From an uncultured Clostridia bacterium (GTDB lineage Bacteria > Bacillota > Clostridia > Christensenellales > UBA1242): DNA of 64,000 nucleotides. Below are positions 1-64,000 of the stretch, piece after piece. A program made the translations under genes and the position numbers. The notes below the pieces were generated by a model, which was not told the DNA's origin, did no database searches, and saw nothing but the letters and a program-made list of their open reading frames with translations. Within the stretch, counting starts at the first letter, position 1. Each line of letters starts with the position of its first letter. The stretch is taken from assembly GCA_944350115.1 (NCBI GenBank), contig CALVNZ010000001.1, positions 157,378 through 221,377 on the forward strand. The letters run 5' to 3'.

Positions 1-388
1 CTGTCAAAGCAAGTGCTCTTCCATTTGGTCCAACAAAGCCTGTAATTCCACGAGTATTTACAACCCAATGCCATAAATCGTCACCATAAATCATTTTAAC
101 GAAAATATAGCATGGCATGCTTTTTCTTTCAACAAGTTTTTTCTTTCCATTTTTTTCTTCGACAACAGTTTCCATTGGAATGATAATGTCAAATATTCTA
201 TCTTGAAGACCAAATTTGGTCACAACTGTTGTTAAATTATCTTTTGCAACATTTTCATATCCTGAAAATGTGTGCAACGCATACCATTTTGCTTCACTTC
301 TTGGATCTGCTTGTTTTTCAATCTTTTCTTCTTGTTCAATAGTTTTTTCTGTTTCAACAGTTTCCAAGTCTTTGTTTTCTTCGCTCAT
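1..388 (-). CDS. nusG: transcription termination/antitermination protein NusG (C-terminal part outside window)
   Basis: NusG binds RNA polymerase and influences pausing, termination and transcription-translation coupling. The gene starts at the ATG at 386-388 behind an AGGGA ribosome site and runs off the left edge, so only about 129 codons are visible. After an acidic, Glu/Lys-rich leader of about 30 residues comes the NGN domain, recognised by KWYALHTFSGYE near residue 35 and by MPCYIFVKM and TRGITGFVGP further on. The KOW domain is not in the window. It lies 10 bases behind secE, the classical secE-nusG order, and is the third gene of a transcript starting upstream of rpmG. The acidic leader before the NGN domain is longer than in many NusG proteins. 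Confidence 0.95.
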   Translation of the reverse strand, partial: MSEENKDLETVETEKTIEQEEKIEKQADPRSEAKWYALHTFSGYENVAKDNLTTVVTKFGLQDRIFDIIIPMETVVEEKNGKKKLVERKSMPCYIFVKMIYGDDLWHWVVNTRGITGFVGPNGRALALT

Positions 389-398
389 TTTCCCTCCA

Positions 399-779
399 TC
401 ATCTCAAAAGCCCAAATAAATAACCAAATAAAGTGTCAAGTCCAAAAAGCACCAATGCAAACAAAAGAACAACAGCTAAAACAATTCCTGTTTTTTTGCA
501 AACTTCACCAAATGTTGGCCAAGTCACTTTTTTTAATTCACTGACTGTTTCTCTTGCTTTTTTTGCAAGTTTTCTTTCCTTTGGCTTCTTTTCTTTCTTT
601 TTAGCATTCTTGTCAGATTTAACTTCTTTTTCTGCTTTAACTTTTTTGGCTTTTGTTTCTTCTTTCGCAGGCAAACTCTTGTCACTAGTTTCTTCACTTG
701 TGACAATGCTTTCTTCTTCTGTCATTTGAGGTTCAGAACTATTTTCAGTTTTAACCAAGTTCTTTTTCTTTTTTGACAT
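399..779 (-). CDS. secE: preprotein translocase subunit SecE with long charged N-terminal extension
   Basis: SecE is the small essential subunit that clamps SecY in the membrane. The product has 126 residues. The last 55 carry the SecE signature (SELKKVTWPTFGEV) followed by one transmembrane helix (residues about 98-122). The first 70 residues are low-complexity and rich in Lys and Glu; Firmicutes SecE proteins are usually only 60-75 residues, so this extension roughly doubles the protein. It probably lies in the cytosol, and its role is unknown. The gene is 15 bases behind rpmG and 10 bases ahead of nusG, so the three are almost certainly co-transcribed. Confidence 0.93.
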   Translation of the reverse strand: MSKKKKNLVKTENSSEPQMTEEESIVTSEETSDKSLPAKEETKAKKVKAEKEVKSDKNAKKKEKKPKERKLAKKARETVSELKKVTWPTFGEVCKKTGIVLAVVLLFALVLFGLDTLFGYLFGLLR

Positions 780-794
780 AATGCCTCCTGCTGT

Positions 795-956
795 TTATTT
801 TGTTTCTTTATGAACGGTTCTCTTTCCACATTTTGGACAGAATTTCTTTATTTCAATCCTTTCAGGATTTGCAGAACTGTTTTTTGATGTGGCATAGTTT
901 CTTTCTTGACATTCTGTGCAAGCAAGAGTCACATATTTACGTTTTGGTGCTGCCAT
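795..956 (-). CDS. rpmG: 50S ribosomal protein L33
   Basis: L33 is a small zinc-ribbon protein of the large ribosomal subunit near the E site. The start chosen is the ATG at 954-956, preceded by TTAGGAG; it gives a normal 53-residue product. A longer reading from 1019 would translate the leader hairpin and is rejected. Two CxxC pairs (Cys14/Cys17 and Cys39/Cys42) show the zinc-binding form. The gene heads the rpmG-secE-nusG transcript. Its leader begins with a terminator-like hairpin (972-1007), which suggests control by attenuation. Confidence 0.94.
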
Positions 957-971
957 AATTAATCTCCTAAC

Positions 972-1007
972 AAAAAAACTAACACCCCGTGATTTGGAAG
1001 TGTTAGT
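972..1007 (-). promoter_or_regulatory. terminator-like hairpin in the leader of rpmG-secE-nusG
   Basis: On the minus strand the arms ACTAACAC (1007-1000) and GTGTTAGT (985-978) pair perfectly around a 14-base loop. Seven T residues follow at once (978-972), then the ribosome site of rpmG. The hairpin starts within a few bases of the expected transcription start, so it would be the first structure formed on the nascent RNA. The shape is that of an intrinsic terminator or attenuator. No ligand or protein can be named from sequence. Confidence 0.6.
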
Positions 1008-1009
1008 GT

Positions 1010-1038
1010 ATTTTAACATAACCCATTTGTTTTGTCAA
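1010..1038 (-). promoter_or_regulatory. promoter of rpmG-secE-nusG
   Basis: Reading the minus strand, TTGACA (1038-1033) is followed after 17 bases by TAAAAT (1015-1010). This is a near-consensus sigma-A promoter whose start point would fall at the base of the leader hairpin. Confidence 0.75.
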
Positions 1039-1091
1039 GAAAAAAACTATTAAATAATTTTTATTTTACTAAAATTTTGCGCGCGAACTTT

Positions 1092-1388
1092 TTACTTTTT
1101 GCCTTTCTTTTTAAATTCTTTCAAATCTGCATCTGAAACAAAGGTGTCAATAAGCATTGCCTTCTCTTTTTCGCCACATTTTTTTTCGACATCAGCATAA
1201 TTGGAAGGAAAATTGAAATCAAATTCATTTGTGATGACATACATAAAATAAACTTTCAAAAGTTCTTTTGCAAACAAAAACGCTTCATCATAATTGTCGC
1301 CTGAGGTAGAAATATCTAGGTCAGGAAAATACACTTTGGTTTCATCTTCATCAAAGTAAAATATAGCAGGATAAATAAATTGGCGCAT
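1092..1388 (-). CDS. HicB-like domain protein (orphan, no HicA partner seen)
   Basis: A 98-residue protein whose first 55 residues have the layout of the HicB antitoxin fold: YPAIFYFDEDETKVYFPDLDISTSGD followed by an amphipathic helix with DEAFLFAKELLK. The rest is charged and ends in a lysine-rich tail, without an obvious ribbon-helix-helix DNA-binding domain. HicB proteins normally neutralise a small HicA mRNA interferase encoded next door. No HicA-like reading frame lies on either side (the neighbours are rpmG and a 43-residue ORF). It may be an orphan domain with another binding role. The ribosome site AGGGAG lies just upstream of the ATG. Confidence 0.6.
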   Translation of the reverse strand: MRQFIYPAIFYFDEDETKVYFPDLDISTSGDNYDEAFLFAKELLKVYFMYVITNEFDFNFPSNYADVEKKCGEKEKAMLIDTFVSDADLKEFKKKGKK

Positions 1389-1449
1389 TTTGATTCTCCC
1401 TTACTTTTATATTTTATCAAAAAAAATTATAATAAACAAACAAAATGAC

Positions 1450-1474
1450 AAAAAAAATGGGCAAAAGCCCATTT
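1450..1474 (-). terminator. intrinsic terminator of the 43-residue small gene
   Basis: The arms AAATGGGC and GCCCATTT (1455-1462 and 1467-1474) form a perfect 8-base stem with a four-base loop. On the minus strand a T tract follows. It lies 16 bases after the stop codon of the small gene. Confidence 0.8.
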
Positions 1475-1489
1475 CTCTAATTAATTATT

Positions 1490-1621
1490 TTATCTTGTTA
1501 AACCTTCGTCATATTTTGCCTTTCCTTCACATATGAAGGCGTTGCGAGATTTTTGTGCAACTGAATTGTATGAAACAACGGTCACTTTATCTTTTAAAAT
1601 TGTAAGTTCTACATTTGGCAT
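1490..1621 (-). CDS. small protein of 43 residues, unknown family
   Basis: This gene is short but has every sign of being real: a sigma-A promoter (1647-1675), a perfect AGGAGG site seven bases before the ATG (1619-1621), and an intrinsic terminator just after the stop. The product starts MPNVELTILKDKVTVVSYNS and ends KYDEGLTR. It begins with a beta-like alternation of hydrophobic residues, has one cysteine and no membrane segment or signal peptide. I do not recognise a family. It sits alone between argS and the HicB-like gene on the same strand. The sequence gives no functional call beyond a small, apparently monocistronic, soluble protein. Confidence 0.7.
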   Translation of the reverse strand: MPNVELTILKDKVTVVSYNSVAQKSRNAFICEGKAKYDEGLTR

Positions 1622-1646
1622 GTCCAATCCTCCTATCAACGATTCT

Positions 1647-1675
1647 AATATAACACAAAAACCTGAATTTGTAAA
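1647..1675 (-). promoter_or_regulatory. promoter of the 43-residue small gene
   Basis: On the minus strand TTTACA (1675-1670) and TATATT (1652-1647) are 17 bases apart, ending about 25 bases before the start codon. Confidence 0.75.
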
Positions 1676-1722
1676 TACTTTTTTTTAAAATTTTTTTCTG
1701 TTTTTAAAGTTTTTTTCTTTCT

Positions 1723-3462
1723 TTACATCTTGTCTGGAAGCTCAATCGCAAGCACTTCACAAGCCCGAGAAATCGCATCCAAAGTCAGTTTTGAAAGAGA
1801 AAGTTTTGTTTGCTTTTTCTTTTCATCTTCTTCTGACAAAATGTGTTCGGAGTTATAGAAAGATGAAAAGTTTTTTGCTAAATCATAAAGTGTGGAGCAA
1901 ATTCCGCTCAAACTTTTTTCAATAAATGCTTGGTCATAACTCTCTTCCAATTTTGACAAAGAAATCAAAACGTCTTTTTGTTCATCAGTGTAAAAATCAA
2001 ACCTATTTTCAAATTTGCCAGCTTTTGCTAAGATAGATTTTATCCTACAAGCCGTGTATTGAATATACGGACCCGTCTTGCCTTCAAAAGATGTAAATCT
2101 GTCAAGGTCAAAAATATAGTCTTTTTCAACGGTGTTTGAAAGATCGGCAAATTTTAGTGCAGCATTTCCAATCATTCTTTTTAAGTCGTCGTCATATTGC
2201 GTTCCGTTTTGTTCAAGTTTTTGTCCCGCTTTTTCATACAGCATTTCAAGCAAGTCTGAAAGAGCAACATTTCCACCATTTCTGGTTTTGAGCGCTTTGC
2301 CATCTTTACCATTTAAAGTGCCAAAACCTGTATGCCACAAAAGCTGATCTATTGGCGAAATACCTGCTTTTTTGCACGCACGAAAAATTTGCGTAAATCT
2401 TTGCGACTGTCTTGCATCTGTAAAATAATGAATAATGTCTGGATGATAAAACTTGTTTCTATAATAAATTGTCGCAATATCAGATGTCGCATAAAGCTCT
2501 CCACCATTTGATTTTTGAATCATGAGTGGTGGCATTGGATTTTCATATCTTTGTGGTTCATTTTCACTCTTTTTAGGAATTGGAATTTGCTCGCCTTCTT
2601 CTGCAACATCAACAACAAGCGCACCTTCGCTTATGTAAGCAAGTCCTTTGTCTTTAAAAATATTGATCACTGTTTCAATATATTCACTCGCATTGCTCTC
2701 GCCATTCCAAAGATCGAAATCAACATTAATGCCTTTGCACACTTTTTTAATTTCTTCAACAGAAACCCGCCTTAATTCTTTCCAAAAATCAAAATAAGGT
2801 TGCTGTTTTCTTTGAAAAGCCAATGTCAGTTCTTCTGCACGCTTTTTAAAAGTTTCGTCTTCTTCCTTGATTCTGCTCGCTTTTGGATAAGCATAATTCA
2901 TGACTTCAATAGTCACTTTTTCTTTGCCTGACAAAAAGTCATCAAGCCTGTTTTCTTTTTCAAGAAGTGCCATGATTAAACCCATTGGCATTCCCCAATC
3001 GCCCAAGAAAATGTCACTTATAACCTTATAGCCAAGCTTTTTATAAAGCCTTTTAAATGCTTCGCCGATGTTAAAAGATCGCATATGCCCAATATGCATC
3101 GCTTTGCCAATGTTTGGCCCACCATAATCTATAAAAATAGTCTGTTTTTTCTCTTGTTTTTCTTTACCTTGTTTTTCAACTTCAAGGGCAAGTTTCTTTT
3201 GCCCATTTTGTGTTAAACTTATGTTTATAAAAGCTGGTTTTGCAACAGAAAAAACAAAATCTTCATTTTTACCGATATTTTTAACAATCTCTTCTGCAAT
3301 TTCAAAGGGAGCTTTCCCCAATTTTTTTGCAAGTGCAAAACATGAATTGCATTGAAAGTCGCATAACTTTGGAAGCGCAGAAAACCCGACAGAAAAAGTT
3401 CCGTCAATTTTAGCCTTTTTTGCAGCATCATTTAAAAGTTTTTGTGCATTTTCTTTAATCAT
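1723..3462 (-). CDS. argS: arginyl-tRNA synthetase
   Basis: ArgRS is a class I synthetase charging tRNA-Arg. The 579-residue product has the family layout: an N-terminal additional domain (about 1-105), the catalytic Rossmann fold with HIGH at residues 123-126 after GGPNIGKAM, and a region LKTRNGG in the place of the KMSKS loop, where ArgRS is typically degenerate. A C-terminal helical anticodon-binding domain follows (TGPYIQYTACRIKSIL onwards). Length is normal. The start overlaps the end of recR by 8 bases, so argS is the last gene of the dnaX-ybaB-recR-argS run. No clear terminator follows, only T-rich sequence at 1681-1722. Confidence 0.95.
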   Translation of the reverse strand: MIKENAQKLLNDAAKKAKIDGTFSVGFSALPKLCDFQCNSCFALAKKLGKAPFEIAEEIVKNIGKNEDFVFSVAKPAFINISLTQNGQKKLALEVEKQGKEKQEKKQTIFIDYGGPNIGKAMHIGHMRSFNIGEAFKRLYKKLGYKVISDIFLGDWGMPMGLIMALLEKENRLDDFLSGKEKVTIEVMNYAYPKASRIKEEDETFKKRAEELTLAFQRKQQPYFDFWKELRRVSVEEIKKVCKGINVDFDLWNGESNASEYIETVINIFKDKGLAYISEGALVVDVAEEGEQIPIPKKSENEPQRYENPMPPLMIQKSNGGELYATSDIATIYYRNKFYHPDIIHYFTDARQSQRFTQIFRACKKAGISPIDQLLWHTGFGTLNGKDGKALKTRNGGNVALSDLLEMLYEKAGQKLEQNGTQYDDDLKRMIGNAALKFADLSNTVEKDYIFDLDRFTSFEGKTGPYIQYTACRIKSILAKAGKFENRFDFYTDEQKDVLISLSKLEESYDQAFIEKSLSGICSTLYDLAKNFSSFYNSEHILSEEDEKKKQTKLSLSKLTLDAISRACEVLAIELPDKM

Positions 3463-4054
3463 CTATTTCCCTTCTTGCTTCCATCGCTTTTGACAGAGTC
3501 ATTTCATCTGCGTATTCAAGATTGCTTCCCATCGAAATCCCTTGTGCAAGTCTTGTAACTTTGACGCCAAGTGGTTTTAAAATTTTAGCAATATACATTG
3601 CCGTTGCGTCACCTTCAACATCAGGATCTGTCGCCATAATGACTTCTGTGACCTTATCATTTTTAACTCTTTCAAGCAGTTCTTTTATTCTTATGTCATT
3701 CGGGCCACGGTTTTCTAATGGACTAATTGTGCCAAAAAGCACATGATAAGTCCCATTATAATTTTTGACCTTTTCCATTGCTATAACATCTTTTGGATCT
3801 TTGACAACACAAACAGTTTTGCAATCGCGACTTGAACAAATGTCACATAAAGGCTTGTCCGTGTAGTTGCCACATTTTGAACAAAACATGACCTTTTCTT
3901 TCACATTTATGATTGCATCTGCAAAATTTTTCGCCCTTTCTTGTGATCCATCAATAATAGAAAAAGCATAGCGCTGTGCCGTCTTGTAACCAACGCCGGG
4001 AAGAGATCTAAAATATTCAATCAGTCTTTCAATTGGATCGTCAAAATTTGCCAT
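3455..4054 (-). CDS. recR: recombination mediator RecR
   Basis: RecR, with RecO and RecF, helps load RecA at single-strand gaps. The 199-residue product has a helix-hairpin-helix (SLPGVGYKTAQRYAF), a zinc finger with Cys58, Cys61, Cys70 and Cys73, and a Toprim domain with IMATDPDVEGDATAMYI. Length and domain order are normal. It starts one base after ybaB ends and overlaps argS by 8 bases. The dnaX-ybaB-recR order is conserved widely in bacteria, which supports all three calls. Confidence 0.96.
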   Translation of the reverse strand: MANFDDPIERLIEYFRSLPGVGYKTAQRYAFSIIDGSQERAKNFADAIINVKEKVMFCSKCGNYTDKPLCDICSSRDCKTVCVVKDPKDVIAMEKVKNYNGTYHVLFGTISPLENRGPNDIRIKELLERVKNDKVTEVIMATDPDVEGDATAMYIAKILKPLGVKVTRLAQGISMGSNLEYADEMTLSKAMEARREIDD

Positions 4055-4055
4055 C

Positions 4056-4376
4056 TTACATTCCTGGGATTTGTGGAATTCGTTCTTTTTCTGCTATTTC
4101 TATTTTAGTCATTGCGTCATTGAACGCCGAAACAATCAAATCTTCCAGCATTTCAACATCATCTGGGTCAACAACTTCTTTTTTAATGCTTACCGCTTTC
4201 AAGGTTTTGTTGCCAAGCATTTTTGCTTCAACCATTCCGCCACCCGAACTTCCAACAAATTCTTCTGCGTCAAGAGCGGCCCTCGCTTCTTGCATTTGTT
4301 GTTGAAGTTTTTGCGCTTGCCTCATAAGTTGTTGCATGTTTCCTCCGCCAAAGCCTCCGCCAAAACCGTATCCCAT
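4056..4376 (-). CDS. ybaB: YbaB/EbfC family nucleoid-associated protein
   Basis: Members of this family are small dimeric DNA-binding proteins. The 106-residue product has a Gly-rich start, then NMQQLMRQAQKLQQQMQEA, the typical long helix of the family. The conserved core continues with VEAKMLGNKTLKAVSIKKEVVDPDDVEMLEDLIVSAFNDA. An AGGTTT site precedes the ATG at 4374-4376. It sits between dnaX and recR, its usual place, and may act with DNA replication or repair, although this is inferred from context only. Confidence 0.93.
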   Translation of the reverse strand: MGYGFGGGFGGGNMQQLMRQAQKLQQQMQEARAALDAEEFVGSSGGGMVEAKMLGNKTLKAVSIKKEVVDPDDVEMLEDLIVSAFNDAMTKIEIAEKERIPQIPGM

Positions 4377-4391
4377 AATTAAACCTCCATT

Positions 4392-4763
4392 TTATTTTAT
4401 AACTTTAAGTTTGTTGCCAAACATTTTTCTCAATTTTTCTTCGTCTAGTTCAGTCGCTTTCGGCAACTCTTCTTTTTTGTTTATCATAACAGTTAGATCA
4501 AGCCCTTGCCAACTTAACGCCCTTTCAATTTCTCTTTTCCCATCTTCAAGCAAAGCTGAAATGGTGTTGTCAAAAGTTGATATAATCAATTTCCCGTCTT
4601 CAATTTTTACATCAGTTATATCGCCACAAGCAACGTGTAATGCGACATGTTTGTGTTCTTTTAAGAAAAGCACAACTTTTCCCCAAACTTCTCTTTCATT
4701 GTTTGCACCTTTTGTCACAAGTGGCTTAATTAATTTTTTTTTTCGATTTCTCCATTCACACAA
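4392..4763 (-). CDS. dnaX: tau-specific C-terminal extension of DnaX in the -1 frame
   Basis: This open frame is in the -1 frame relative to dnaX and overlaps its end. Read alone it would begin with a TTG with no ribosome site, so it is not likely to be a separate gene. Joined to dnaX through a -1 shift at the A10 run (4734-4743 on the plus strand), it gives ...EIEKKKLIKPLV and then about 110 more residues. These include WGKVVLFLKEHKHVALHVACGDITDV and a predicted alpha/beta domain that resembles the C-terminal domain of Firmicutes tau. The joined protein would have about 484 residues, against 371 for the unshifted form. A missing A in the assembly would give the same picture. Confidence 0.72.
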   Translation of the reverse strand: MCEWRNRKKKLIKPLVTKGANNEREVWGKVVLFLKEHKHVALHVACGDITDVKIEDGKLIISTFDNTISALLEDGKREIERALSWQGLDLTVMINKKEELPKATELDEEKLRKMFGNKLKVIK

Positions 4764-5845
4764 TTCACTGCAATGCTTTCTAGAAGCAATCTCGTTGATA
4801 AAGCATATCTTAATTCAGTTTCACTTTCTGCAAAATTTTGCATATAGACAATCAATTGTTTGTCAGAAACTTTTTCGGATTGATTTAAGAATTTTTCAAG
4901 CAAGTCTTCCGGTAAATTTAATATAACGTTTGGCTCTTTGCATGTTTTGCAAACAAGCAGATCTCTTGCGTGCTTTGCGGCATCTTTCGCAAACACCGCA
5001 AGATTTTTCCCACTGGCGTCAATATCATTAATCAAATTCAAAATGCCACCAATGTCTTTTTCAATAATTTTATCAAAAAACTCTATAAGTAAATCATGGT
5101 CAGTTGTTCCCAGCACTTTCAAAACGTCTTCTTTTGTAATATGACCATTTGAGTAAGCATTGATCGAGTCTGCAATAGAAAGCGTGTCGCGCACACTGCC
5201 TTCACCACTCGCAGCGATAAGTTTAATTGCTTCTGGTTCAGCATCAATATTTTCGCTTTTGAAAACATTTGTCAAAACTTTCGAAAGATTTTCAATTGAA
5301 AGAAGTCTAAAATCAAACCTTGAACATCTTGAAAGGATCGTTGCAGGAAGTTTTTGCACTTCTGTTGTCGCCAATATAAAAATAACATATTTTGGTGGTT
5401 CTTCAAGAGTTTTTAAAAGAGCGTTGAATGCACTGTCTGAAAGCATGTGCACTTCGTCAATGATGTAAACTTTGTACTTTGCCCCAATTGGTGCAAATTT
5501 GACTTTTTCTCGCAACTCCCTAATGTCGTCAACACGATTGTTTGATGCCGCGTCGATTTCTATTATGTTGATGTCGTTTTCTTCAGCAAGTCTTTTGCAA
5601 GTTTCACATTTTCCACAAGGCGAACCTGTCATGTTGTTTTCACAATTGACAGCTTTAGCAAAAATTTTTGCAACGCTTGTTTTCCCAGTTCCTCTTGATC
5701 CTGTAAATAAATATGCATGAGAAAGCTTTCCTGCCAAAATTTGATTGGCAAGCGTTTTCGTAATATGCTCCTGCCCAACCACTTCCTCAAAAGTGCGAGG
5801 TCTATACTTTCTGTAAAGAGCGAGATGTGTTTCTTTTCCTTCCAT
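4730..5845 (-). CDS. dnaX: DNA polymerase III subunit DnaX (unshifted, gamma-like product)
   Basis: DnaX is the ATPase of the clamp loader that places the sliding clamp on DNA. The 371 residues hold the Walker A motif GSRGTGKT (about 49-56), a zinc site with Cys68, Cys77, Cys80 and Cys83, the DEVHML Walker B region and the SRC sensor (ILSRCSRF). The collar domain follows. The frame ends just after a run of ten A residues as ...EIEKKN. In Escherichia coli and Thermus, dnaX makes two products by slippage on an A-rich site; the arrangement here matches that. It is the first gene of a run with ybaB, recR and argS and has its own promoter (5865-5892). Confidence 0.94.
   Translation of the reverse strand: MEGKETHLALYRKYRPRTFEEVVGQEHITKTLANQILAGKLSHAYLFTGSRGTGKTSVAKIFAKAVNCENNMTGSPCGKCETCKRLAEENDINIIEIDAASNNRVDDIRELREKVKFAPIGAKYKVYIIDEVHMLSDSAFNALLKTLEEPPKYVIFILATTEVQKLPATILSRCSRFDFRLLSIENLSKVLTNVFKSENIDAEPEAIKLIAASGEGSVRDTLSIADSINAYSNGHITKEDVLKVLGTTDHDLLIEFFDKIIEKDIGGILNLINDIDASGKNLAVFAKDAAKHARDLLVCKTCKEPNVILNLPEDLLEKFLNQSEKVSDKQLIVYMQNFAESETELRYALSTRLLLESIAVNCVNGEIEKKN
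4734..4743 (-). promoter_or_regulatory. A10 slippage site in dnaX
   Basis: Ten T residues on the plus strand read as ten A residues in the message: GAA AAA AAA AAT TAA in frame 0. They include the heptamer A AAA AAA that allows -1 ribosomal slippage, and the homopolymer length also suits RNA polymerase slippage. The zero-frame stop comes at once, and the -1 frame stays open for about 115 codons. Confidence 0.7.
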
Positions 5846-5864
5846 ATTAAATCCTACTAATCTT

Positions 5865-5892
5865 ATTATACAGATTTAAAAACTGTTGTAAA
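5865..5892 (-). promoter_or_regulatory. promoter of dnaX operon
   Basis: On the minus strand TTTACA (5892-5887) and TATAAT (5870-5865) are 16 bases apart, just behind tpiA and 20 bases ahead of the dnaX start. Confidence 0.7.
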
Positions 5893-5903
5893 GTCAATTT
5901 TAA

Positions 5904-6653
5904 TTACTTTAAATTATTTGCAATATCTAAAAATGCGTTGACGTTTAATGAAATCTTTCCAAACAAACCGCCATCAATACCCGGGCAATTCAAAAGTGCC
6001 GCAACGTTTTTTTCATTTAAGCTTCCGCCATAAAGAACTTGAATGTCTCTGCTTGCTTTTTCTGAATAGCTTTCAAAAATAACTTTTCGAATTACTTTTG
6101 CCGCATTTTCAACATCTTTAACGCTTGCATTTTGACCTGTTCCAATAGCCCAAACTGGTTCATATGCTATAACAACACTTTCCAGTTCATTTTCATAAAG
6201 TCCTCTCACGCCTTCTTCAATTTGATGCCTAATAACTTCGAAAGTTTTTCCTGTGTTTCGATCAGTCAATGATTCTCCAATGCAGAATATGCATTTTAAA
6301 CCATTTTTTAACGCAGTTTTAATTTTTTTGTTGATGAGTTTGTCTGTTTCTTTATATTTATTTCTTCTTTCACTATGTCCAACTATCACATACTCCACAC
6401 CAGCATTTTTAAGCATTTTTGCACTAACTTCACCAGTAAATGCACCTTCTTCTTCATCACTGACGTTCTGTGCCCCGATTTTTACAAGACTTCCTTTTGC
6501 CAAAAAAGAGGCAACTGGAAGCGACAAAAATGATGGGCATAAAACAACATCAGCCCTGTTTCCAGTGAATCCCGAAACAAATCTCATGAAATATGCTTTG
6601 CTTTCCTCTGGCGTTTGGTTCATTTTAAAATTTCCGACAATTAATTTTTTCAT
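5904..6653 (-). CDS. tpiA: triosephosphate isomerase
   Basis: TPI interconverts dihydroxyacetone phosphate and glyceraldehyde 3-phosphate in glycolysis. The 249-residue product is full length. Visible are the active-site lysine in GNFKMN, the catalytic histidine in VGHSERR, and the signature AYEPVWAIGTG with the catalytic glutamate and the flexible loop. The phosphate-binding GGS motif (VLYGGSLN) follows. Its start overlaps the pgk stop as ATGA, so pgk and tpiA are translationally coupled. This pairing is standard for lower glycolysis in Firmicutes. Confidence 0.97.
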   Translation of the reverse strand: MKKLIVGNFKMNQTPEESKAYFMRFVSGFTGNRADVVLCPSFLSLPVASFLAKGSLVKIGAQNVSDEEEGAFTGEVSAKMLKNAGVEYVIVGHSERRNKYKETDKLINKKIKTALKNGLKCIFCIGESLTDRNTGKTFEVIRHQIEEGVRGLYENELESVVIAYEPVWAIGTGQNASVKDVENAAKVIRKVIFESYSEKASRDIQVLYGGSLNEKNVAALLNCPGIDGGLFGKISLNVNAFLDIANNLK

Positions 6654-7834
6654 ATATATTTCTCCTGAATAACTTCAATTCCTGGCAAACTTTCGCCACC
6701 AAGCAGTTTTAGTGTTGCGCCTCCGCCAGTAGAAATGTGATTTATCATTCTCATGCATCTAGCTTGTTTTACTGCACTCACACTGTCTCCACCACCAACT
6801 ATTGAATAAGCTTGTGAGTGTGCAATGCGTTTGGCAATTTGAAAAGTCCCTTCTTGAAATTTAGGATCTTCATATTTGCCAAGAGGCCCGTTCCATATAA
6901 CCTGCCTTGCCTCTTTTATTTCATCTTCAAAAAGTTTTATGGTTTGTGGTCCAATGTCAGCCCCAACCATTTCACCAGATAACGTTTCAACAACAAAGGT
7001 TTTTTCCTTTTTGTCACCGAACATATATGCCACATGGTCAATTGGAATCAATAATCTTTTGCCCATTTCATCTAATTCTTTAATAATTTTTTCAGCAGTT
7101 TGAACACTTTCTGTGTTTGCCATGCTTCTTCCCACGGTAAATCCTTTCGCCATCAAAAATGAATAGGCCATAGCGCCACCAACCATAATTACATCTGCAC
7201 TTTTAGCGATATTTAAAATTGCTTTAATTTTGTCTTGAACTTTCGCGCCACCAAATATTGCCACAAATGGTCGTTTAGGGTTTTCAATTGCTTCACTTAT
7301 GGTTTTTATTTCATTTTCCATTAAAAAGCCAATCGCATTTGGAAGCAATCTTGCAACGCCAAATGTCGAAGCATGCTTTCTGTGTGCAACGCCAAATGCA
7401 TCATTGACATAGATGTCAGCAAGAGAAGCCAGTTCTTTAGCAAAATTTGGCTCGTTTTCTTCTTCTTCTTTGTAAAATCTAACATTTTCTAAAAGCAAAA
7501 TAGAACCATTTGACATGTTTTCAATTTGTTCTTTAACCTGTGGTCCGATAATTTTTTCAGAAAATTGAACTTTGCCTGGAAAATATTTCATTAAAATCAA
7601 TGAAATAGGCCACATAGAAAGCCTAAAATCAAAGCCTTTTGGTCTGCCCAAATGAGAGCAAATGATAAGTTTCGCACCTCTTTGAAGCAAATATCTTATC
7701 GTCGGCAATTCGTTTATCACCCTTGTTGTGTCTGTTATTCTCCCAACTTTATCCATAGGCAAATTGAAATCCGCTCTTAAAAAAACTCTTTTGCCTTCAA
7801 GATTAACAAGGTCTCTTATGCTTCTTTTCATCAC
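6650..7834 (-). CDS. pgk: phosphoglycerate kinase
   Basis: PGK makes ATP from 1,3-bisphosphoglycerate. The 394-residue product has the N-terminal substrate motif RVFLRADFNLPMD, LIICSHLGRPKG and the basic patch ENVRFYKEEE. The nucleotide-binding region follows with FVAIFGGAKVQDK and, near the end, YSIVGGGDSVSAV and HISTGGGATLKLL. A good AAGGAGG site precedes the ATG. The stop overlaps the start of tpiA. The gene is 38 bases behind dus and could share that transcript, or use a weak promoter at the end of dus. Confidence 0.97.
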   Translation of the reverse strand: MMKRSIRDLVNLEGKRVFLRADFNLPMDKVGRITDTTRVINELPTIRYLLQRGAKLIICSHLGRPKGFDFRLSMWPISLILMKYFPGKVQFSEKIIGPQVKEQIENMSNGSILLLENVRFYKEEEENEPNFAKELASLADIYVNDAFGVAHRKHASTFGVARLLPNAIGFLMENEIKTISEAIENPKRPFVAIFGGAKVQDKIKAILNIAKSADVIMVGGAMAYSFLMAKGFTVGRSMANTESVQTAEKIIKELDEMGKRLLIPIDHVAYMFGDKKEKTFVVETLSGEMVGADIGPQTIKLFEDEIKEARQVIWNGPLGKYEDPKFQEGTFQIAKRIAHSQAYSIVGGGDSVSAVKQARCMRMINHISTGGGATLKLLGGESLPGIEVIQEKYI

Positions 7835-7872
7835 GCCTCCTTATGGTTCTTTATTGTTATTTTACAACTTTT

Positions 7873-8805
7873 TTAAGATATATCAAAATGATTAAACTCA
7901 CCTTTTAATATTTCCAAACTTTCTTGAATGCTTGTGCTTGTTGCAAGTTTTCTTTTCTTTTCTCCTTTAACATGAATTTGTCCTGCATAGGCTAAAAAAT
8001 GTTTTCTTAAATAAAGCGTCAGCCATTTTTCAGGATAATATTTTTTTAAAATTTCAACATGTTCACATATTACTTTAAATTTGTCTTGCACCGGCTTATT
8101 CAAAAGTTCTGCAAAAAACCAAGGTCTACCAATAGCCCCTCGGCCTATCATCACTGCATTAACTTTTGTTGATATCATGTTATTAAAAGATTTTTCATCT
8201 ACAACATCACCATTGCCAATCACAGGAATTTTAGCAAGACTTTTTGCAAGTGCAATGGCTTCCAAGTCCACTTCTCCAGAAAAACCTTGATTGTAAGTTC
8301 TGCCATGAACTGTGACAAAATCCGCCCCGTTTTCTTCGCACATTTTTATAATTTCTGCTATATTAACTTTATCAAACCCTGTTCTAACCTTAACTGAAAC
8401 AGGCAAATTCGTTGCTTTTTTTACAGCCGAAACAATTTTTCCAGCAAGAGACAAGTTCTTCAGAAGCGCTGAGCCATCACCATTTTTTACAACTTTAGGC
8501 GCTGGACAACCCATATTTATATCAAAACCATTAAAATCTTTCAACACAGGATTTTGCACCGCTTGTGCCATAATTTCTGGGTCGTGTCCAAAAATTTGAG
8601 CAATTTTAATTTTTTCGCTGGGGTGAACAATCGCCATTTCTTTGGTCTTTTGAGAATTGTAAGCCATAGCCTGGGCTGACAACATTTCAGAATATGTCAT
8701 TGCCGCCCCACATTGCGAACAAACTGCACGAAACCCTACATCACTTACACCGGCAAGTGGCGCTAAAATTAAATTATTTTCAAGTTTGAGTCCTGCAATA
8801 TTCAT
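7873..8805 (-). CDS. dus: tRNA-dihydrouridine synthase (DusB-like)
   Basis: Dus enzymes use FMN and NADPH to reduce uridines in the tRNA D-loop. The 310-residue product starts with LILAPLAGVSDVGFRAVC, then has the conserved FDINMGCPAPKVVKNGDGSAL with the catalytic cysteine, VSVKVRTGF, VTVHGRTYNQGFSG and the FMN phosphate site GNGDVVD...VMIGRGAIGRPW. The C-terminal helical domain is present. It follows the HU-like gene by 38 bases, and in many Firmicutes a dus gene is found next to other housekeeping genes. The subclass is inferred from general similarity to DusB. Confidence 0.92.
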   Translation of the reverse strand: MNIAGLKLENNLILAPLAGVSDVGFRAVCSQCGAAMTYSEMLSAQAMAYNSQKTKEMAIVHPSEKIKIAQIFGHDPEIMAQAVQNPVLKDFNGFDINMGCPAPKVVKNGDGSALLKNLSLAGKIVSAVKKATNLPVSVKVRTGFDKVNIAEIIKMCEENGADFVTVHGRTYNQGFSGEVDLEAIALAKSLAKIPVIGNGDVVDEKSFNNMISTKVNAVMIGRGAIGRPWFFAELLNKPVQDKFKVICEHVEILKKYYPEKWLTLYLRKHFLAYAGQIHVKGEKKRKLATSTSIQESLEILKGEFNHFDIS

Positions 8806-8843
8806 GAGAATATTTTAGCAAATTTTTTTGATGTTTACAAATT

Positions 8844-9116
8844 TTAATCTATGCTTTTTTTTAATTTGTCACAGATTTTAAAAGCAATTAAATTACGCGC
8901 AGGCAAAAGATAAACTCTCTTTGTTTTTGGATTTATAATTTTGCGTTCGAGTGCTTGTTTAACATAAAATTTTCCAACATCAGCGATTTTAATTTCTTCA
9001 CCCTTTTTTAATGCGTCATAAAGAATGTTTTTAAGTGAATTTAAAACAAGTTGACATTTGTTGCAACTTAAATTACAACTTTGACTTAACTTTTCAATTA
9101 ATTGTGTTTTGTTCAT
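8844..9116 (-). CDS. HU/IHF-family DNA-binding protein
   Basis: A 90-residue relative of HU, the DNA-bending architectural protein. The order is typical: MNKTQLIEKLSQSCNLS, a second helix, GEEIKIADVGKFYVKQALERKIINPKTKR (the beta-arm region, with the GKF and NPKT positions of HU) and a closing helix. It has three cysteines near residues 14-21, unusual for HU. The start is taken at the ATG at 9114-9116 because GTGGAG lies at the right distance; the in-frame GTG upstream has no ribosome site. Its 5' end overlaps the end of the flippase gene by 23 bases. It could be a second, specialised HU. Confidence 0.85.
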   Translation of the reverse strand: MNKTQLIEKLSQSCNLSCNKCQLVLNSLKNILYDALKKGEEIKIADVGKFYVKQALERKIINPKTKRVYLLPARNLIAFKICDKLKKSID

Positions 9117-10635
9117 TTTGTTCTCCACTTAATTTTTTGGCAAAAAACTCTTTAAATATTCCTGCAAGAAGTGGTAGACTGAAAAAAATATACACCCCGC
9201 CACCACAAAAAACAGAAAAAATGATTTGCATAATCGGACTTAAATCAAAACGATTAAGCAAAAGTGAAACAGTAAGGGTCATCGCAATAGCAGACAATAA
9301 TGGTAGCGACAAATCAAAAAGGCCGATTGAAATTTTCTTTTTATTTTTCACAAGCGCCATAATGCAAACCGTTGATGACAACAAAATGTTTCCCACTACT
9401 ACTCCAAAAATATTTACCGCTGGTAAAGCACATAAAATCACAACTGCAATCACTTTTAACGCGCCTCCAATCATATAAGAAAGCATGATATAATTCCATT
9501 TGCCTTTCGCTTGTAAAAGAGCAATAAAAAACTGCATAAGCGCCGAAATAATTGTTGAAACCGCACCTAGATAAGTTAGTTGCACGGCAAAAGACAGCAT
9601 GGTTTCGTCAAGAGATGGATAAATAATTTGATAAAGAGGCCTGCAAACACACGCTATTCCAAAAACTATAGGCAATAAAACGATCCACATGATTTTTAAA
9701 GCATCTGAAATCGCTTTTTCACTTTCTGGCGAAAGTTTAGCATCTAAAAATGAAATTGATGGCAAAATAGCCATTGCGATAGAAGAAGAAAGAATGAGTG
9801 GAAAGTTTAAAATTGCTCCAACAACACCGGTCTGCAAACCAAAAAGAGATGTCGCCATTTGTCCGTCAATGCCTGCAAGTTTTAATCTTGAAACGACAAT
9901 AAAAGAGTCTATCGCTCCGACAAGAGGCAGAACCGCAACTCCCAGTGACAAAGGAACGACTGCTTTAATAAAACTTGCTGTTGCCAAATGATTGTTTTGC
10001 GGAACAAATTGAGTTTTCACTTTCATATAAATTCTTAAATAAATGATTGCAACAATTTCGCCAGCACACACTCCTAGAAACGCGCCAAACACGCCAGACT
10101 CAATGGATTTGCTTCCAAGCAAGTAAGCAAACAAAAGACCAAGAACAAACTTTATTGCCTGCTCAATAATTTGGCTAACCGCCGTTGGCGTCATGTTTTC
10201 GTAACCTTGAAAAATACCTCGCATTGTGGCAATAATCCCGCCAAAAGGAATTAACAGCACCATAAGACGATAAGCAAGCTTGCCACTTTCTGCGCCCTGC
10301 GCTTTTGCAAGTGGGAAAGCAAAAGCAAATAAAATAGCACCCGCAACAAATCCCAAAACGATCGAATATGTAAGCGCCGTTTTCATCAAAGACTTAACTT
10401 TTCCAAAATCACCTCTGGCTCTGGCCTGTGAAACAAATTTGGAAAGAGCCGTGCTGACCCCACCACTTGTGAGCACCAAAGCAAAAGAATAGACCGCCAT
10501 AACCATTTGAAAAACACCGATTCCCTCGATGCCCAAGATGTTTGTAAGTGGCAAACGAAAAAATGCTCCCAACATTTTACAAAGCATTCCACTGACAATT
10601 AAAATAATCGAACCTTTCCCAATACTTTTTTTCAT
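9094..10635 (-). CDS. MOP-superfamily polysaccharide/lipid flippase (MurJ/SpoVB-like)
   Basis: An integral membrane protein of about 513 residues with 12-14 predicted helices. It is similar in layout to the SpoVB/MurJ group, which flips lipid-linked cell wall precursors. Typical pieces are KGSIILIVSGMLCKMLGAFFRLPLTNILG at the start, YSFALVLTSGGVSTALSKFVSQ, and a GIFQGYENMTPTAVSQIIEQ segment in the middle. The start is set at the ATG at 10633-10635; an extra 20 codons upstream lack family similarity. Neither start has a clear ribosome site. It appears to be the first gene of a run with HU, dus, pgk and tpiA. Whether it is the main lipid II flippase cannot be told from this window. Confidence 0.85.
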   Translation of the reverse strand: MKKSIGKGSIILIVSGMLCKMLGAFFRLPLTNILGIEGIGVFQMVMAVYSFALVLTSGGVSTALSKFVSQARARGDFGKVKSLMKTALTYSIVLGFVAGAILFAFAFPLAKAQGAESGKLAYRLMVLLIPFGGIIATMRGIFQGYENMTPTAVSQIIEQAIKFVLGLLFAYLLGSKSIESGVFGAFLGVCAGEIVAIIYLRIYMKVKTQFVPQNNHLATASFIKAVVPLSLGVAVLPLVGAIDSFIVVSRLKLAGIDGQMATSLFGLQTGVVGAILNFPLILSSSIAMAILPSISFLDAKLSPESEKAISDALKIMWIVLLPIVFGIACVCRPLYQIIYPSLDETMLSFAVQLTYLGAVSTIISALMQFFIALLQAKGKWNYIMLSYMIGGALKVIAVVILCALPAVNIFGVVVGNILLSSTVCIMALVKNKKKISIGLFDLSLPLLSAIAMTLTVSLLLNRFDLSPIMQIIFSVFCGGGVYIFFSLPLLAGIFKEFFAKKLSGEQNEQNTIN

Positions 10636-10677
10636 AGTTATATTTTGTTTAGAAAGCAAAAAGTTATACAAAGGGTA

Positions 10678-10706
10678 TTTACAAATAAAAAACATTGTGT
10701 TATAAT
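10678..10706 (+). promoter_or_regulatory. promoter of the 189-residue gene
   Basis: TTTACA (10678-10683) and consensus TATAAT (10701-10706) are 17 bases apart, followed by TAGGAG and the ATG at 10737. Confidence 0.8.
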
Positions 10707-10736
10707 AACAAAGAATAAATCTTAGGAGAAAATTAC

Positions 10737-11306
10737 ATGCCAGAAGAATACGAATTTATAAAAAACTTACAAGACCCAAAACAAAAAGATCTCGAAATAG
10801 ATGAATTGTCAAGACAAGATAAAAGAATGGCATTGGTTTTTATTGATGCTATAAAATACATTTACGAAACCAAACAATATCACAAACCTCAAAATTATAG
10901 CTTTGAAACTTGGATAAATGATCCTTCTGTTTTGCAATATACTTTACCGCTCACCAGTGAAACTAGAATAAAAACATTTTTAAAAGATTTTTATGATAAT
11001 TTTGACGCATATAAAAATTTTGATTGCTTTAAAGCTATGCTAGGTTTTAGTGTTTCTTATGTTGGAGCATATAAAGGATATAAAGAAGCAACAAAAGAAG
11101 GCAGAGTGTTTAATATGACGAAATTCTTGGATTTAGTATCGAACCAAGAAGGAAAATTAAAAAGCCCAGAAGAATTAGAAAGCATACCTTCCAGCACAAA
11201 CAAAAATTTGGCAAATTCATTATTATGTTATAGCTCAATTTTGGATCAATATGGCGATCCCGAAGCAACAAAAAAAGCTCACGAAAGTGCTTCGGCTGCA
11301 AAATAA
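10737..11306 (+). CDS. unrecognised soluble protein, 189 residues
   Basis: I do not recognise this protein. It begins MPEEYEFIKNLQDPKQKD, has no signal peptide or membrane segment, and is probably all-alpha, with many aromatic residues in the middle (YIYETKQYHKPQNYSFETW, FLKDFYDNFDAY). The C-terminal 40 residues are Ser/Asn/Ala-rich and end SASAAK. A strong promoter, a good ribosome site and a shared terminator (11305-11334) indicate an expressed, single-gene transcript. It converges on another unrecognised gene (11333-12637). The base composition looks like that of its neighbours, so there is no sign of recent transfer. Confidence 0.8.
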   Translation: MPEEYEFIKNLQDPKQKDLEIDELSRQDKRMALVFIDAIKYIYETKQYHKPQNYSFETWINDPSVLQYTLPLTSETRIKTFLKDFYDNFDAYKNFDCFKAMLGFSVSYVGAYKGYKEATKEGRVFNMTKFLDLVSNQEGKLKSPEELESIPSSTNKNLANSLLCYSSILDQYGDPEATKKAHESASAAK

Positions 11307-11334
11307 AAAACTGAACAGTTGTTCAGTTTTTTTT
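11305..11334. terminator. bidirectional terminator between two convergent unknown genes
   Basis: CTGAAC and GTTCAG pair around a four-base loop, flanked by A and T tracts on both sides, so it can end transcripts from either strand. Confidence 0.85.
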
Positions 11335-12637
11335 ATAACATTCTTACTGGCTCCCTTGATGCTGTCTTTGAAATCTCACTGCTTTCCATTATGGCCCCTG
11401 ATGTGTTTTTTACATCTTCTAAACCATGCTTTCGCACTTTGTCATCGGCTCTTTCTTCCACAAGTGCGTCAAGCCCTAAAAAAATATCTTTAGGTTTTCC
11501 CGCTGGCTTTGTTTCAATTTTAGCCTTATTCTCTGGTTTTTTAGGTTCTTCATTTTTTGAGAAAGCAGGTTCAATGATTGGCGTGCTAGTTGTTGCACTT
11601 GAAATAGATGGCTTCAAATCAGGAATTTTTGTCTCATTTTTTTTAAAGCCCAACATGAAATCTTTTGGTTTTGCTTTTGGTTTGTCAGGTTTTTTGGCTT
11701 TTGCTGTTGTGTATTTATATGGCCCAACTGTTTTGGGTGGTTTATATTTTGCACCAGAACTTTTTGGTTTTGAACTTGTTGCACCTGCACTCTTTTTTTG
11801 TTCTTGATTGACAGTTTCTGCGTATTTTTTTAATTTCGCATTGGCTTCATCAAAGCCTATTATTTGTTTAGAGTAAAATTTAATGTTATTGTCAAACTCC
11901 TTTATCTCATCTCTTAAGGAATTGAATCCGCCTGTCTCCATGACCATTTTGTCAAATGCTTCGCGCAATTTTGAGTAAAGCAAATCATTGCCAGGTTTTT
12001 CTTTTTCTTGATCATAAAGCGTTTTTAACCTATGCAAAATCTTTTGTCCTCTTTCACCGCTTGATTGCAAAGATTCAAACATTGCAAGAATAAAATATTG
12101 CGATTGAATTTCCAAAAGAAGCTCTCTCTCCTTTCTTTCTTGCTCCATATTTTCATATTCTTTTTCAATTTCATCGTTTTGCTCATAAGAAAGTTCTGAA
12201 ATGTCTTCAAAAAGATTAAACACTTTTTTGACGCGTGTAAAAAATGTGTCGTCATAAGAAGCGACATATTGAGCAATAAAACTTTTTAATGGTTTATCAC
12301 TAGAAAAACTTTCGTTAAAATATAAGTTCGCAACAGCTTTGTCGGCAGTTTTCCAAAATTGAACAGTAAAAGAAAGTTCAATATTTTTTAAAGTGACCAA
12401 GCACTCTAATGTGTCATCACCTTTAAATCGAATTTGTTTTTTTAAACTTACAAGAGCTTTTTTAATAGAGGCAGACAAAACATATTTACCATCTTCGGTA
12501 AATTGCCCGAGAAGTTTTTGCTTTTGTTTAATCTCTAAAAGTCGAAGTTTATAATAAGCAATCAAAGTTTTGTCAGTGAAAACCTCATCACTTTCAAAAG
12601 ACTTCCAAGATTGTTGAACAGCTCTTGTATCTTCCAT
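11333..12637 (-). CDS. unrecognised protein, 434 residues, helical N half and Lys/Pro-rich C half
   Basis: No family recognised. Residues 1-275 are predicted helical and charged, with a likely coiled coil around EKEYENMEQERKERELLLEIQSQ (about 165-190). Residues 275-400 are a disordered-looking linker rich in Lys, Pro and Ser. The linker holds two copies of a short motif, KPKDFMLGF and KPKDIFLGL, about 70 residues apart, which may be binding sites for a partner. There is no signal peptide or membrane helix, so it is probably cytosolic. A GAGGGG site and a promoter with TATAAT are upstream. It may be a cytoplasmic scaffold, but that is a guess from composition. Confidence 0.8.
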   Translation of the reverse strand: MEDTRAVQQSWKSFESDEVFTDKTLIAYYKLRLLEIKQKQKLLGQFTEDGKYVLSASIKKALVSLKKQIRFKGDDTLECLVTLKNIELSFTVQFWKTADKAVANLYFNESFSSDKPLKSFIAQYVASYDDTFFTRVKKVFNLFEDISELSYEQNDEIEKEYENMEQERKERELLLEIQSQYFILAMFESLQSSGERGQKILHRLKTLYDQEKEKPGNDLLYSKLREAFDKMVMETGGFNSLRDEIKEFDNNIKFYSKQIIGFDEANAKLKKYAETVNQEQKKSAGATSSKPKSSGAKYKPPKTVGPYKYTTAKAKKPDKPKAKPKDFMLGFKKNETKIPDLKPSISSATTSTPIIEPAFSKNEEPKKPENKAKIETKPAGKPKDIFLGLDALVEERADDKVRKHGLEDVKNTSGAIMESSEISKTASREPVRML

Positions 12638-12651
12638 ATTCCCCTCGTTTA

Positions 12652-12681
12652 ATTATATCATTAAATACTTGAATATTGCAA
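12652..12681 (-). promoter_or_regulatory. promoter of the 434-residue gene
   Basis: On the minus strand TTGCAA (12681-12676) and TATAAT (12657-12652) are 18 bases apart. Confidence 0.7.
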
Positions 12682-12715
12682 GAGATATTTTTAAGATTTA
12701 ATTTAGTAAATTTTA

Positions 12716-13027
12716 TCACTTTTCTAGAAAAGTTAAGCAATAAGGTTTAGCGCGATAATCATTTAAAGTTATGCCGTTCGCGACACAAAACCCCTCATGA
12801 TTCAACAAGCATTTGGCATTGCATTTTATTGTAATGGTTTTTGAATCTCGCATAGGCGAATATTTTGGGGTTCGCTCAAACAAATTTTTTGTTGTATCTT
12901 CTTTTGGCTTAGTTAAATCTAAAACATAATTTTTGCAAATTGAAGTTTTTGAAACTTCGATGGCTTTTGCTTTGCAAGTAAAGTGGTCGTTAAACTTGCA
13001 ACTTAATTTTCTGCATCTAATATCCAA
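12716..13027 (-). CDS. tandem DUF1540-like cysteine-rich protein
   Basis: The product has two similar cysteine-rich units. The first is IRCRKLSCKFNDHFTCKAKAI followed by a further Cys, and the second is IKCNAKCLLNHEGFCVANGI followed by YC. The spacing CxxxxC..N....C.A..I matches the DUF1540 pattern common in Clostridia, where single and paired copies occur. Such units probably bind a metal, but no function is established. The start chosen is the TTG at 13025-13027, because GGAGG lies six bases upstream; a TTG 11 codons earlier has no ribosome site. The product has 103 residues. It is divergent from rplI, with little intergenic space. Confidence 0.7.
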   Translation of the reverse strand: MDIRCRKLSCKFNDHFTCKAKAIEVSKTSICKNYVLDLTKPKEDTTKNLFERTPKYSPMRDSKTITIKCNAKCLLNHEGFCVANGITLNDYRAKPYCLTFLEK

Positions 13028-13064
13028 TTTTAGCCTCCATTTTCTTAAATTATTGTCCAAATGA

Positions 13065-13094
13065 TTGACTTTTAATCTGTCAAATTGTTAAAAT
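13065..13094 (+). promoter_or_regulatory. promoter of rplI
   Basis: TTGACT (13065-13070) and TAAAAT (13089-13094) are 18 bases apart, ahead of the ribosome site GAGGT. Confidence 0.65.
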
Positions 13095-13111
13095 CAAAAT
13101 GTGAGGTTGAT

Positions 13112-13552
13112 ATGAAAGTTTTACTAACAGCAGATGTCAAAGCCTGTGGAAAAAAAGGCGAAATAAAAGAAGTTGCAAATGGTTACGCACAAAACTACTT
13201 GTTTAAAAATGGTCTCGCAAAACCAGCAAACGCCGACGCTATTTTAAATCAAAAACAAAAGGATGTCGCAAACGCTTTTCACAAAGCAGAAGAATTAAAA
13301 GAAGCGCAACTTTTAGGCGACAAACTTTCAAATCTTCAAATCACCTTATATTTAAAAACCGGTGAAAACGGGAAGACTTTTGGCTCTGTGACAAGCAAAG
13401 AAATTGCTGAAAAACTTGCCGAACTTGGCTATCAAATAGACAAGAAAAAAATTGATTGTTCGCAATTAAAAGAAGTTGGTAATTACAAAATTAATGTAAA
13501 ATTGCATCCACAAGTTGTCATCAAAATTAATATTATCGTGGAGGCAAAATGA
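13112..13552 (+). CDS. rplI: 50S ribosomal protein L9
   Basis: L9 has two globular domains joined by a long helix and stabilises the L1 stalk region. The start is the ATG at 13112, giving [30 protein letters not shown], the L9 signature; nine extra upstream codons are not part of the family. The 146-residue product includes the connecting helix ([20 protein letters not shown]) and the C-terminal domain. In many Firmicutes rplI sits near rpsF-ssb-rpsR or dnaB; here it is some 4 kb away on the other strand. Its stop overlaps the start of a glycosyltransferase gene as ATGA. Confidence 0.96.
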
Positions 13553-14664
13553 AAGCTTTAATTTTTACAATGACCGTGGGAGAAGGACACAACATGATGG
13601 CTCGTTCATTAGAGCAAGCTTTTAAAAATAAAAATATAGAAACAAAAATTGTTCAAACTTTTGGTTATAATGAAAAACGCGTAGCGCGTGAAAACAAATT
13701 GTTTTTGTGGGCTTGTAAACATATCCCCCACATTTATGATTTTGTTTGGAACAAACTTCGAAAGAAAAATCACGCCACAGACAAATTGCCCTATTATGTC
13801 AAAGACTGCTTAAATTATTTTGACGAGCAAATTAACAATTATAAGCCTGATATAATTATGTGCACTCACTTTTATGCAAGCAGTGTTTTAACATATATGA
13901 AAAAACAAAACTTAATCGATAAAAAAATTATAACCGGCACAATTCTAGTTGATTTTTGCTTGGCACCTTATTGGGAACACTCTAATAAAATTGATTATGT
14001 TTTTCAACCTTACACAAACACAACAAATGATCTCATCGTAAAAGGTTTTAATAATAAACAAATTATTACAACAGGGTTGCCAATAAGAGAAGAATTTTAT
14101 GCAAATTATAATCAAAATGAAATACGAAAAAATTTAAATTTGCCAGAAAAATTTACAATTTTAAATATCGGCGGAGGAAACGGACTTGGTAATACATTAA
14201 AACTTGTAAAATCAATTTTATCAAAAAATTTAGACATAATGTTAATTGTTATTAATGGTAAAAATATTAAAAATTATAATAAGATTGAAAAATTTATCAC
14301 AAAGAACAAGATTAAAAATGTTATAAATTTAGGCTTCGTAAATAATGTCCATGAATACATGATGTCCAGTGATGTGCTGGTTTCAAGATGTGGCAGCTCA
14401 TGTTTGACCGAAGGAATCTCTGTTGGGAAACCATTTATAATTAGAGAAAAAATGATTTTAAATGAAAAAATTAACAAGAAGTTTTTTATAGAGAATGGTT
14501 GCGCGTTAGGAATGAAAAAAATCACCGACGCCGGAGACAAAGTAGAATATTTAAAAAATAATCCAAAAATTTATGAAAAAATGAAAAAAAATATTGAAAA
14601 AATGAGAAAACCATATTCCGCGCAAAAAATAGTAGAATTTTTAATTAATAAAATCGAGCAATAA
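13549..14664 (+). CDS. GT28-type glycosyltransferase (MGDG synthase/UgtP-like)
   Basis: The 371-residue product resembles the diacylglycerol glucosyl/galactosyltransferase group (plant MGD1, Bacillus UgtP), which makes membrane glycolipids from nucleotide sugars. The N-terminal domain shows [16 protein letters not shown], like the GxGH start of that group, and [12 protein letters not shown]. The C-terminal domain has [12 protein letters not shown] and the donor-binding [19 protein letters not shown]. It is translationally coupled to rplI. The sugar and acceptor cannot be read from sequence. Its AT content looks higher than that of rplI. The stop codon lies in the loop of its own terminator. 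Confidence 0.82.
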
Positions 14665-14676
14665 GCTCGATTTTTT
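14651..14676 (+). terminator. terminator of rplI-glycosyltransferase transcript
   Basis: AAATCGAGC pairs with GCTCGATTT around a five-base loop that contains the stop codon; T residues follow. Confidence 0.8.
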
Positions 14677-15763
14677 ATTCCCCTGCTTGTTCAAGTTTTT
14701 CTGTTCGGTCTTTTAAAATTAATGCGTCAATAAATTGATCTATGTCGCCGTTTAAGACCCCATTTAAATCATAAGACGAAACATTGACTCTATGATCAGT
14801 GACTCTGCCTTGTGGATAGTTGTAAGTCCTCACCCTTTCACTTCTGTCGCCCGTTCCGACCTGTGATTTTCGGTTCGCTTTAAATTCGTTTTCTTTTTCG
14901 GTTTGATAGAGTTCGTAAATTTTGCTTTGCATGATTCTCATGGCTTTTTCTCTGTTTTTGATTTGGCTTCTTTCGTCTTGACAAGTCACCACAATGCCTG
15001 TTGGCAAATGCGTCATTCTTATTGCAGAGTCAGTTTTGTTGATGTGCTGTCCACCAGCACCACTGGCTCTGTATGTATCTATTCTCAAATCACTGTCAAG
15101 AATTTCAAAATCAACTTCCTCAACTTCAGGAAGCACTGCAACTGTTGCTGTTGAAGTGTGAATTCTGCCTTGCGATTCTGTTTCTGGAACTCGTTGAACT
15201 CTGTGAACGCCTGCCTCATATTTAAGCCTACTATAAGCGCCTTTGCCTTGAACAATAAATGTTATTTCTTTTATTCCACCAAGTTCTGTTTCGTTAAGAT
15301 CCATCACTTCAATCTTCCAACGATGGTTTTCTGCATAATGAGTGTACATTCTGAAAAGTTCGGTTGCAAACAAGGCGGACTCTTCTCCACCTGCCGCGGC
15401 ACGAATTTCCATAATAATGTTTTTGTCGTCATTTTCGTCTTTTGGAAGCAACAAGAATTTTATATCTTCACAAAGTTTTTCAATCTTTTCATCCAAACTT
15501 TTTTCTTCTTCTTCAAAAAGCATTTTCATTTCATGGTCTTTTTCTCTCGCTATTTCTTGTTGACAATTCTTTTTTTCTTCAACCGCTTTTTCAAGTTCTT
15601 TTGACGCTTCGACAATGTCCTGAATTGATGAATGCTCTTTGACCAATTTTCTCCACTGCTTGTTATCTGCAATGACAGAAGGATCAGCGATTTGCTGTGT
15701 CAAAAAATCGCTTCTCTCTCTAATCTTTTTAGTTTTGTTCAGCATTTCATTTGCGTTTATCAT
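14675..15763 (-). CDS. prfA: peptide chain release factor 1
   Basis: RF1 reads UAA and UAG and frees the finished peptide. The 362-residue product has the catalytic GGQ motif in [16 protein letters not shown] and the preceding IDTYRASG. The RF-1 domain continues with [19 protein letters not shown] and ends with [22 protein letters not shown]. Length is normal. The GGQ glutamine is the target of the PrmC methylase, encoded directly upstream and overlapping by 17 bases, so the factor and its modifying enzyme are co-expressed. Confidence 0.97.
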
Positions 15764-17465
15764 ATTCTGCCCTTATCACTCTAATAATTTTTGCGTAATC
15801 TCTTTTAAAAGTTATGTTTGTAAAGCCTGCTTCTTGCAAAAGCTTTTCAACTGCCTTAAATTGTCCTGCACCAATCTCCAAATATATTCGTCCGCCATTT
15901 TTAAGATGTTGCGTCGCTTCTTGTGAAATACGCCTATAAAATTCCAAGCCGTCTTCTCCGCCATCTAGCGCCGTGACTGGATCAAAATTTTTGACTTCTT
16001 CATCAAGCCCAGCAATGTCAAGAGTGCGAATATATGGTGGATTTGAAACTATTATATCAAACTTTGCATGCTTTTTCAACTTATCAAAAAGATCACTTTC
16101 AACAAAATCGACTTTCACATTATGCATTTTTGCATTTTCTTGTGCAACAGTTAAAGCACTTTTGCTTATATCCACCGCAACGACTTTTGATTTTGTCATT
16201 TTTGCAATTGTCACTGCAATTGCGCCACTTCCTGTTCCCAAATCCAAAACTTCCAAATTCTTTTTGTCGCCAATGTCTTTAAGCACCTGTTCAACCAAGA
16301 TTTCCGTTTCCATTCTTGGAGAAAGCACCTTTTTGTTAACATTGAATTTCAAACCATAAAACTCAACAAATCCAAAAATTGCAGAAAGTGGCTTCCCTGA
16401 CGCTCTGGCAGATGTCGCTTTCATGATTTCTCTGTAAGTTTTTTGATCAAAACTTCGCACAAGTTTTGCTTCTGCCCTTGAACAATTCAAAACCGTTGCA
16501 ATAATCCAATCGATATCAGCTTTGTCAAACTTTTCTTTTTTTTGCAATTCTGTTTGCATTTCTGCAAGCAAAGTTGACCTTGCAATTTCTTTTTCTTGCA
16601 CTTCTCCATCCTTTGAATACAATGATTTCACTTCCGTATAAGCAATTCTGGCAACTTCATCATGAGTTATTGTCGGTTTTGCACAGACAAAAAAATTTGT
16701 CACCAAAGCCAACATTTTTGTGAAATAACTTTTTTCACAGAGCCAACAAATTTCATAACCAAGCCCACAACAAACCAAAAAAATTGCAAGATTGATCAAA
16801 ATATTCCAGTAAACTGCCAGACTTATACCTACAAATGTTATCACAAAAACGCTTAAAATTAAAGTGAAAACGATGACATTTAATATATTTAATGGCGAAT
16901 AATAATCTTTTTTACCAACTTTTTGCACTTCACCCTGTCGAACTCGAACTTGATTTGCAGCACCATTAAATTTGTAAAGATCTTGCATTAACGGAATAAA
17001 TCTAAAAATTAGTAATATTAAAAACAAAATTGCAACTTTTGTGACAGCTATTAAAAAATTGCGAAGCACAAAATTCATGCTTAAACCAATAAATAAAAAC
17101 GATAGTTTTGACGGCACAAATCCAAGCAAAAACAAACTAATAATCAAGCTTAAAATCATAAGCAAAGTGATCACAACACTTTCTTTTTTGACATTTAATT
17201 TTCCAGCAACTTTTTCGCTAACTCCGTTGGCTGAAACAAAACCACTCAAATTTAAACTTTCCCAGTAATTATAAAACAGCGCTATAATCCCTAAAAAGAA
17301 AAAACTTATGCCTCTAAAAAACGGCACATTCCACAGAATAATTTTGTTTTTGACCTTGCCTGTTTTTAAGCGTTTTGCGCCACGCTCATCAATTGCGACA
17401 ACCGCAAATCTTTCGCGATTTTGACATCGAACGCCTGTTGCACAAGGAAAGAAAAAATATTTCAC
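15747..17465 (-). CDS. prmC: fusion of a YqhQ/DUF1385-like membrane domain with PrmC (release factor glutamine methyltransferase)
   Basis: The C-terminal half (about residues 290-572) is PrmC, which methylates the GGQ glutamine of release factors. It shows the helical N-domain, [32 protein letters not shown], the SAM site [13 protein letters not shown] and the NPPY motif in [12 protein letters not shown]. The N-terminal 290 residues are a membrane domain with about five helices. They resemble YqhQ (DUF1385), which in Clostridia is often encoded directly before prmC. Here the two are one frame with no stop between them. The usual YqhQ opening motif is reduced to [17 protein letters not shown]. 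The start is a GTG at 17463-17465 just after an in-frame stop, with no clear ribosome site, so the true start is uncertain. Confidence 0.85.
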
Positions 17466-17521
17466 AAATCAATTTTTGACACATCTTTTCTTTTTAATCA
17501 TTTCGTTTTTTCTTTGTAAAT

Positions 17522-17548
17522 AAAAAAACTTCCAAAATAGGAAGTTTT
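17522..17548 (-). terminator. terminator after rpmE
   Basis: The arms AAAACTTCC and GGAAGTTTT (17525-17533, 17540-17548) pair; on the minus strand a T tract follows. It ends the rpsF-ssb-rpsR-rpmE transcript before prmC. Confidence 0.85.
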
Positions 17549-17551
17549 ATT

Positions 17552-17758
17552 TTAGTCAAGATTATATTTTTTCTTGAACTTGTCAACATTTCCGCTGACA
17601 TCGACCATTTTCTTCTTTCCTGTAAAGAAAGGATGGCATTTGTTGCAAATATCAACGCTTAATTTATCACCTTTAACTGTGGAGCGAGTTTTAAATGTGT
17701 TTCCACACGCACATGTTACAGTAACTTCATGATAATCTGGATGCAAATTTTCTTTCAT
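17552..17758 (-). CDS. rpmE: 50S ribosomal protein L31 (zinc form)
   Basis: A 68-residue L31. It starts [22 protein letters not shown] and has the type A cysteines (CAC near 16-18 and CNKC near 38-41), so it binds zinc. The [23 protein letters not shown] ending is typical. An AAGGAGG site lies upstream. It follows rpsR by 11 bases and is thus the last gene of the rpsF operon. In Bacillus, rpmE stands near rho and prfA/prmC; here it also precedes prmC-prfA, separated by a terminator. Confidence 0.96.
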
Positions 17759-17769
17759 TTCACTCCTCC

Positions 17770-18024
17770 TTAATCACCAACATATGGGAGCAATGCCACA
17801 TTTCTTGCACGCTTGATGGCTGTTGCAAGTTTTCTTTGATGATGTGAACAAACCCCTGTTTGTCTTCTTGGTAAAATTTTTCCTTTTTCAGTGATAAACT
17901 TTTTAAGTTTCGCAACGTCTTTATAGTCAATTTCTTTTTCGCCAGCAACGCAAAAAGCACAAACTTTTTTCTTTGATGGCTTGCGGAATTTTTTTGCTTT
18001 TTCTTCAACTTTAATTTCGCTCAT
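17770..18024 (-). CDS. rpsR: 30S ribosomal protein S18
   Basis: S18 forms a heterodimer with S6 on the platform of the small subunit. The 84-residue product has [64 protein letters not shown]. The paired cysteines and CSHH suggest a zinc-binding form. It lies between ssb and rpmE in the order rpsF-ssb-rpsR, which is conserved across bacteria. The start has a TAGGAGG-like site. Confidence 0.96.
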
Positions 18025-18036
18025 ATTTTCCTCCTA

Positions 18037-18459
18037 TTAAAATGGAAGTGAGTCGTCGTCAATTGGTTCAAGTTCTGCAACTTGTTTTTGTGATGAAGCG
18101 CTTGATGTTTCTTTATTAAAAGAAGCCCCTTCTTCATCTTTTGGTCTTGCACCAACAAACTCAACTTCGTCTGCTATTACTTCAGTAACATATCTTTTTG
18201 TGCCATCTTGTGCTTCATAAGATGATGTTTGAATTCTTCCAACTACTGCACATTTTGACCCTTTTTTAAGAAATCTATGGCAATTCTCTGCTTGCCCTCT
18301 CCAAACTACAACATTGATAAAATCAGCTTCTCTTTCGCCTTCAGCGTTTTGAAATCTTCTTTGCACGGCAATAGTGAATCTGCACACTGAAACTCCACCA
18401 TTTGTTGTGGCAAGTTCTGGGTCTTTTGAAAGATTGCCGATTAATATAACTTTGTTCAT
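18037..18459 (-). CDS. ssb: single-stranded DNA-binding protein
   Basis: SSB coats single-stranded DNA in replication and repair and recruits partner enzymes. The 140-residue product has the OB-fold (MNKVILIGNLSKDPELATTNGGVSVCRFTIAVQRRF...DFINVVVWRGQAENC), a flexible linker, and the acidic tip ending DDDSLPF that partners bind. It is between rpsF and rpsR as usual. Length is slightly short of Bacillus SSB because of a short linker. Confidence 0.96.
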   Translation of the reverse strand: MNKVILIGNLSKDPELATTNGGVSVCRFTIAVQRRFQNAEGEREADFINVVVWRGQAENCHRFLKKGSKCAVVGRIQTSSYEAQDGTKRYVTEVIADEVEFVGARPKDEEGASFNKETSSASSQKQVAELEPIDDDSLPF

Positions 18460-18490
18460 AATTTTCTCCTAAATCTCTTTCTTTTATCTT

Positions 18491-18775
18491 TTAGCTTAAT
18501 TTTGCAAATTGATGACGAATAATTCCGTCGGTGATGTTCATGAGTTTGCCCATCGCATCAATTTCACCATTAGGCATTTCCATTTTCATTAAAACATAGA
18601 AGCCTTCATTTTTGAAGTTGATTGGATATGCAAGTTTTCTCATGCCCCACTTTTCAACACCTTCCACTTTGCCACCTTTGTTTTCAACATATGCGCGGAA
18701 TTTTTCAATCAATTCTTCACGCTTTTCTTCTGTGGCATCGCAAGAAATGATGTAAAGAAGTTCATATCTTGACAT
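18491..18775 (-). CDS. rpsF: 30S ribosomal protein S6
   Basis: S6 pairs with S18 in the small subunit. The 94-residue product reads MSRYELLYIISCDATEEKREELIEKFRAYVENKGGKVEGVEKWGMRKLAYPINFKNEGFYVLMKM, a clear S6 with the ferredoxin-like fold. A very strong AAGGAGGAAG site precedes the ATG. It heads the rpsF-ssb-rpsR-rpmE operon; the leader has a hairpin placed to control access to that site. Confidence 0.96.
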   Translation of the reverse strand: MSRYELLYIISCDATEEKREELIEKFRAYVENKGGKVEGVEKWGMRKLAYPINFKNEGFYVLMKMEMPNGEIDAMGKLMNITDGIIRHQFAKLS

Positions 18776-18780
18776 ATTCT

Positions 18781-18831
18781 CTTCCTCCTTTTGGACTAAT
18801 TTGGCTTTTCAACTCTTTTGAAAAGCAAGGA
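18781..18831 (-). promoter_or_regulatory. candidate autoregulatory leader of the S6-S18 operon
   Basis: On the minus strand GCTTTTCA (18826-18819) pairs with TGAAAAGC (18811-18804). Outside it TCCTT (18831-18827) can pair with AAGGA (18790-18786), which is part of the ribosome site. A single-stranded stretch of 13 bases lies between the two stems. Known S6:S18-binding leaders also consist of two stems around a conserved CCG-containing bulge; I do not see a CCG here, so the match is partial. Confidence 0.45.
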
Positions 18832-18847
18832 TTTTATCGACTTTGTG

Positions 18848-18876
18848 ATTATAACATATAAAACTTTTCTTTGCAA
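18848..18876 (-). promoter_or_regulatory. promoter of rpsF operon
   Basis: On the minus strand TTGCAA (18876-18871) and TATAAT (18853-18848) are 17 bases apart. Confidence 0.75.
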
Positions 18877-18894
18877 GTGAAATTTTGGTTTTAA

Positions 18895-18921
18895 TAAAAA
18901 AATGGCAATAATTTGCCATTT
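18895..18921 (-). terminator. terminator of secA
   Basis: AATGGCAA (18901-18908) pairs with TTGCCATT (18913-18920); a T tract follows on the minus strand, directly after the secA stop codon. Confidence 0.85.
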
Positions 18922-21642
18922 TTACAACACATCTTTACCACAACAATTTTTATATTTTTTCCCGCTTCCACATGGACAAGGTTCGTTTCTTCCAACTTTT
19001 GGAGATGAATTTACAACCGTTTTTTGAATAAACGGCTTTTTCTGCTCAGGTTTTTCTTTTGGTAATTCTTCTTTTCTTGCAATAGGTGTGAAAGTCGGTC
19101 TTTGCACTTTTTCAGGTTTTGGTTGAACTTGAATTTTGATTGAAAGCAAAATCAAACAAACTGTTTCTCTGATTTGTGCAATCATTTTTTCAAACAATTC
19201 ATAACCGTCTTTTTTGTAAGCAAGCACTGGGTCTTGATTTCCAAAGCCACGCGAAATGATTTCGCTTTTCATGATTTGCATGTCATCAATGTGATTCATC
19301 CAATTGGCATCAACAACTTTAAGCATGACAAACCTTTCAACATTTGCAAAATCAACGCCAAAACTTTTTGCATAATCAATTTGTTTTTGATAGCGCTTTT
19401 GAACTTCTTTTAAAATCTTCTCTTCAACTTCTTCAACATCACAATCTTCAACAAATTTTTCTGTGATAAGATTAGTGTCTTTTTCAATTAGTCCTCTTTC
19501 AAGATCAGCATTGATTTTTGATAGATCCCATTCATAATAAGGCTTGTCTTCGTCCAAATGTTTGCGAACAATCTTTGAAACAACTTCTGGATACATCGCC
19601 ATGATTTGTTCTCTTAAAGGAAGTCCTTCTAAAACTTTGTTGCGTTCTTCATATATTATTTTTCTTTGCGCGTTCATGACATCGTCAAATTGCAAAACAG
19701 TTTTTCTCATGCCAAAATTTTGTGCTTCGATTTTCTTTTGAGCGTTGGCAATTTGTCTTGTAAGAAGTTTTAATTGAATAGGCGTTGACTCATCAATCCT
19801 AAATAATTGTGCCACTCTTTGCAACTTTTCTCCGCCAAAACGCTTTAACAAATCGTCTTCAAGCGACAAAAAGAAAACACTTGAACCTGGGTCGCCTTGA
19901 CGCGCAGCACGACCGCGAAGCTGATTGTCAATTCTTCTAGATTCGTGCCTTTCAGTTCCAACAATGTGCAAACCACCTAAAGCAACAACTTCTTGCTTTT
20001 CTTTGTCCGTTTCTTGTTTGAATTCTTTGTAAAGTTGCTGATAACGATGTCTCGCTTTTATCAATTCTTCATCGTCAGAATTGTTGAAAGCTGTTGCGTA
20101 AGAAATTTGTTCTTCTGTGAACTTCTCTTCTTCCATTTTTTTCTTGGCCATGAATTCTGGATTTCCGCCAAGCAAAATGTCAGTTCCACGACCAGCCATG
20201 TTCGTTGCAATTGTAACCGCTCCGCGTCTTCCTGCTTGAGCAACGATCGCACTTTCTTGTTCATGGTTTTTTGCATTCAAAACAATATGTTTGATTTTTT
20301 CGGCTTTTAATGCTTTGGACAAGTCTTCTGATTTTTCAATTGTGACAGTTCCCACCAAAACAGGAATGCCTTGCTCGTGGCATTGTTTAATTTCTTCAAC
20401 TATTGCTTTGATTTTGCCTTTATATGTTGTGTAAACGATGTCAGATTCATCTCTTCTTTTATTAGGCAAGTTTGGAGGAATTGTGACAACGTCCAAACTA
20501 TAAATTGTCCTAAATTCACCTTCTTCGGTTTTCGCAGTTCCTGTCATTCCTGAAAGTTTTTTATAAAGCCTGAAATAATTTTGGAAAGTGATTGTTGCAA
20601 GGGTTTTATTTTCATCTTTTATTTCAACTTTTTCTTTTGCTTCAATCGCTTGATGTAATCCATCGGAAAAACGCCTGCCCGGCATAAGTCTTCCCGTGAA
20701 TTCATCAACAATGACAACTTCCCCGTCTTTGACAATATAATTTTCATCTTTAAACATGATAAAATTGGCTTTTAAAGCATTGTTGATATAGTGGTTAAGT
20801 TCCAAATTGTCAATATCGGAAAGCGATTCAACTCTAAAAAATCTTTCAGCTTTTGTCAGTCCTGATTCGGTCAAATTGATTTGCTTTGTTTTTATGTCAA
20901 TTTCAATGTCGTCATCTTTTTTCAAAGTTTTAACAAATTTTTGTGCTTGAATATAATCTTCGCCAGATTTGCCACCTCTGCCACTTATGATAAGTGGCGT
21001 TCTTGCCTCGTCAATCAAAATCGAATCCACTTCGTCGACAATTGCAAAGTTTTGCCCTCTTTGAACACGCATTTTAGTATTGGTGGCCATGTTATCTCTC
21101 AAATAGTCAAACCCAAGTTCATTGTTTGTGCAATATGTTATGTCTGCATCATACGCAAGTTTTTTTGCATCGCCTTGCATATTTGAAACAATCACACCAA
21201 CATTTAGGCCTAAAAATCTGTAAACTTTTCCCATCCACTCGGCATCTCTTTTTGCCAAGTATTCGTTAACCGTGACAACATGAACGCCTTTGCCTGTCAA
21301 TGCATTTAAATATGCCGGCAAAGTTGCAACCAAGGTTTTCCCTTCACCTGTCGCCATTTCTGCGATTCTTCCTTGATGTAATGCAATTCCACCCATGATT
21401 TGAACAAAAAAGTGTTTCATGTTTAAAACACGCCATGCCGCTTCACGACAAACTGCAAAAGCATCAGGCAAAATTGCGTCTAAGGTTTCGCCATTTTTTA
21501 ATCTTTCTTTTAAAATCAAAGTTTGATTTCTAAGTTCTTCATCAGTCAGTTTTTGATATTTTTCTTCAAGGTCAACAACTTTTAAAGCAATCTTTTTTAA
21601 TTTTCGAACTTGCGCTTTGTTTTCATTTCCAAAAAGTCCCAT
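18922..21642 (-). CDS. secA: preprotein translocase ATPase SecA
   Basis: SecA drives proteins through SecYEG using ATP. The 906-residue product has all expected domains: the N-terminal motor with Walker A in [10 protein letters not shown] (about residue 100), [20 protein letters not shown], the cross-linking domain, the second motor with [10 protein letters not shown] and [13 protein letters not shown], the helical scaffold and wing. A zinc-binding tail follows ([16 protein letters not shown]), the site for SecB or ribosomes. The start has TTAGGAG upstream. It is a single-gene transcript with its own promoter and terminator. Confidence 0.98.
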
Positions 21643-21659
21643 ACTTACTCCTAACTTGT

Positions 21660-21687
21660 ATTTTAATTATTTTGACAAAATAGTCAA
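21660..21687 (-). promoter_or_regulatory. likely promoter of secA
   Basis: On the minus strand TTGACT (21687-21682) and TAAAAT (21665-21660) are 16 bases apart, just ahead of the secA ribosome site. Confidence 0.55.
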
Positions 21688-21738
21688 GCAGAATTGGTGC
21701 GGATATTGTCAATAAATTGATTTAATGTTTTCTAAACC

Positions 21739-21767
21739 TTGACAGCTTTTAACAAATTATGTATAAT
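21739..21767 (+). promoter_or_regulatory. full-consensus promoter of the 790-residue gene
   Basis: TTGACA (21739-21744) and TATAAT (21762-21767) are exactly 17 bases apart. With the TAGGAGGG site before the ATG it is among the strongest expression signals in the window. Confidence 0.85.
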
Positions 21768-21792
21768 AATTTTAATAAATTAGGAGGGATAA

Positions 21793-24165
21793 ATGGCAAC
21801 ACCATTGTATAAACCTACTCGAACAGGAGACATCATTACGTTTTCTGCAGATTATCAAACAAAAGATCCTGTTTCTGGGGCAACAAAAACATATTCTCAA
21901 GACATACGTTTAGATTTAGACACCTCAACAAAAACACTTATTAAATTAGACGAGGGTTCTTCAAGTGTTTTTGAAGTTTTCTATGATGCTACCTTAGCGA
22001 ATCCTTATCAAGTGAAATTGCCTGTTGCAAGGCTCAATGATGGTATAATAGACGCTCTTGGTTTAGACAGATCTGCACTTGCTTCTATGTCAACAATAGA
22101 TTTGCCAATTGCAAGCGTCACAATGAATGATTGCACCAGTGCAAAATTTGGGGCATCAAAAGGCTTTCAAATAACACTGGTTGGAAATATAAAAATTAAA
22201 GCTGGTGCCAGAGGGCTTGAAATCACAAACGCTTCTGACGAAATTTTATTTAGAGACAAGCCAGTAGGAGACATAACATATTCCCCAACTATTACACAAA
22301 ATTTTGTAAAAGGTGTTTTGGATGGAACACTAACTGCCGCTTCAATAAAATCATTAGGAAAATCTTCGGCTACTGACATTAAATCTTCGATCAAAGATTT
22401 TTCACCTTCTTTCATAATGGCTCTTGCTTCAAGCGTGGATTTAGATCCAACAACTCAAATCGGAACAAAAAAATTAGGTGGATTGGAAATTTTGCGTGCC
22501 ACAGTCGAAGGTTATCCAGGACTTTCTCGTGCATCAACAGTCACAAATGATTTGATTTTGGTTAAACAAGGAAGCAATTGTTATGTTTTAAACAATGGCT
22601 CTTTTGTAAAATTTGATCATACTTTATCGCTGGCTCACAACGACATAGATCCTGCTAGCGCAGAATTGGATGCTGGCATAATTTTCCCTCTTAGTGGCAA
22701 AACAGGAAAATCTATTGAAGTGCCAATAGCTGTTCCTACAACAAGTTCGGGCGCCTCTACCGTTGATCGAACAAGCACACCTTACAAACAAGTTTCCGAA
22801 ATTGCAAAATTTATAGGCACCAAAAAAACCGCAACAGGTTCAACTGAAATTCAAGTTGGTGATCTTGTTTCTGTTCCAGCAGATAGACAAAAAATTGAAA
22901 CCATCAACACGGAAGGTGTAAAGAAGGAAAGTTATAGTTTGGATGAGGGGATAGTTACACCGCCACCTCCGCCACCTCCTCCTCCACCACCACCTCCACC
23001 ACCTCCACCACCTCCACCACCTCCTCCAAAAACTAAAAAAAGTATGGTTCCAAAAATTTTGAAGGCCTTGGGGCCTCTGGCAATATTAGCAGGCGTTGCA
23101 TCTTTAATTTTGGCTGTCGCTCTTCCTGCTGTAGGCGTGCCATTAATTGCAGTTGGAGGAATATTGGCTGGAGGTGGAATAATAGCGAACGTTGTTGGCA
23201 GTGCCATTCCAGAAGAAACGACAATAAACAGTGCCTCTCAAGCTCTTGCTAATGCTATGGCGAATTATAATTCAAACCAATCTTCCGTTGACAAATTTTT
23301 TGAACGAATTAAAGAATCAGAAAATTTGTCACGAAAGCTCGCTACTGGAGCTTACACTTCAAAAGAACGAAGAAAAATGCTTGAACAACAACAAAAGTTG
23401 CGCAGACAAAATGAAGAAACTATTGCAAAGGGCGATCCTTCAATAATTGATTTATTAAAACAAAAGCACGTTGAATTATTTACTGAAAAATATAAGGAAA
23501 CATCAAAAAAAGATCCTGACAAAGAAGAAATAGACAGCGCAGCTTTCGATTTCATGGATGATTATGGCTATGCAATTGCAAGAAATTTAAGATTAAATGC
23601 GGGCAAATCATCTGCTAGAAATGCTGTTAAACAAATGTCAATAGCTGAAAGATATGTTGTGAAAGAACACAACGAAGAATTTGAAGCGCATTTGACTGCA
23701 GTAAAAAGTGGTGCTCGCATTCCTAATCCGGATATTTTGGGTTATAAAACAGCAAAATATCTCAGCGATTTAGGGAAATCAAAAGTCAAAAAAGCTGTTA
23801 AACTTTATTCACCATCAGATATTTTATTAACCACATCGGCTCCAAGTTCTGGTGCAAGAAATTTAGCAAATTGGCAAGATTCCTTTATTGACACAATTTC
23901 TGAATTAGACGCTCAACTTGTTGCAATAGACGAGACAAAGCCAGATGCTGAAAAGCTTCTTGATTATGCTGAAAGCATGCTTACATCTAAATCAAGAACC
24001 AAATCTGCAACAAAAGTTGCCGCAACAAAAACTAGCGTTGCATCTTACACTGGGACACGACAAGATGTTATAAATGACTATACATCAGCAAACGATGCAG
24101 CAGAACAAGTGAAAAAGAAGACTGCAAAACAAAAAGTAAAAGCAAGTTTTGAATTAAAATTATAA
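21793..24165 (+). CDS. unrecognised 790-residue protein: beta-rich N half, 23-proline run, two-helix membrane hairpin, helical C half
   Basis: I do not recognise this protein. Residues 1-380 look beta-rich and Ser/Thr-rich with no signal peptide. Residues 390-412 are 23 consecutive prolines, coded by mixed CCT, CCA and CCG codons. A basic stretch (KTKKSMVPK) is followed by two closely spaced hydrophobic segments (about 423-447 and 449-470) rich in Gly, Ala and Ile: a membrane hairpin. Residues 480-790 are charged, helical and Lys/Ala-rich. With both ends on one side of the membrane, probably the cytosol, it could be a membrane-tethered scaffold, or a secreted effector. The proline run should need elongation factor P. 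It has a full-consensus promoter and its own terminator. No homologous neighbour helps. Confidence 0.85.
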   Translation: MATPLYKPTRTGDIITFSADYQTKDPVSGATKTYSQDIRLDLDTSTKTLIKLDEGSSSVFEVFYDATLANPYQVKLPVARLNDGIIDALGLDRSALASMSTIDLPIASVTMNDCTSAKFGASKGFQITLVGNIKIKAGARGLEITNASDEILFRDKPVGDITYSPTITQNFVKGVLDGTLTAASIKSLGKSSATDIKSSIKDFSPSFIMALASSVDLDPTTQIGTKKLGGLEILRATVEGYPGLSRASTVTNDLILVKQGSNCYVLNNGSFVKFDHTLSLAHNDIDPASAELDAGIIFPLSGKTGKSIEVPIAVPTTSSGASTVDRTSTPYKQVSEIAKFIGTKKTATGSTEIQVGDLVSVPADRQKIETINTEGVKKESYSLDEGIVTPPPPPPPPPPPPPPPPPPPPPPPKTKKSMVPKILKALGPLAILAGVASLILAVALPAVGVPLIAVGGILAGGGIIANVVGSAIPEETTINSASQALANAMANYNSNQSSVDKFFERIKESENLSRKLATGAYTSKERRKMLEQQQKLRRQNEETIAKGDPSIIDLLKQKHVELFTEKYKETSKKDPDKEEIDSAAFDFMDDYGYAIARNLRLNAGKSSARNAVKQMSIAERYVVKEHNEEFEAHLTAVKSGARIPNPDILGYKTAKYLSDLGKSKVKKAVKLYSPSDILLTTSAPSSGARNLANWQDSFIDTISELDAQLVAIDETKPDAEKLLDYAESMLTSKSRTKSATKVAATKTSVASYTGTRQDVINDYTSANDAAEQVKKKTAKQKVKASFELKL
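22960..23028 (+). repeat. polyproline tract, 23 codons
   Basis: An imperfect CCT/CCA/CCG triplet tract encodes 23 prolines. The mixed codons argue for selection on the protein and not just for recent slippage of one triplet. On the other strand it would give a glycine run, which is a shadow. Confidence 0.95.
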
Positions 24166-24197
24166 AAAGCAAATGTGAAAAGCATTTGCTTTTGCAT
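24165..24197 (+). terminator. terminator after the 790-residue gene
   Basis: AAAAGCAAATG (24165-24175) pairs with CATTTGCTTTT (24183-24193). The T tract is short, so some read-through into ychF is possible; no separate ychF promoter is visible. Confidence 0.7.
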
Positions 24198-24214
24198 CTA
24201 AAAGGAATTTAATT

Positions 24215-25306
24215 ATGAAAATGGGTGTCGTTGGTTTGCCTAATGTTGGCAAAAGCACACTGTTTAATGCGATAACAGAAGCTGGCGCAGAAAGTGCCAA
24301 CTATCCTTTTTGCACAATTGAACCAAACATTGGTGTCGTTGATGTGCCAGATGAAAGGCTTGAAGTTCTGGGCAAAATTTACAACACTCAAAAAATAACG
24401 CCTGCAAGCATTGAATTTATGGACATTGCGGGCTTGGTGGCTGGTGCAAGCCATGGCGAAGGGCTTGGAAACAAATTTTTGAGTCATATTCGTGAGGCAG
24501 ACGCCATCGTTCATGTTGTAAGATGTTTCGACAATGACAAAATAATTCATGTGAGCGGAAGCGTTGACCCTATTCGTGACATTGAAATTATTAATCTTGA
24601 GCTAGTTCTATCAGATTTGGAACAGGTAACAAAAAAGTATGAAAAAGACGCAAAACTAATCAAGACTGGCGACAAAAGCCTGATCGAAAGTGTCGATGTT
24701 TTGAAAAAAGTTAAAGAACATTTGGAAAACGGCAAGTGTGTTCGCACGCTAAGTTTAACTGACAAAGAAAAAGAAATTTTGCAAAGTTTTTCACTTTTGA
24801 CTGCAAAGCCAGTCATATATGTTGCAAATATTGCAGAAAAGGACATCATGATTGGCGAAAATGAACACTCCAAAAAAGTTCAAGAATTTGCACAAAAAGA
24901 AAATTCTGGGTGCATTGTCCTTTGTGCTCGAATTGAAGAGGAGCTTGTCTCCCTTCCAAAAGAAGAGCGTCCTATTTACAAAGAAGAACTTGGAATAAAA
25001 GAAAGCGGACTGGAAAAACTTGTCAAAGCAAGTTATGACCTTTTGGGACTAATGAGTTATTTGACTGCTGGTGAAAAAGAGGTTCGCGCGTGGACTATAA
25101 AAAAAGGAACAAAAGCGCCACAAGCTGCTGGAAAAATTCACACAGATTTTGAAAAAGGTTTTATTAAAGCAGAAATTGTTTCTTATCAGGATTTAGTTGA
25201 AGCTGGTTCATTTTTAAAAGCAAAAGAAAAGGGAAAAGTGCGTATTGAAGGCAAAGAATATGTCATGCAAGATGGCGATGTTGTGCTTTTTAGGTTTAAC
25301 GTATGA
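24215..25306 (+). CDS. ychF: YchF/OLA1-type P-loop ATPase
   Basis: YchF is a highly conserved ribosome-associated ATPase of the Obg group, tied to stress responses. The 363-residue product has GLPNVGKSTLFNAIT (about 6-20), YPFCTIEPNIGVVDVPD, DIAGLVAGASHGEGLGNKFL, a coiled-coil insertion and a C-terminal TGS domain (VRAWTIKKGTKAPQAAGKIHTDFEKGFIKAE). The G4 motif is NIAE, as expected for members that prefer ATP over GTP. It has an AAAGGAA site and overlaps mrnC as ATGA, starting the ychF-mrnC-rlmB-sigma run. Confidence 0.96.
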   Translation: MKMGVVGLPNVGKSTLFNAITEAGAESANYPFCTIEPNIGVVDVPDERLEVLGKIYNTQKITPASIEFMDIAGLVAGASHGEGLGNKFLSHIREADAIVHVVRCFDNDKIIHVSGSVDPIRDIEIINLELVLSDLEQVTKKYEKDAKLIKTGDKSLIESVDVLKKVKEHLENGKCVRTLSLTDKEKEILQSFSLLTAKPVIYVANIAEKDIMIGENEHSKKVQEFAQKENSGCIVLCARIEEELVSLPKEERPIYKEELGIKESGLEKLVKASYDLLGLMSYLTAGEKEVRAWTIKKGTKAPQAAGKIHTDFEKGFIKAEIVSYQDLVEAGSFLKAKEKGKVRIEGKEYVMQDGDVVLFRFNV

Positions 25307-25653
25307 GAAAACTAAACCCTCTTGAACTCGCCTTTTTAGGCGACAGCATTCACACAAACTTTGTTCGAAAATGGGCTTTGGAAAACTTGGACAAACCTAT
25401 CAACGCCATTCATTTGGCATGTTCAAAACTTTGCAGTGCAAAGCATCAAAGCGAAGTTTTGGACAAACTTGAACTTACGGAAGAAGAAAAAAACATTGTA
25501 AGGCTTGCAAGAAATGTCAAACCAAAACATCAAGCAAAAAACGCCGATATGCTTGAATACAAAAAAGCAACATCTTTTGAAGCATTAATTGGGCATCTGT
25601 ATGTGACACAACAAATCGAGCGTTTGAATGAAATTCTAACAAAATCTTTATAA
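25303..25653 (+). CDS. mrnC: Mini-ribonuclease III
   Basis: Mini-III is an RNase III catalytic domain without the dsRNA-binding domain; in Bacillus it matures 23S rRNA. The 116-residue product has NPLELAFLGDSIHTNFVRKW and later YKKATSFEALIGHLYV, corresponding to the two acidic active-site regions. Length is slightly short but complete. It is coupled to ychF by ATGA and is 10 bases ahead of rlmB. In Bacillus the order is cysS-mrnC-rlmB-yacP-sigH; here cysS is replaced by ychF and yacP is absent. Confidence 0.92.
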   Translation: MRKLNPLELAFLGDSIHTNFVRKWALENLDKPINAIHLACSKLCSAKHQSEVLDKLELTEEEKNIVRLARNVKPKHQAKNADMLEYKKATSFEALIGHLYVTQQIERLNEILTKSL

Positions 25654-25663
25654 TGAGGTCGAA

Positions 25664-26383
25664 ATGCAAATAGAAGGAAAAAATGCAATTAGAGAAGCAA
25701 TAAAATCAAAGCTCACAATCAACAAAATCATGGTTGATCAGAATTTTGCAAACAGAAAAGATGACTTAATTTCCCTTGCAAGACAAAATAAAATCAGGGT
25801 TGAATTTGTCCCAAAAGCTGGACTCGATCGCAAATCTACAACATCGCATCATCAAGGTTACATCGCTGATTGTGTAGATTTTCAGTATTCTCCCCTTTCA
25901 TCTTTAATAGACAAAGATAACAACCTGCCCTTAATTGTCATGTTGGACGGCATTGAAGACCCGCATAATTTCGGCGCTATCATTCGTTCTTGTGAATGCG
26001 CAGGTGTTGACGGCATTGTTATTCCAAAAAACAGAGCCTGCCAAGTCAACGACACAGTGATAAGGACAAGCACCGGTGCTATTGCAAATGTAAAAATAGC
26101 GCAAGTGACCAATTTAAAAGACGCGATAGATTATTTTAAAAATGAAGGATTATGGATTTATGCCGCTGAAACCGGCGGAGAAAGCATTTACAAACAAAAT
26201 TTGAAAAAACCTATTGCTGTTGTAATAGGTTCAGAAGGCAAAGGCGTCAAGCCAAGCATTGTTGAAAAATGTGACGGCGTTTTGACCCTTCCGCTTGAAG
26301 GTCAAGTCAACTCTTTAAATGCAAGCGTTGCGTGTGGCTTGACAATTTTTGAAATTTTAAGACAAAGGAAGTATAATGACTGA
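25664..26383 (+). CDS. rlmB: 23S rRNA 2'-O-ribose methyltransferase RlmB (TrmH/SpoU family)
   Basis: RlmB methylates G2251 in the 23S rRNA. The 239-residue product has the N-terminal substrate-binding domain (IEGKNAIREAIKSKLTINKI) and the SPOUT domain with its three motifs: VMLDGIEDPHNFGAIIRSCE, AVVIGSEGKGVK and LPLEGQVNSLNASVACGL. The family's trefoil knot is thus complete. It sits between mrnC and the sigma factor gene, overlapping the latter by 8 bases. G2251 specificity is inferred from gene order and overall similarity. Confidence 0.92.
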   Translation: MQIEGKNAIREAIKSKLTINKIMVDQNFANRKDDLISLARQNKIRVEFVPKAGLDRKSTTSHHQGYIADCVDFQYSPLSSLIDKDNNLPLIVMLDGIEDPHNFGAIIRSCECAGVDGIVIPKNRACQVNDTVIRTSTGAIANVKIAQVTNLKDAIDYFKNEGLWIYAAETGGESIYKQNLKKPIAVVIGSEGKGVKPSIVEKCDGVLTLPLEGQVNSLNASVACGLTIFEILRQRKYND

Positions 26384-26957
26384 CGAAGAATTGGCGGGTT
26401 TAGCTCAAAAAGGCGACACCAACGCAGAAATTGAATTGTTTAATAGATATCGCAACACGATTACAAAATATAGTCGTGGATTTTATCTTATCGGTGGTGA
26501 TGTTGAAGATTTAATTCAAGAAGGAATGATTGGATTATATAAAGCAATAAAAGGTTACAACCACAAAAAAGAAGCTGCGTTTTCAACTTTCGCACACATT
26601 TGCATTAAACGACAAATTCAATCCGCTGTTAGAAATGCATCAACTCAAAAAAATTTGGTTTTGTCTTCTGCTCTGCCAATAACAGATGAAGACAATGATG
26701 AACTTGGAATATTTCTTATTTCTGACGGCTTGTCACCAGAACAAGTCCTCGCAAATAAGCAACTATATTTTGAATTAAAACAAGAATTTGCAAAAGAACT
26801 TTCTCTTTTAGAAAACAAAGTTTTAAAACTATATTTGCAAGGTTTAAGTTATCAGCAAATAGCGGACAAAACTGGGCAGACAAAAAAAAGCATCGACAAT
26901 GCTTTGTCAAGGATAAAGAAAAAAATTTCACAAATACGAAAAAAAGTTTTTGACTAA
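26376..26957 (+). CDS. sigH: sigma-70 family RNA polymerase sigma factor, SigH (sigma-30)-like
   Basis: The 193-residue product has region 2 with GDVEDLIQEGMIGLYKAIKGYNHKKEAAFSTFAHICIKRQIQSAVRNASTQKN, very like Bacillus SigH. It also has region 4 with LSLLENKVLKLYLQGLSYQQIADKTGQTKKSIDNALSRIKKKI. SigH drives post-exponential and early sporulation genes in Bacillus, and competence or stress genes elsewhere; the target here is unknown. Its place behind mrnC-rlmB matches the Bacillus order. In Bacillus, rpmG-secE-nusG follows sigH directly; here that cluster is 26 kb away. Confidence 0.88.
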   Translation: MTDEELAGLAQKGDTNAEIELFNRYRNTITKYSRGFYLIGGDVEDLIQEGMIGLYKAIKGYNHKKEAAFSTFAHICIKRQIQSAVRNASTQKNLVLSSALPITDEDNDELGIFLISDGLSPEQVLANKQLYFELKQEFAKELSLLENKVLKLYLQGLSYQQIADKTGQTKKSIDNALSRIKKKISQIRKKVFD

Positions 26958-27020
26958 AATATTTAATTATTTGACTTAAAATGAAAATACAGCTAAAATT
27001 CATAACAAATGGAGAAGATT

Positions 27021-28991
27021 ATGAGTGATTTTGAGCGACCTCGTCCAACTTTCCCAAAAAGAGCGGTTGTGACAGGTGGAATGCCATACGGAAACAAACA
27101 TTTGCATTTTGGACACGTTGCCATGATGCTTCGTGCTGACACCATTGCACGTTTTTTGCGCGACAGAATAGGAAAAGACAATGTTGTCTTTATTTCAGGA
27201 ACAGATTGTTTTGGTTCAACTGCGACAGAAGGTTTCCGAAAAGCCAAAGAAGCTGGTCAGCTCCCAAAAGAGATGACTTTGCAAGAGTTTATTTATTCAA
27301 ACCACTTGCATCAAAAAGAAACCTTTAAAATGCTTGAAATAGAGCACAACCTTTTTGGTGCTTCTGCATTTGAACCTATGAAATCTATTCACGAAGAAAT
27401 GAGCAAAATGTTTATTAGCACTTTGCATTCAAATGGAATGATTTCAAAACACGCTTCTTTTCAATTTTATGACCCGAAACTAAAAGTCCTTTTAAATGGC
27501 AGACAAGTTGTCGGTCGTTGCCCTATTGAAGGTTGTCAAAGTGAAAAAGGTTATGCAGACGAATGTGATTTAGGTCATCAATATCTTCCCATGGATCTTA
27601 TTGACCCTGTCAGCGCTCTCACTGGCGAAACGCCTGAATTAAAAAGAGTTGAAAACTGGTATTTTGATCTCGATAAATGCACTAATGAAATGAGAATTTG
27701 GCTTGAAGATATTGAAAAACGCTCTGACACACCTATTTTCATGACTCGTGAAATAAAAGAGTTTTTAAAAGAACCAGAAATTTATGTGAAAAAAGAATAT
27801 TTGCCAAAACTTAAAACTTTAACCTTGCCAAAATACGAACTGATTGAAAAAAATGGGTCAAGTGCCACAATGGTTTTTGAAAAACTTTCTGACAGAGAAA
27901 AAGCTTGCGAAATTTTGGCAGAAAATCAAATTCATTATAGAACTGGCAAAACATTGGTCCCTTTTAGATTGACTGGAAACGATCCTTGGGGTGTGCCATG
28001 CCCAGTTATTGACGGACTAGATGGACAAACATTCTATGTTTGGCCAGAAAGTTTGTGGGCACCTATTTCATTGACAAAAGCTTATTTAAAATCAATTGGA
28101 AAGTCTGACAATGAATGGGAAAAATTTTGGAAAAGCAATGAGGCTGAAATCTATCAAATAATTGGTGAAGACAATCTTTCTTTCTATGGCCCTGCGCAAC
28201 AAGCAATGTGGCTTCATATGCAAAAAGGCAAAGTTTGTTATCCGCCAAAAGATGGTGACTTTAAACTTTCAAGAATTGTTCCAATAAAACATTTGTTGTT
28301 CTTAAACAAAAAAGCAAGTTCATCTGGCGCAGTCAAACCTCCAATGGGACGCGACTTTTTAAATTACTACACGCCAGAACAATTAAGAATGCACTTTTTG
28401 GGAATGAACCTTTCGAATAATAATGTAAATTTCATGCCAAAGCCATTAAATCCTGATGCTAAACCCGAAGAAGTTGACCCTGTTTTAAAAGAAGGCAATC
28501 TTTTGACAAATGTCTACAACAGAATTCTTCGAACATTTTTCTACAGCACACAAAAATATTTTGATGGAAAAGTTCCTGGTGCAGAACCAAGCCAAGAAAT
28601 TATGGAAAAATGCAAAAAAGCATGTTTGGACTACGAAAGATTTATGTATGACAAAAAATTGCATCAAGTTATAAATGTTGTCGATGTTTTTGTTAGAGAT
28701 ATAAACAAAATGTGGGTTAAAGAAGTGAATGAAAACGACAAAGAAGGACTTAAAGCTTTGACAGCAAACACTTTGCAACTGATCAAAACCGCAAACCTAC
28801 TCTTGCATCCAATGGCCCCAAGTGGAACTGAAAATGTGGCAGACTTTTTAAATTTTGACAAAGAAAAGGCTTTTAGTTGGGATTACGCCTTTGAGGCATT
28901 CAAAACAATAAAAACAAAACCTGAGATAAAATTTTTGGCTGAAAAGCAAGACTTTTTTAAAAAACATCCATCACAACTTGTTAGTGAATAA
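27021..28991 (+). CDS. methionyl-tRNA synthetase-like class I tRNA ligase
   Basis: The 656-residue product has the MetRS-like start PKRAVVTGGMPYGNKHLHFGHVAMM with HFGH for HIGH, FISGTDCFGS, a zinc-knuckle region (GRCPIEGCQSEKGYADECDLGHQY), VYVWPESLWAPI-like sequence and a helical anticodon-binding domain. In place of KMSKS it has KKASSSG. This matches a divergent group annotated in Clostridia only as a class I tRNA ligase, so charging of methionine is likely but not certain; a canonical metG may exist elsewhere. The start is the ATG at 27021, with GGAG at proper distance; an ATG four codons earlier lacks one. A terminator follows. Confidence 0.75.
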   Translation: MSDFERPRPTFPKRAVVTGGMPYGNKHLHFGHVAMMLRADTIARFLRDRIGKDNVVFISGTDCFGSTATEGFRKAKEAGQLPKEMTLQEFIYSNHLHQKETFKMLEIEHNLFGASAFEPMKSIHEEMSKMFISTLHSNGMISKHASFQFYDPKLKVLLNGRQVVGRCPIEGCQSEKGYADECDLGHQYLPMDLIDPVSALTGETPELKRVENWYFDLDKCTNEMRIWLEDIEKRSDTPIFMTREIKEFLKEPEIYVKKEYLPKLKTLTLPKYELIEKNGSSATMVFEKLSDREKACEILAENQIHYRTGKTLVPFRLTGNDPWGVPCPVIDGLDGQTFYVWPESLWAPISLTKAYLKSIGKSDNEWEKFWKSNEAEIYQIIGEDNLSFYGPAQQAMWLHMQKGKVCYPPKDGDFKLSRIVPIKHLLFLNKKASSSGAVKPPMGRDFLNYYTPEQLRMHFLGMNLSNNNVNFMPKPLNPDAKPEEVDPVLKEGNLLTNVYNRILRTFFYSTQKYFDGKVPGAEPSQEIMEKCKKACLDYERFMYDKKLHQVINVVDVFVRDINKMWVKEVNENDKEGLKALTANTLQLIKTANLLLHPMAPSGTENVADFLNFDKEKAFSWDYAFEAFKTIKTKPEIKFLAEKQDFFKKHPSQLVSE

Positions 28992-29020
28992 AACGAAGAT
29001 TATTTCTTCGTTTTTTTTAT
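28990..29020 (+). terminator. terminator of the MetRS-like gene
   Basis: AACGAAGA pairs with TCTTCGTT (about 28992-29012) and eight T residues follow. Confidence 0.88.
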
Positions 29021-29055
29021 TTATGGCAATGTTTTATAAAATTTTTAAAAAATTG

Positions 29056-29084
29056 TTGACAAATTGCATAAATAAGCATACAAT
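29056..29084 (+). promoter_or_regulatory. promoter of initiator tRNA
   Basis: TTGACA (29056-29061) and TACAAT (29079-29084) are 17 bases apart, ending 10 bases before the tRNA. Confidence 0.8.
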
Positions 29085-29094
29085 ATAATCACGT

Positions 29095-29171
<77 letters not shown>

Positions 29172-29173
29172 GT

Positions 29174-29207
29174 TTAAACGAAGAAAGTTTCTTCGTTTTT
29201 TTTATTT
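29174..29207 (+). terminator. terminator of initiator tRNA
   Basis: AAACGAAGAAA pairs with TTTCTTCGTTT, and T residues follow. Its 3' arm and tail (TTTCTTCGTTTTTTTTATTT) are identical to those of the terminator 185 bases upstream. Confidence 0.85.
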
Positions 29208-29234
29208 TAAATATTTTTTTCTTTTAACAGAATA

Positions 29235-29243
29235 TGGTATAAT
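29235..29243 (+). promoter_or_regulatory. extended -10 promoter of the MBL-fold gene
   Basis: TGGTATAAT is an extended -10 box (TGn before TATAAT). Only a T tract stands at the -35 position, as is common with extended -10 promoters. Confidence 0.55.
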
Positions 29244-29262
29244 TTTGGCGAGGTAAATTTAA

Positions 29263-29964
29263 GTGAAAATAGAACTTATTGGAACAGGTTGCACATGGAC
29301 AAAAAAATTGGCGACAAGTTATATAATTGACGATCACATTATGCTTGATTGCCCGCAAGGATCTTTTAAAACATTATTCACTAAACATAAATTGGATAAA
29401 ATTGACACTGTTATAATTTCACATTATCACAGCGATCACTGGGCAGATTTTCATCTTTTCGTTGAAGCGTTAAAACATAAAAATTTTACAAACAAAGTAA
29501 AAGTTTTTGCACCTGTCGGATTTTGGGAAAAATTTGAATGTCTGGCAAAAGCTTTTTATCTTCCAAAAACACTAATTTTTGCAAAAGAACACATAAGTTT
29601 TAATCAACTAAAAAACGGAAAGGTTTTTAAAATTGGCCGGCTAAATTTTACCTCTTATGAAGTAAAACACATTCCTGATTCTTTTGGATTTGTTGCAAGT
29701 GATGGTGAAACAACTGTTGGCTTTAGTTGTGACACTTCAATGTGTGACAATTTAATTAAAATTATTAAAAAATCAAAAGTTGTTTTTATTGATATGGCAA
29801 GCACGCAACCCAATGACAAGCATCTTTGTGTAAACGAAGTGATCAATTTGAAAAAAGAATTTGACAAGGTGCAATTTATTCCAATTCATCTTTCGGACTT
29901 TTCAACGCATGTGGCAAAAAATAAAATGAAACTTCCTTACAGTGGTCAAATTTTTAATATTTAA
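29263..29964 (+). CDS. metallo-beta-lactamase-fold hydrolase (RNase Z-like subgroup)
   Basis: A 233-residue protein with the metal site HYHSDHWAD (HxHxDH) near residue 55 and later a His in VKHIPDSFGF, an Asp in SCDTSMCD and a His in IPIHLSDF, so a two-metal centre is likely complete. The start MKIELIGTGCTWTKKLATSYII is typical of the group that includes RNase Z and phosphodiesterases. The flexible arm of RNase Z is not obvious. The start is a GTG at 29263 behind GAGGT. The substrate cannot be named. It is a single gene that ends at a shared terminator with gyrA. Confidence 0.82.
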   Translation: MKIELIGTGCTWTKKLATSYIIDDHIMLDCPQGSFKTLFTKHKLDKIDTVIISHYHSDHWADFHLFVEALKHKNFTNKVKVFAPVGFWEKFECLAKAFYLPKTLIFAKEHISFNQLKNGKVFKIGRLNFTSYEVKHIPDSFGFVASDGETTVGFSCDTSMCDNLIKIIKKSKVVFIDMASTQPNDKHLCVNEVINLKKEFDKVQFIPIHLSDFSTHVAKNKMKLPYSGQIFNI

Positions 29965-29983
29965 AAAATAAATAAAAAACATT

Positions 29984-30013
29984 AAAAAAACTGCAAAATT
30001 TTGCAGTTTTTTT
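29984..30013. terminator. bidirectional terminator between MBL gene and gyrA
   Basis: AACTGCAAAATTTTGCAGTT is a perfect palindrome flanked by A and T tracts, able to act on both strands. Confidence 0.85.
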
Positions 30014-30015
30014 AA

Positions 30016-32508
30016 TTATTCTTCAATTTCGCCTTCAACATGGTTTTGTTCTTCGTCTTCTTTTTCCGCCAAAGCAACTGCCACTATTTTTGCGTCCCCT
30101 CTAAGTTTCATCACTTTAACGCCTTGACTAACTCTTGAAAAACTGCTTATTGCATCAACTGGCGTCCTGATAATAATTCCATTGTCTGCAATAATTAAAA
30201 GATCTTGATCGCCATTCGTTTGTTTCAACGCAACAAGTTTTCCTGTTTTTTCATTGAATACGCCGGCTTTTATTCCCATTCCGCCACGGCCTTGCAATCT
30301 GTATTCATCAACGCTTGAACGTTTGCCATAGCCAAGTTCTGAAATAGTCACTATTTGCGTCCCCGCTTTGACAATAGTCATATCAATGATTTGTTCATCA
30401 TCTGTCAAAGACATTGATTTTACGCCTTGTGAACCACGCCCAGTCGCACGAACATCTTTTTCTGAAAATCTTATGCACTTGCCAGAACTTGACGCAATCA
30501 AAATTTCATCTTCCCCATTTGTCATTTCAACGCCAATCAAATTGTCGCCTTCAAGCAATGTTATTGCAATTTTACCGTTTTTGTTGATTCTTTCAAATTC
30601 AGAAAGATTTGTCTTTTTGATTAAGCCTTTTTTGGTTGCCATAATCAAGTTGCCCGTTGCACCTTCCGCACGAGGAATAACCGCTGAAACTTTTTCATCT
30701 GCATCAAGCATAATGAGATTGACAATGCTTCTTCCCTTGGCTGTTCTTTGCGCTTCTGGAACTTCATAGGCTTTCACAGAATAAACCTTGCCTTTGGTTG
30801 TAAAGAAAAGCAAATCGTCATGTGAAGAGGTAATGAACATTCTTTCAACAAAATCCTCTTCTTTGGTCTTATGTGCCGTCACGCCAACGCCTCCGCGTTT
30901 TTGGGAGTGATATTCGCTTGTTGACATTCTCTTTACATAACCCATGTGAGTCATTGAAATTACAACATCTTCTTTTGGAATCAAGTCCGCAATTTCAATT
31001 CCACCAACATCCATGCTTATTTCTGTTCTTCTTGGCTCACCAAACTCTTTCTTGATTTCTTCCAATTTGTCAATAATGATTTTTCTAACTCTTTCTGGTT
31101 TTGCCAAAATGTCTTCAAGGTCAGCAATTTTTTCTTCAAGTTCTTTGAGTTCTTCATTTAATTTTTCAACTTCCAAACTTGTAAGTCTTGAAAGTTTCAT
31201 TTCCAAAATAGCATTTGCTTGAATATCATCGAGTTCAAAGTTTTGTGTAAGTTTTATTGCCGCATCTTGCTTGTCTTCTGATGATTTGATTATCGCAATA
31301 ACTTCATCTATACTTGCAAGCGCAATAACTAAACCTTTTACTATGTGTTCTCTTTCTTTTGCTTTGCCTAAATCAAATTTTGTGCTTCTTTCAACAACTT
31401 CAATTTGATGGTCAACATAGCACTGCAACAATTCTTTTAAATTTAAAATTTTTGGTTGCCCATCAACCAAAGCAAGCATTATAATTCCGTCGCTTTGTTG
31501 CAATTGTGTGTGTTTATAAAGCAAGTTTAAAACGACTTGTGCGTTTGCGTCTTTTTTAATATCAATAACAATTCGCATACCATCACGGTCTGACTCTTCT
31601 TTAATGTCGCTTATGCCTTCGATTTTTTTGTTCTTCACAAGATCGGCAACTTGAACAATAAATTTCGCCTTGTTCACTTGATATGGAAGTTCTGTGATTA
31701 CAATTCTTTGTTTGCCAGAAGAAGTTTCATCTATTTCTGCTTTACCTCTTAAAAGAATCCCGCCACGACCAGTTCTGTATGCATGTTTTATTGCACTTCT
31801 TCCCATAATTATCCCACCCGTTGGAAAATCAGGAGCAGGAATGATGGAAATTAATTCATCAATGTCAATGTCTGGATTTGCTATAAGGGCTTGTGTTCCA
31901 TTGATCACTTCTGTCAAGTTGTGAGGCGGAATGTTAGTCGCCATACCAACAGCAATTCCGTCTGCACCATTTACAAGTAAGTTTGGAAATTTTGCTGGCA
32001 AAACGGTTGGTTGCATCAAAGTGTCATCAAAGTTAGGATAAAAAGCGACAGTGTCCTTGTCCAAGTCTTCTAACATAAGTGATGCTATTTTTGAAAGTCT
32101 GGCTTCTGTGTAACGCATAGCAGCAGGTGGATCGCCGTCAACTGATCCAAAGTTTCCATGCCCGTCAATTAAGGGACATCTTATTGAAAAGTCTTGAGCA
32201 AGTCTAACCATAGCGTCATAAACTGAACTGTCGCCGTGTGGGTGAAATTTACCCATAACCTCACCGACAATTCTTGCACATTTTTTAAACGGCTTATCAT
32301 AGAAGTTGTTAAGCTCACCCATTGAAAACAAAATTCTTCTGTGGACAGGTTTAAGTCCATCACGCACATCAGGAATTGCACGACTAACGTTGACAGCCAT
32401 GGCGTATGAAATAAATGATCTTTTTAATTCCCCGACGGCGTCAACTTTTTCAATTTTTGTTTCTGCAAGAAGTTCACTTAACGGCTTCTTTTCTTTTTCT
32501 TCTTTCAT
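30016..32508 (-). CDS. gyrA: DNA gyrase subunit A
   Basis: GyrA cuts and rejoins DNA and wraps it for negative supercoiling. The 830-residue product has RAIPDVRDGLKPVHRRILFSM, the catalytic tyrosine (Tyr133 in AAMRYTEARLSKIA), a long coiled coil (LTSLEVEKLNEELKELEEKIADLEDIL) and a C-terminal beta-pinwheel with the GyrA box SQKRGGVGV. The box marks it as gyrase and not topoisomerase IV. It follows gyrB by 20 bases with an AAGGAAG site. The tail is acidic (EKEDEEQNHVEGEIEE). Confidence 0.97.
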   Translation of the reverse strand: MKEEKEKKPLSELLAETKIEKVDAVGELKRSFISYAMAVNVSRAIPDVRDGLKPVHRRILFSMGELNNFYDKPFKKCARIVGEVMGKFHPHGDSSVYDAMVRLAQDFSIRCPLIDGHGNFGSVDGDPPAAMRYTEARLSKIASLMLEDLDKDTVAFYPNFDDTLMQPTVLPAKFPNLLVNGADGIAVGMATNIPPHNLTEVINGTQALIANPDIDIDELISIIPAPDFPTGGIIMGRSAIKHAYRTGRGGILLRGKAEIDETSSGKQRIVITELPYQVNKAKFIVQVADLVKNKKIEGISDIKEESDRDGMRIVIDIKKDANAQVVLNLLYKHTQLQQSDGIIMLALVDGQPKILNLKELLQCYVDHQIEVVERSTKFDLGKAKEREHIVKGLVIALASIDEVIAIIKSSEDKQDAAIKLTQNFELDDIQANAILEMKLSRLTSLEVEKLNEELKELEEKIADLEDILAKPERVRKIIIDKLEEIKKEFGEPRRTEISMDVGGIEIADLIPKEDVVISMTHMGYVKRMSTSEYHSQKRGGVGVTAHKTKEEDFVERMFITSSHDDLLFFTTKGKVYSVKAYEVPEAQRTAKGRSIVNLIMLDADEKVSAVIPRAEGATGNLIMATKKGLIKKTNLSEFERINKNGKIAITLLEGDNLIGVEMTNGEDEILIASSSGKCIRFSEKDVRATGRGSQGVKSMSLTDDEQIIDMTIVKAGTQIVTISELGYGKRSSVDEYRLQGRGGMGIKAGVFNEKTGKLVALKQTNGDQDLLIIADNGIIIRTPVDAISSFSRVSQGVKVMKLRGDAKIVAVALAEKEDEEQNHVEGEIEE

Positions 32509-32528
32509 AATTTCTTCCTTTTACGCAA

Positions 32529-34528
<2,000 letters not shown>

Positions 34529-34542
34529 TATATATATAATAT

Positions 34543-34571
34543 ATTATATATTATTATAGACATAAAAACAA
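34543..34571 (-). promoter_or_regulatory. likely promoter of gyrBA
   Basis: On the minus strand TTGTTT (34571-34566) and TATAAT (34548-34543) are 17 bases apart. The sequence around is alternating AT, so other -10 choices exist. Confidence 0.45.
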
Positions 34572-34645
34572 GCGTTTTAAACGTTTTTTATGCGAAGAAT
34601 GAGGAATTTGTTGGCTTTTTACAACTCGTTGAAATTTAGCCCCTT

Positions 34646-35341
34646 CTAACGCTTTAAATGCAGGCCTTCCATTCTCCATTTATAAACATTATAATTTGAA
34701 ACAGGAATAAAAAAACCTAACGTGATAATATTAAGTGCCACGCACGCCCACCAACGTTTATAAAGTTGCTTTCTTGATCCTAAAAATTTTAAATTATTCC
34801 CACTCAAAATTTGTCTTTGTGCAAACATTTTCATTCTTATTTCATGTGCTAGTGGCGAAGCAAGTTTAAGCGTGACAATATTTACACCCATTGCTAAAAT
34901 TTCCGATCTTAAAAACTCTAAAAACATAGGTTTAATATAACTTGGAGCGATAGTGTTTTCAAATGCTATATTTACGCAAGACCAGTTTCTTAACTGCGTC
35001 CTTAAAAAAAATAAGTTAATCAACAAAATTATTCCATTTACTGCCCAAACCGTAACTTGACTCGTTAAGAACAAACCAAAAATATACAAAAGATAATTTG
35101 AAAGCGCTGCAAATGCGGAGTACACGCCCAAATAAATCACAAAAATAAAATATGCCTCATAAAGTTTGCCATTAAATTTAAGATTGACTCCATCAATTTG
35201 GCTGTGTTCAATTCTGTATTTTTCAAAAAAATAAAAAGCTACGGGCATGAAAATAAACGCTGTTGCCAAAGAAACAAAAAACAACAGAAGCTCAAAAATG
35301 TAATAAGCGCTAAGGCTCCCATCAAAACCCGACCGTTTCAT
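34646..35341 (-). CDS. membrane protein resembling DUF898/YjgN family
   Basis: A 231-residue membrane protein with about five hydrophobic segments. Two similar stretches, DGVNLKFNGKLYEAYF and NNLKFLGSRKQLYKRWW, each followed by a helix, and the ending FFIPVSNYNVYKWRMEGLHL suggest the repeated FxG...Y pattern of DUF898 (YjgN-like) proteins, whose function is unknown. The start overlaps the upstream gene as ATGA, with no separate ribosome site, so the two are translationally coupled. The assignment rests on recalled pattern only. Confidence 0.6.
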   Translation of the reverse strand: MKRSGFDGSLSAYYIFELLLFFVSLATAFIFMPVAFYFFEKYRIEHSQIDGVNLKFNGKLYEAYFIFVIYLGVYSAFAALSNYLLYIFGLFLTSQVTVWAVNGIILLINLFFLRTQLRNWSCVNIAFENTIAPSYIKPMFLEFLRSEILAMGVNIVTLKLASPLAHEIRMKMFAQRQILSGNNLKFLGSRKQLYKRWWACVALNIITLGFFIPVSNYNVYKWRMEGLHLKR

Positions 35342-35913
35342 GACTTTGATTTTCTATTTTTATCAACAAAACTAAAATTTTCATTTTTCAATTTAACAAA
35401 ACAAGTTCCATCGTTTATCCTTAACTCTCCTCTATGAAAAATTTTTGCATGTCTTTTTTCTTGTGAGCCAACTTCCACGTATTCAATGTCATAGAAGCTA
35501 AAACCTAAAATATTTAAAAAAGGATTAATGTAATAAAGAGAGTTTTGCATATACACAATCCCTATCAAAACCAAAGTCAAAACATAAACGCAATAGAAAC
35601 TGACGTACGAAAGATCCAAGTTTATTGCGAAAAGCACAAACAAAGAAAAATATCCTAAAAAATGCCTGTCTGTGATGTTTTGTTTTGAAAGAATTTTAAC
35701 TTCTTTTGAAACATCTTTGTTGAATTTAATGTTCCAAAGAAGTCCCCCAACACTAATTAAACATAATAAAATAAGTGTAGAAAGATTGATTGAGTTTAAC
35801 ACATTAAAGGTGAGATTGGCGTTAATCAATTCTACAACCAATTTTACAAGCACCAAAACATACATAGGCATAAACGCACTGATATAAAGCATTAGGTTTT
35901 TTAAAAATTTCAT
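35338..35913 (-). CDS. four-helix membrane protein, unknown (KwaA-like in layout)
   Basis: A 191-residue protein with four predicted membrane helices in the first 130 residues, the short motif YINPFLNILGFSFYDIEYVE after the last helix, and a soluble, Lys-rich tail. I recall this arrangement, with a conserved Y-I-N-P after the fourth helix, from a Firmicutes family that includes proteins annotated as KwaA of the Kiwa defence system. The partner KwaB (DUF4868) is absent here, and the adjacent gene is DUF898-like. No ribosome site is visible before the ATG. Function is therefore left open. Confidence 0.65.
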   Translation of the reverse strand: MKFLKNLMLYISAFMPMYVLVLVKLVVELINANLTFNVLNSINLSTLILLCLISVGGLLWNIKFNKDVSKEVKILSKQNITDRHFLGYFSLFVLFAINLDLSYVSFYCVYVLTLVLIGIVYMQNSLYYINPFLNILGFSFYDIEYVEVGSQEKRHAKIFHRGELRINDGTCFVKLKNENFSFVDKNRKSKS

Positions 35914-35988
35914 AAATTTATTATGATCAAAGTGAAAAATTTTACTACTTAATTGATTTCTTTAATTTAAACAACCTTTATGTTTCTC

Positions 35989-36017
35989 TTGATTTTAAAA
36001 TCTTGTTGTGATATAAT
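35989..36017 (+). promoter_or_regulatory. promoter of helD
   Basis: TTGATT (35989-35994) and TATAAT (36012-36017) are 17 bases apart, then an AGGGGG ribosome site. Confidence 0.75.
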
Positions 36018-36048
36018 ATCGCGATAAATCAATTTAGGGGGCTTTAAT

Positions 36049-38082
36049 ATGCAGGAAGAAAAAAAATATTTAAAGACCGTTGAAAATGCAATAGATGAAA
36101 ACGTCACTCGCTTTGAAGAAGAAAAAGAAATTGAAAAACAAAACTACAATCGCGCTCAATCAGAATTGTCTACATGGTTTTACGATTGCGACAGCATTGA
36201 ACTTTCTCGTTATAAAATGATGATTTCCGAATCTGAAAACAGAATAAAAACATTGTCATCAAAAATTGAAATGATGAAAAAATTGAAAAACAGACCATAT
36301 TTTGCAAGAATTGATTTTAAAGAAAAAAACGCAAAAAACTCCGCTCCTTATTATATTGGTCTTTCATACGTAGCTCTCGATGAAAAAGCTTTCGTTTATG
36401 ACTGGCGCGCTCCAATAAGCAGTATGTATTATAATTATGACGAAGGCCCTGCCAAATACGAAACGCCTGATGGCGAAGTTGAAGGCGACATCACTTTAAA
36501 ACGCCAATACAACATTCAAAACGGCGAATTAAAATATTACATAGACACAAAGCAAACAATTAACGATGAAATCTTGCAACAAGTTTTAAGTCAACACGCC
36601 TCCGCCAAAATGAAGCAAATTGTATCAACAATTCAAAAAGAACAAAACGAAATTATTCGAGAAGAAAAATTCAGAACTATTTTGGTTCAAGGGGTTGCTG
36701 GATCAGGCAAGACAAGCATTGCACTACATAGAGCTGGCTATTTGCTTTACAACCATAGAGATGATTTTTCCAGCAATGATGTGCTGATTCTTTCCCCTTC
36801 AAATCTTTTTTCAAGTTATGTCAGTGAAGTCTTGCCAGAACTTGGCGAAGAAAATGTAATTGAAATGACTTTTTCTCATATCGCAAAAACGGAGCTCAAA
36901 AAAGTCATTGAACCGCGTGAAAAACTGATGGATGAAATCTATAAAAGCAAAAATCAAAAGAAACTTAACGAAATCGCTTACAAAGCATCATTTTCTTATC
37001 TTGAAGATTTGTTAAAATTTTTAAAGGAAGTTTACGCGAGCTTGTTTGATCCAAAAGATATGCTTTTTAAACCTGCAGATGCAAAAGAAGACACTTACAA
37101 CGCTTTTTACTTTCCAAAGGAAGAATTAAAAAAACTATATTTTGAGATTTTTGGTTCGCTTCCAATCAATAAAAGAATTGAATATATGACGGAAGCTTTG
37201 ATTGAAAGATTTGGCTTGTCTCCAAAAGAAACAGAATTAATAAAGCCTAGATTTAAAAATATGCTTTACAAATTCTTTCCGCTTTCAGATATTTATAAAA
37301 TTTGCGAGGTTTTTTATGCAAGACAAAAACTCGCCATCCCTTCATTTGAAGATCTTGCATATGAAGATGTTGCAACTTTGCTTGTAATAAAAGAATACAT
37401 TTTCGGGCTTGAACATGACTTTTCAACCAAATATGTCATAATCGATGAAATGCAAGATTTTTCCCCAGTTCACTTTTATTTATTTAATCACATTTGGGAT
37501 TGCCCAAAAATCATTTTAGGCGACATAAATCAATGCATAGAAAAGACACTTTCGAAGAAATATCTTTTGGAGCTTTCACGTTTCTTAAAGGCCAAACTAA
37601 TAATTCTTAATAAAACCTATCGCGCAACCAGACAAATCGCAGAATTTAGCGAAAAGATTATTGGTTTGAAGGGCGTGGTAAACATGAGCCGTGAAGGAAC
37701 TGCACCAAGAGTGATAAGAACAAACAGCACTGAACATGCGCTATTAAAACTCATTGATGATTTCCGTGGGAAATTTGACCATACCGCAATAGTTTGCAAA
37801 ACAGCAGATGAAGTTGAAAAGGTTGCAAAGATGCTGAAAGGTCGCGAAGAATTTGAAATCATTGTTGGATCAGACTACTCCTTTGACTATCCTCTTGTCA
37901 TAACAACCGCATCAACCTCAAAAGGAATAGAGTTCGATCATGTCATAGTTCCTTTTGCTGACAAAGACAATTATCACTCGTCTCTTGACAAAAACATGCT
38001 TTATGTTGCATCAACAAGAGCATTGCATCAGCTTGAATTTGTTTACGAAGGCCATCGCTCAAAGTTTTTGAAAAAAGCATGA
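36049..38082 (+). CDS. helD: HelD-like superfamily 1 helicase/RNA polymerase recycling ATPase
   Basis: HelD pries stalled RNA polymerase off nucleic acid in Gram-positive bacteria. The 677-residue product starts with a long antiparallel coiled coil (1-80, including SSKIEMMKKLKNRPYFARIDF), then APYYIGLSYVALDEKAFVYDWRAPISSMYYNYD, a HelD-specific region. Walker A is in VQGVAGSGKTSIALHRAGYLL (about residue 215), then KYVIIDEMQDFSPVHFYLF, LNKTYRATRQIAEFS and TTASTSKGIEFDHVIVPFAD near the end. These are UvrD-type motor motifs. Length is a little short of Bacillus HelD (774). It is a single gene with its own promoter. Confidence 0.9.
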   Translation: MQEEKKYLKTVENAIDENVTRFEEEKEIEKQNYNRAQSELSTWFYDCDSIELSRYKMMISESENRIKTLSSKIEMMKKLKNRPYFARIDFKEKNAKNSAPYYIGLSYVALDEKAFVYDWRAPISSMYYNYDEGPAKYETPDGEVEGDITLKRQYNIQNGELKYYIDTKQTINDEILQQVLSQHASAKMKQIVSTIQKEQNEIIREEKFRTILVQGVAGSGKTSIALHRAGYLLYNHRDDFSSNDVLILSPSNLFSSYVSEVLPELGEENVIEMTFSHIAKTELKKVIEPREKLMDEIYKSKNQKKLNEIAYKASFSYLEDLLKFLKEVYASLFDPKDMLFKPADAKEDTYNAFYFPKEELKKLYFEIFGSLPINKRIEYMTEALIERFGLSPKETELIKPRFKNMLYKFFPLSDIYKICEVFYARQKLAIPSFEDLAYEDVATLLVIKEYIFGLEHDFSTKYVIIDEMQDFSPVHFYLFNHIWDCPKIILGDINQCIEKTLSKKYLLELSRFLKAKLIILNKTYRATRQIAEFSEKIIGLKGVVNMSREGTAPRVIRTNSTEHALLKLIDDFRGKFDHTAIVCKTADEVEKVAKMLKGREEFEIIVGSDYSFDYPLVITTASTSKGIEFDHVIVPFADKDNYHSSLDKNMLYVASTRALHQLEFVYEGHRSKFLKKA

Positions 38083-38186
38083 TTATGCAAAAATCGTCAA
38101 AAAATAATCTCATTTTTTAAGTAAGACTCTCATAATGTAAAATGCAATCACAAAAGATAATTTAAAAAGTTTAATGAACTTAAACC

Positions 38187-38218
38187 AAAAAAGGCTAGAA
38201 TTAAAAAATCCAGCCTTT
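38187..38218 (-). terminator. minus-directed terminator in the helD-hisS gap
   Basis: AAAGGCT (38190-38196) pairs with AGCCTTT (38212-38218), and on the minus strand a T tract follows. No minus-strand gene that it could serve is evident, so it may end a short transcript from the repeat region. Confidence 0.55.
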
Positions 38219-38223
38219 CAGAC

Positions 38224-38338
38224 TGTGGAAATGTGGATAACTTGCCCAAAGTTTTCCACTTAACCACCATAAACCGACCTTTTGTATAAAAATAAGCACT
38301 TTTGCATAAATATTTGTTTGTGGAAATGTGGATAACTT
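38224..38338. repeat. two 20-base direct repeats containing DnaA boxes
   Basis: The copies are 95 bases apart and identical over 20 bases. In the other orientation each reads TTATCCACA directly followed by TTTCCACA: one consensus and one near-consensus DnaA box in tandem. Confidence 0.85.
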
Positions 38339-38440
38339 TTGTTGCCCACATTTTTCTTTTTTTGTCGTTTTTGTCGTCATCCTTTTAGATTTAATAAAAC
38401 CAGTTTCAATGGTTTATGCTTTTTAATAATTTCAATTTAA

Positions 38441-38469
38441 TTGACAAAAAACAAATAATAGGCTAAAAT
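38441..38469 (+). promoter_or_regulatory. promoter of hisS-tmk-uvrC
   Basis: TTGACA (38441-38446) and TAAAAT (38464-38469) are 17 bases apart. No T-box sequence is seen between it and the hisS start. Confidence 0.75.
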
Positions 38470-38499
38470 TTTTTTAGTTATCTTAGCGAGGAATATTTT

Positions 38500-39804
38500 A
38501 TGCAAAACAGAAAAATCGTTCCAAGAAAACTTGCTGGTTTTTGGGAACTTGAACCTGAAAAAGAATTATTGTTTGAAACCATGCTTGACAAAATTAAGCA
38601 GGTGTTTTTAAAATACGCTTTTTTGCCTTTGGACACTCCTGTGATGGAGCTTTCGGAAATTTTGCTTGCAAAATCAGGTGGCGACATAGACAAAGAAATT
38701 TATCGCATAACAAAAGGATCAACGGACGCTTGTTTAAGATATGATTTCACCGTTCCTCTTGCTCGTTATGTTGCAATGAATGAAGGCTCGCTCACTTTCC
38801 CTTTTAAAAGATTTCAAATCGGAAAAGTTTACAGAGGTGAACGCCCACAAAAAGGCAGGTACCGTGAATTCTATCAATGCGATGCAGACATTATCGGCAA
38901 CGAAAAACTTTCAATGGTCGCAGACGCTGAATGCATTTGTCTTTACAAAGACATCTTCGCTTCCTTGGGGCTTAAAGGGGTTGTTGAAATATCAAGCAGA
39001 AAACTTCTGTTTTCCTTGGTTGAAGACTTAGGTTTGAAAGAAAAATTTAATCAAATCGCAACCATACTCGACAAGTTTGACAAGATTGGCGAAAAAGAAG
39101 TTTCATCGCTTTTGCAAGAACTTGATATTTGCGAAAAAGCGACAAACTCGCTTATCAAATTTGTTTCAATAAAGGGTGATTTTGAAAACATAGAAAAGTC
39201 ACTAAACTTTGTGTCAAAAAGCACAGCTTTTAAAGAAGCCCTTGAACAACTCAAACAACTAGACCAATTTTTAAAAAACATGAATGCTGAAAATTCTTAC
39301 ACATTTAACATGGGCATTATTCGTGGGCACAACTATTACACTGGCACAGTTTTTGAAGCTTATTTAGATGGCAAAAGAAATCTCGGTGCTGTTGGTGGCG
39401 GTGGAAGATATGACGATCTTGCTAGTTATTTTTCTGAAAGAAAACTTCCAGGCGTTGGCATGAGCATTGGAATCAGCAGACTGTTTGACATTTGTCTTCA
39501 AAACAATTTGCTTGATTCAAATTTTACAGCCAAAAACAAACTTTCAATTATTCCTCTTGGAGACACTTTAAATCAGTGTCTTACATTATGTTCACAAATT
39601 AGAAAAGAAGGAATTGCTTGCGATGTGATGTTTGAAGAAAAAAGCTTTAAATCCAAATTAAAAGATGCAAACAGGCTTGGCGTTCCTTTTGTTGTGATTA
39701 TTGGAGAAGACGAAGTCGCTTCTGGAAAGTTCGCAGTCAAGAACATGGAAACGGGCGAACAAAAACTTTTAAGCAAAGAAGAACTAATAAAACAAATGAG
39801 GTAA
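38500..39804 (+). CDS. hisS: histidyl-tRNA synthetase
   Basis: HisRS is a class II synthetase. The 434-residue product has motif 1 around FLPLDTPVMELSEIL, motif 2 in FQIGKVYRGERPQKGRYREFYQCDADIIG, the histidine-specific loop GIIRGHNYYTGTVFEAY, motif 3 in GVGMSIGISRLFDI, and a C-terminal alpha/beta anticodon-binding domain. Length is normal. A GAGGAA site precedes the ATG. It is followed after three bases by tmk. Confidence 0.95.
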   Translation: MQNRKIVPRKLAGFWELEPEKELLFETMLDKIKQVFLKYAFLPLDTPVMELSEILLAKSGGDIDKEIYRITKGSTDACLRYDFTVPLARYVAMNEGSLTFPFKRFQIGKVYRGERPQKGRYREFYQCDADIIGNEKLSMVADAECICLYKDIFASLGLKGVVEISSRKLLFSLVEDLGLKEKFNQIATILDKFDKIGEKEVSSLLQELDICEKATNSLIKFVSIKGDFENIEKSLNFVSKSTAFKEALEQLKQLDQFLKNMNAENSYTFNMGIIRGHNYYTGTVFEAYLDGKRNLGAVGGGGRYDDLASYFSERKLPGVGMSIGISRLFDICLQNNLLDSNFTAKNKLSIIPLGDTLNQCLTLCSQIRKEGIACDVMFEEKSFKSKLKDANRLGVPFVVIIGEDEVASGKFAVKNMETGEQKLLSKEELIKQMR

Positions 39805-39807
39805 AAT

Positions 39808-40476
39808 ATGCTGATAACTTTTGAAGGAATTGATTGCTCTGGCAAAGAGACTCAAAGCAACGCTTTGATTGAAAACTTAAAAAGGCAAGGTAAAAGCGTC
39901 ATTAAATTTAGTTTCCCTTGTTATGAATCCCCTACAGGCAAAATTATAAGCGGTCCATATCTTGGCAAAAACATGGGATCTTATTTTGCAGAGCCTTCAA
40001 AAGTAGATCCGTATGTTGCAAGTCTTTATTTTGCCGCTGATAGGCTTTATAACATAAAAAAAATCAAAGACGCATTAAAAAAATATGATTATGTTATTAT
40101 TGACAGATATGTTTATTCCAATATGGCTCATCAAGGTTGCAAACTTTCATCAAAAAAACAAGATGAATTTTTTGACTTTATCGAGTCAATTGAATTTGAG
40201 CACTTAAAACTTCCTAAACCGGATCTTGTTATATTTTTAAGACTACGTTGTGAAACAGTTTTAAACCTTTTAAAATTACGCAAAGAAAAGCAAGATGGTC
40301 ACGAAAAAGATTTGAATTATTTAAAGAATGCAGAAAAAACATATTTAAAACTTTGCAACAGATTTGGGTTTAAAAAGATTTATTGTGAAAAAAATGGCAA
40401 TATTGATAGTATTGAATCTATTTCTAAAAAAGTTTTAAAAATTTTAAATGATTATGAACGAAAAAATATCAAATAA
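39808..40476 (+). CDS. tmk: thymidylate kinase-like protein
   Basis: dTMP kinase makes dTDP for DNA synthesis. The 222-residue product has the P-loop FEGIDCSGKETQ (residues 5-16), the DRYVYSNMAHQG motif (the DRY/H segment binding dTMP), and a lid region near LRKEKQDGHEKDLN. It has some extra length (FSFPCYESPTGKIISGPYLGKN) in the position where the DR(Y) substrate region of bacterial Tmk differs from the eukaryotic-like type. It sits directly between hisS and uvrC with close spacing. Confidence 0.88.
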   Translation: MLITFEGIDCSGKETQSNALIENLKRQGKSVIKFSFPCYESPTGKIISGPYLGKNMGSYFAEPSKVDPYVASLYFAADRLYNIKKIKDALKKYDYVIIDRYVYSNMAHQGCKLSSKKQDEFFDFIESIEFEHLKLPKPDLVIFLRLRCETVLNLLKLRKEKQDGHEKDLNYLKNAEKTYLKLCNRFGFKKIYCEKNGNIDSIESISKKVLKILNDYERKNIK

Positions 40477-42259
40477 ATTAAAATCTTTAACAAAGAAAAG
40501 TGGCGTTTATGTTATGCGCAATCATGACGGCACAGTTATTTATGTTGGCAAAGCGAAAAATTTAAAAAATCGTGTAAGCCAATATTTTCGTTCGTCCCCT
40601 AAACCAAGCAAAGTTCAAGCCATGGTTGACAATATTGATGATTTTGATTATTTTATTACAATTTCAGAAAGAGATGCCTTGGCGCTTGAAAGCAATTTAA
40701 TAAAAAAATATCAGCCTTATTACAACATATTATTGAAAGATGGAAAAGCCTTCCCTTACATTGCGTTAAACATGAACGATCCTTTCCCAAAACTTCAAGT
40801 TGTGAGAAGAATAGGAAAACCTAATTGGAAATATTTTGGTCCTTATTTTGCAGGATTAAGTGCAAGTGAAATCATAAAAACAGCGAACATGGCTTTTGGG
40901 CTTAGAACTTGTTCACTAAAAATAACTGAAACTTCCGTTGCAAAACGAGAATGTTTAAACTATTTTCTTGGATTGTGCTGTGCCCCATGCACAAAACAAG
41001 TTGATCACAAAGAATATGCCGACCGAGTAAAAAAGGTTGTCAACTTTTTAAATGGTAATGATGAAGAAATCGAATCAATTCTAACAGAAAAAATGAACAA
41101 TGCGTCAATTAATGAAAATTATGAAAGCGCGATAATTTATCGCGATCGCTTAAAAATGGTCACGAAACTAAAACAAAGGGTTGTGGCAAATTTGCCAAAA
41201 AACATAAACAAGGACGTGTTCGCCTATGTAACCGACGGGTTTAATGGAGTGATAAACTCTTTAATCGTTCGTGGCGGTAAAATTTTAGGTGTGATGAACT
41301 ATCCAGTTAATGACGCAAGTTTAGAAGAAGACCAAACTCTGTTTAATTTTCTTGTGCAGTATTACGAAAACATGCTTGTTCCAGAGGAAATAATTTTAAG
41401 TCATAAATTAAGTGATGCAGATTTGTTGCAATCCACTTTTAAACATTCCGTCAAATTAAACAATAACCCTCATGGAGCAAATTTGACATTGCTCAAAATG
41501 GCAAAAGAAAACGCTTTGGAATATTTAGAAAAACATATCGAAAAAGAAAAGATAAAATATTCAAACACTTTTGGCGCTTTAGAAAAACTGAAAACAGAAC
41601 TAAATTTGCCACGCTTGCCTGTTAGAATGGAATGCTATGACATATCTCACATCAGCGGGACTAACAAAGTTGCATCAATGGTCGTATTTAAAAATGGCGA
41701 ACCTGCGAAAAATCACTATCGCAAATTTAAAATTAAAACAGTCAAAGGCTCTAATGATTTCGCATCTCTTCAAGAAGCTTTAACAAGAAGGCTAACACGC
41801 TTAAAAGAACAAAACGGCGATAGTTTTAAAGAAAGTCCTGATCTCATTATAATTGACGGCGGAAAGGGTCAACTTTCCTCATGCCTTGAAGTAATGGAAA
41901 AAATGGGCTTAGATTTACCAATGATTTCTCTTGCAAAAAGAATAGAAGAAGTCTTTGTACCAAAAAGCCACAATCCAGTGCTGTTAAAACCTAACAGTGC
42001 AGAATTAAAACTTTTGCAACGGATTAGAGATGAAGCGCACAGGTTCGCGATCACCTTCCACAGACAAACACGCACAAAAGAGCAAACTAAAAATGAATTA
42101 GAACAAATTAAAGGTCTTGGCAAGAAAAAGATTGAAACTCTGCTTAACTGTTTTGAATCTATTGAGAATATTAAAAAAGCAAGCGTTGACGAGCTTTGCA
42201 TATTGCCAGGCATTCACAAACAACTTGCACTAGAAATAAAAAAATATTTCGAAAAATAA
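40448..42259 (+). CDS. uvrC: excinuclease ABC subunit C
   Basis: UvrC makes the dual incisions of nucleotide excision repair. The 603-residue product has the GIY-YIG domain (SGVYVMRNHDGTVIYVGKAKNLKNRVSQYF), a cysteine-containing middle part (RTCSLKITETSVAKRECLNYFLGLCCAPC), the UVR motif (EKMNNASINENYESAIIYRDRLKM), the RNase H-like endonuclease domain (PVRMECYDISHISGTNKVASMVVFKNG; LIIIDGGKGQL) and a terminal helix-hairpin-helix. It begins inside the end of tmk (29-base overlap) without a clear ribosome site, so translational coupling is likely; a second ATG two codons on is an alternative. Confidence 0.96.
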   Translation: MIMNEKISNKLKSLTKKSGVYVMRNHDGTVIYVGKAKNLKNRVSQYFRSSPKPSKVQAMVDNIDDFDYFITISERDALALESNLIKKYQPYYNILLKDGKAFPYIALNMNDPFPKLQVVRRIGKPNWKYFGPYFAGLSASEIIKTANMAFGLRTCSLKITETSVAKRECLNYFLGLCCAPCTKQVDHKEYADRVKKVVNFLNGNDEEIESILTEKMNNASINENYESAIIYRDRLKMVTKLKQRVVANLPKNINKDVFAYVTDGFNGVINSLIVRGGKILGVMNYPVNDASLEEDQTLFNFLVQYYENMLVPEEIILSHKLSDADLLQSTFKHSVKLNNNPHGANLTLLKMAKENALEYLEKHIEKEKIKYSNTFGALEKLKTELNLPRLPVRMECYDISHISGTNKVASMVVFKNGEPAKNHYRKFKIKTVKGSNDFASLQEALTRRLTRLKEQNGDSFKESPDLIIIDGGKGQLSSCLEVMEKMGLDLPMISLAKRIEEVFVPKSHNPVLLKPNSAELKLLQRIRDEAHRFAITFHRQTRTKEQTKNELEQIKGLGKKKIETLLNCFESIENIKKASVDELCILPGIHKQLALEIKKYFEK

Positions 42260-42312
42260 GATTTTTACTCGTTTTTGACTTTTCTTTAAAAACACAGGAT
42301 TCGTAAAATCGC

Positions 42313-42341
42313 TTGTTAAATTAAAAAAAATGCGTTATAAT
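42313..42341 (+). promoter_or_regulatory. promoter of tRNA-Gly
   Basis: TTGTTA (42313-42318) and TATAAT (42336-42341) are 17 bases apart. Confidence 0.7.
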
Positions 42342-42356
42342 ATCTCACGAATCCAT

Positions 42357-42430
42357 GCAGGTATAATTTAGTGGTAAAATGTGTGCTTCCCAAGCATAAT
42401 TCGCGGGTCCGATTCCCGCTACCTGCTCCA
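42357..42430 (+). tRNA. tRNA-Gly (CCC)
   Basis: A 74-base cloverleaf with encoded CCA and the glycine discriminator U73. Acceptor arm GCAGGTA/TACCTGC, T-arm GCGGG/CCCGC. The anticodon loop reads TTCCCAA, so the anticodon is CCC and reads GGG. The anticodon stem contains a G-T pair. Confidence 0.88.
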
Positions 42431-42431
42431 A

Positions 42432-42465
42432 AAAAAACCGCACCTTAATCGGTGCGTTTTATTTT
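42432..42465. terminator. bidirectional terminator between tRNA-Gly and a small membrane protein gene
   Basis: CGCACC and GGTGCG pair around a five-base loop, with an A tract on one side and T residues on the other; the stop codon of the minus-strand gene lies in the loop. Confidence 0.8.
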
Positions 42466-42735
42466 ATTTTTATTTTTTCTATTAGCTACAAAAGAACAAA
42501 AGGTCAAAATCATCAAAACCGCTCCAGCAAAAATCGCCCCTGCACCACTATAAAATAGTGCATCTCTTGTTCTAGTTGCTTCAACCCAACCATTTGACAT
42601 CATGCCAGGAAGCTCAATGAATGTTCCTGAAAAAACTAAAATCAATCCCGCTAAAATTAAACATATCGCAACTACCCTCAACGTCAAAACTAGCTTATCT
42701 TTTTCTTTCACAGTTTTTTCTTCTGTTTTTTCCAT
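42445..42735 (-). CDS. small membrane protein, two helices, unknown
   Basis: A protein of about 96 residues with a charged, Lys/Glu-rich N-terminus, a membrane helix (VLTLRVVAICLILAGLILVF), a loop with GTFIELPGMMSNGWVEATRTRDALFYSGAG, a second helix (AIFAGAVLMILTFCSFVA), and a basic tail. I recognise no family. The start is set at the ATG at 42733-42735, because GAGG is eight bases upstream; the ATG two codons earlier is too close to it. The stop codon is in the loop of the shared terminator. Confidence 0.7.
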   Translation of the reverse strand: MEKTEEKTVKEKDKLVLTLRVVAICLILAGLILVFSGTFIELPGMMSNGWVEATRTRDALFYSGAGAIFAGAVLMILTFCSFVANRKNKNKIKRTD

Positions 42736-42800
42736 ATTCATAACCTCTTTATTATTTTAACACATACTAAAATTTTTTGGTAATAATTTTGCAAAAGCAA

Positions 42801-42829
42801 TTTACTTTTTTAGTTTTTTCTGCTATAAT
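42801..42829 (+). promoter_or_regulatory. promoter of tRNA-Arg with long leader
   Basis: TTTACT (42801-42806) and TATAAT (42824-42829) are 17 bases apart. The tRNA starts 116 bases later. The leader contains the hairpin GAGCG/CGCTC (42878-42891) and a possible 22-codon hydrophobic reading frame (42848-42916) without a clear ribosome site. Confidence 0.6.
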
Positions 42830-42945
42830 TTCAAAGCAAGTTTAAATATGAATTTGCTCAAACTCGTTCTAATGAGCGTTTACGCTCTCTCCTTTCTTCG
42901 AACAATAAAAACTTAATTTTAAATTTATTCTTTCTAATAATTTAT

Positions 42946-43022
42946 GCGCCGCTAGCTCAGCTGGATAGAGCGTTGGTCTACGGAACCAAAGGTCAGGGGT
43001 TCGAATCCCTTGCGGCGCACCA
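42946..43022 (+). tRNA. tRNA-Arg (ACG)
   Basis: A 77-base cloverleaf with encoded CCA. Acceptor arm GCGCCGC/GCGGCGC, anticodon stem TTGGT/ACCAA, loop CTACGGA giving anticodon ACG (inosine at the first position reads CGT, CGC and CGA), and T-arm AGGGG/CCCCT. The following 156 bases to the next gene contain nothing I recognise. Confidence 0.95.
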
Positions 43023-43178
43023 AAAAATTATAAAAAATGTTTTGCTATACCGCTTTCTTTATTCTATTATTTTTAGAAATTTTGATATCATAGAGTTATA
43101 AAATTACCACAAATTTGATGTAGATGCAAACTATCTGGCTCTGATTATATTAATTAATCAAAAATAAAGAGGTACATT

Positions 43179-43982
43179 ATGGAAAAACTTTATATTGGGA
43201 AAAATAATGCAACTTTTCAGCAGATTTTAGCTCTTAAAAATAACCGGAATAAAAGAATGCAATTGGGACTATTTTTCGTTGAGGGCGTTCAAAACATTAA
43301 AGACGCAATTGCAAATAGTTGGGAAATACAGGCTTTTCTATATTCAGAAAAAACAAACCTATCCAAATGGGCAAAAAGCGTTCTAAACCTGGCTAAAGAT
43401 ATCTACATTTTAACTGACACTCTTATGAAAGAATTAAGCGATAAAGTTGATACCAGCGAGATTTTGGCTATTATTAAAATGAAGAAAGAAAAAAATATTC
43501 CCATGCCAGCAAATCCTGTTTATATTTTACTTGACAGGCCTTCAAAAAAAGGCAATCTTGGCACAATTATAAGAAGTTGTGATGCCTTTAATGTTGACCA
43601 TATATTTTATTCAGGTCACTCTGTCGACATTTTTGACCATGAAGTTATTACAGCATCTATGGGTTCTTTTTTTAAAATGAACATCTCTTTTATACATTCA
43701 AACAATGAGTTCGTGGAACTTATAAAATCTCTTAAATCATATTACCCAAATTTACAAGTTGTTGCGACCTCTTTACAATCAAACAATCTCTTGCAAGATT
43801 GCGATTTTCTGAATCCAACCTTGTTACTTATAGGAAATGAAACAAATGGACTATGTAAATTTTATAATGACATTGCAGATAAATCAGTTAAAATTGAAAT
43901 GCGTAAAGGGATAGACTCTCTAAATATCGCTTGCGCCACCACTGTGTGTTTATATGAAATAGAAAGACAAAGAAAATTATAA
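43179..43982 (+). CDS. SpoU/TrmH-family RNA 2'-O-methyltransferase
   Basis: The 267-residue product has an N-terminal substrate-binding domain (LKNNRNKRMQLGLFFVEGVQNIKDAI) and a SPOUT domain with three motifs: ILLDRPSKKGNLGTIIRSCDAFNV, TLLLIGNETNGLC and IEMRKGIDSLNIACATTVCLYEI. It is a second, distinct member besides RlmB in this window, and the RNA target cannot be named. The ribosome site is AGAGGT. It lies alone downstream of tRNA-Arg. The layout is reminiscent of methylases that protect rRNA from antibiotics or phage, but nothing proves this. Confidence 0.85.
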   Translation: MEKLYIGKNNATFQQILALKNNRNKRMQLGLFFVEGVQNIKDAIANSWEIQAFLYSEKTNLSKWAKSVLNLAKDIYILTDTLMKELSDKVDTSEILAIIKMKKEKNIPMPANPVYILLDRPSKKGNLGTIIRSCDAFNVDHIFYSGHSVDIFDHEVITASMGSFFKMNISFIHSNNEFVELIKSLKSYYPNLQVVATSLQSNNLLQDCDFLNPTLLLIGNETNGLCKFYNDIADKSVKIEMRKGIDSLNIACATTVCLYEIERQRKL

Positions 43983-44206
43983 ATAAAAATTAAATTATTG
44001 ATGTTTGGGAAATATCTATCACGATATCAAAAATAATTTCTAATTAACTTATACTATCTTTTGCTTAAAAATAATGGGTTTGGATTTAATATATTTTGTC
44101 GCACCAGACGAAAGAGATGAGAACTTCTGATCTTCTTTGAACAATGCGAGTGATAATATTAAGAACAAATCGCTTACGATGCATCATTTGCTAATTAACA
44201 AAAATA
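43983..44206. other. gap between convergent genes with no recognised content
   Basis: About 220 bases of AT-rich sequence between the methyltransferase and a membrane protein gene. Possible short inverted segments such as GATGCATC occur, but I find no gene, tRNA or clear RNA element. It might be a decayed gene or an unrecognised RNA. Confidence 0.4.
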
Positions 44207-44232
44207 AAAAAAGGCGTTTCCGCCTTTTTTTA
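44207..44232. terminator. terminator of the 166-residue membrane protein gene
   Basis: GGCG and CGCC, extended by A and T tracts on either side, form a symmetric hairpin that suits both strands. Confidence 0.8.
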
Positions 44233-44243
44233 TTTTTGTTTTC

Positions 44244-44744
44244 TTATGCTTTTGGTTCTTCGTTTGTTGAAGAAGCGATTTGCTCTTTTTGCGCGTTCAA
44301 TCTTGCAACACGCTTATTCTCTAAGCTTAAATCAACAATATACAAAATATTTGTTGCTAAAAGAGCAAGAGCACATAACAATGTTATAATTATATTTGAT
44401 ATAGCCCCACCACTGAACACAGCGATGATCAACATGAGCATTACTAAAAAGTTGAAAACTATTGACGCAATAGTAACGCCTTTCTTTTGCGCATATTTTT
44501 CAGGCGAACCGAAAACATGCCCAAAATTTACACAAGTCAGTATAAATGCTACAATTAAAAACAGTTCAAGAATTACATAAATTCCTAAAGTCATCACTGC
44601 CAGTGGAGCATCTAGTTCAGTGCCAGTTGATGCTGCAGATAAAAAGGTAAATACAACCACCATAGCATATGCGTTTAAAATCACTTGCGCACCGTTAACA
44701 ATAGTTGCCAAAATTGTTCCAACTAAACTTCCGACTCTTTTCAT
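44244..44744 (-). CDS. four-helix membrane protein, unknown
   Basis: A 166-residue protein with four predicted membrane helices (about 7-35, 47-70, 90-110 and 114-138) and a short charged tail ending STNEEPKA. It starts MKRVGSLVGTILATIVNGAQ. The strong GAGGAGGG site shows good translation. I do not recognise the family; small four-helix proteins of this kind are common in Clostridia and mostly unstudied. It is divergent from the lipoprotein protease and has its own terminator, so it is likely a single-gene unit. Confidence 0.75.
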   Translation of the reverse strand: MKRVGSLVGTILATIVNGAQVILNAYAMVVVFTFLSAASTGTELDAPLAVMTLGIYVILELFLIVAFILTCVNFGHVFGSPEKYAQKKGVTIASIVFNFLVMLMLIIAVFSGGAISNIIITLLCALALLATNILYIVDLSLENKRVARLNAQKEQIASSTNEEPKA

Positions 44745-44895
44745 TTTTCCCTCCTCAAATATATAAAACCAAAAATAACAAAATTTGTCAACTAAATTAA
44801 TAACCTTTATGATTATTTTTCAATGGTTAATAATATTTTATTAATAAATTTTAATTTTATTATTGTTTTACAAATATGGTATAAAGTATTTTTAA

Positions 44896-44924
44896 TTGCA
44901 AAATTTTAATATTTAATATATAAT
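44896..44924 (+). promoter_or_regulatory. promoter of the protease-nucleosidase pair
   Basis: TTGCAA (44896-44901) and TATAAT (44919-44924) are 17 bases apart in a very AT-rich stretch. Confidence 0.6.
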
Positions 44925-44957
44925 TTAACTAAACTTAAAACAAGACAAGAGGAATTT

Positions 44958-46154
44958 ATGAAAAAATTAAAATCTTTTTTATTAATGTTAATAATTTTAC
45001 CTTGCGCCTTTCTTTTTTGTGCATGTAATGTTCAAACGACTTACCATTCCCCTACAATAACTGAAGAGGTTGTTATAACTTCTGACTTAACACAAGCAAC
45101 TAACACTGCCATGATGTCAACTGTTGCAATCTTTACTGAAACTAGAAATGGCTATTCCGCAGGCGCTGGGGTAATTTATTCTTTAAACAAAGAAAGTGGT
45201 GAAGCTTATATAATAACCAATTATCATGTTGTAGTAAACGGTGATTATTTTGCTGGTTCGCCTTCAACTTCAACAATATATGCCCAACCATACGGATCAG
45301 CATACTGCACCATAGGGACCACTGACTTTGGAAGCACAACATTAATTAAAGGAAACAATTTGCTTTCCTGCACTTATGTTGGTGGTTCAAAAACTTACGA
45401 CATTGCTGTTTTGAAAGTTCAAGATGACTTGTTAAAAACTTATGCCTTACAAGCAGCAACCATTTCAAAATCAACTGCAAAACTTGGCTCAACTGTAATA
45501 GCAATTGGCAATCCCAACTTTGAAGGACTAAGTGCGACAAGGGGCACAATAAGCGTGGAATCCGAAGAGATCACTGTTTGTGTAAGTGATGAAACCGTGC
45601 CTACAGCAAATCAAGAATATATCTCTTATAGAGCGATAAGATTTGATGCGCCAATCAACGGTGGAAACAGCGGTGGCGGTCTTTACAATGAAAAAGGTGA
45701 ACTCATTGGCATAGCTAGTGCTTCTGGCGAAGATCTTGAAAATTATAGTAGCGCAATTCCAATAACCGTTGCCGTAAATGTTGCAGAAAATATCTTATAC
45801 GGAAAAGAAAAAGGTTTAAATGGTTTGTATAAATTTAATAGTGGCATAACTTTCGAAGCACAAAATTCACAAACGATTTATGAAGAAACAACCGGTTTAT
45901 TATTTATAAAAGAAGATATTATAGTAACAAATTCAGAAGGCGTGCTATATACTTATGGCGTGCGCAATGGTGATAAAATTGTTTCTGTCAAAAAAGGAGA
46001 GATTGAAATAGAACTTTCTCGTGCCTATGAACTCGAAGATTTCTTTTTAAGCGTTTATCCGGGAGATACTTTTATAATAACTTGGGTATCAGCTGATGGC
46101 AATGAAACAGAAGAAATTACAACTTCATCGTCTGATTACAGCATAATTGCATAA
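44958..46154 (+). CDS. trypsin-like (S1C/HtrA-type) serine protease, probable lipoprotein
   Basis: The 398-residue product begins with a signal peptide (KKLKSFLLMLIILPCAFLF) that ends at CAC; Cys23 after Ala is the likely lipidation site. The protease domain shows the triad: His in ITNYHVVV, Asp in KTYDIAVLKV, and Ser in PINGGNSGGGLYNEKGELIGI. The C-terminal 100 residues (YGVRNGDKIVSVKKGEIEIELSRAYELEDFFLSVYPGDTFIITW) look like a PDZ domain. It is thus an envelope quality-control protease tethered to the outer face of the membrane. A GAGGAA site precedes the start. The nucleoside hydrolase follows 11 bases on. Confidence 0.88.
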   Translation: MKKLKSFLLMLIILPCAFLFCACNVQTTYHSPTITEEVVITSDLTQATNTAMMSTVAIFTETRNGYSAGAGVIYSLNKESGEAYIITNYHVVVNGDYFAGSPSTSTIYAQPYGSAYCTIGTTDFGSTTLIKGNNLLSCTYVGGSKTYDIAVLKVQDDLLKTYALQAATISKSTAKLGSTVIAIGNPNFEGLSATRGTISVESEEITVCVSDETVPTANQEYISYRAIRFDAPINGGNSGGGLYNEKGELIGIASASGEDLENYSSAIPITVAVNVAENILYGKEKGLNGLYKFNSGITFEAQNSQTIYEETTGLLFIKEDIIVTNSEGVLYTYGVRNGDKIVSVKKGEIEIELSRAYELEDFFLSVYPGDTFIITWVSADGNETEEITTSSSDYSIIA

Positions 46155-46165
46155 AAGAGGAAACA

Positions 46166-47086
46166 ATGAAAAAAAATATTATACTTGACGTAGATCCTGG
46201 CGTTGATGACGCCATTTCAATGATTTACAGCTTTCTTACAACAAAATTTGATGTTAGATTAATTTGCGTCACAAAGGGCAACAAAGATTTGGATCAGTCA
46301 ACTTTAAACGCACTTTTTGTCACTGAAAATTTTTCAAAGAAGCAAATTCCTGTTGTCCAAGGTGCAAAGGGTCCATTAAAAAAGAAAAGAATAAAAAAAC
46401 TCAATGTCCATGGGAAAAGTGGCTTGGGCTCAAAAATAAATGTCACACAAGTTAATTCTCAAACAATAAACTCGCAAAATTACACTGCAAGTGAAGCGAT
46501 ATTAGATTGCGTCAAGAAATATAAAAATATTATTTATATTTGCAATGGTCCTTGTTCAACTCTTGCAACAGCTTTAAACAAATATCCTCAAATAAATGAT
46601 TATGTTGAAAGTTATTTAATAATGGGTGGAACCATTAAAGGAACAGGAAGCATAACGCCTTATGCAAGTTTTAATATGTTTTCTGACCCTGAAGCAGCAT
46701 TAAGAATCATCAAAACAAAAAAACCTATAACTTTTAGCCCTTCAGAAATAGGACTTGCGACTTATCTTGATCAACCAATTTTAGATCGATGGTCAACTTA
46801 TGGGACATACGGGCAAGTGGTAAAAGATCTTTACACTGGCTATCATGATCTTCTTTTGCCAACAGACAAATTTGCAACGCATGATCTGTGCGCGGTGCTC
46901 TCGGTTGCACATCCTGAATTCTTCGAATTTGAAAAAGTAAAGGTAAAACTTAACACAAGCGACGGCAAAAAAAGAGGTCAAACCATATTTAAAAAGAAAC
47001 GAAAATCAAACATAACATTAATAACAAAAGCTGACAGAGAAAAAATTATCAAAGAATTTGAAAAATGTCTTAAAAAAGCAAAATAA
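46166..47086 (+). CDS. inosine/uridine-preferring nucleoside hydrolase
   Basis: These calcium enzymes split ribonucleosides into ribose and base. The 306-residue product starts KKNIILDVDPGVDDAISMIYSF, with the DVDPGxDDA calcium site, has YLIMGGTIKG, SFNMFSDPEAA (Asn and Asp positions of the ribose site) and ATHDLCAVLSV (the second calcium-site Asp). Length is normal. It is 11 bases behind the lipoprotein protease, so they are probably co-transcribed, though no functional link is evident. The substrate is not predictable. Confidence 0.9.
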   Translation: MKKNIILDVDPGVDDAISMIYSFLTTKFDVRLICVTKGNKDLDQSTLNALFVTENFSKKQIPVVQGAKGPLKKKRIKKLNVHGKSGLGSKINVTQVNSQTINSQNYTASEAILDCVKKYKNIIYICNGPCSTLATALNKYPQINDYVESYLIMGGTIKGTGSITPYASFNMFSDPEAALRIIKTKKPITFSPSEIGLATYLDQPILDRWSTYGTYGQVVKDLYTGYHDLLLPTDKFATHDLCAVLSVAHPEFFEFEKVKVKLNTSDGKKRGQTIFKKKRKSNITLITKADREKIIKEFEKCLKKAK

Positions 47087-47114
47087 AACCTTGGCTTATT
47101 GCCAAGGCTTTTTT
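47087..47114. terminator. bidirectional terminator between nucleosidase and cls
   Basis: CCTTGGC pairs with GCCAAGG around TTATT, with A residues before and T residues after. Confidence 0.85.
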
Positions 47115-48570
47115 ATAACAACGGAGCAAAAAGTCTAAATATTGACTGCGCAATTTTACTAAGTGGTGGTGCTTTTTTAAAGTACGACTCATCTGCTAGA
47201 TTAGAGTTTGCCATGTCTTTTTCGTAATCAAGAGCATAATCAGCATTTAATTTTTCTGAATACATGATCGCCGTGCACTCAAAGTTTAAGCCAAATGAAC
47301 GATTGTCTAAATTACAACTTCCAATAGAAAGTTTGTTGTCGTCAACAAGCATTGTTTTTGCGTGCAGAAAACCGTTATAGAAATAAATTTTAATTCCAAC
47401 TTGTGCCATTTCTCTGGCATAAGAAAGAGTTGGGAAAAACACTGTTTTTTTATCTGGCTTTCGTGGAAGCATTATTCTCACATCCACTCCACTTTTTTGT
47501 GCGATCATTAAAGCTGACATAAACGAATCATCTGGAACAAAGTAAGGCGTTTGAAGCCAAACGCGTTTTTTGGCTGTTGTTATCATTTTAATGTAGGCTT
47601 CTTTTATCTTTTGCAATTTACTGTCTGGCCCTGATGTTAAAACTTGCAACCCCACATCCCCCATCGGTTTAGGAACAGGGAAATAAGAATCAATATAATC
47701 TTCAACAGGCGTGTCGTCTTTTCTTGCATATCTCCAATCATCTAAAAAGATGTTTTGTAACGGGAAAGCGCCACTTCCTTCAATTCTCACGCTTGCATCT
47801 CGCCATGGGGAAAGTTTTTTATTCATTCCCATATGATCGTCTCGAATATTAATTCCGCCAGTGTAAGCGATCTTGCCGTCAATCACAACGATTTTTCTGT
47901 GGTTGCGATAGTTGATTTTCAAGTTTATCATTCGAATGTGCATGAAAGGTGGGAAAAACTCTGCGACTTCTCCACCTGCTTTTTCAAGCTTTTTAAAAAA
48001 TCTTTTTCGCGTTTTTTTGCTTCCAACAGAGTCGTAAATGAGTTTAACTTTGACACCCTCTTTAGCTTTTTTGATGAGAATGTCCATAATCTCTTTTCCA
48101 ACCCTGTCGTTTGCAAAAATATAATACTCCACATTAATTGATTCTTTTGCCGCTAAAAGATCTTGTTTTAAAATAGCGATTTTTTCAAGCCCGTGCTTAA
48201 AATACTTAACATCATTCCATAAGCAAGGATATCCGCCCATGTCGAAACATAATTGAACAAGCCCAGCATCTTTACTAAAATTTTTTGTTCCGCTGACCTC
48301 TGAAAAAGTTTGCAAACCTCGAATGTTTTTCAAAACATCTTTTTCAGAAATAGCAACTTTGTGCAACATCTTTTTTGTTCGATAGCTTAACCCACTGCCC
48401 AAAAGCACATAGAAAATAAAGCCAATGCCAGGGAAAAAGGTTAAGATTGTCAGCCATGCAATTATAGTCTGGGGTTTCTTTTTTTCAAGAAACACCATAA
48501 CAATCAATAAAAACAGATTGAGAACGCCAAGTATACCCAGCGCGACCATAACCCACAGCGCCCAATGCAA
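47113..48570 (-). CDS. cls: cardiolipin synthase
   Basis: Cls joins two phosphatidylglycerols into cardiolipin in the membrane. The 485-residue product has two N-terminal membrane helices (about 5-60), then two phospholipase-D units with HRKIVVIDGKIAYTGGINI and HAKTMLVDDNKLSIGSCNLDNRSF. Both HKD motifs are complete. The start is a TTG at 48568-48570 behind AAGGAGG. It is 32 bases downstream of the giant surface protein gene, and might be co-transcribed with it; no terminator is seen between the two. Confidence 0.94.
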   Translation of the reverse strand: MHWALWVMVALGILGVLNLFLLIVMVFLEKKKPQTIIAWLTILTFFPGIGFIFYVLLGSGLSYRTKKMLHKVAISEKDVLKNIRGLQTFSEVSGTKNFSKDAGLVQLCFDMGGYPCLWNDVKYFKHGLEKIAILKQDLLAAKESINVEYYIFANDRVGKEIMDILIKKAKEGVKVKLIYDSVGSKKTRKRFFKKLEKAGGEVAEFFPPFMHIRMINLKINYRNHRKIVVIDGKIAYTGGINIRDDHMGMNKKLSPWRDASVRIEGSGAFPLQNIFLDDWRYARKDDTPVEDYIDSYFPVPKPMGDVGLQVLTSGPDSKLQKIKEAYIKMITTAKKRVWLQTPYFVPDDSFMSALMIAQKSGVDVRIMLPRKPDKKTVFFPTLSYAREMAQVGIKIYFYNGFLHAKTMLVDDNKLSIGSCNLDNRSFGLNFECTAIMYSEKLNADYALDYEKDMANSNLADESYFKKAPPLSKIAQSIFRLFAPLL

Positions 48571-48602
48571 AACCTTTTCCTCCTTTTTAAATTAAATATT
48601 TT

Positions 48603-51600
48603 CTAAATCAAAATCAGCCTAAATTGACCAAGCAATTTGTCCCAACCATGTTTGCTTTCTAAATATGAACCAGCAGGTCCGCCAGAAGCCTTGCAATAAA
48701 CATTAACCATAATGTATTCTTGGTTGTTTGGCTTGTAGCCTGCCCCAGTGTAAAGCGTTGAACCATCTTCACCAAAATAAGCTGTTGAAATCTCTCCTTC
48801 TCCAAACGAAACTTCAAAGTAAATTTTCTTCTTCTCAGCCTCATCCCAAGAATCAGAATCATATTCCTCAAGTGCCTTTGCTGTGGCATCCTGTTCAAAC
48901 GATGTGCTTCCGTTGCCCGTTTTCGCTTGATACAAGGTCATTCCAGACGCCCATTTGCTTATTTGTATCTTATAATTGCCATCTCCAGTATTTTCGTAGC
49001 CTTGTTGATTAATTTGCTTAATTGTGGCGGTTCCTAGTCCATCGTCAAAGAAACTAAACGCACTTGTCACCCAATAAGTTTTGTTAAATCTGTAATAAAC
49101 ATCCTCCCCGTCTACTTTAACACCGATAACATACGATTTTGTCACCTCATAGTAGTCTTGTTGAAGCATTCTTCCAGCATCTTCAATATAAATGGTGTCG
49201 GTGTCATCTGTAATTGGCTGCCAATCTGAAGCTGAAGTTGTTGAATCTGAATCTGAAATTGTCTTTGTAGGATTAATTGCCTCGCCAGCATAATAAAGTG
49301 TTGTGTTTTCGCTTTGACCAGATATCGTGATTGTCACAGTATCTGACTTCGGTTGAATTGTTCTTCCGACAAGATCAGAAATGCTGATGTATTGCGTTAC
49401 TGGTCTCAATGTGTTTTCATTGTTGTAAGTTTTCGTAACAGGCGTTTCCTCGTTTAGTTTCACTTCAATCGTTGCAGTTCCTGATGCAGGAAGAGTTAAA
49501 ACAAGCGTGTCATCATAATAAGAAACAGGATTATTATCACCTGAATCATTTCCACTGACAGCAGTATTGCCTGAATCATATCCGGTAACCGAAATATAAT
49601 CTTTCAAATTAAATGATTTTCCGTCCACAACCACATTGCCGATTGAATTCATTGCGACTTTTCTTGAAAGCGTTGCAACAAAACTTACTTCACAAGTTTC
49701 AGAATCTCCACCTTTTGAATACGTCAACACAACGCGGACTGTCACACTAATGCTGTCGTTCGTTCCATAACACCACCCCGGCATTGTCGGAACAGTAAAT
49801 CTTCCGGTCTCCTGTGGTGAATAATAATTGATTTCGCCTAGGGCTTTTAAGTCATTCGCCGTAGCCAATCTTCCGCCACTTCCGCCTGCTTGTTTAATCT
49901 CACTTTCATATTGGAATGTCACCGAAGAAACTTCAACATACTGATAAGTCATTTGAGAAAGAGCAGTGTTTGTAAGATAGTTGTTATAAATAGCTTTCGA
50001 TGCTTCACTGACTTTATCTCCATCAACACTGTTTATTTCATCACTATTTGACCCCCATGTGTCAATATTGTCTAAAACAATCATGTTTCCTGATGATGCA
50101 CCGGCTGGCACTTGGTCATAAAGCATTGTCAAGTCATATTCAGTTTTAGCTTGAGCTCCTTCACCAACCGTGTGGCTTGAAACACTAATCAAATCATAAA
50201 GCACTCCGACATCAAACTTTTCTCCTTCAACATAGTATGTGTCAGTTGCACCCGTGTAAATTATTGGGTTTTGTGCCTGTTGTGGAAGCAAGTTGAAGTA
50301 GAAATGAACAGTGAATTCATATTCGTTTGTAATTTCAAGCATATATTGTTTTTGCCCAAACACAACTTGACTTGGCGTTATAATTAAATCTGATCCATTA
50401 GGTGTCGCAGTAGCATTATAAGGTAATAATGTCGGCATATCATCTTGATTGACTTCGAACAAATAATTTTTATTATTTATAGTTACTTTATTTCCTGAAA
50501 CTGCATTTTCAAGAGTTTCATTCCCAAGTTTAATCTCTGCTAAACTACCTTCTGTAAAAATCATTGTATATACTTGTCCATCAACGGTAATTGTCGCTTG
50601 TGTTTTAGCTTGATTATACTGGCCATTAATAGCTTGCCACTCGTCACTATTTAAATTCAATTTCCCAATGTTTGATTCGGCGTTATATCCAGAGCCATCT
50701 CCCTTAACATTCAATGTGTAAGTCAAAGATGTCGCGATATTAACATTGTTCCAGTTTGATCTTACAAATGAAACAACTGAATTATTTGCAGTCGCAATAT
50801 TTAAAGGTAAGTCTCCTGTTGGGGTAAAGTTGTAAGGTGAAATTTCATTTGAAGCCACTTCTTCAGTCGTCGTTCCAGCGGTTGCGACAGTTGTTCCGCC
50901 AATTGTAACAGTATAGTCAGGGATCAACTTAACAACCAAATAGAATGATTTTGTAAATTCGCCAACCGTATAATCAAATCTTAACAAAACATAATCTCCC
51001 TTGTTGTCGGCACCTTCACCGAACAAGTAGAAATCATAAACTGTTTTGCCACCATCATCTTCATTTTTTGCAATTGGTGAGAATGTCAAATAGTCGCTTC
51101 CGTTCGTTGTTTTATATTTGAACTCTTCTTTTGGAACGCTTAAATTACTAAATTCTCCTAAAACATCCTGTGGGTTTGCAACCACTTGAACATTCAATGA
51201 AACTTCACCATTCTTAATGCTGTCATAAGAGATAAGTTCGCCTGTTGATGGATGTCTGATTTCTGCTTGCTCAACGAGTTTATAACTATCGCCGTCATTA
51301 GTTTGAATTGTGATCACTGTTTGATTGCCAGCTGTAAACTCTTTCCCAACTTCAATGTCAAGTGCTTTTTTAACGTTATAAGTTATTGTCCCTGCAGGCG
51401 TTCCATCTACACCGATTTTATATTGAACATTAAATGTCGCAATTTGACCTGCTTCAAAATTTGATCCGTCTTCTTCTTCAACAATATTCAACGCGCCGTT
51501 TGTGATGAGAACTGAACTTCCGTCCGACAAAGTGTAATAATATTCAACACGACTTGCAAGGCGAACAAAACTTACGCCAGCATATGTTTCAATTTCATCT

Positions 51601-54600
51601 TTATCATTTTTTCCACCGATGACAAATTCTGTGTCTGCACTCACATCAGTGCCAACATCAACATAAATTGTGCCTTTTGTTTTAAGGCTTTCAGTCATTC
51701 TGAACGATGCAAGTTCAGCGCCGTCTGTTTTGTTGTAAATTTTGTAAATGGTGCCAACAGACGCTTCTGATGAAACTGAAAGTTGAGCCAACCTGTTTTT
51801 AGCAAAGATGTTAGTTTTGTCACCGTCATAAAGACTAGATTTGTCCGCATAAAGAAGTTCAAAAGACTGCCCAGCTTCAACCGTTTGGTTCACAGTCGTT
51901 TGTGTTTGAGATGAAATCACATTGTCAAACACATAAACAACATAGTTGACGCTGACACCTTTGTAAGTCAAAACAAATGTGATTTTTCCTATTCCTGACG
52001 CGCCTTCTTTCTTTGTGACAGTAAGGTCGCCATTTTCATACAAACAACTCAGCAAATTTATCGTGCTTTCATTTTCATTTATTGAAACATTTAGTGAACT
52101 ATCTGTTTCCCAATTGGTCCAAACTACTCTTGCGCCATTTGCAAAATCAGCAGTTGATGTGAAGAAGTCAGTATATTTACCATACTTAATCACTTCATAT
52201 TCCAATGTTTCATTTGCCGGTTGTGGATAATTTATCGTCGCTTGTGTGGCAGGCAAGATTACAAATGAAATTCTAATTGTGTCAGTTGTGAATGAATAAG
52301 TTCCATTTTCGTATTGCAATTTAAATTCAACCCAAGTTGCCGTTTGCTGTGGCACATATTTTGCTTGAATGCTGATTGTTTGATTGTTTATGCTTACATT
52401 CTCAACAAAGCTTCGGTCAAAAGATGATTCGGTAATCGCATATTGTTCATTTGCCCCAGCACCTTCTAATACATCGCCTAAAGCAATAGTTAGCGAGGAC
52501 CCACCAACAATATCTGCAGTTGTGATGCTTTTTATGGAAATATTTGCTTTAAAAGTGAATGTTTTGGAAACGGATCCAGATCCTGTTTTGCCGTCGTGGT
52601 TATAATTATAATTGTATGTCACAGTCGCACTCAAGTTTGTCGCATTATAGATTGGAGCAACGGTGAATGATGAGCCTGATGTGTTTATCAATTCTGTTTT
52701 GTCGTCTGTGCTTACTTCTGTTATGTCAACACCAGTTGGAACTTCTCCCAACAAGTTAGTAGGCTCATAAGTTGTCCCGCCCATCAAAACGTCTTGCGTC
52801 CATTTGAACTTAACTGTTGATGGAACGAAGACTGGCAAGGTTATTGTCTTTTGCCCTGCAATTGTGAAATAGATTTCGTAGTCTGAATCTGTTCCAATGA
52901 AGCCTGGCAAAGTTAATTTTATCTTTTTTGGATTATCACTTGTTTCATCTACACTGATTATTCCTTCGCCAAAATTGCTTGTCACCACTGTTGTGATGTC
53001 GGATCCAACATTGCTTTCTGCGTCTCCAACGCGTTGTTTTGTTGTGACATCAAATGTTATATTTGTCTGTCCCCTAAAAATCTCTAAAACTCCATCAATT
53101 AACTTTGCATTGTTAAACTCTGAATAATCCACAAAGTATTCAACATCTGATGAATTGACAACAAAAGTATATTCAAATGTGTGGTTGTAAAGATTAGAAT
53201 AGGTTTTTGAGATCACAACAGTAACATTTTTTGCATCGCTGTTGTTTTTGAAAGTTAACTTTGAACCAGAAAGCACAACTTCAAATGGCGATCCCGCGCC
53301 AAAGTTTTCAACTTCTTCGCCGTCAATAGTGACGCTCTTAACTGAATATGTTCCTGTTCCCCAAGCTTCATCTGTTGGGAATCTTGTTTGCCCAGCATTT
53401 TCTGCTTCGCTTCCAAACGCAGAATCTAGATCGATAGGTTCGCTGTATTGACCATTTTCAACTTCAACAAACTCTGCTGTTGAGCCGTTGTAAGGATAAA
53501 TCACTTCGCCAACACTTTCTAGGTTTCCGACAATTTTTAAGTTGTAGTCATAAGAAAGTGAAACGCCTTCTTTCGTTATGGTCACTTTAATTTTAACAAC
53601 CACTTCTGTGCCAGCAAGCATATTCTTGATTGTAAATGTTCCGTTTTCACTAAAACTTGTAAATGCAGAATTTGCAAGGTCGCCAATCAATTCATAGGAA
53701 TATAAAACACCTGGATCTTCGTTTGTCGCTGTTGTTGTTCCATCAGATTTTAAAACAGGTTTGATAACTTTGCCAGTTAATTTCATTTCATAAGTGGAAC
53801 CTGCCGTAACTTCTGCACAATATTCCTCATTTGCTTCAAACACTTTTTGTAAGTCATTTTCGTCATCATAGCCAACAAATGTTGAGCCCACTCTTGAAAC
53901 AAGAATTGGAACTTGCCATCTTGCATATTCGCTTGAACCATCCACTTTGAATGTCAGATAAATAAACGCCTTATCTCCTGCTAATATAGGCGGATCTTTA
54001 TCTTCTGCTAATATAGGCGAATTGCTTGAGTCAAATTTAAAAGCGATTGTATCAACATTTTCAGCAGAATCTGTAACAGAATAACAATAATTTCCTTTGT
54101 TTAACTCTGCAGAAATGGTCTGCCCATTTATCTCAATCACAACATTTCGATTTATTGTTGTTGTGTTGCCTTCTATCACCGCGACATTGACTCCGCCGTA
54201 AAGCACTTGCTTTTCTGTTCCTGAAATTATTTTACCTGACCCAACAACATTTGTTAGATCAATGCCCAAAATCAAATCATAATCTGCGCTGTCAATTAAA
54301 ACACCATTTGCTCCATATATTTTTAAAGTCACATCCTTGCTTGTTTGTCCGTAATTATAAATTAATGTTGCCAAGGTCCTTTGAATATTTTTTTCTTGGG
54401 TGAATTCAATAAATTCAACCTCGTTTTGATTTTCAAGACTGACAAATTTTATGCTGTTAATCAAAGTCCATTTTTCTTCGCCCAATTCAACAGTGCCTTT
54501 ATTTGTGTCGCCACTAAATGTTTTGTCTGTTATTCTAACTATGTCAAAAATATTGCTTGAAGCATAACCTTCTGAAGTTGTCGCAATAGCTGATGCATTA

Positions 54601-57600
54601 ATTTGGGTTGTCTTTTGCTCAATTTTAATATTTGGATAAACCGTGAAATTGATTTCTTTGTAATACCCATATTGGTTGTTGTTTGTAAGGGCATATAAAG
54701 TCAATTGTATATTGGTTTTTTCAACCACATCTTCAAAAATTAAAATGTTTTGAATAACTGTTGCGACTTTCTTTCCTTCAACAATAAAACTATACCCTTT
54801 TTCATCTACCTCGCCTTCATCTACCTTGCCTTCATATACCTCGCCCCAATTAACATTGTTTACACTTAAATACTCATCAAGATCTATTCCAAACCCTGCA
54901 TAAACAGCCGTCTCATCTTCTTCTCTGCCAACCACGCCAAGCGTGCCGTCTGTAAAATAAGCAACATTGTTTAAGTTGTTTAAAGTTTCTGTTGCTGTGG
55001 CTTTAATTGTCAGTTTAAAAGTAAATTTAAGAGTTCCATTATCATTGGTAGCATTAAATATCAAAGTAACATCTTGTGCAAAATGGTTTTTAACAACTAT
55101 TTTTGAAATCTTGTCTGTAGATTGAGGATTTGAAGAAATAGCCCCATCTTCTTTGGTAACTTCAAACATTGCCCAAAAGTTAGTGACATCAATCGATGAC
55201 AAAAATGCTTGATCTAATGTCAAATAATATGCGCTTGGCTCATATACTCCGCCATTGACAAGGACTTCAAGCAAACCATCTGGCGATGCGCCTGATTTCT
55301 TTAAATTAATTGTTGCTCCACCACCAACGATATTTGGCGTAAAAGTGTAAGACGCTTGACTTAAATCACTTGAAGGCACGCCACCGACATTTATGCCTGT
55401 TATTCCTTGGCTTGTCATATTTATAGTAAAGTTTTGTGAAACTCCGTCACTCGTTATTGTAACCCTACCATTTGTAAGTTCGCCTGCTCCAAAAGTGATG
55501 GCCTTCTCCCCTTCGTTGTTAACAATAATCAAAGTTGGTTCAGAAGAATTTAAAGTGTAATTTCCGTTAAACAATCTTCCATAATAATCATAAAGTTGAA
55601 TTGATTTAAGTAAGCCAGTTTCTCCATTGAATACAACATTTTCGCCTGCTTCATTTTGAATTGAAATTGAACTCTCGCCACTAGTTTGAAGAACTTGATC
55701 AACACTGAATGCGCTTCCAATTAATCCTTCCGCCTTTATTTCTTTGGTTTTTTGATTATAAACTTTAATTCCTGTTGTAAACAGGTCGACATCCGTTGTG
55801 ACAACATCAGCTCTTGTTGAAGTCGTTTGCATAGAATTGTTATACTCTACGAAGAAATAATAATTTTCGCCTTCTTCATTTGCAATATTTAGTTCCCAAA
55901 GTCCAATTTGTATTGTTGCCACATCATTGTTGGCTTCTTTTGTTATTGTTGGCTGGCCAAAAATAACAATTGCGGAATCTTTTGTCGACCCATCTTCGTT
56001 TTTTGAAGCATAAATTGTGATGTTCCCCAAATTATATTCTGACAAGAAAACATCTCCGTCGCCGTCTGCTAATGTAATTTTTAATGTGATGTCATTCCCG
56101 GCTGGAATATTATTTTGAAGGTTTGATCCTGTTGGAATTATGTATTGTTTTCTTCCAGTAGTTTCATTTTCATAAAGCCAGTCTTCATTTTGAATTTGCA
56201 AGCCTGCTTCAAAACCTCTCAATGTTTCTTTGACGTTTACGGTCACAGCGTTTGAAATTTTTATTAATCGATATCTTCCATCTTCTTCTAAAACAGGATT
56301 TCCATAAGCATCAGTTCTCACTGTCGCGAAAACCAAACTAACACCACTGATTGCTTGTTTCGCAACCAATTCCGAACCATTTAAAGGATAAAGCGTCTTG
56401 TTTTCTCCGTTAATAACATACACGCCTTTTCCCGAAGATACGGTTGAAAAATATTCGCTCAAATCTACCCCTGCATCGCTTGAATAAACAAAGAACACTT
56501 TCTTTTGATAAACATTGCCAGCAGGAACATTTGTCAAAGTATTTAAATTCTTTTCATATTGTGAAGCAACCGCCTCGTTTCCTGAGTATATTATTGTCAT
56601 TGAAATAGGATCTGGAGTTTCGCTCGTCCATGAAACATCTTCTTCAACACTTTCAGTTGACTCAAAATATAAAACATATTTTTCTTCAAAGATGTTTAAT
56701 TGTCCATGTTCATCTTCGACCAACAAAACAACTTCTAATTGCAGATCATAAACCCCGTTTAAAGAAAGTTCGAAATATGCTTGATTAAGGTTTTTTACAT
56801 TAGAATTTATCTTAACATAAGTAAGTCCATCAACGACAACCGCACTTCCACCTTTTAGTGTTATATCACTTAACGGCGCATCTTCCCCACTTTCAGTTTT
56901 TGCGCTCAAAACTCTTACTGCAACATTTTTAATCATGCCTGACAATGAATTCCCATGAATATCAGAAACAATTGCACCTAAACTAAGATTTGACAAAGTG
57001 CTTGCTCCTGCAGAAATTCTGAAAAGTTTGTTGACTGTCAACTCATAAGGATTGTCTTGTGTGTTGGTTGTTATTACAAAACCGCCAACATTAGCCTCTA
57101 CTACTGCGTGCGAAATAGAGGAAAAGATTGCAGACTCACTTGATGACAACGTGCTTATGGCTTCATTATACAAAGCTATGCCTTCAAGATCCGCATTGGC
57201 AATATAAAAATCTCTTTCTGTAAGAGAATCTGAGAAGAGATAAGCGTTTATAGTGTTAAGAGCAGAGACTTCACTTAACGCTGAAAAATAAACATCGCCA
57301 TTATTATAATTGAATGTGATTCCATTTGTAGCTGACGCAAGTTCATAGTAAATATGTTTTTCTCTTTTTTCAGTCAAAGAAGTGTTTTTGTCGTCACTAA
57401 ATTGATATCTGCTTGCTTCCGGCATGAAAACTGGCTCAACGACGAAATTTGTTCCTTCTGGAATTTTAATTAACCCGCTTTCATCTGCGTTGTATTCCAA
57501 CTCTGGTGAAGAAGCATCAACGATTTTCAGCCCAATGTTTATGACTGGAACATCCACAGCTATTTTTATTGTTGTTGATGGCAGTTTCTTGTTTTGCGTT

Positions 57601-58085
57601 GTAATAACAAGATTTGACACCCCGCCTTTATTTGCCAAAATCATTTCGTCTTCATAATTTTCAATGTCTGCTTCAGTTAAAATTTCTCCATCTTTGCTGT
57701 AAGCTTGTTTCACAAGTTTAACAGTAAAGTTTTGCCCTAATGTAATTTTTTCTGGAACTATTATTACTCCATCGGAAATTGTCCCATTAGCTTCATCTCG
57801 AGTAAATGAAATCCCGGATGTAAAACTCAGAGTCACTTCTCTGTTATTTACTTTTTCCGTTGGAGAGTCAATGTTTAAATCAAAATCATCAACAGCCTCA
57901 TATTGCTCTAGACTAGAATTAAATGTGTTGTCCTGATCTTGAATGGTAATTGACAAAGGATAGACTTGTTCGGTTTTAAAGCCTGTTGTCAAATAAACAT
58001 ATAAAACCCCACCTCCAACGGCGAGCAAAATTATTGAAATAAATATTGCAACCATTTGCCAGGTTTTAGGCGCTTTGATTTTCAT
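48603..58085 (-). CDS. giant signal-anchored surface protein, 3160 residues, beta-rich
   Basis: The largest gene in the window. Residues 1-10 are basic, 11-32 form one membrane helix (QMVAIFISIILLAVGGGVLYVYL) and the rest is soluble, poor in Cys and Lys-light, rich in Ser, Thr, Asn, Asp, Glu and Val, with many alternating beta-like stretches. This fits a chain of immunoglobulin-like or adhesin domains outside the cell, held by the N-terminal helix. No LPXTG, choline-binding or S-layer domain is seen at the C-terminus, which ends in SYLESKHGWDKLLGQFRLILI. The frame is open for 9.5 kb. GGAGG lies before the ATG. Two short in-frame tandem repeats are present (below). Possible roles are adhesion or cell-surface structure; no specific function can be claimed. 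Confidence 0.88.
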   Translation of the reverse strand: MKIKAPKTWQMVAIFISIILLAVGGGVLYVYLTTGFKTEQVYPLSITIQDQDNTFNSSLEQYEAVDDFDLNIDSPTEKVNNREVTLSFTSGISFTRDEANGTISDGVIIVPEKITLGQNFTVKLVKQAYSKDGEILTEADIENYEDEMILANKGGVSNLVITTQNKKLPSTTIKIAVDVPVINIGLKIVDASSPELEYNADESGLIKIPEGTNFVVEPVFMPEASRYQFSDDKNTSLTEKREKHIYYELASATNGITFNYNNGDVYFSALSEVSALNTINAYLFSDSLTERDFYIANADLEGIALYNEAISTLSSSESAIFSSISHAVVEANVGGFVITTNTQDNPYELTVNKLFRISAGASTLSNLSLGAIVSDIHGNSLSGMIKNVAVRVLSAKTESGEDAPLSDITLKGGSAVVVDGLTYVKINSNVKNLNQAYFELSLNGVYDLQLEVVLLVEDEHGQLNIFEEKYVLYFESTESVEEDVSWTSETPDPISMTIIYSGNEAVASQYEKNLNTLTNVPAGNVYQKKVFFVYSSDAGVDLSEYFSTVSSGKGVYVINGENKTLYPLNGSELVAKQAISGVSLVFATVRTDAYGNPVLEEDGRYRLIKISNAVTVNVKETLRGFEAGLQIQNEDWLYENETTGRKQYIIPTGSNLQNNIPAGNDITLKITLADGDGDVFLSEYNLGNITIYASKNEDGSTKDSAIVIFGQPTITKEANNDVATIQIGLWELNIANEEGENYYFFVEYNNSMQTTSTRADVVTTDVDLFTTGIKVYNQKTKEIKAEGLIGSAFSVDQVLQTSGESSISIQNEAGENVVFNGETGLLKSIQLYDYYGRLFNGNYTLNSSEPTLIIVNNEGEKAITFGAGELTNGRVTITSDGVSQNFTINMTSQGITGINVGGVPSSDLSQASYTFTPNIVGGGATINLKKSGASPDGLLEVLVNGGVYEPSAYYLTLDQAFLSSIDVTNFWAMFEVTKEDGAISSNPQSTDKISKIVVKNHFAQDVTLIFNATNDNGTLKFTFKLTIKATATETLNNLNNVAYFTDGTLGVVGREEDETAVYAGFGIDLDEYLSVNNVNWGEVYEGKVDEGEVDEKGYSFIVEGKKVATVIQNILIFEDVVEKTNIQLTLYALTNNNQYGYYKEINFTVYPNIKIEQKTTQINASAIATTSEGYASSNIFDIVRITDKTFSGDTNKGTVELGEEKWTLINSIKFVSLENQNEVEFIEFTQEKNIQRTLATLIYNYGQTSKDVTLKIYGANGVLIDSADYDLILGIDLTNVVGSGKIISGTEKQVLYGGVNVAVIEGNTTTINRNVVIEINGQTISAELNKGNYCYSVTDSAENVDTIAFKFDSSNSPILAEDKDPPILAGDKAFIYLTFKVDGSSEYARWQVPILVSRVGSTFVGYDDENDLQKVFEANEEYCAEVTAGSTYEMKLTGKVIKPVLKSDGTTTATNEDPGVLYSYELIGDLANSAFTSFSENGTFTIKNMLAGTEVVVKIKVTITKEGVSLSYDYNLKIVGNLESVGEVIYPYNGSTAEFVEVENGQYSEPIDLDSAFGSEAENAGQTRFPTDEAWGTGTYSVKSVTIDGEEVENFGAGSPFEVVLSGSKLTFKNNSDAKNVTVVISKTYSNLYNHTFEYTFVVNSSDVEYFVDYSEFNNAKLIDGVLEIFRGQTNITFDVTTKQRVGDAESNVGSDITTVVTSNFGEGIISVDETSDNPKKIKLTLPGFIGTDSDYEIYFTIAGQKTITLPVFVPSTVKFKWTQDVLMGGTTYEPTNLLGEVPTGVDITEVSTDDKTELINTSGSSFTVAPIYNATNLSATVTYNYNYNHDGKTGSGSVSKTFTFKANISIKSITTADIVGGSSLTIALGDVLEGAGANEQYAITESSFDRSFVENVSINNQTISIQAKYVPQQTATWVEFKLQYENGTYSFTTDTIRISFVILPATQATINYPQPANETLEYEVIKYGKYTDFFTSTADFANGARVVWTNWETDSSLNVSINENESTINLLSCLYENGDLTVTKKEGASGIGKITFVLTYKGVSVNYVVYVFDNVISSQTQTTVNQTVEAGQSFELLYADKSSLYDGDKTNIFAKNRLAQLSVSSEASVGTIYKIYNKTDGAELASFRMTESLKTKGTIYVDVGTDVSADTEFVIGGKNDKDEIETYAGVSFVRLASRVEYYYTLSDGSSVLITNGALNIVEEEDGSNFEAGQIATFNVQYKIGVDGTPAGTITYNVKKALDIEVGKEFTAGNQTVITIQTNDGDSYKLVEQAEIRHPSTGELISYDSIKNGEVSLNVQVVANPQDVLGEFSNLSVPKEEFKYKTTNGSDYLTFSPIAKNEDDGGKTVYDFYLFGEGADNKGDYVLLRFDYTVGEFTKSFYLVVKLIPDYTVTIGGTTVATAGTTTEEVASNEISPYNFTPTGDLPLNIATANNSVVSFVRSNWNNVNIATSLTYTLNVKGDGSGYNAESNIGKLNLNSDEWQAINGQYNQAKTQATITVDGQVYTMIFTEGSLAEIKLGNETLENAVSGNKVTINNKNYLFEVNQDDMPTLLPYNATATPNGSDLIITPSQVVFGQKQYMLEITNEYEFTVHFYFNLLPQQAQNPIIYTGATDTYYVEGEKFDVGVLYDLISVSSHTVGEGAQAKTEYDLTMLYDQVPAGASSGNMIVLDNIDTWGSNSDEINSVDGDKVSEASKAIYNNYLTNTALSQMTYQYVEVSSVTFQYESEIKQAGGSGGRLATANDLKALGEINYYSPQETGRFTVPTMPGWCYGTNDSISVTVRVVLTYSKGGDSETCEVSFVATLSRKVAMNSIGNVVVDGKSFNLKDYISVTGYDSGNTAVSGNDSGDNNPVSYYDDTLVLTLPASGTATIEVKLNEETPVTKTYNNENTLRPVTQYISISDLVGRTIQPKSDTVTITISGQSENTTLYYAGEAINPTKTISDSDSTTSASDWQPITDDTDTIYIEDAGRMLQQDYYEVTKSYVIGVKVDGEDVYYRFNKTYWVTSAFSFFDDGLGTATIKQINQQGYENTGDGNYKIQISKWASGMTLYQAKTGNGSTSFEQDATAKALEEYDSDSWDEAEKKKIYFEVSFGEGEISTAYFGEDGSTLYTGAGYKPNNQEYIMVNVYCKASGGPAGSYLESKHGWDKLLGQFRLILI
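53974..54027 (-). repeat. 27-base tandem duplication in the giant protein gene
   Basis: Two copies encode SPILAEDKD and PPILAGDKA, nine residues each. The high identity suggests recent slippage or duplication. Confidence 0.85.
54801..54845 (-). repeat. three 15-base tandem repeats in the giant protein gene
   Basis: The units encode GEVYE, GKVDE and GEVDE. They differ by one or two bases each, a length-variable site by nature. Confidence 0.85.
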
Positions 58086-58135
58086 AATCCTCCATCAACC
58101 ACTTTAGGTTATTCTTTGCATTTATTATTAATTTA

Positions 58136-58164
58136 ATTATACTTTTTTTGACAAAAATCACCAA
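58136..58164 (-). promoter_or_regulatory. likely promoter of the giant protein gene
   Basis: On the minus strand TTGGTG (58164-58159) and TATAAT (58141-58136) are 17 bases apart. The rest of the 297-base gap to the ABC-F gene is very AT-rich, with no gene seen. Confidence 0.55.
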
Positions 58165-58328
58165 ACAAACAAACGAATAAAAAAAACATTTTTTAATTAA
58201 ATTAAAAAATAAATTTTTTGCTCATTAATTTTAAGACAAATAAATTTATATTTTAAAAAATTTTTTTAACTAAAATTTTTAATAATTTTAATCATTTTTG
58301 TTAAAAATCATATTTTTTCTTGATTTTA

Positions 58329-58357
58329 TTGACAATTTTTAGTAATTTTTATATAAT
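58329..58357 (+). promoter_or_regulatory. promoter of the ABC-F gene
   Basis: TTGACA (58329-58334) and TATAAT (58352-58357) are 17 bases apart: full consensus. Confidence 0.8.
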
Positions 58358-58382
58358 TTTCAGTACGAACAAGGAGAAAAAA

Positions 58383-59960
58383 ATGATTCAAGTTTCAAAC
58401 GTATCTCTTGCTTTTGGCGGAAGGACTCTTTACAAAGAAGTCAACTTGAAATTTACAAAAGGCAATTGTTATGGAATTATTGGAGCTAATGGTTCTGGTA
58501 AAAGCACATTTTTGAAAATTTTAACTGGTGAAATAGAACCTAACACCGGCGAAGTTTTTATTTCGCCAGGAGAAAGAATGAGTGTTCTTCAACAAAATCA
58601 AAACGCCTATGACAATGAAACGGTTTTGGATACCGTGTTACTTGGACACAAAAGACTGATGGAAATTCAAAAAGAAAAAGATGAATTGTATGCAAAGCCT
58701 GACTTTTCTGAAGAAGACGGAATTCGCGCTGGTGAACTTGAAACCGAGTTTGCAGAACTTGGAGGCTGGGAAGCTGAAGGTCAAGCAAAAACACTCCTTC
58801 AAAATCTTGGCATAACAGAAGAATATTATTATTCTTTAATGAAAGACACTGACCCAAAAATAAAAGTAAAAGTTTTGCTTGCACAAGCTTTGTTTGGCAA
58901 CCCAGATATATTAGTTTTAGATGAACCGACCAACAACTTGGACTTTAAAACTGCAGTTTGGCTTGAAAACTTTTTGTTAAACTTTGAAAACACGGTCATC
59001 ATCGTTTCTCACAACCGACACTTTTTGAACAAAGTCTGCACACACATTTGCGATGTTGACTATGGACAAATAAACATGTTTATAGGCAACTATGATTTCT
59101 GGTATCAGTCTAGTCAACTTATTGCAAGACAACTTAAAGACCAAAACAAGAAAGCCGAACAGCGCGCAAAGGAATTAAAAGAATTCATTGCAAGGTTCTC
59201 TGCAAACGCATCAAAATCAAAACAAGCGACAAGCAGAAAACGTGAATTAGAAAAATTGACAATTGAAGACATTAAACCTTCTTCCCGTAAATATCCTTTC
59301 ATTGACTTTAAATTTGACCAGGAAATTGGAAAAGAAATATTGAAAGTTGAAAATTTAACTAAAAAAGGATTTTTTAATAATTTAAGTTTTAATGTCGAAA
59401 AAGACCAAAAAATTGCTTTTTTTGCTAAAAACAGCCAGGTTACTACAACATTATTCAATATTTTAACAGGAATAGAACAGCCTGACTCTGGAACAATTAG
59501 ATTTGGCAAAACCATTTCAGTAAGCTATCTTCCGCAAGACAACCGAGAATATTTTGATAATTGCTCTCTTTCAATTGTAGATTGGCTAAGACAATTTTCA
59601 AAAGATCAAAACGAAACATTTATTAGAAGCTGGCTTGGAAGAATGCTTTTCACTGGTGAAGAAAATTTAAAACCTGTCAACGTTTTGTCTGGTGGCGAAA
59701 AAGTTCGTTGTATGTTTGCAAAAATGATGCTGGAAGCTTCCAATATGATAATCATGGATGAACCTACAAACCATCTCGACCTCGAAAGCATTACTTCATT
59801 AAATAATGGCATGAAAAACTTTAAAGGTGCACTTTTGTTTGCATCTCATGACCAGGAAATAATTGAAACGGTTGCAAACCGAATAATCGACATAAAAGAT
59901 GAAAACAACATCGTTGATAAAGCCATTACTTATGAAGAATATGCTGAAAAATATCTTTAA
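58383..59960 (+). CDS. ABC-F ATPase (YbiT-like)
   Basis: ABC-F proteins bind the ribosome E site and help with stalled or drug-bound ribosomes. The start is the ATG at 58383 behind AAGGAG, giving 525 residues; a longer frame upstream runs through the promoter. The first ATPase domain has IGANGSGKSTF, a DPKIKVKVLLAQAL in the signature position, and VLDEPTNNLD. The linker is helical and basic (QLKDQNKKAEQRAKELKEF). The second has a normal signature (LSGGEKVRCMFAKM) and IMDEPTNHLDLES, but its Walker A is degenerate (FFAKNSQVTTTLFN, without the Gly-Lys core). No membrane domain exists. Resistance or housekeeping role cannot be told. Confidence 0.88.
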   Translation: MIQVSNVSLAFGGRTLYKEVNLKFTKGNCYGIIGANGSGKSTFLKILTGEIEPNTGEVFISPGERMSVLQQNQNAYDNETVLDTVLLGHKRLMEIQKEKDELYAKPDFSEEDGIRAGELETEFAELGGWEAEGQAKTLLQNLGITEEYYYSLMKDTDPKIKVKVLLAQALFGNPDILVLDEPTNNLDFKTAVWLENFLLNFENTVIIVSHNRHFLNKVCTHICDVDYGQINMFIGNYDFWYQSSQLIARQLKDQNKKAEQRAKELKEFIARFSANASKSKQATSRKRELEKLTIEDIKPSSRKYPFIDFKFDQEIGKEILKVENLTKKGFFNNLSFNVEKDQKIAFFAKNSQVTTTLFNILTGIEQPDSGTIRFGKTISVSYLPQDNREYFDNCSLSIVDWLRQFSKDQNETFIRSWLGRMLFTGEENLKPVNVLSGGEKVRCMFAKMMLEASNMIIMDEPTNHLDLESITSLNNGMKNFKGALLFASHDQEIIETVANRIIDIKDENNIVDKAITYEEYAEKYL

Positions 59961-59974
59961 AATTAATTAATTGA

Positions 59975-60003
59975 TTGACATTTCAAAATTTTTAGAATAC
60001 AAT
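59975..60003 (+). promoter_or_regulatory. promoter of the T-box-glyS transcript
   Basis: TTGACA (59975-59980) and TACAAT (59998-60003) are 17 bases apart. Confidence 0.75.
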
Positions 60004-60007
60004 AATT

Positions 60008-60146
60008 CAAGCAATGACGGAACTGGCAATTCCCGAGCAAACGCTTGTCGGCGTAAAGACAAAAATAAGGCACACCTGTGCGAATTAGGGTGGAACAGCG
60101 AATCGATAAAATCGCCCCTATGCTTGTCATAGGGGTTTTTTATTTT
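60008..60146 (+). promoter_or_regulatory. T-box riboswitch, glycine
   Basis: The conserved T-box sequence AGGGTGGAACAGCG is at 60087-60100. Upstream is a compact stem I region in which GGC (60025-60027, in AACTGGCAATTCC) is the likely glycine specifier. Downstream is the terminator: CCCCTATG (60115-60122) pairs with CATAGGGG (60128-60135), and T residues follow. Uncharged tRNA-Gly would favour the antiterminator and turn on glyS. The stem I region is short compared with classic T-boxes, as is usual for glycine T-boxes. Confidence 0.9.
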
Positions 60147-60160
60147 TAAAGGAGAAAATT

Positions 60161-61534
60161 ATGGAAAAGTTAAAAAATCTTGATAAAATTGTTATGCTTT
60201 GCAAAAACAGAGGCATTATCTTCCCAGGAAGTGAAATCTATGGTGGCATGGGGAACACTTGGGACTATGGTCCTGTTGGAGTGGAATTAAAAAACAACAT
60301 TAAGCGCGCTTGGTGGAAACGATTTGTTCAAGAAAGTCCAACAACTTACGGTGTTGACGCCGCAATTTTAATGAATTCACGAGTTTGGGACGCAAGTGGA
60401 CACACTGCCTCTTTTTCTGATCCGAAAATGGACTGTAAAAATTGCAAGACTAGGCATCGCGCAGACAACTTGATTTCTGCTCATTCAAAAGGCAAAGAAA
60501 ACCCTGACGCTATGTCAAATGAAGAAATGGAAGCCTACATTCAAGCTCATCATGTTTGTTGCCCTAATTGCGGAAAATGCGATTGGACGCCAATTCGCCA
60601 ATTTAATCTTATGTTTGAAACATCTCGTGGAGTAACCGATGGTGACACAAACAAAATCTATTTGCGACCTGAAACAGCTCAAGGAGAATTTGTCAACTTT
60701 TTAAACATTCAACGTTCAATGCGTGCAAAAGTTCCTTTTGGAATCGCACAAGTCGGCAAAGCATTTAGAAACGAAATTACTCCAGGAAACTTTATTTTTA
60801 GAACAATTGAATTTGAGCAAATGGAGCATCAACAATTCTGCAAAGAAGGAGACGATCACAAGTTTTATGAAGAATACAAACAAAAAGCTTTCAACTTCTT
60901 GCTTGATTTGGGAATAAAAAAGGAAAATTTAAGATTTAAAGATCATGACAAACTTGCCCATTATGCAAAAGCAGCATGCGACATTCAATACAACTATCCT
61001 ATTGGTTGGGACGAACTAAATGGAATTCACAATAGATCAAATTATGATTTGTCAAGACATCAAGAATACTCCGGCAAATCTATGGAGTATACAGATCCAT
61101 ACACAAATGAAAAGTATATTCCAAATGTTGTTGAATATTCAATAGGCGCAGACAGATTGACTTTGGTCGTTTTATGTGACGCCTATGATGAAGAAACCCT
61201 TGAAAATGGCGAAACTAGAGTAGTAATGCACTTCCATCCTGCAATAGCACCTTTCAAAGTCGCAATTTTGCCACTTCAAAAAAATCTAAGTGAAAAAGCA
61301 AAAGAAGTTTACTCATCCCTTTCAAAAGATTTTATGTGTGATTATGATGAAGCAGGATCAATAGGAAAACGATACCGCAGACAAGATGAGATCGGAACGC
61401 CTTTCTGTGTGACAATTGATTTTGACACGCTTGAAAATGACACAGTAACAATTAGATATCGCGACACAATGAAACAAGAAAGAATAGCAATTGAAAAACT
61501 TGCTGAATTTATAAAAGAAAAAATTAAATTTTAA
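60161..61534 (+). CDS. glyS: glycyl-tRNA synthetase, single-chain type
   Basis: This is the class II dimeric GlyRS (eukaryote/archaea-like and Bacillus/Clostridium-like), not the alpha-beta tetramer. The 457-residue product starts LDKIVMLCKNRGIIFPGSEIYGGMGNTWDYGPVGVELKNNIKRAWW, has a Cys-rich insertion (CKNCKTRHRADN; CCPNCGKCDW), RQFNLMFETSRGV, LRPETAQGEFVNFLNI, motif 2 in QVGKAFRNEITPGNFIFRTIEFEQME, and motif 3 in SIGADRLTLVVL, then the anticodon-binding domain. The T-box glycine leader in front supports the specificity strongly. Confidence 0.97.
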   Translation: MEKLKNLDKIVMLCKNRGIIFPGSEIYGGMGNTWDYGPVGVELKNNIKRAWWKRFVQESPTTYGVDAAILMNSRVWDASGHTASFSDPKMDCKNCKTRHRADNLISAHSKGKENPDAMSNEEMEAYIQAHHVCCPNCGKCDWTPIRQFNLMFETSRGVTDGDTNKIYLRPETAQGEFVNFLNIQRSMRAKVPFGIAQVGKAFRNEITPGNFIFRTIEFEQMEHQQFCKEGDDHKFYEEYKQKAFNFLLDLGIKKENLRFKDHDKLAHYAKAACDIQYNYPIGWDELNGIHNRSNYDLSRHQEYSGKSMEYTDPYTNEKYIPNVVEYSIGADRLTLVVLCDAYDEETLENGETRVVMHFHPAIAPFKVAILPLQKNLSEKAKEVYSSLSKDFMCDYDEAGSIGKRYRRQDEIGTPFCVTIDFDTLENDTVTIRYRDTMKQERIAIEKLAEFIKEKIKF

Positions 61535-61559
61535 AAAAACAGGCAATGCCTGTTTTTTT
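61533..61559. terminator. bidirectional terminator between glyS and a metallopeptidase gene
   Basis: AAAACAGGC pairs with GCCTGTTTT around AAT, flanked by A and T tracts. Confidence 0.85.
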
Positions 61560-62271
61560 AATCTCTTCTAATTATGAGTGCAAAAAGCACAAGCCTTGCA
61601 AGAGCTATTAAACTAACGGCAAGAGAAGCCACATAAGTTAACGCTGCCGCATTTAAAACTTTTTTAACTGCAGAAATTTCACTAGCGTCAAAACAATTTA
61701 GACTTTTAAGTTCATTAACAGCCCGTTTAGAAGCATTTAGTTCAACCGGCAAAGTTACAAAGTTGACTAGTGCTCCTAGTGCAAAAAGGCCAACGCCCGT
61801 CCAAATAAAAACCTCTCCCCAAATAGTTCCAGCAAGTAAAAACCAGAACATGATTCCAATTCCTACCAAAGGGATGAGCAATGATGAGGTAAAATTGCTG
61901 AGTTTCACAACAAAAAAACGAACTTTCATTGGAAAATAATTTTTTGCATCTTGAATTGCGTGTCCTGTTTCATGTGCAGCGACTCCAATTGCTGCCATCG
62001 ATGACGAGCCGTAAACATTTTCTGACAAACCAATTTCTTTGGTTTTAGGGTTGTAATGATCTGTTAGCTTCCCTTTAATGCCTTTAATTTGCAAAGAAAC
62101 GTTTTCTTTTTGCAATATTCTTTTAGACACCTCTTCTGCAGTCATTTGATTTGTTGCCATTTTTTTAGAAAATGTGTCAAAGGTTTTTGTAACCTTAAAC
62201 TGAGCCCACAAAGCAAAAAACAAAGCTGGAAAGATTAAAAACGATATTATTATATAGTGCCAGTAAAGCAT
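61558..62271 (-). CDS. YugP-type neutral zinc metallopeptidase, copy 1
   Basis: A 237-residue membrane protein of the putative zinc metallopeptidase family (YugP, PF04298). It has an N-terminal helix, the zinc motif HETGH within AAIGVAAHETGHAIQDAKNY (about 100), and two more membrane segments around 125-175. The C-terminal part (ELNASKRAVNELKSLN...AALTYVASLAVSL) is typical. An AAGGAG site precedes the ATG. It lies 14 bases downstream of copy 2; both are therefore in one transcript. The substrate is unknown; related Bacillus proteins are also uncharacterised. Confidence 0.88.
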   Translation of the reverse strand: MLYWHYIIISFLIFPALFFALWAQFKVTKTFDTFSKKMATNQMTAEEVSKRILQKENVSLQIKGIKGKLTDHYNPKTKEIGLSENVYGSSSMAAIGVAAHETGHAIQDAKNYFPMKVRFFVVKLSNFTSSLLIPLVGIGIMFWFLLAGTIWGEVFIWTGVGLFALGALVNFVTLPVELNASKRAVNELKSLNCFDASEISAVKKVLNAAALTYVASLAVSLIALARLVLFALIIRRD

Positions 62272-62285
62272 GATTTTTCTCCTTT

Positions 62286-62999
62286 TTATTTAAACATTTT
62301 TGTCTTTCTTGTAAGACCGCTCCAGCTGAAAAAGAGCTTTAATAAATCGCTTAAGTATGTTAGTTTTGCACTTTTCAAGTATTTTTTTACAAGTTTCATA
62401 TCAGATTTAGGCAAAAACTCATCTAATAAAACTATTGCTTTTTTTGAAGCGTCTTTTTCAATATACAACGTAAGACTTTTTAAAATTACTGCAAGCAAGA
62501 ATATTCCTGCTGAAATTCCCCCGAATGTTATCGCCAATGTCAAATATTGCGGAAAAAATAATAAAACTACGCACACGATCAAACACGGCACAAACAATTT
62601 TCCAAAAAACCACCCCGCTTTTTTTAGTCTAATTTTGTGTTTTAAAAGGTTGCCTTGCGCGTCTTGTAAGGCATGCCCTAATTCATGAGCAGTTATTGCA
62701 AAAGAAGCAATAGTGTCATTTTTTAAAGTTTCATCAGTCAAAATAAGCGTTTTGCTTTTTGAAGAATATCCATCACCAACAAACTTATCTGTTTTCGCGA
62801 TTTTTAATTTTCCGCCCAACTGTTCATGATTGACTTCTGCTATGAACTCTAAAATTGATTTATGCCCATTAGCTTGTAATTTAGACATTTCTTCATGAAC
62901 AGCCAAAAACTTTTCAACAGCATAGTTTGCTGTTGCCAGCAAGGCGCTGACAACAACGATTACGCCAAGAATAATTACAATAATCCACCAAAATTCCAT
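62286..62999 (-). CDS. YugP-type neutral zinc metallopeptidase, copy 2
   Basis: Another 237-residue member of the same family with HELGH in SFAITAHELGHALQDAQGN (about 105). The layout is the same: N-terminal helix, HExxH, helices around 130-180, and YIEKDASKKAIVLLDEF...LKSAKLTYLSDLLKLFF at the end. The two copies are clearly related but diverged, so the duplication is old. It is upstream of copy 1 and follows the penicillin-binding protein gene by 40 bases. Its nearness to a cell wall gene might suggest an envelope role. Confidence 0.87.
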   Translation of the reverse strand: MEFWWIIVIILGVIVVVSALLATANYAVEKFLAVHEEMSKLQANGHKSILEFIAEVNHEQLGGKLKIAKTDKFVGDGYSSKSKTLILTDETLKNDTIASFAITAHELGHALQDAQGNLLKHKIRLKKAGWFFGKLFVPCLIVCVVLLFFPQYLTLAITFGGISAGIFLLAVILKSLTLYIEKDASKKAIVLLDEFLPKSDMKLVKKYLKSAKLTYLSDLLKLFFSWSGLTRKTKMFK

Positions 63000-63039
63000 A
63001 ATTATATTTTACATATTTTAAGTTAATTTATCAACCATT

Positions 63040-64000
63040 TTATGTCACTAAAACCACTGTATCGCCTTTTGCCAAAGTAGTCCCAGCTGGTGGCAATTGT
63101 TTTAACACTTTCCCGCCATCACCATCAGTTTCATAATAAAGGTCTTGTTCTTTAAGCTTTAAAGAAGCTTCAACTAATGAAAGTCCTGTGACATCTGGCA
63201 TTTCCACATATTCAATTTTGACAGTTTCGTTGTCTTTTGGAATGTTTTTATACTCAAAAATTCCACTTAAAATTTCTTTTCCATAAGGTGCAGCGACAAT
63301 GCTTCCGTAGTAAGCGCCTGCGCTTGGCTCGTCAACCATGACCATGACCACATATTCAGGACTTGAAGCAGGATAAGTTCCAATAAAACTTGAAATATAT
63401 TTGCCCTGTGCAATTTGGCCGTTTTCATCATATTTTTGAGCAGTGCCTGTTTTACCCCCAACATCATATCCTTCAACAAAAATGTAATCTCCTTGCTTGT
63501 TTGTCACCTTTGAAAGCATTTGGCAGATCTTTTGCGAAGTTTCAGCACTGACAATTTGGCCTTTGCTGGTTTGAGAGTTGGAAAGAAGTTGCGTGCCATA
63601 ACAATCGACAATGCTTTCCAAAACCGATGGAGTCATATAATTTCCACCATTTAAAATTCCACAAACGATGGACAAAAGCTGAATAGGTGTCACTGCAACG
63701 GCGTGACCAAAACCCATTCTCGCAAGGTCAACCGTTTTAACATTTTCTTTGTCCATTAAAATACCACTTGCTTCGCCTGCTAGGTCTATCCCCGTCTTCT
63801 GCCCAAGTCCGAACTTTTCCATATATTCATAAAACTTGCAAGCTCCAAGTCTAAGGGCAAGTTCCATAAACACACAGTTACACGAATTGACCAAGCCTTC
63901 CACAAGGGTTTGAGAACCATGTCCCGTGCTTTTCCAACACTTGATTTTGACTCCGTCAACAACTCGTGAACCACCACAATAAAACCTGTTGTTTTCACTG
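63040..64000 (-). CDS. penicillin-binding protein, C-terminal part with PASTA domain (5' end outside window)
   Basis: The reading frame is open to the right edge, so the gene starts outside. The visible 319 residues hold the second part of the transpeptidase domain: SENNRFYCGGSRVVDGVKIKCWKSTGHG, then SCN (the SxN motif) in EGLVNSCNCVFMELA and KTG in GYDVGGKTGTAQ. The active-site SxxK is outside. Then comes one PASTA domain (MPDVTGLSLVEASLKLKEQDLYYETDGDGGKVLKQLPPAGTTLAKGD). This is the class B layout of SpoVD or PBP2x-like septum or spore cortex enzymes. The full length and subtype depend on the unseen part. Confidence 0.92.
   Translation of the reverse strand, partial: SENNRFYCGGSRVVDGVKIKCWKSTGHGSQTLVEGLVNSCNCVFMELALRLGACKFYEYMEKFGLGQKTGIDLAGEASGILMDKENVKTVDLARMGFGHAVAVTPIQLLSIVCGILNGGNYMTPSVLESIVDCYGTQLLSNSQTSKGQIVSAETSQKICQMLSKVTNKQGDYIFVEGYDVGGKTGTAQKYDENGQIAQGKYISSFIGTYPASSPEYVVMVMVDEPSAGAYYGSIVAAPYGKEILSGIFEYKNIPKDNETVKIEYVEMPDVTGLSLVEASLKLKEQDLYYETDGDGGKVLKQLPPAGTTLAKGDTVVLVT

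What the first reader, a model, noticed from the sequence alone, without database searches (positions are those of the whole stretch)
38224..38338. Repeated DnaA boxes between helD and hisS: candidate replication origin or DnaA-controlled site
Two identical 20-base repeats (TGTGGAAATGTGGATAACTT) 95 bases apart each hold a perfect DnaA box plus a near match, with a further reverse match between them, in an unusually long (417-base) AT-rich gap. I noticed no other perfect TGTGGATAA in the window. Gene direction fits an origin here: gyrBA and nearly all housekeeping genes to the left run leftward, and helD, hisS, tmk, uvrC and the tRNAs run rightward. The usual neighbours dnaA, dnaN and rnpA-rpmH are not in view, so this would be a rearranged origin.
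Basis: partly seen in the sequence, partly recalled or inferred. Interest (0 to 1): 0.7.

Follow-up and report, generated by a model that had tools for sequence, protein, structure and literature searches.

The report
DnaA–ArgR control site, not the origin
The repeated DnaA-binding sequence is real and has been kept for a long time in a family of uncultured gut bacteria, but it is not the replication origin; it looks like a separate control site where the replication starter protein DnaA, and probably the arginine-sensing protein ArgR, bind side by side.

Summary
TGTGGAAATGTGGATAACTT occurs at 38224-38243 and 38319-38338, exactly 95 bp apart, in the 417-bp helD-hisS gap. It is not the origin: the single dnaA lies 72 kb away, cumulative GC and AT skew reach their minimum there, and the dnaA-dnaN gap has its own DnaA-box cluster. 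The same 17-base double box occurs near dnaA, where oriC lies, in 12 relatives, which supports DnaA as the ligand.
The element is conserved: 35 of 36 sampled congeners keep at least one intact double box beside hisS/helD, and 80 genomes share the two-pair architecture in several gene contexts. Spacing is 85, 93-96 or 104-105 bp, i.e. whole helical turns, with at least three independent 10-bp changes. Between the pairs lie two ARG-like boxes 20 bp apart, one touching the second pair. In the 865-kb genome the exact tandem motif occurs twice: here and in the argR promoter. ArgR is kept although argininosuccinate synthase appears to be missing.
Best reading: a non-oriC DnaA-binding control locus of the datA / DnaA-box-cluster kind, with ArgR where datA has IHF. 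DnaA and ArgR binding and the effect on initiation are inferred. Local control of hisS is the main rival. I found no described precedent in the searchable literature.

The parts
38224..38243 (+). DnaA double box 1: TGTGGAAATGTGGATAACTT (a weak plus a perfect DnaA box, head to tail)
   Evidence: sequence; conserved in the genus; same 17-mer near dnaA in 12 relatives. Binding itself needs an assay.
38252..38260 (-). weak reverse DnaA-like box (read TTTTCCACT on +)
   Evidence: sequence only; not conserved between relatives
38281..38298 (+). ARG-like box 1: TTTGTATAAAAATAAGCA
   Evidence: ligand ArgR inferred
38301..38318 (+). ARG-like box 2: TTTGCATAAATATTTGTT, 20 bp after box 1, touching double box 2
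   Evidence: ligand ArgR inferred
38319..38338 (+). DnaA double box 2: TGTGGAAATGTGGATAACTT
   Evidence: as for double box 1
36049..38082 (+). helD-like UvrD-family helicase gene, left neighbour (context only)
38441..38469 (+). predicted promoter of hisS (TTGACA-17-TAAAAT), separate from the element
   Evidence: 11 of 12 matches; consensus match only
38500..39804 (+). hisS, right neighbour (context only)

Best explanation
A single-copy, conserved, non-oriC DnaA-binding control locus. DnaA binds two identical double boxes. A protein at the tandem ARG-like boxes between them, most likely an ArgR hexamer, bends the DNA so that the two DnaA groups, kept on one face of the helix, can meet. The likely result is sequestration or inactivation of DnaA, as at datA or the B. 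subtilis DnaA-box clusters, possibly tuned by arginine. Shown by sequence: the anatomy, its conservation, the phasing, the motif shared with argR, the double box shared with the dnaA region of relatives, and that this is not the skew-defined origin. Inferred: binding by DnaA and by ArgR, bending, and the effect on initiation.
For: Not the origin. Conservation at one locus with diverged neighbours. Same architecture in other gene contexts. Double box recurs 0.7-1.6 kb from the DnaA domain in 12 relatives. Helical phasing with at least three independent 10-bp changes. Tandem ARG-like motif exact in 105 of 112 genomes, control 0; two sites in the window's genome, this one and argR. Element-derived profile finds the argR promoter. 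Match to published ARG consensuses above shuffles. argR kept in 70 of 72 good genomes while argininosuccinate synthase appears absent. datA needs IHF and correct spacing.
Against: No binding or replication data exist. The argR site also reads as a sigma-70 promoter (TTGCAT-17-TATAAT), so the shared motif could partly be promoter sequence. The ARG-like boxes in the window are imperfect (13-14 of the consensus positions). Other tandem sites in relatives are not at arginine genes. One 98% complete genome (G097) has the element but no argR match. The element keeps its orientation to the downstream gene in nearly all loci, which also fits local gene control. The distance to oriC is not constant.
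Confidence: 0.5

Rival explanations
1. A local transcription control region: DnaA and ArgR (or another factor) jointly regulate the gene downstream, hisS here and mrnC or metG in relatives.
For: The downstream gene runs away from the element in nearly all loci. The tandem motif at argR overlaps a promoter-like sequence. DnaA is a known transcription factor in B. subtilis (PMC4447404, abstract).
Against: hisS has its own strong predicted promoter 102 bp further on and many relatives have one at varying positions. The distance from element to hisS varies from 96 to 1852 bp, with another gene in between in two genomes, while the inside of the element is strictly phased. The downstream gene differs between genera.
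Confidence: 0.3
2. The replication origin, or a second origin.
For: Several DnaA boxes in an AT-rich gap, gyrBA nearby.
Against: Skew minimum and dnaA are 72 kb away, with a box cluster there; variable and sometimes large distance to dnaA in relatives.
Confidence: 0.04
3. DnaA-binding titration site in which the inner AT-rich motif binds some other protein (for example another nucleoid protein) or is simply a promoter or a bent AT tract.
For: ARG boxes are AT-rich and imperfect here; the argR site is also promoter-like.
Against: The tandem motif is specific: reversed control 0 in 112 genomes, and its main second location is the argR promoter; in the window the second hexamer would be CATAAA, a poor -10, and TGC/TGT alternate in relatives.
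Confidence: 0.13
4. A chance or mobile repeat without function.
For: Two identical 20-mers in one intergenic gap.
Against: At most one copy of the pair per genome, same locus in 35 congeners with neighbours 39-82% identical, the only conserved non-coding stretch of the gap, phased spacing.
Confidence: 0.02

Closest known systems
E. coli datA (DDAH locus)
   Same: Intergenic, non-oriC locus with a few DnaA boxes around a site for a DNA-bending protein, where spacing matters (PMC10380432)
   Different: datA uses IHF and four boxes in another arrangement; no sequence relation was tested; ATP hydrolysis not testable here; here the middle site looks like ArgR's
B. subtilis DnaA-box clusters (DBCs)
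   Same: DnaA-box clusters outside oriC in a Gram-positive; deleting six of them advances initiation (PMC5295017)
   Different: Several per genome; the review found reports no partner protein in them; here one phased, conserved element
E. coli DARS1 / DARS2
   Same: Non-oriC DnaA-box loci; DARS2 needs IHF and Fis (PMC10380432)
   Different: DARS have a core of three boxes I-III; here two identical direct double boxes
ArgR operators (ARG box pairs), including the argR promoter
   Same: Pair of about 18-bp ARG-like boxes 20 bp apart, same tandem motif as in the argR promoter
   Different: Not in front of an arginine gene; flanked by DnaA boxes; boxes imperfect
ColE1 cer accessory site
   Same: ArgR used as an architectural protein away from arginine genes (PMC5357621)
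   Different: cer serves Xer recombination with PepA; here the partner sites are DnaA boxes

Membership tests
Chromosomal origin (oriC) | Coincides with the minimum of cumulative GC skew | tested here: not met
   minimum at 268-269 kb, site at 195.6 kb; 225 kb of contig C1 examined
Chromosomal origin (oriC) | Next to dnaA/dnaN, as usual in Firmicutes | tested here: not met
   dnaA 72 kb away; at least 214 kb in G004
Chromosomal origin (oriC) | Read-depth peak | not testable with these tools
   no reads available
Non-oriC DnaA-box cluster (datA, DARS, DBC kind) | Several DnaA boxes in a conserved intergenic site outside oriC | tested here: met
Non-oriC DnaA-box cluster (datA, DARS, DBC kind) | Bound by DnaA | not testable with these tools
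   indirect only: same double box near dnaA in 12 relatives
Non-oriC DnaA-box cluster (datA, DARS, DBC kind) | Deletion or extra copies change initiation timing | not testable with these tools
   needs a cultured or surrogate host
datA proper | IHF site between essential DnaA boxes | not tested
   the middle site was read as ARG-like, not scanned for an IHF consensus; IHF genes were not searched
datA proper | Promotes hydrolysis of DnaA-bound ATP | not testable with these tools
   biochemical assay
ArgR operator | Pair of ARG boxes at about two helical turns | tested here: met
   offset 20 bp in element and in argR promoter; consensus matches above shuffles but imperfect in the window
ArgR operator | An ArgR with both domains in the genome | tested here: met
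   PF01316 and PF02863
ArgR operator | Motif found at arginine genes | tested here: inconclusive
   found at argR in 76 listed sites, otherwise at gyrB-like/murG and others, not arginine genes
ArgR operator | Arginine-dependent binding | not testable with these tools
   needs a binding assay

The most novel reading that the evidence does not exclude
In this reduced family ArgR has lost arginine biosynthesis as a target and serves mainly as the architectural partner of DnaA at a datA-like site, so that arginine supply directly tunes when the chromosome starts to replicate.
Probability: 0.3. Interest if true: 0.85.

Novelty: new variant of a known kind. Interest (0 to 1): 0.62.

Why it matters
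Control loci for DnaA outside oriC are well worked out in E. coli and only partly in B. subtilis. A conserved, phased DnaA site with an ARG-like operator inside it would be a new wiring of replication control in uncultured gut Clostridia, would explain why a 0.87-Mb genome apparently without argininosuccinate synthase keeps argR, and gives a directly testable link between a nutrient sensor and the initiator.

Tried and rejected
Origin at this site: rejected by skew and dnaA position. Mobile repeat: rejected by single copy and synteny. My first count of the ARG offset as 21 bp was wrong; it is 20. Simple promoter reading of the ARG pair: not excluded, but the window's second hexamer is CATAAA and TGC/TGT alternate freely in relatives. 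Other tandem sites were expected at arginine genes; they lie mostly between a gyrB-like gene and murG, so that test gave no arginine genes, although several of those sites are near-perfect palindromic ARG boxes. Literature searches joining ArgR or AhrC with DnaA boxes found only Xer/cer papers or papers without both. The Anaerolineales hit L182 is a different repeat with unrelated neighbours.

Full report
What is there. The two 20-mers sit at 38224-38243 and 38319-38338 in the 417-bp gap between helD (36049-38082) and hisS (38500-39804). Each holds a perfect DnaA box (TTATCCACA on the minus strand) and a weak one eight bases away. Pfam confirms HisS and a UvrD-like helicase for the neighbours.

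Not the origin. The window is C1:157378-221377 of a 0.87-Mb, 99% complete genome in 9 contigs. It has one dnaA, at C1:268 kb. Cumulative GC and AT skew fall through the site (195.6 kb) and reach their minimum at 268-269 kb. There dnaA and dnaN lie side by side (domains confirmed), with a recF-like gene divergent from dnaA and rnpA beyond dnaN (gene names other than dnaA and dnaN are mine, from the protein sequences). The dnaA-dnaN gap and the end of dnaA carry four boxes with at most one mismatch. The skew was computed on 225 kb, not the whole genome. Among relatives whose listed positions I compared, the element shares a contig with dnaA only in G000 (72 kb) and G088 (58 kb); in G004 it must be at least 214 kb away.

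Conservation. In 35 of 36 sampled congeners a locus with the double box (at most two mismatches) lies between helD and hisS, whose proteins are 39-82% identical, or at the end of a contig beside one of them. In a group of these relatives the second pair is altered to TGTGGATAAGTGGAA. The exact paired pattern occurs in 50 of 112 genus genomes, at most once each, with no hit of the reversed control. An 801-bp query across the gap aligns to most relatives only over coding ends and the element. A scan of about 85,000 genomes gave 81 loci, nearly all uncultured Clostridia or Christensenella MAGs. In about 22 of them the element precedes a mini-RNase III-like gene (mrnC) with an rlmB-like methyltransferase, or metG, instead of hisS; these names too are mine. 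In a sample of 396 genomes of the order the right half of the element was found only in the family of the window, in four genera.

DnaA as ligand. Of 39 further copies of the 17-mer (at most one mismatch) in 16 relatives, 13, in 12 genomes, lie 0.7-1.6 kb from the DnaA AAA+ match. In G036 the exact 20-mer lies between dnaA and dnaN. So the double box appears to be an origin-type DnaA unit re-used here.

Phasing. Start-to-start distances are 95 (58 loci), 85 (10), 93-96 other than 95 (7) and 104-105 (5, one of them the unrelated hit L182), i.e. close to 8, 9 and 10 helical turns. On a HisS tree the 85-bp label needs four changes, at least three of them forced by well-supported branches. By eye, the length change lies in the variable left part; the right part, from the ARG-like boxes to the second pair, keeps its length in the 85- and 95-bp classes.

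ARG-like boxes. Between the pairs lies TGYATAWWWAT twice, 20 bp apart, the second box touching the second DnaA pair. Searched exactly in 112 genus genomes the tandem motif is found in 105, the reversed control in none. In the window's genome there are two sites: this one and one in the argR promoter region, 289 bp in coordinates from the start of the ArgR-domain match. Of the 150 listed sites 76 are at argR and 45 at the element; several of the remaining 29 look like elements or argR promoters on split contigs. I generalised the pattern after seeing both places, so the independent test is the profile built from elements only: it finds the argR promoter region as best or second-best site in nearly all of 31 argR loci. 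Published ARG consensuses (PMC4865122) match the elements better than dinucleotide shuffles in all three context groups; L149 matches the Streptomyces consensus 18 of 18. These sequences are related to each other, so the shuffle comparison overstates independence. The argR site also reads as a sigma-70 promoter, a confound. Other tandem sites, many of them palindromic, lie between a gyrB-like gene and murG or near rplM, not at arginine genes.

ArgR without arginine synthesis. ArgR has both domains and is found in 70 of 72 good genus genomes. Argininosuccinate synthase gives only weak matches (own best 18.7 bits; two genomes barely over the 27-bit cut-off; all 14 controls ring). Arginine catabolism and transport were not tested.

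How it most likely works. I propose that DnaA loads on both pairs and that ArgR, discussed as a DNA-bending architectural partner at cer, shapes the middle so that the pairs meet on one face, as IHF does at datA. The outcome would be less free or less active DnaA, as for datA and the B. subtilis clusters. The alternative that it regulates hisS is weakened by hisS's own predicted promoter, by the variable distance and by the change of downstream gene, but not excluded, because the element keeps its orientation to the downstream gene in nearly all loci.

Relation to known kinds. It works like a non-oriC DnaA-box locus; the box feature of that kind is met, the functional ones are untestable here. 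It is not filed as datA or DARS. The ArgR partner is, as far as the searchable literature shows, undescribed; most subscription papers were not searchable.

Noticed in passing
L296, L298, L300, L304-L309, L311, L313 (centre of each): The same tandem ARG-like motif recurs in relatives between a second gyrB-like gene and murG, an unexpected place for ArgR sites.
   Followed up: partly
L301, L302 (centre): Tandem palindromic ARG-like boxes (TGTATAAATATACA) upstream of a gene that reads as ribosomal protein L13 (rplM).
   Followed up: no
L128 1246-1698 (argR) and genus genomes: argR is kept in 70 of 72 good genomes of a reduced genus in which argininosuccinate synthase appears to be absent.
   Followed up: partly
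L016 4058-8588: Unusual origin gene order: rnpA, dnaN and dnaA on one strand with the box cluster between dnaN and dnaA, and a recF-like gene divergent from dnaA.
   Followed up: partly
   Followed up: no
G097 (98% complete): Has the element with intact ARG-like boxes but no ArgR match; could be an assembly gap or loss of ArgR.
   Followed up: no
L114 2993-3140 (G036 dnaA-dnaN gap): The exact 20-mer of the finding is present in the origin region of this relative.
   Followed up: yes
L182 1563-1683: Anaerolineales contig with repeated TGTGGATAACT units; an unrelated array of DnaA-box-like sequence.
   Followed up: no
window 38190-38217: Inverted repeat (AAAGGCT...AGCCTTT) between helD and the element, a possible terminator for helD.
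   Followed up: no
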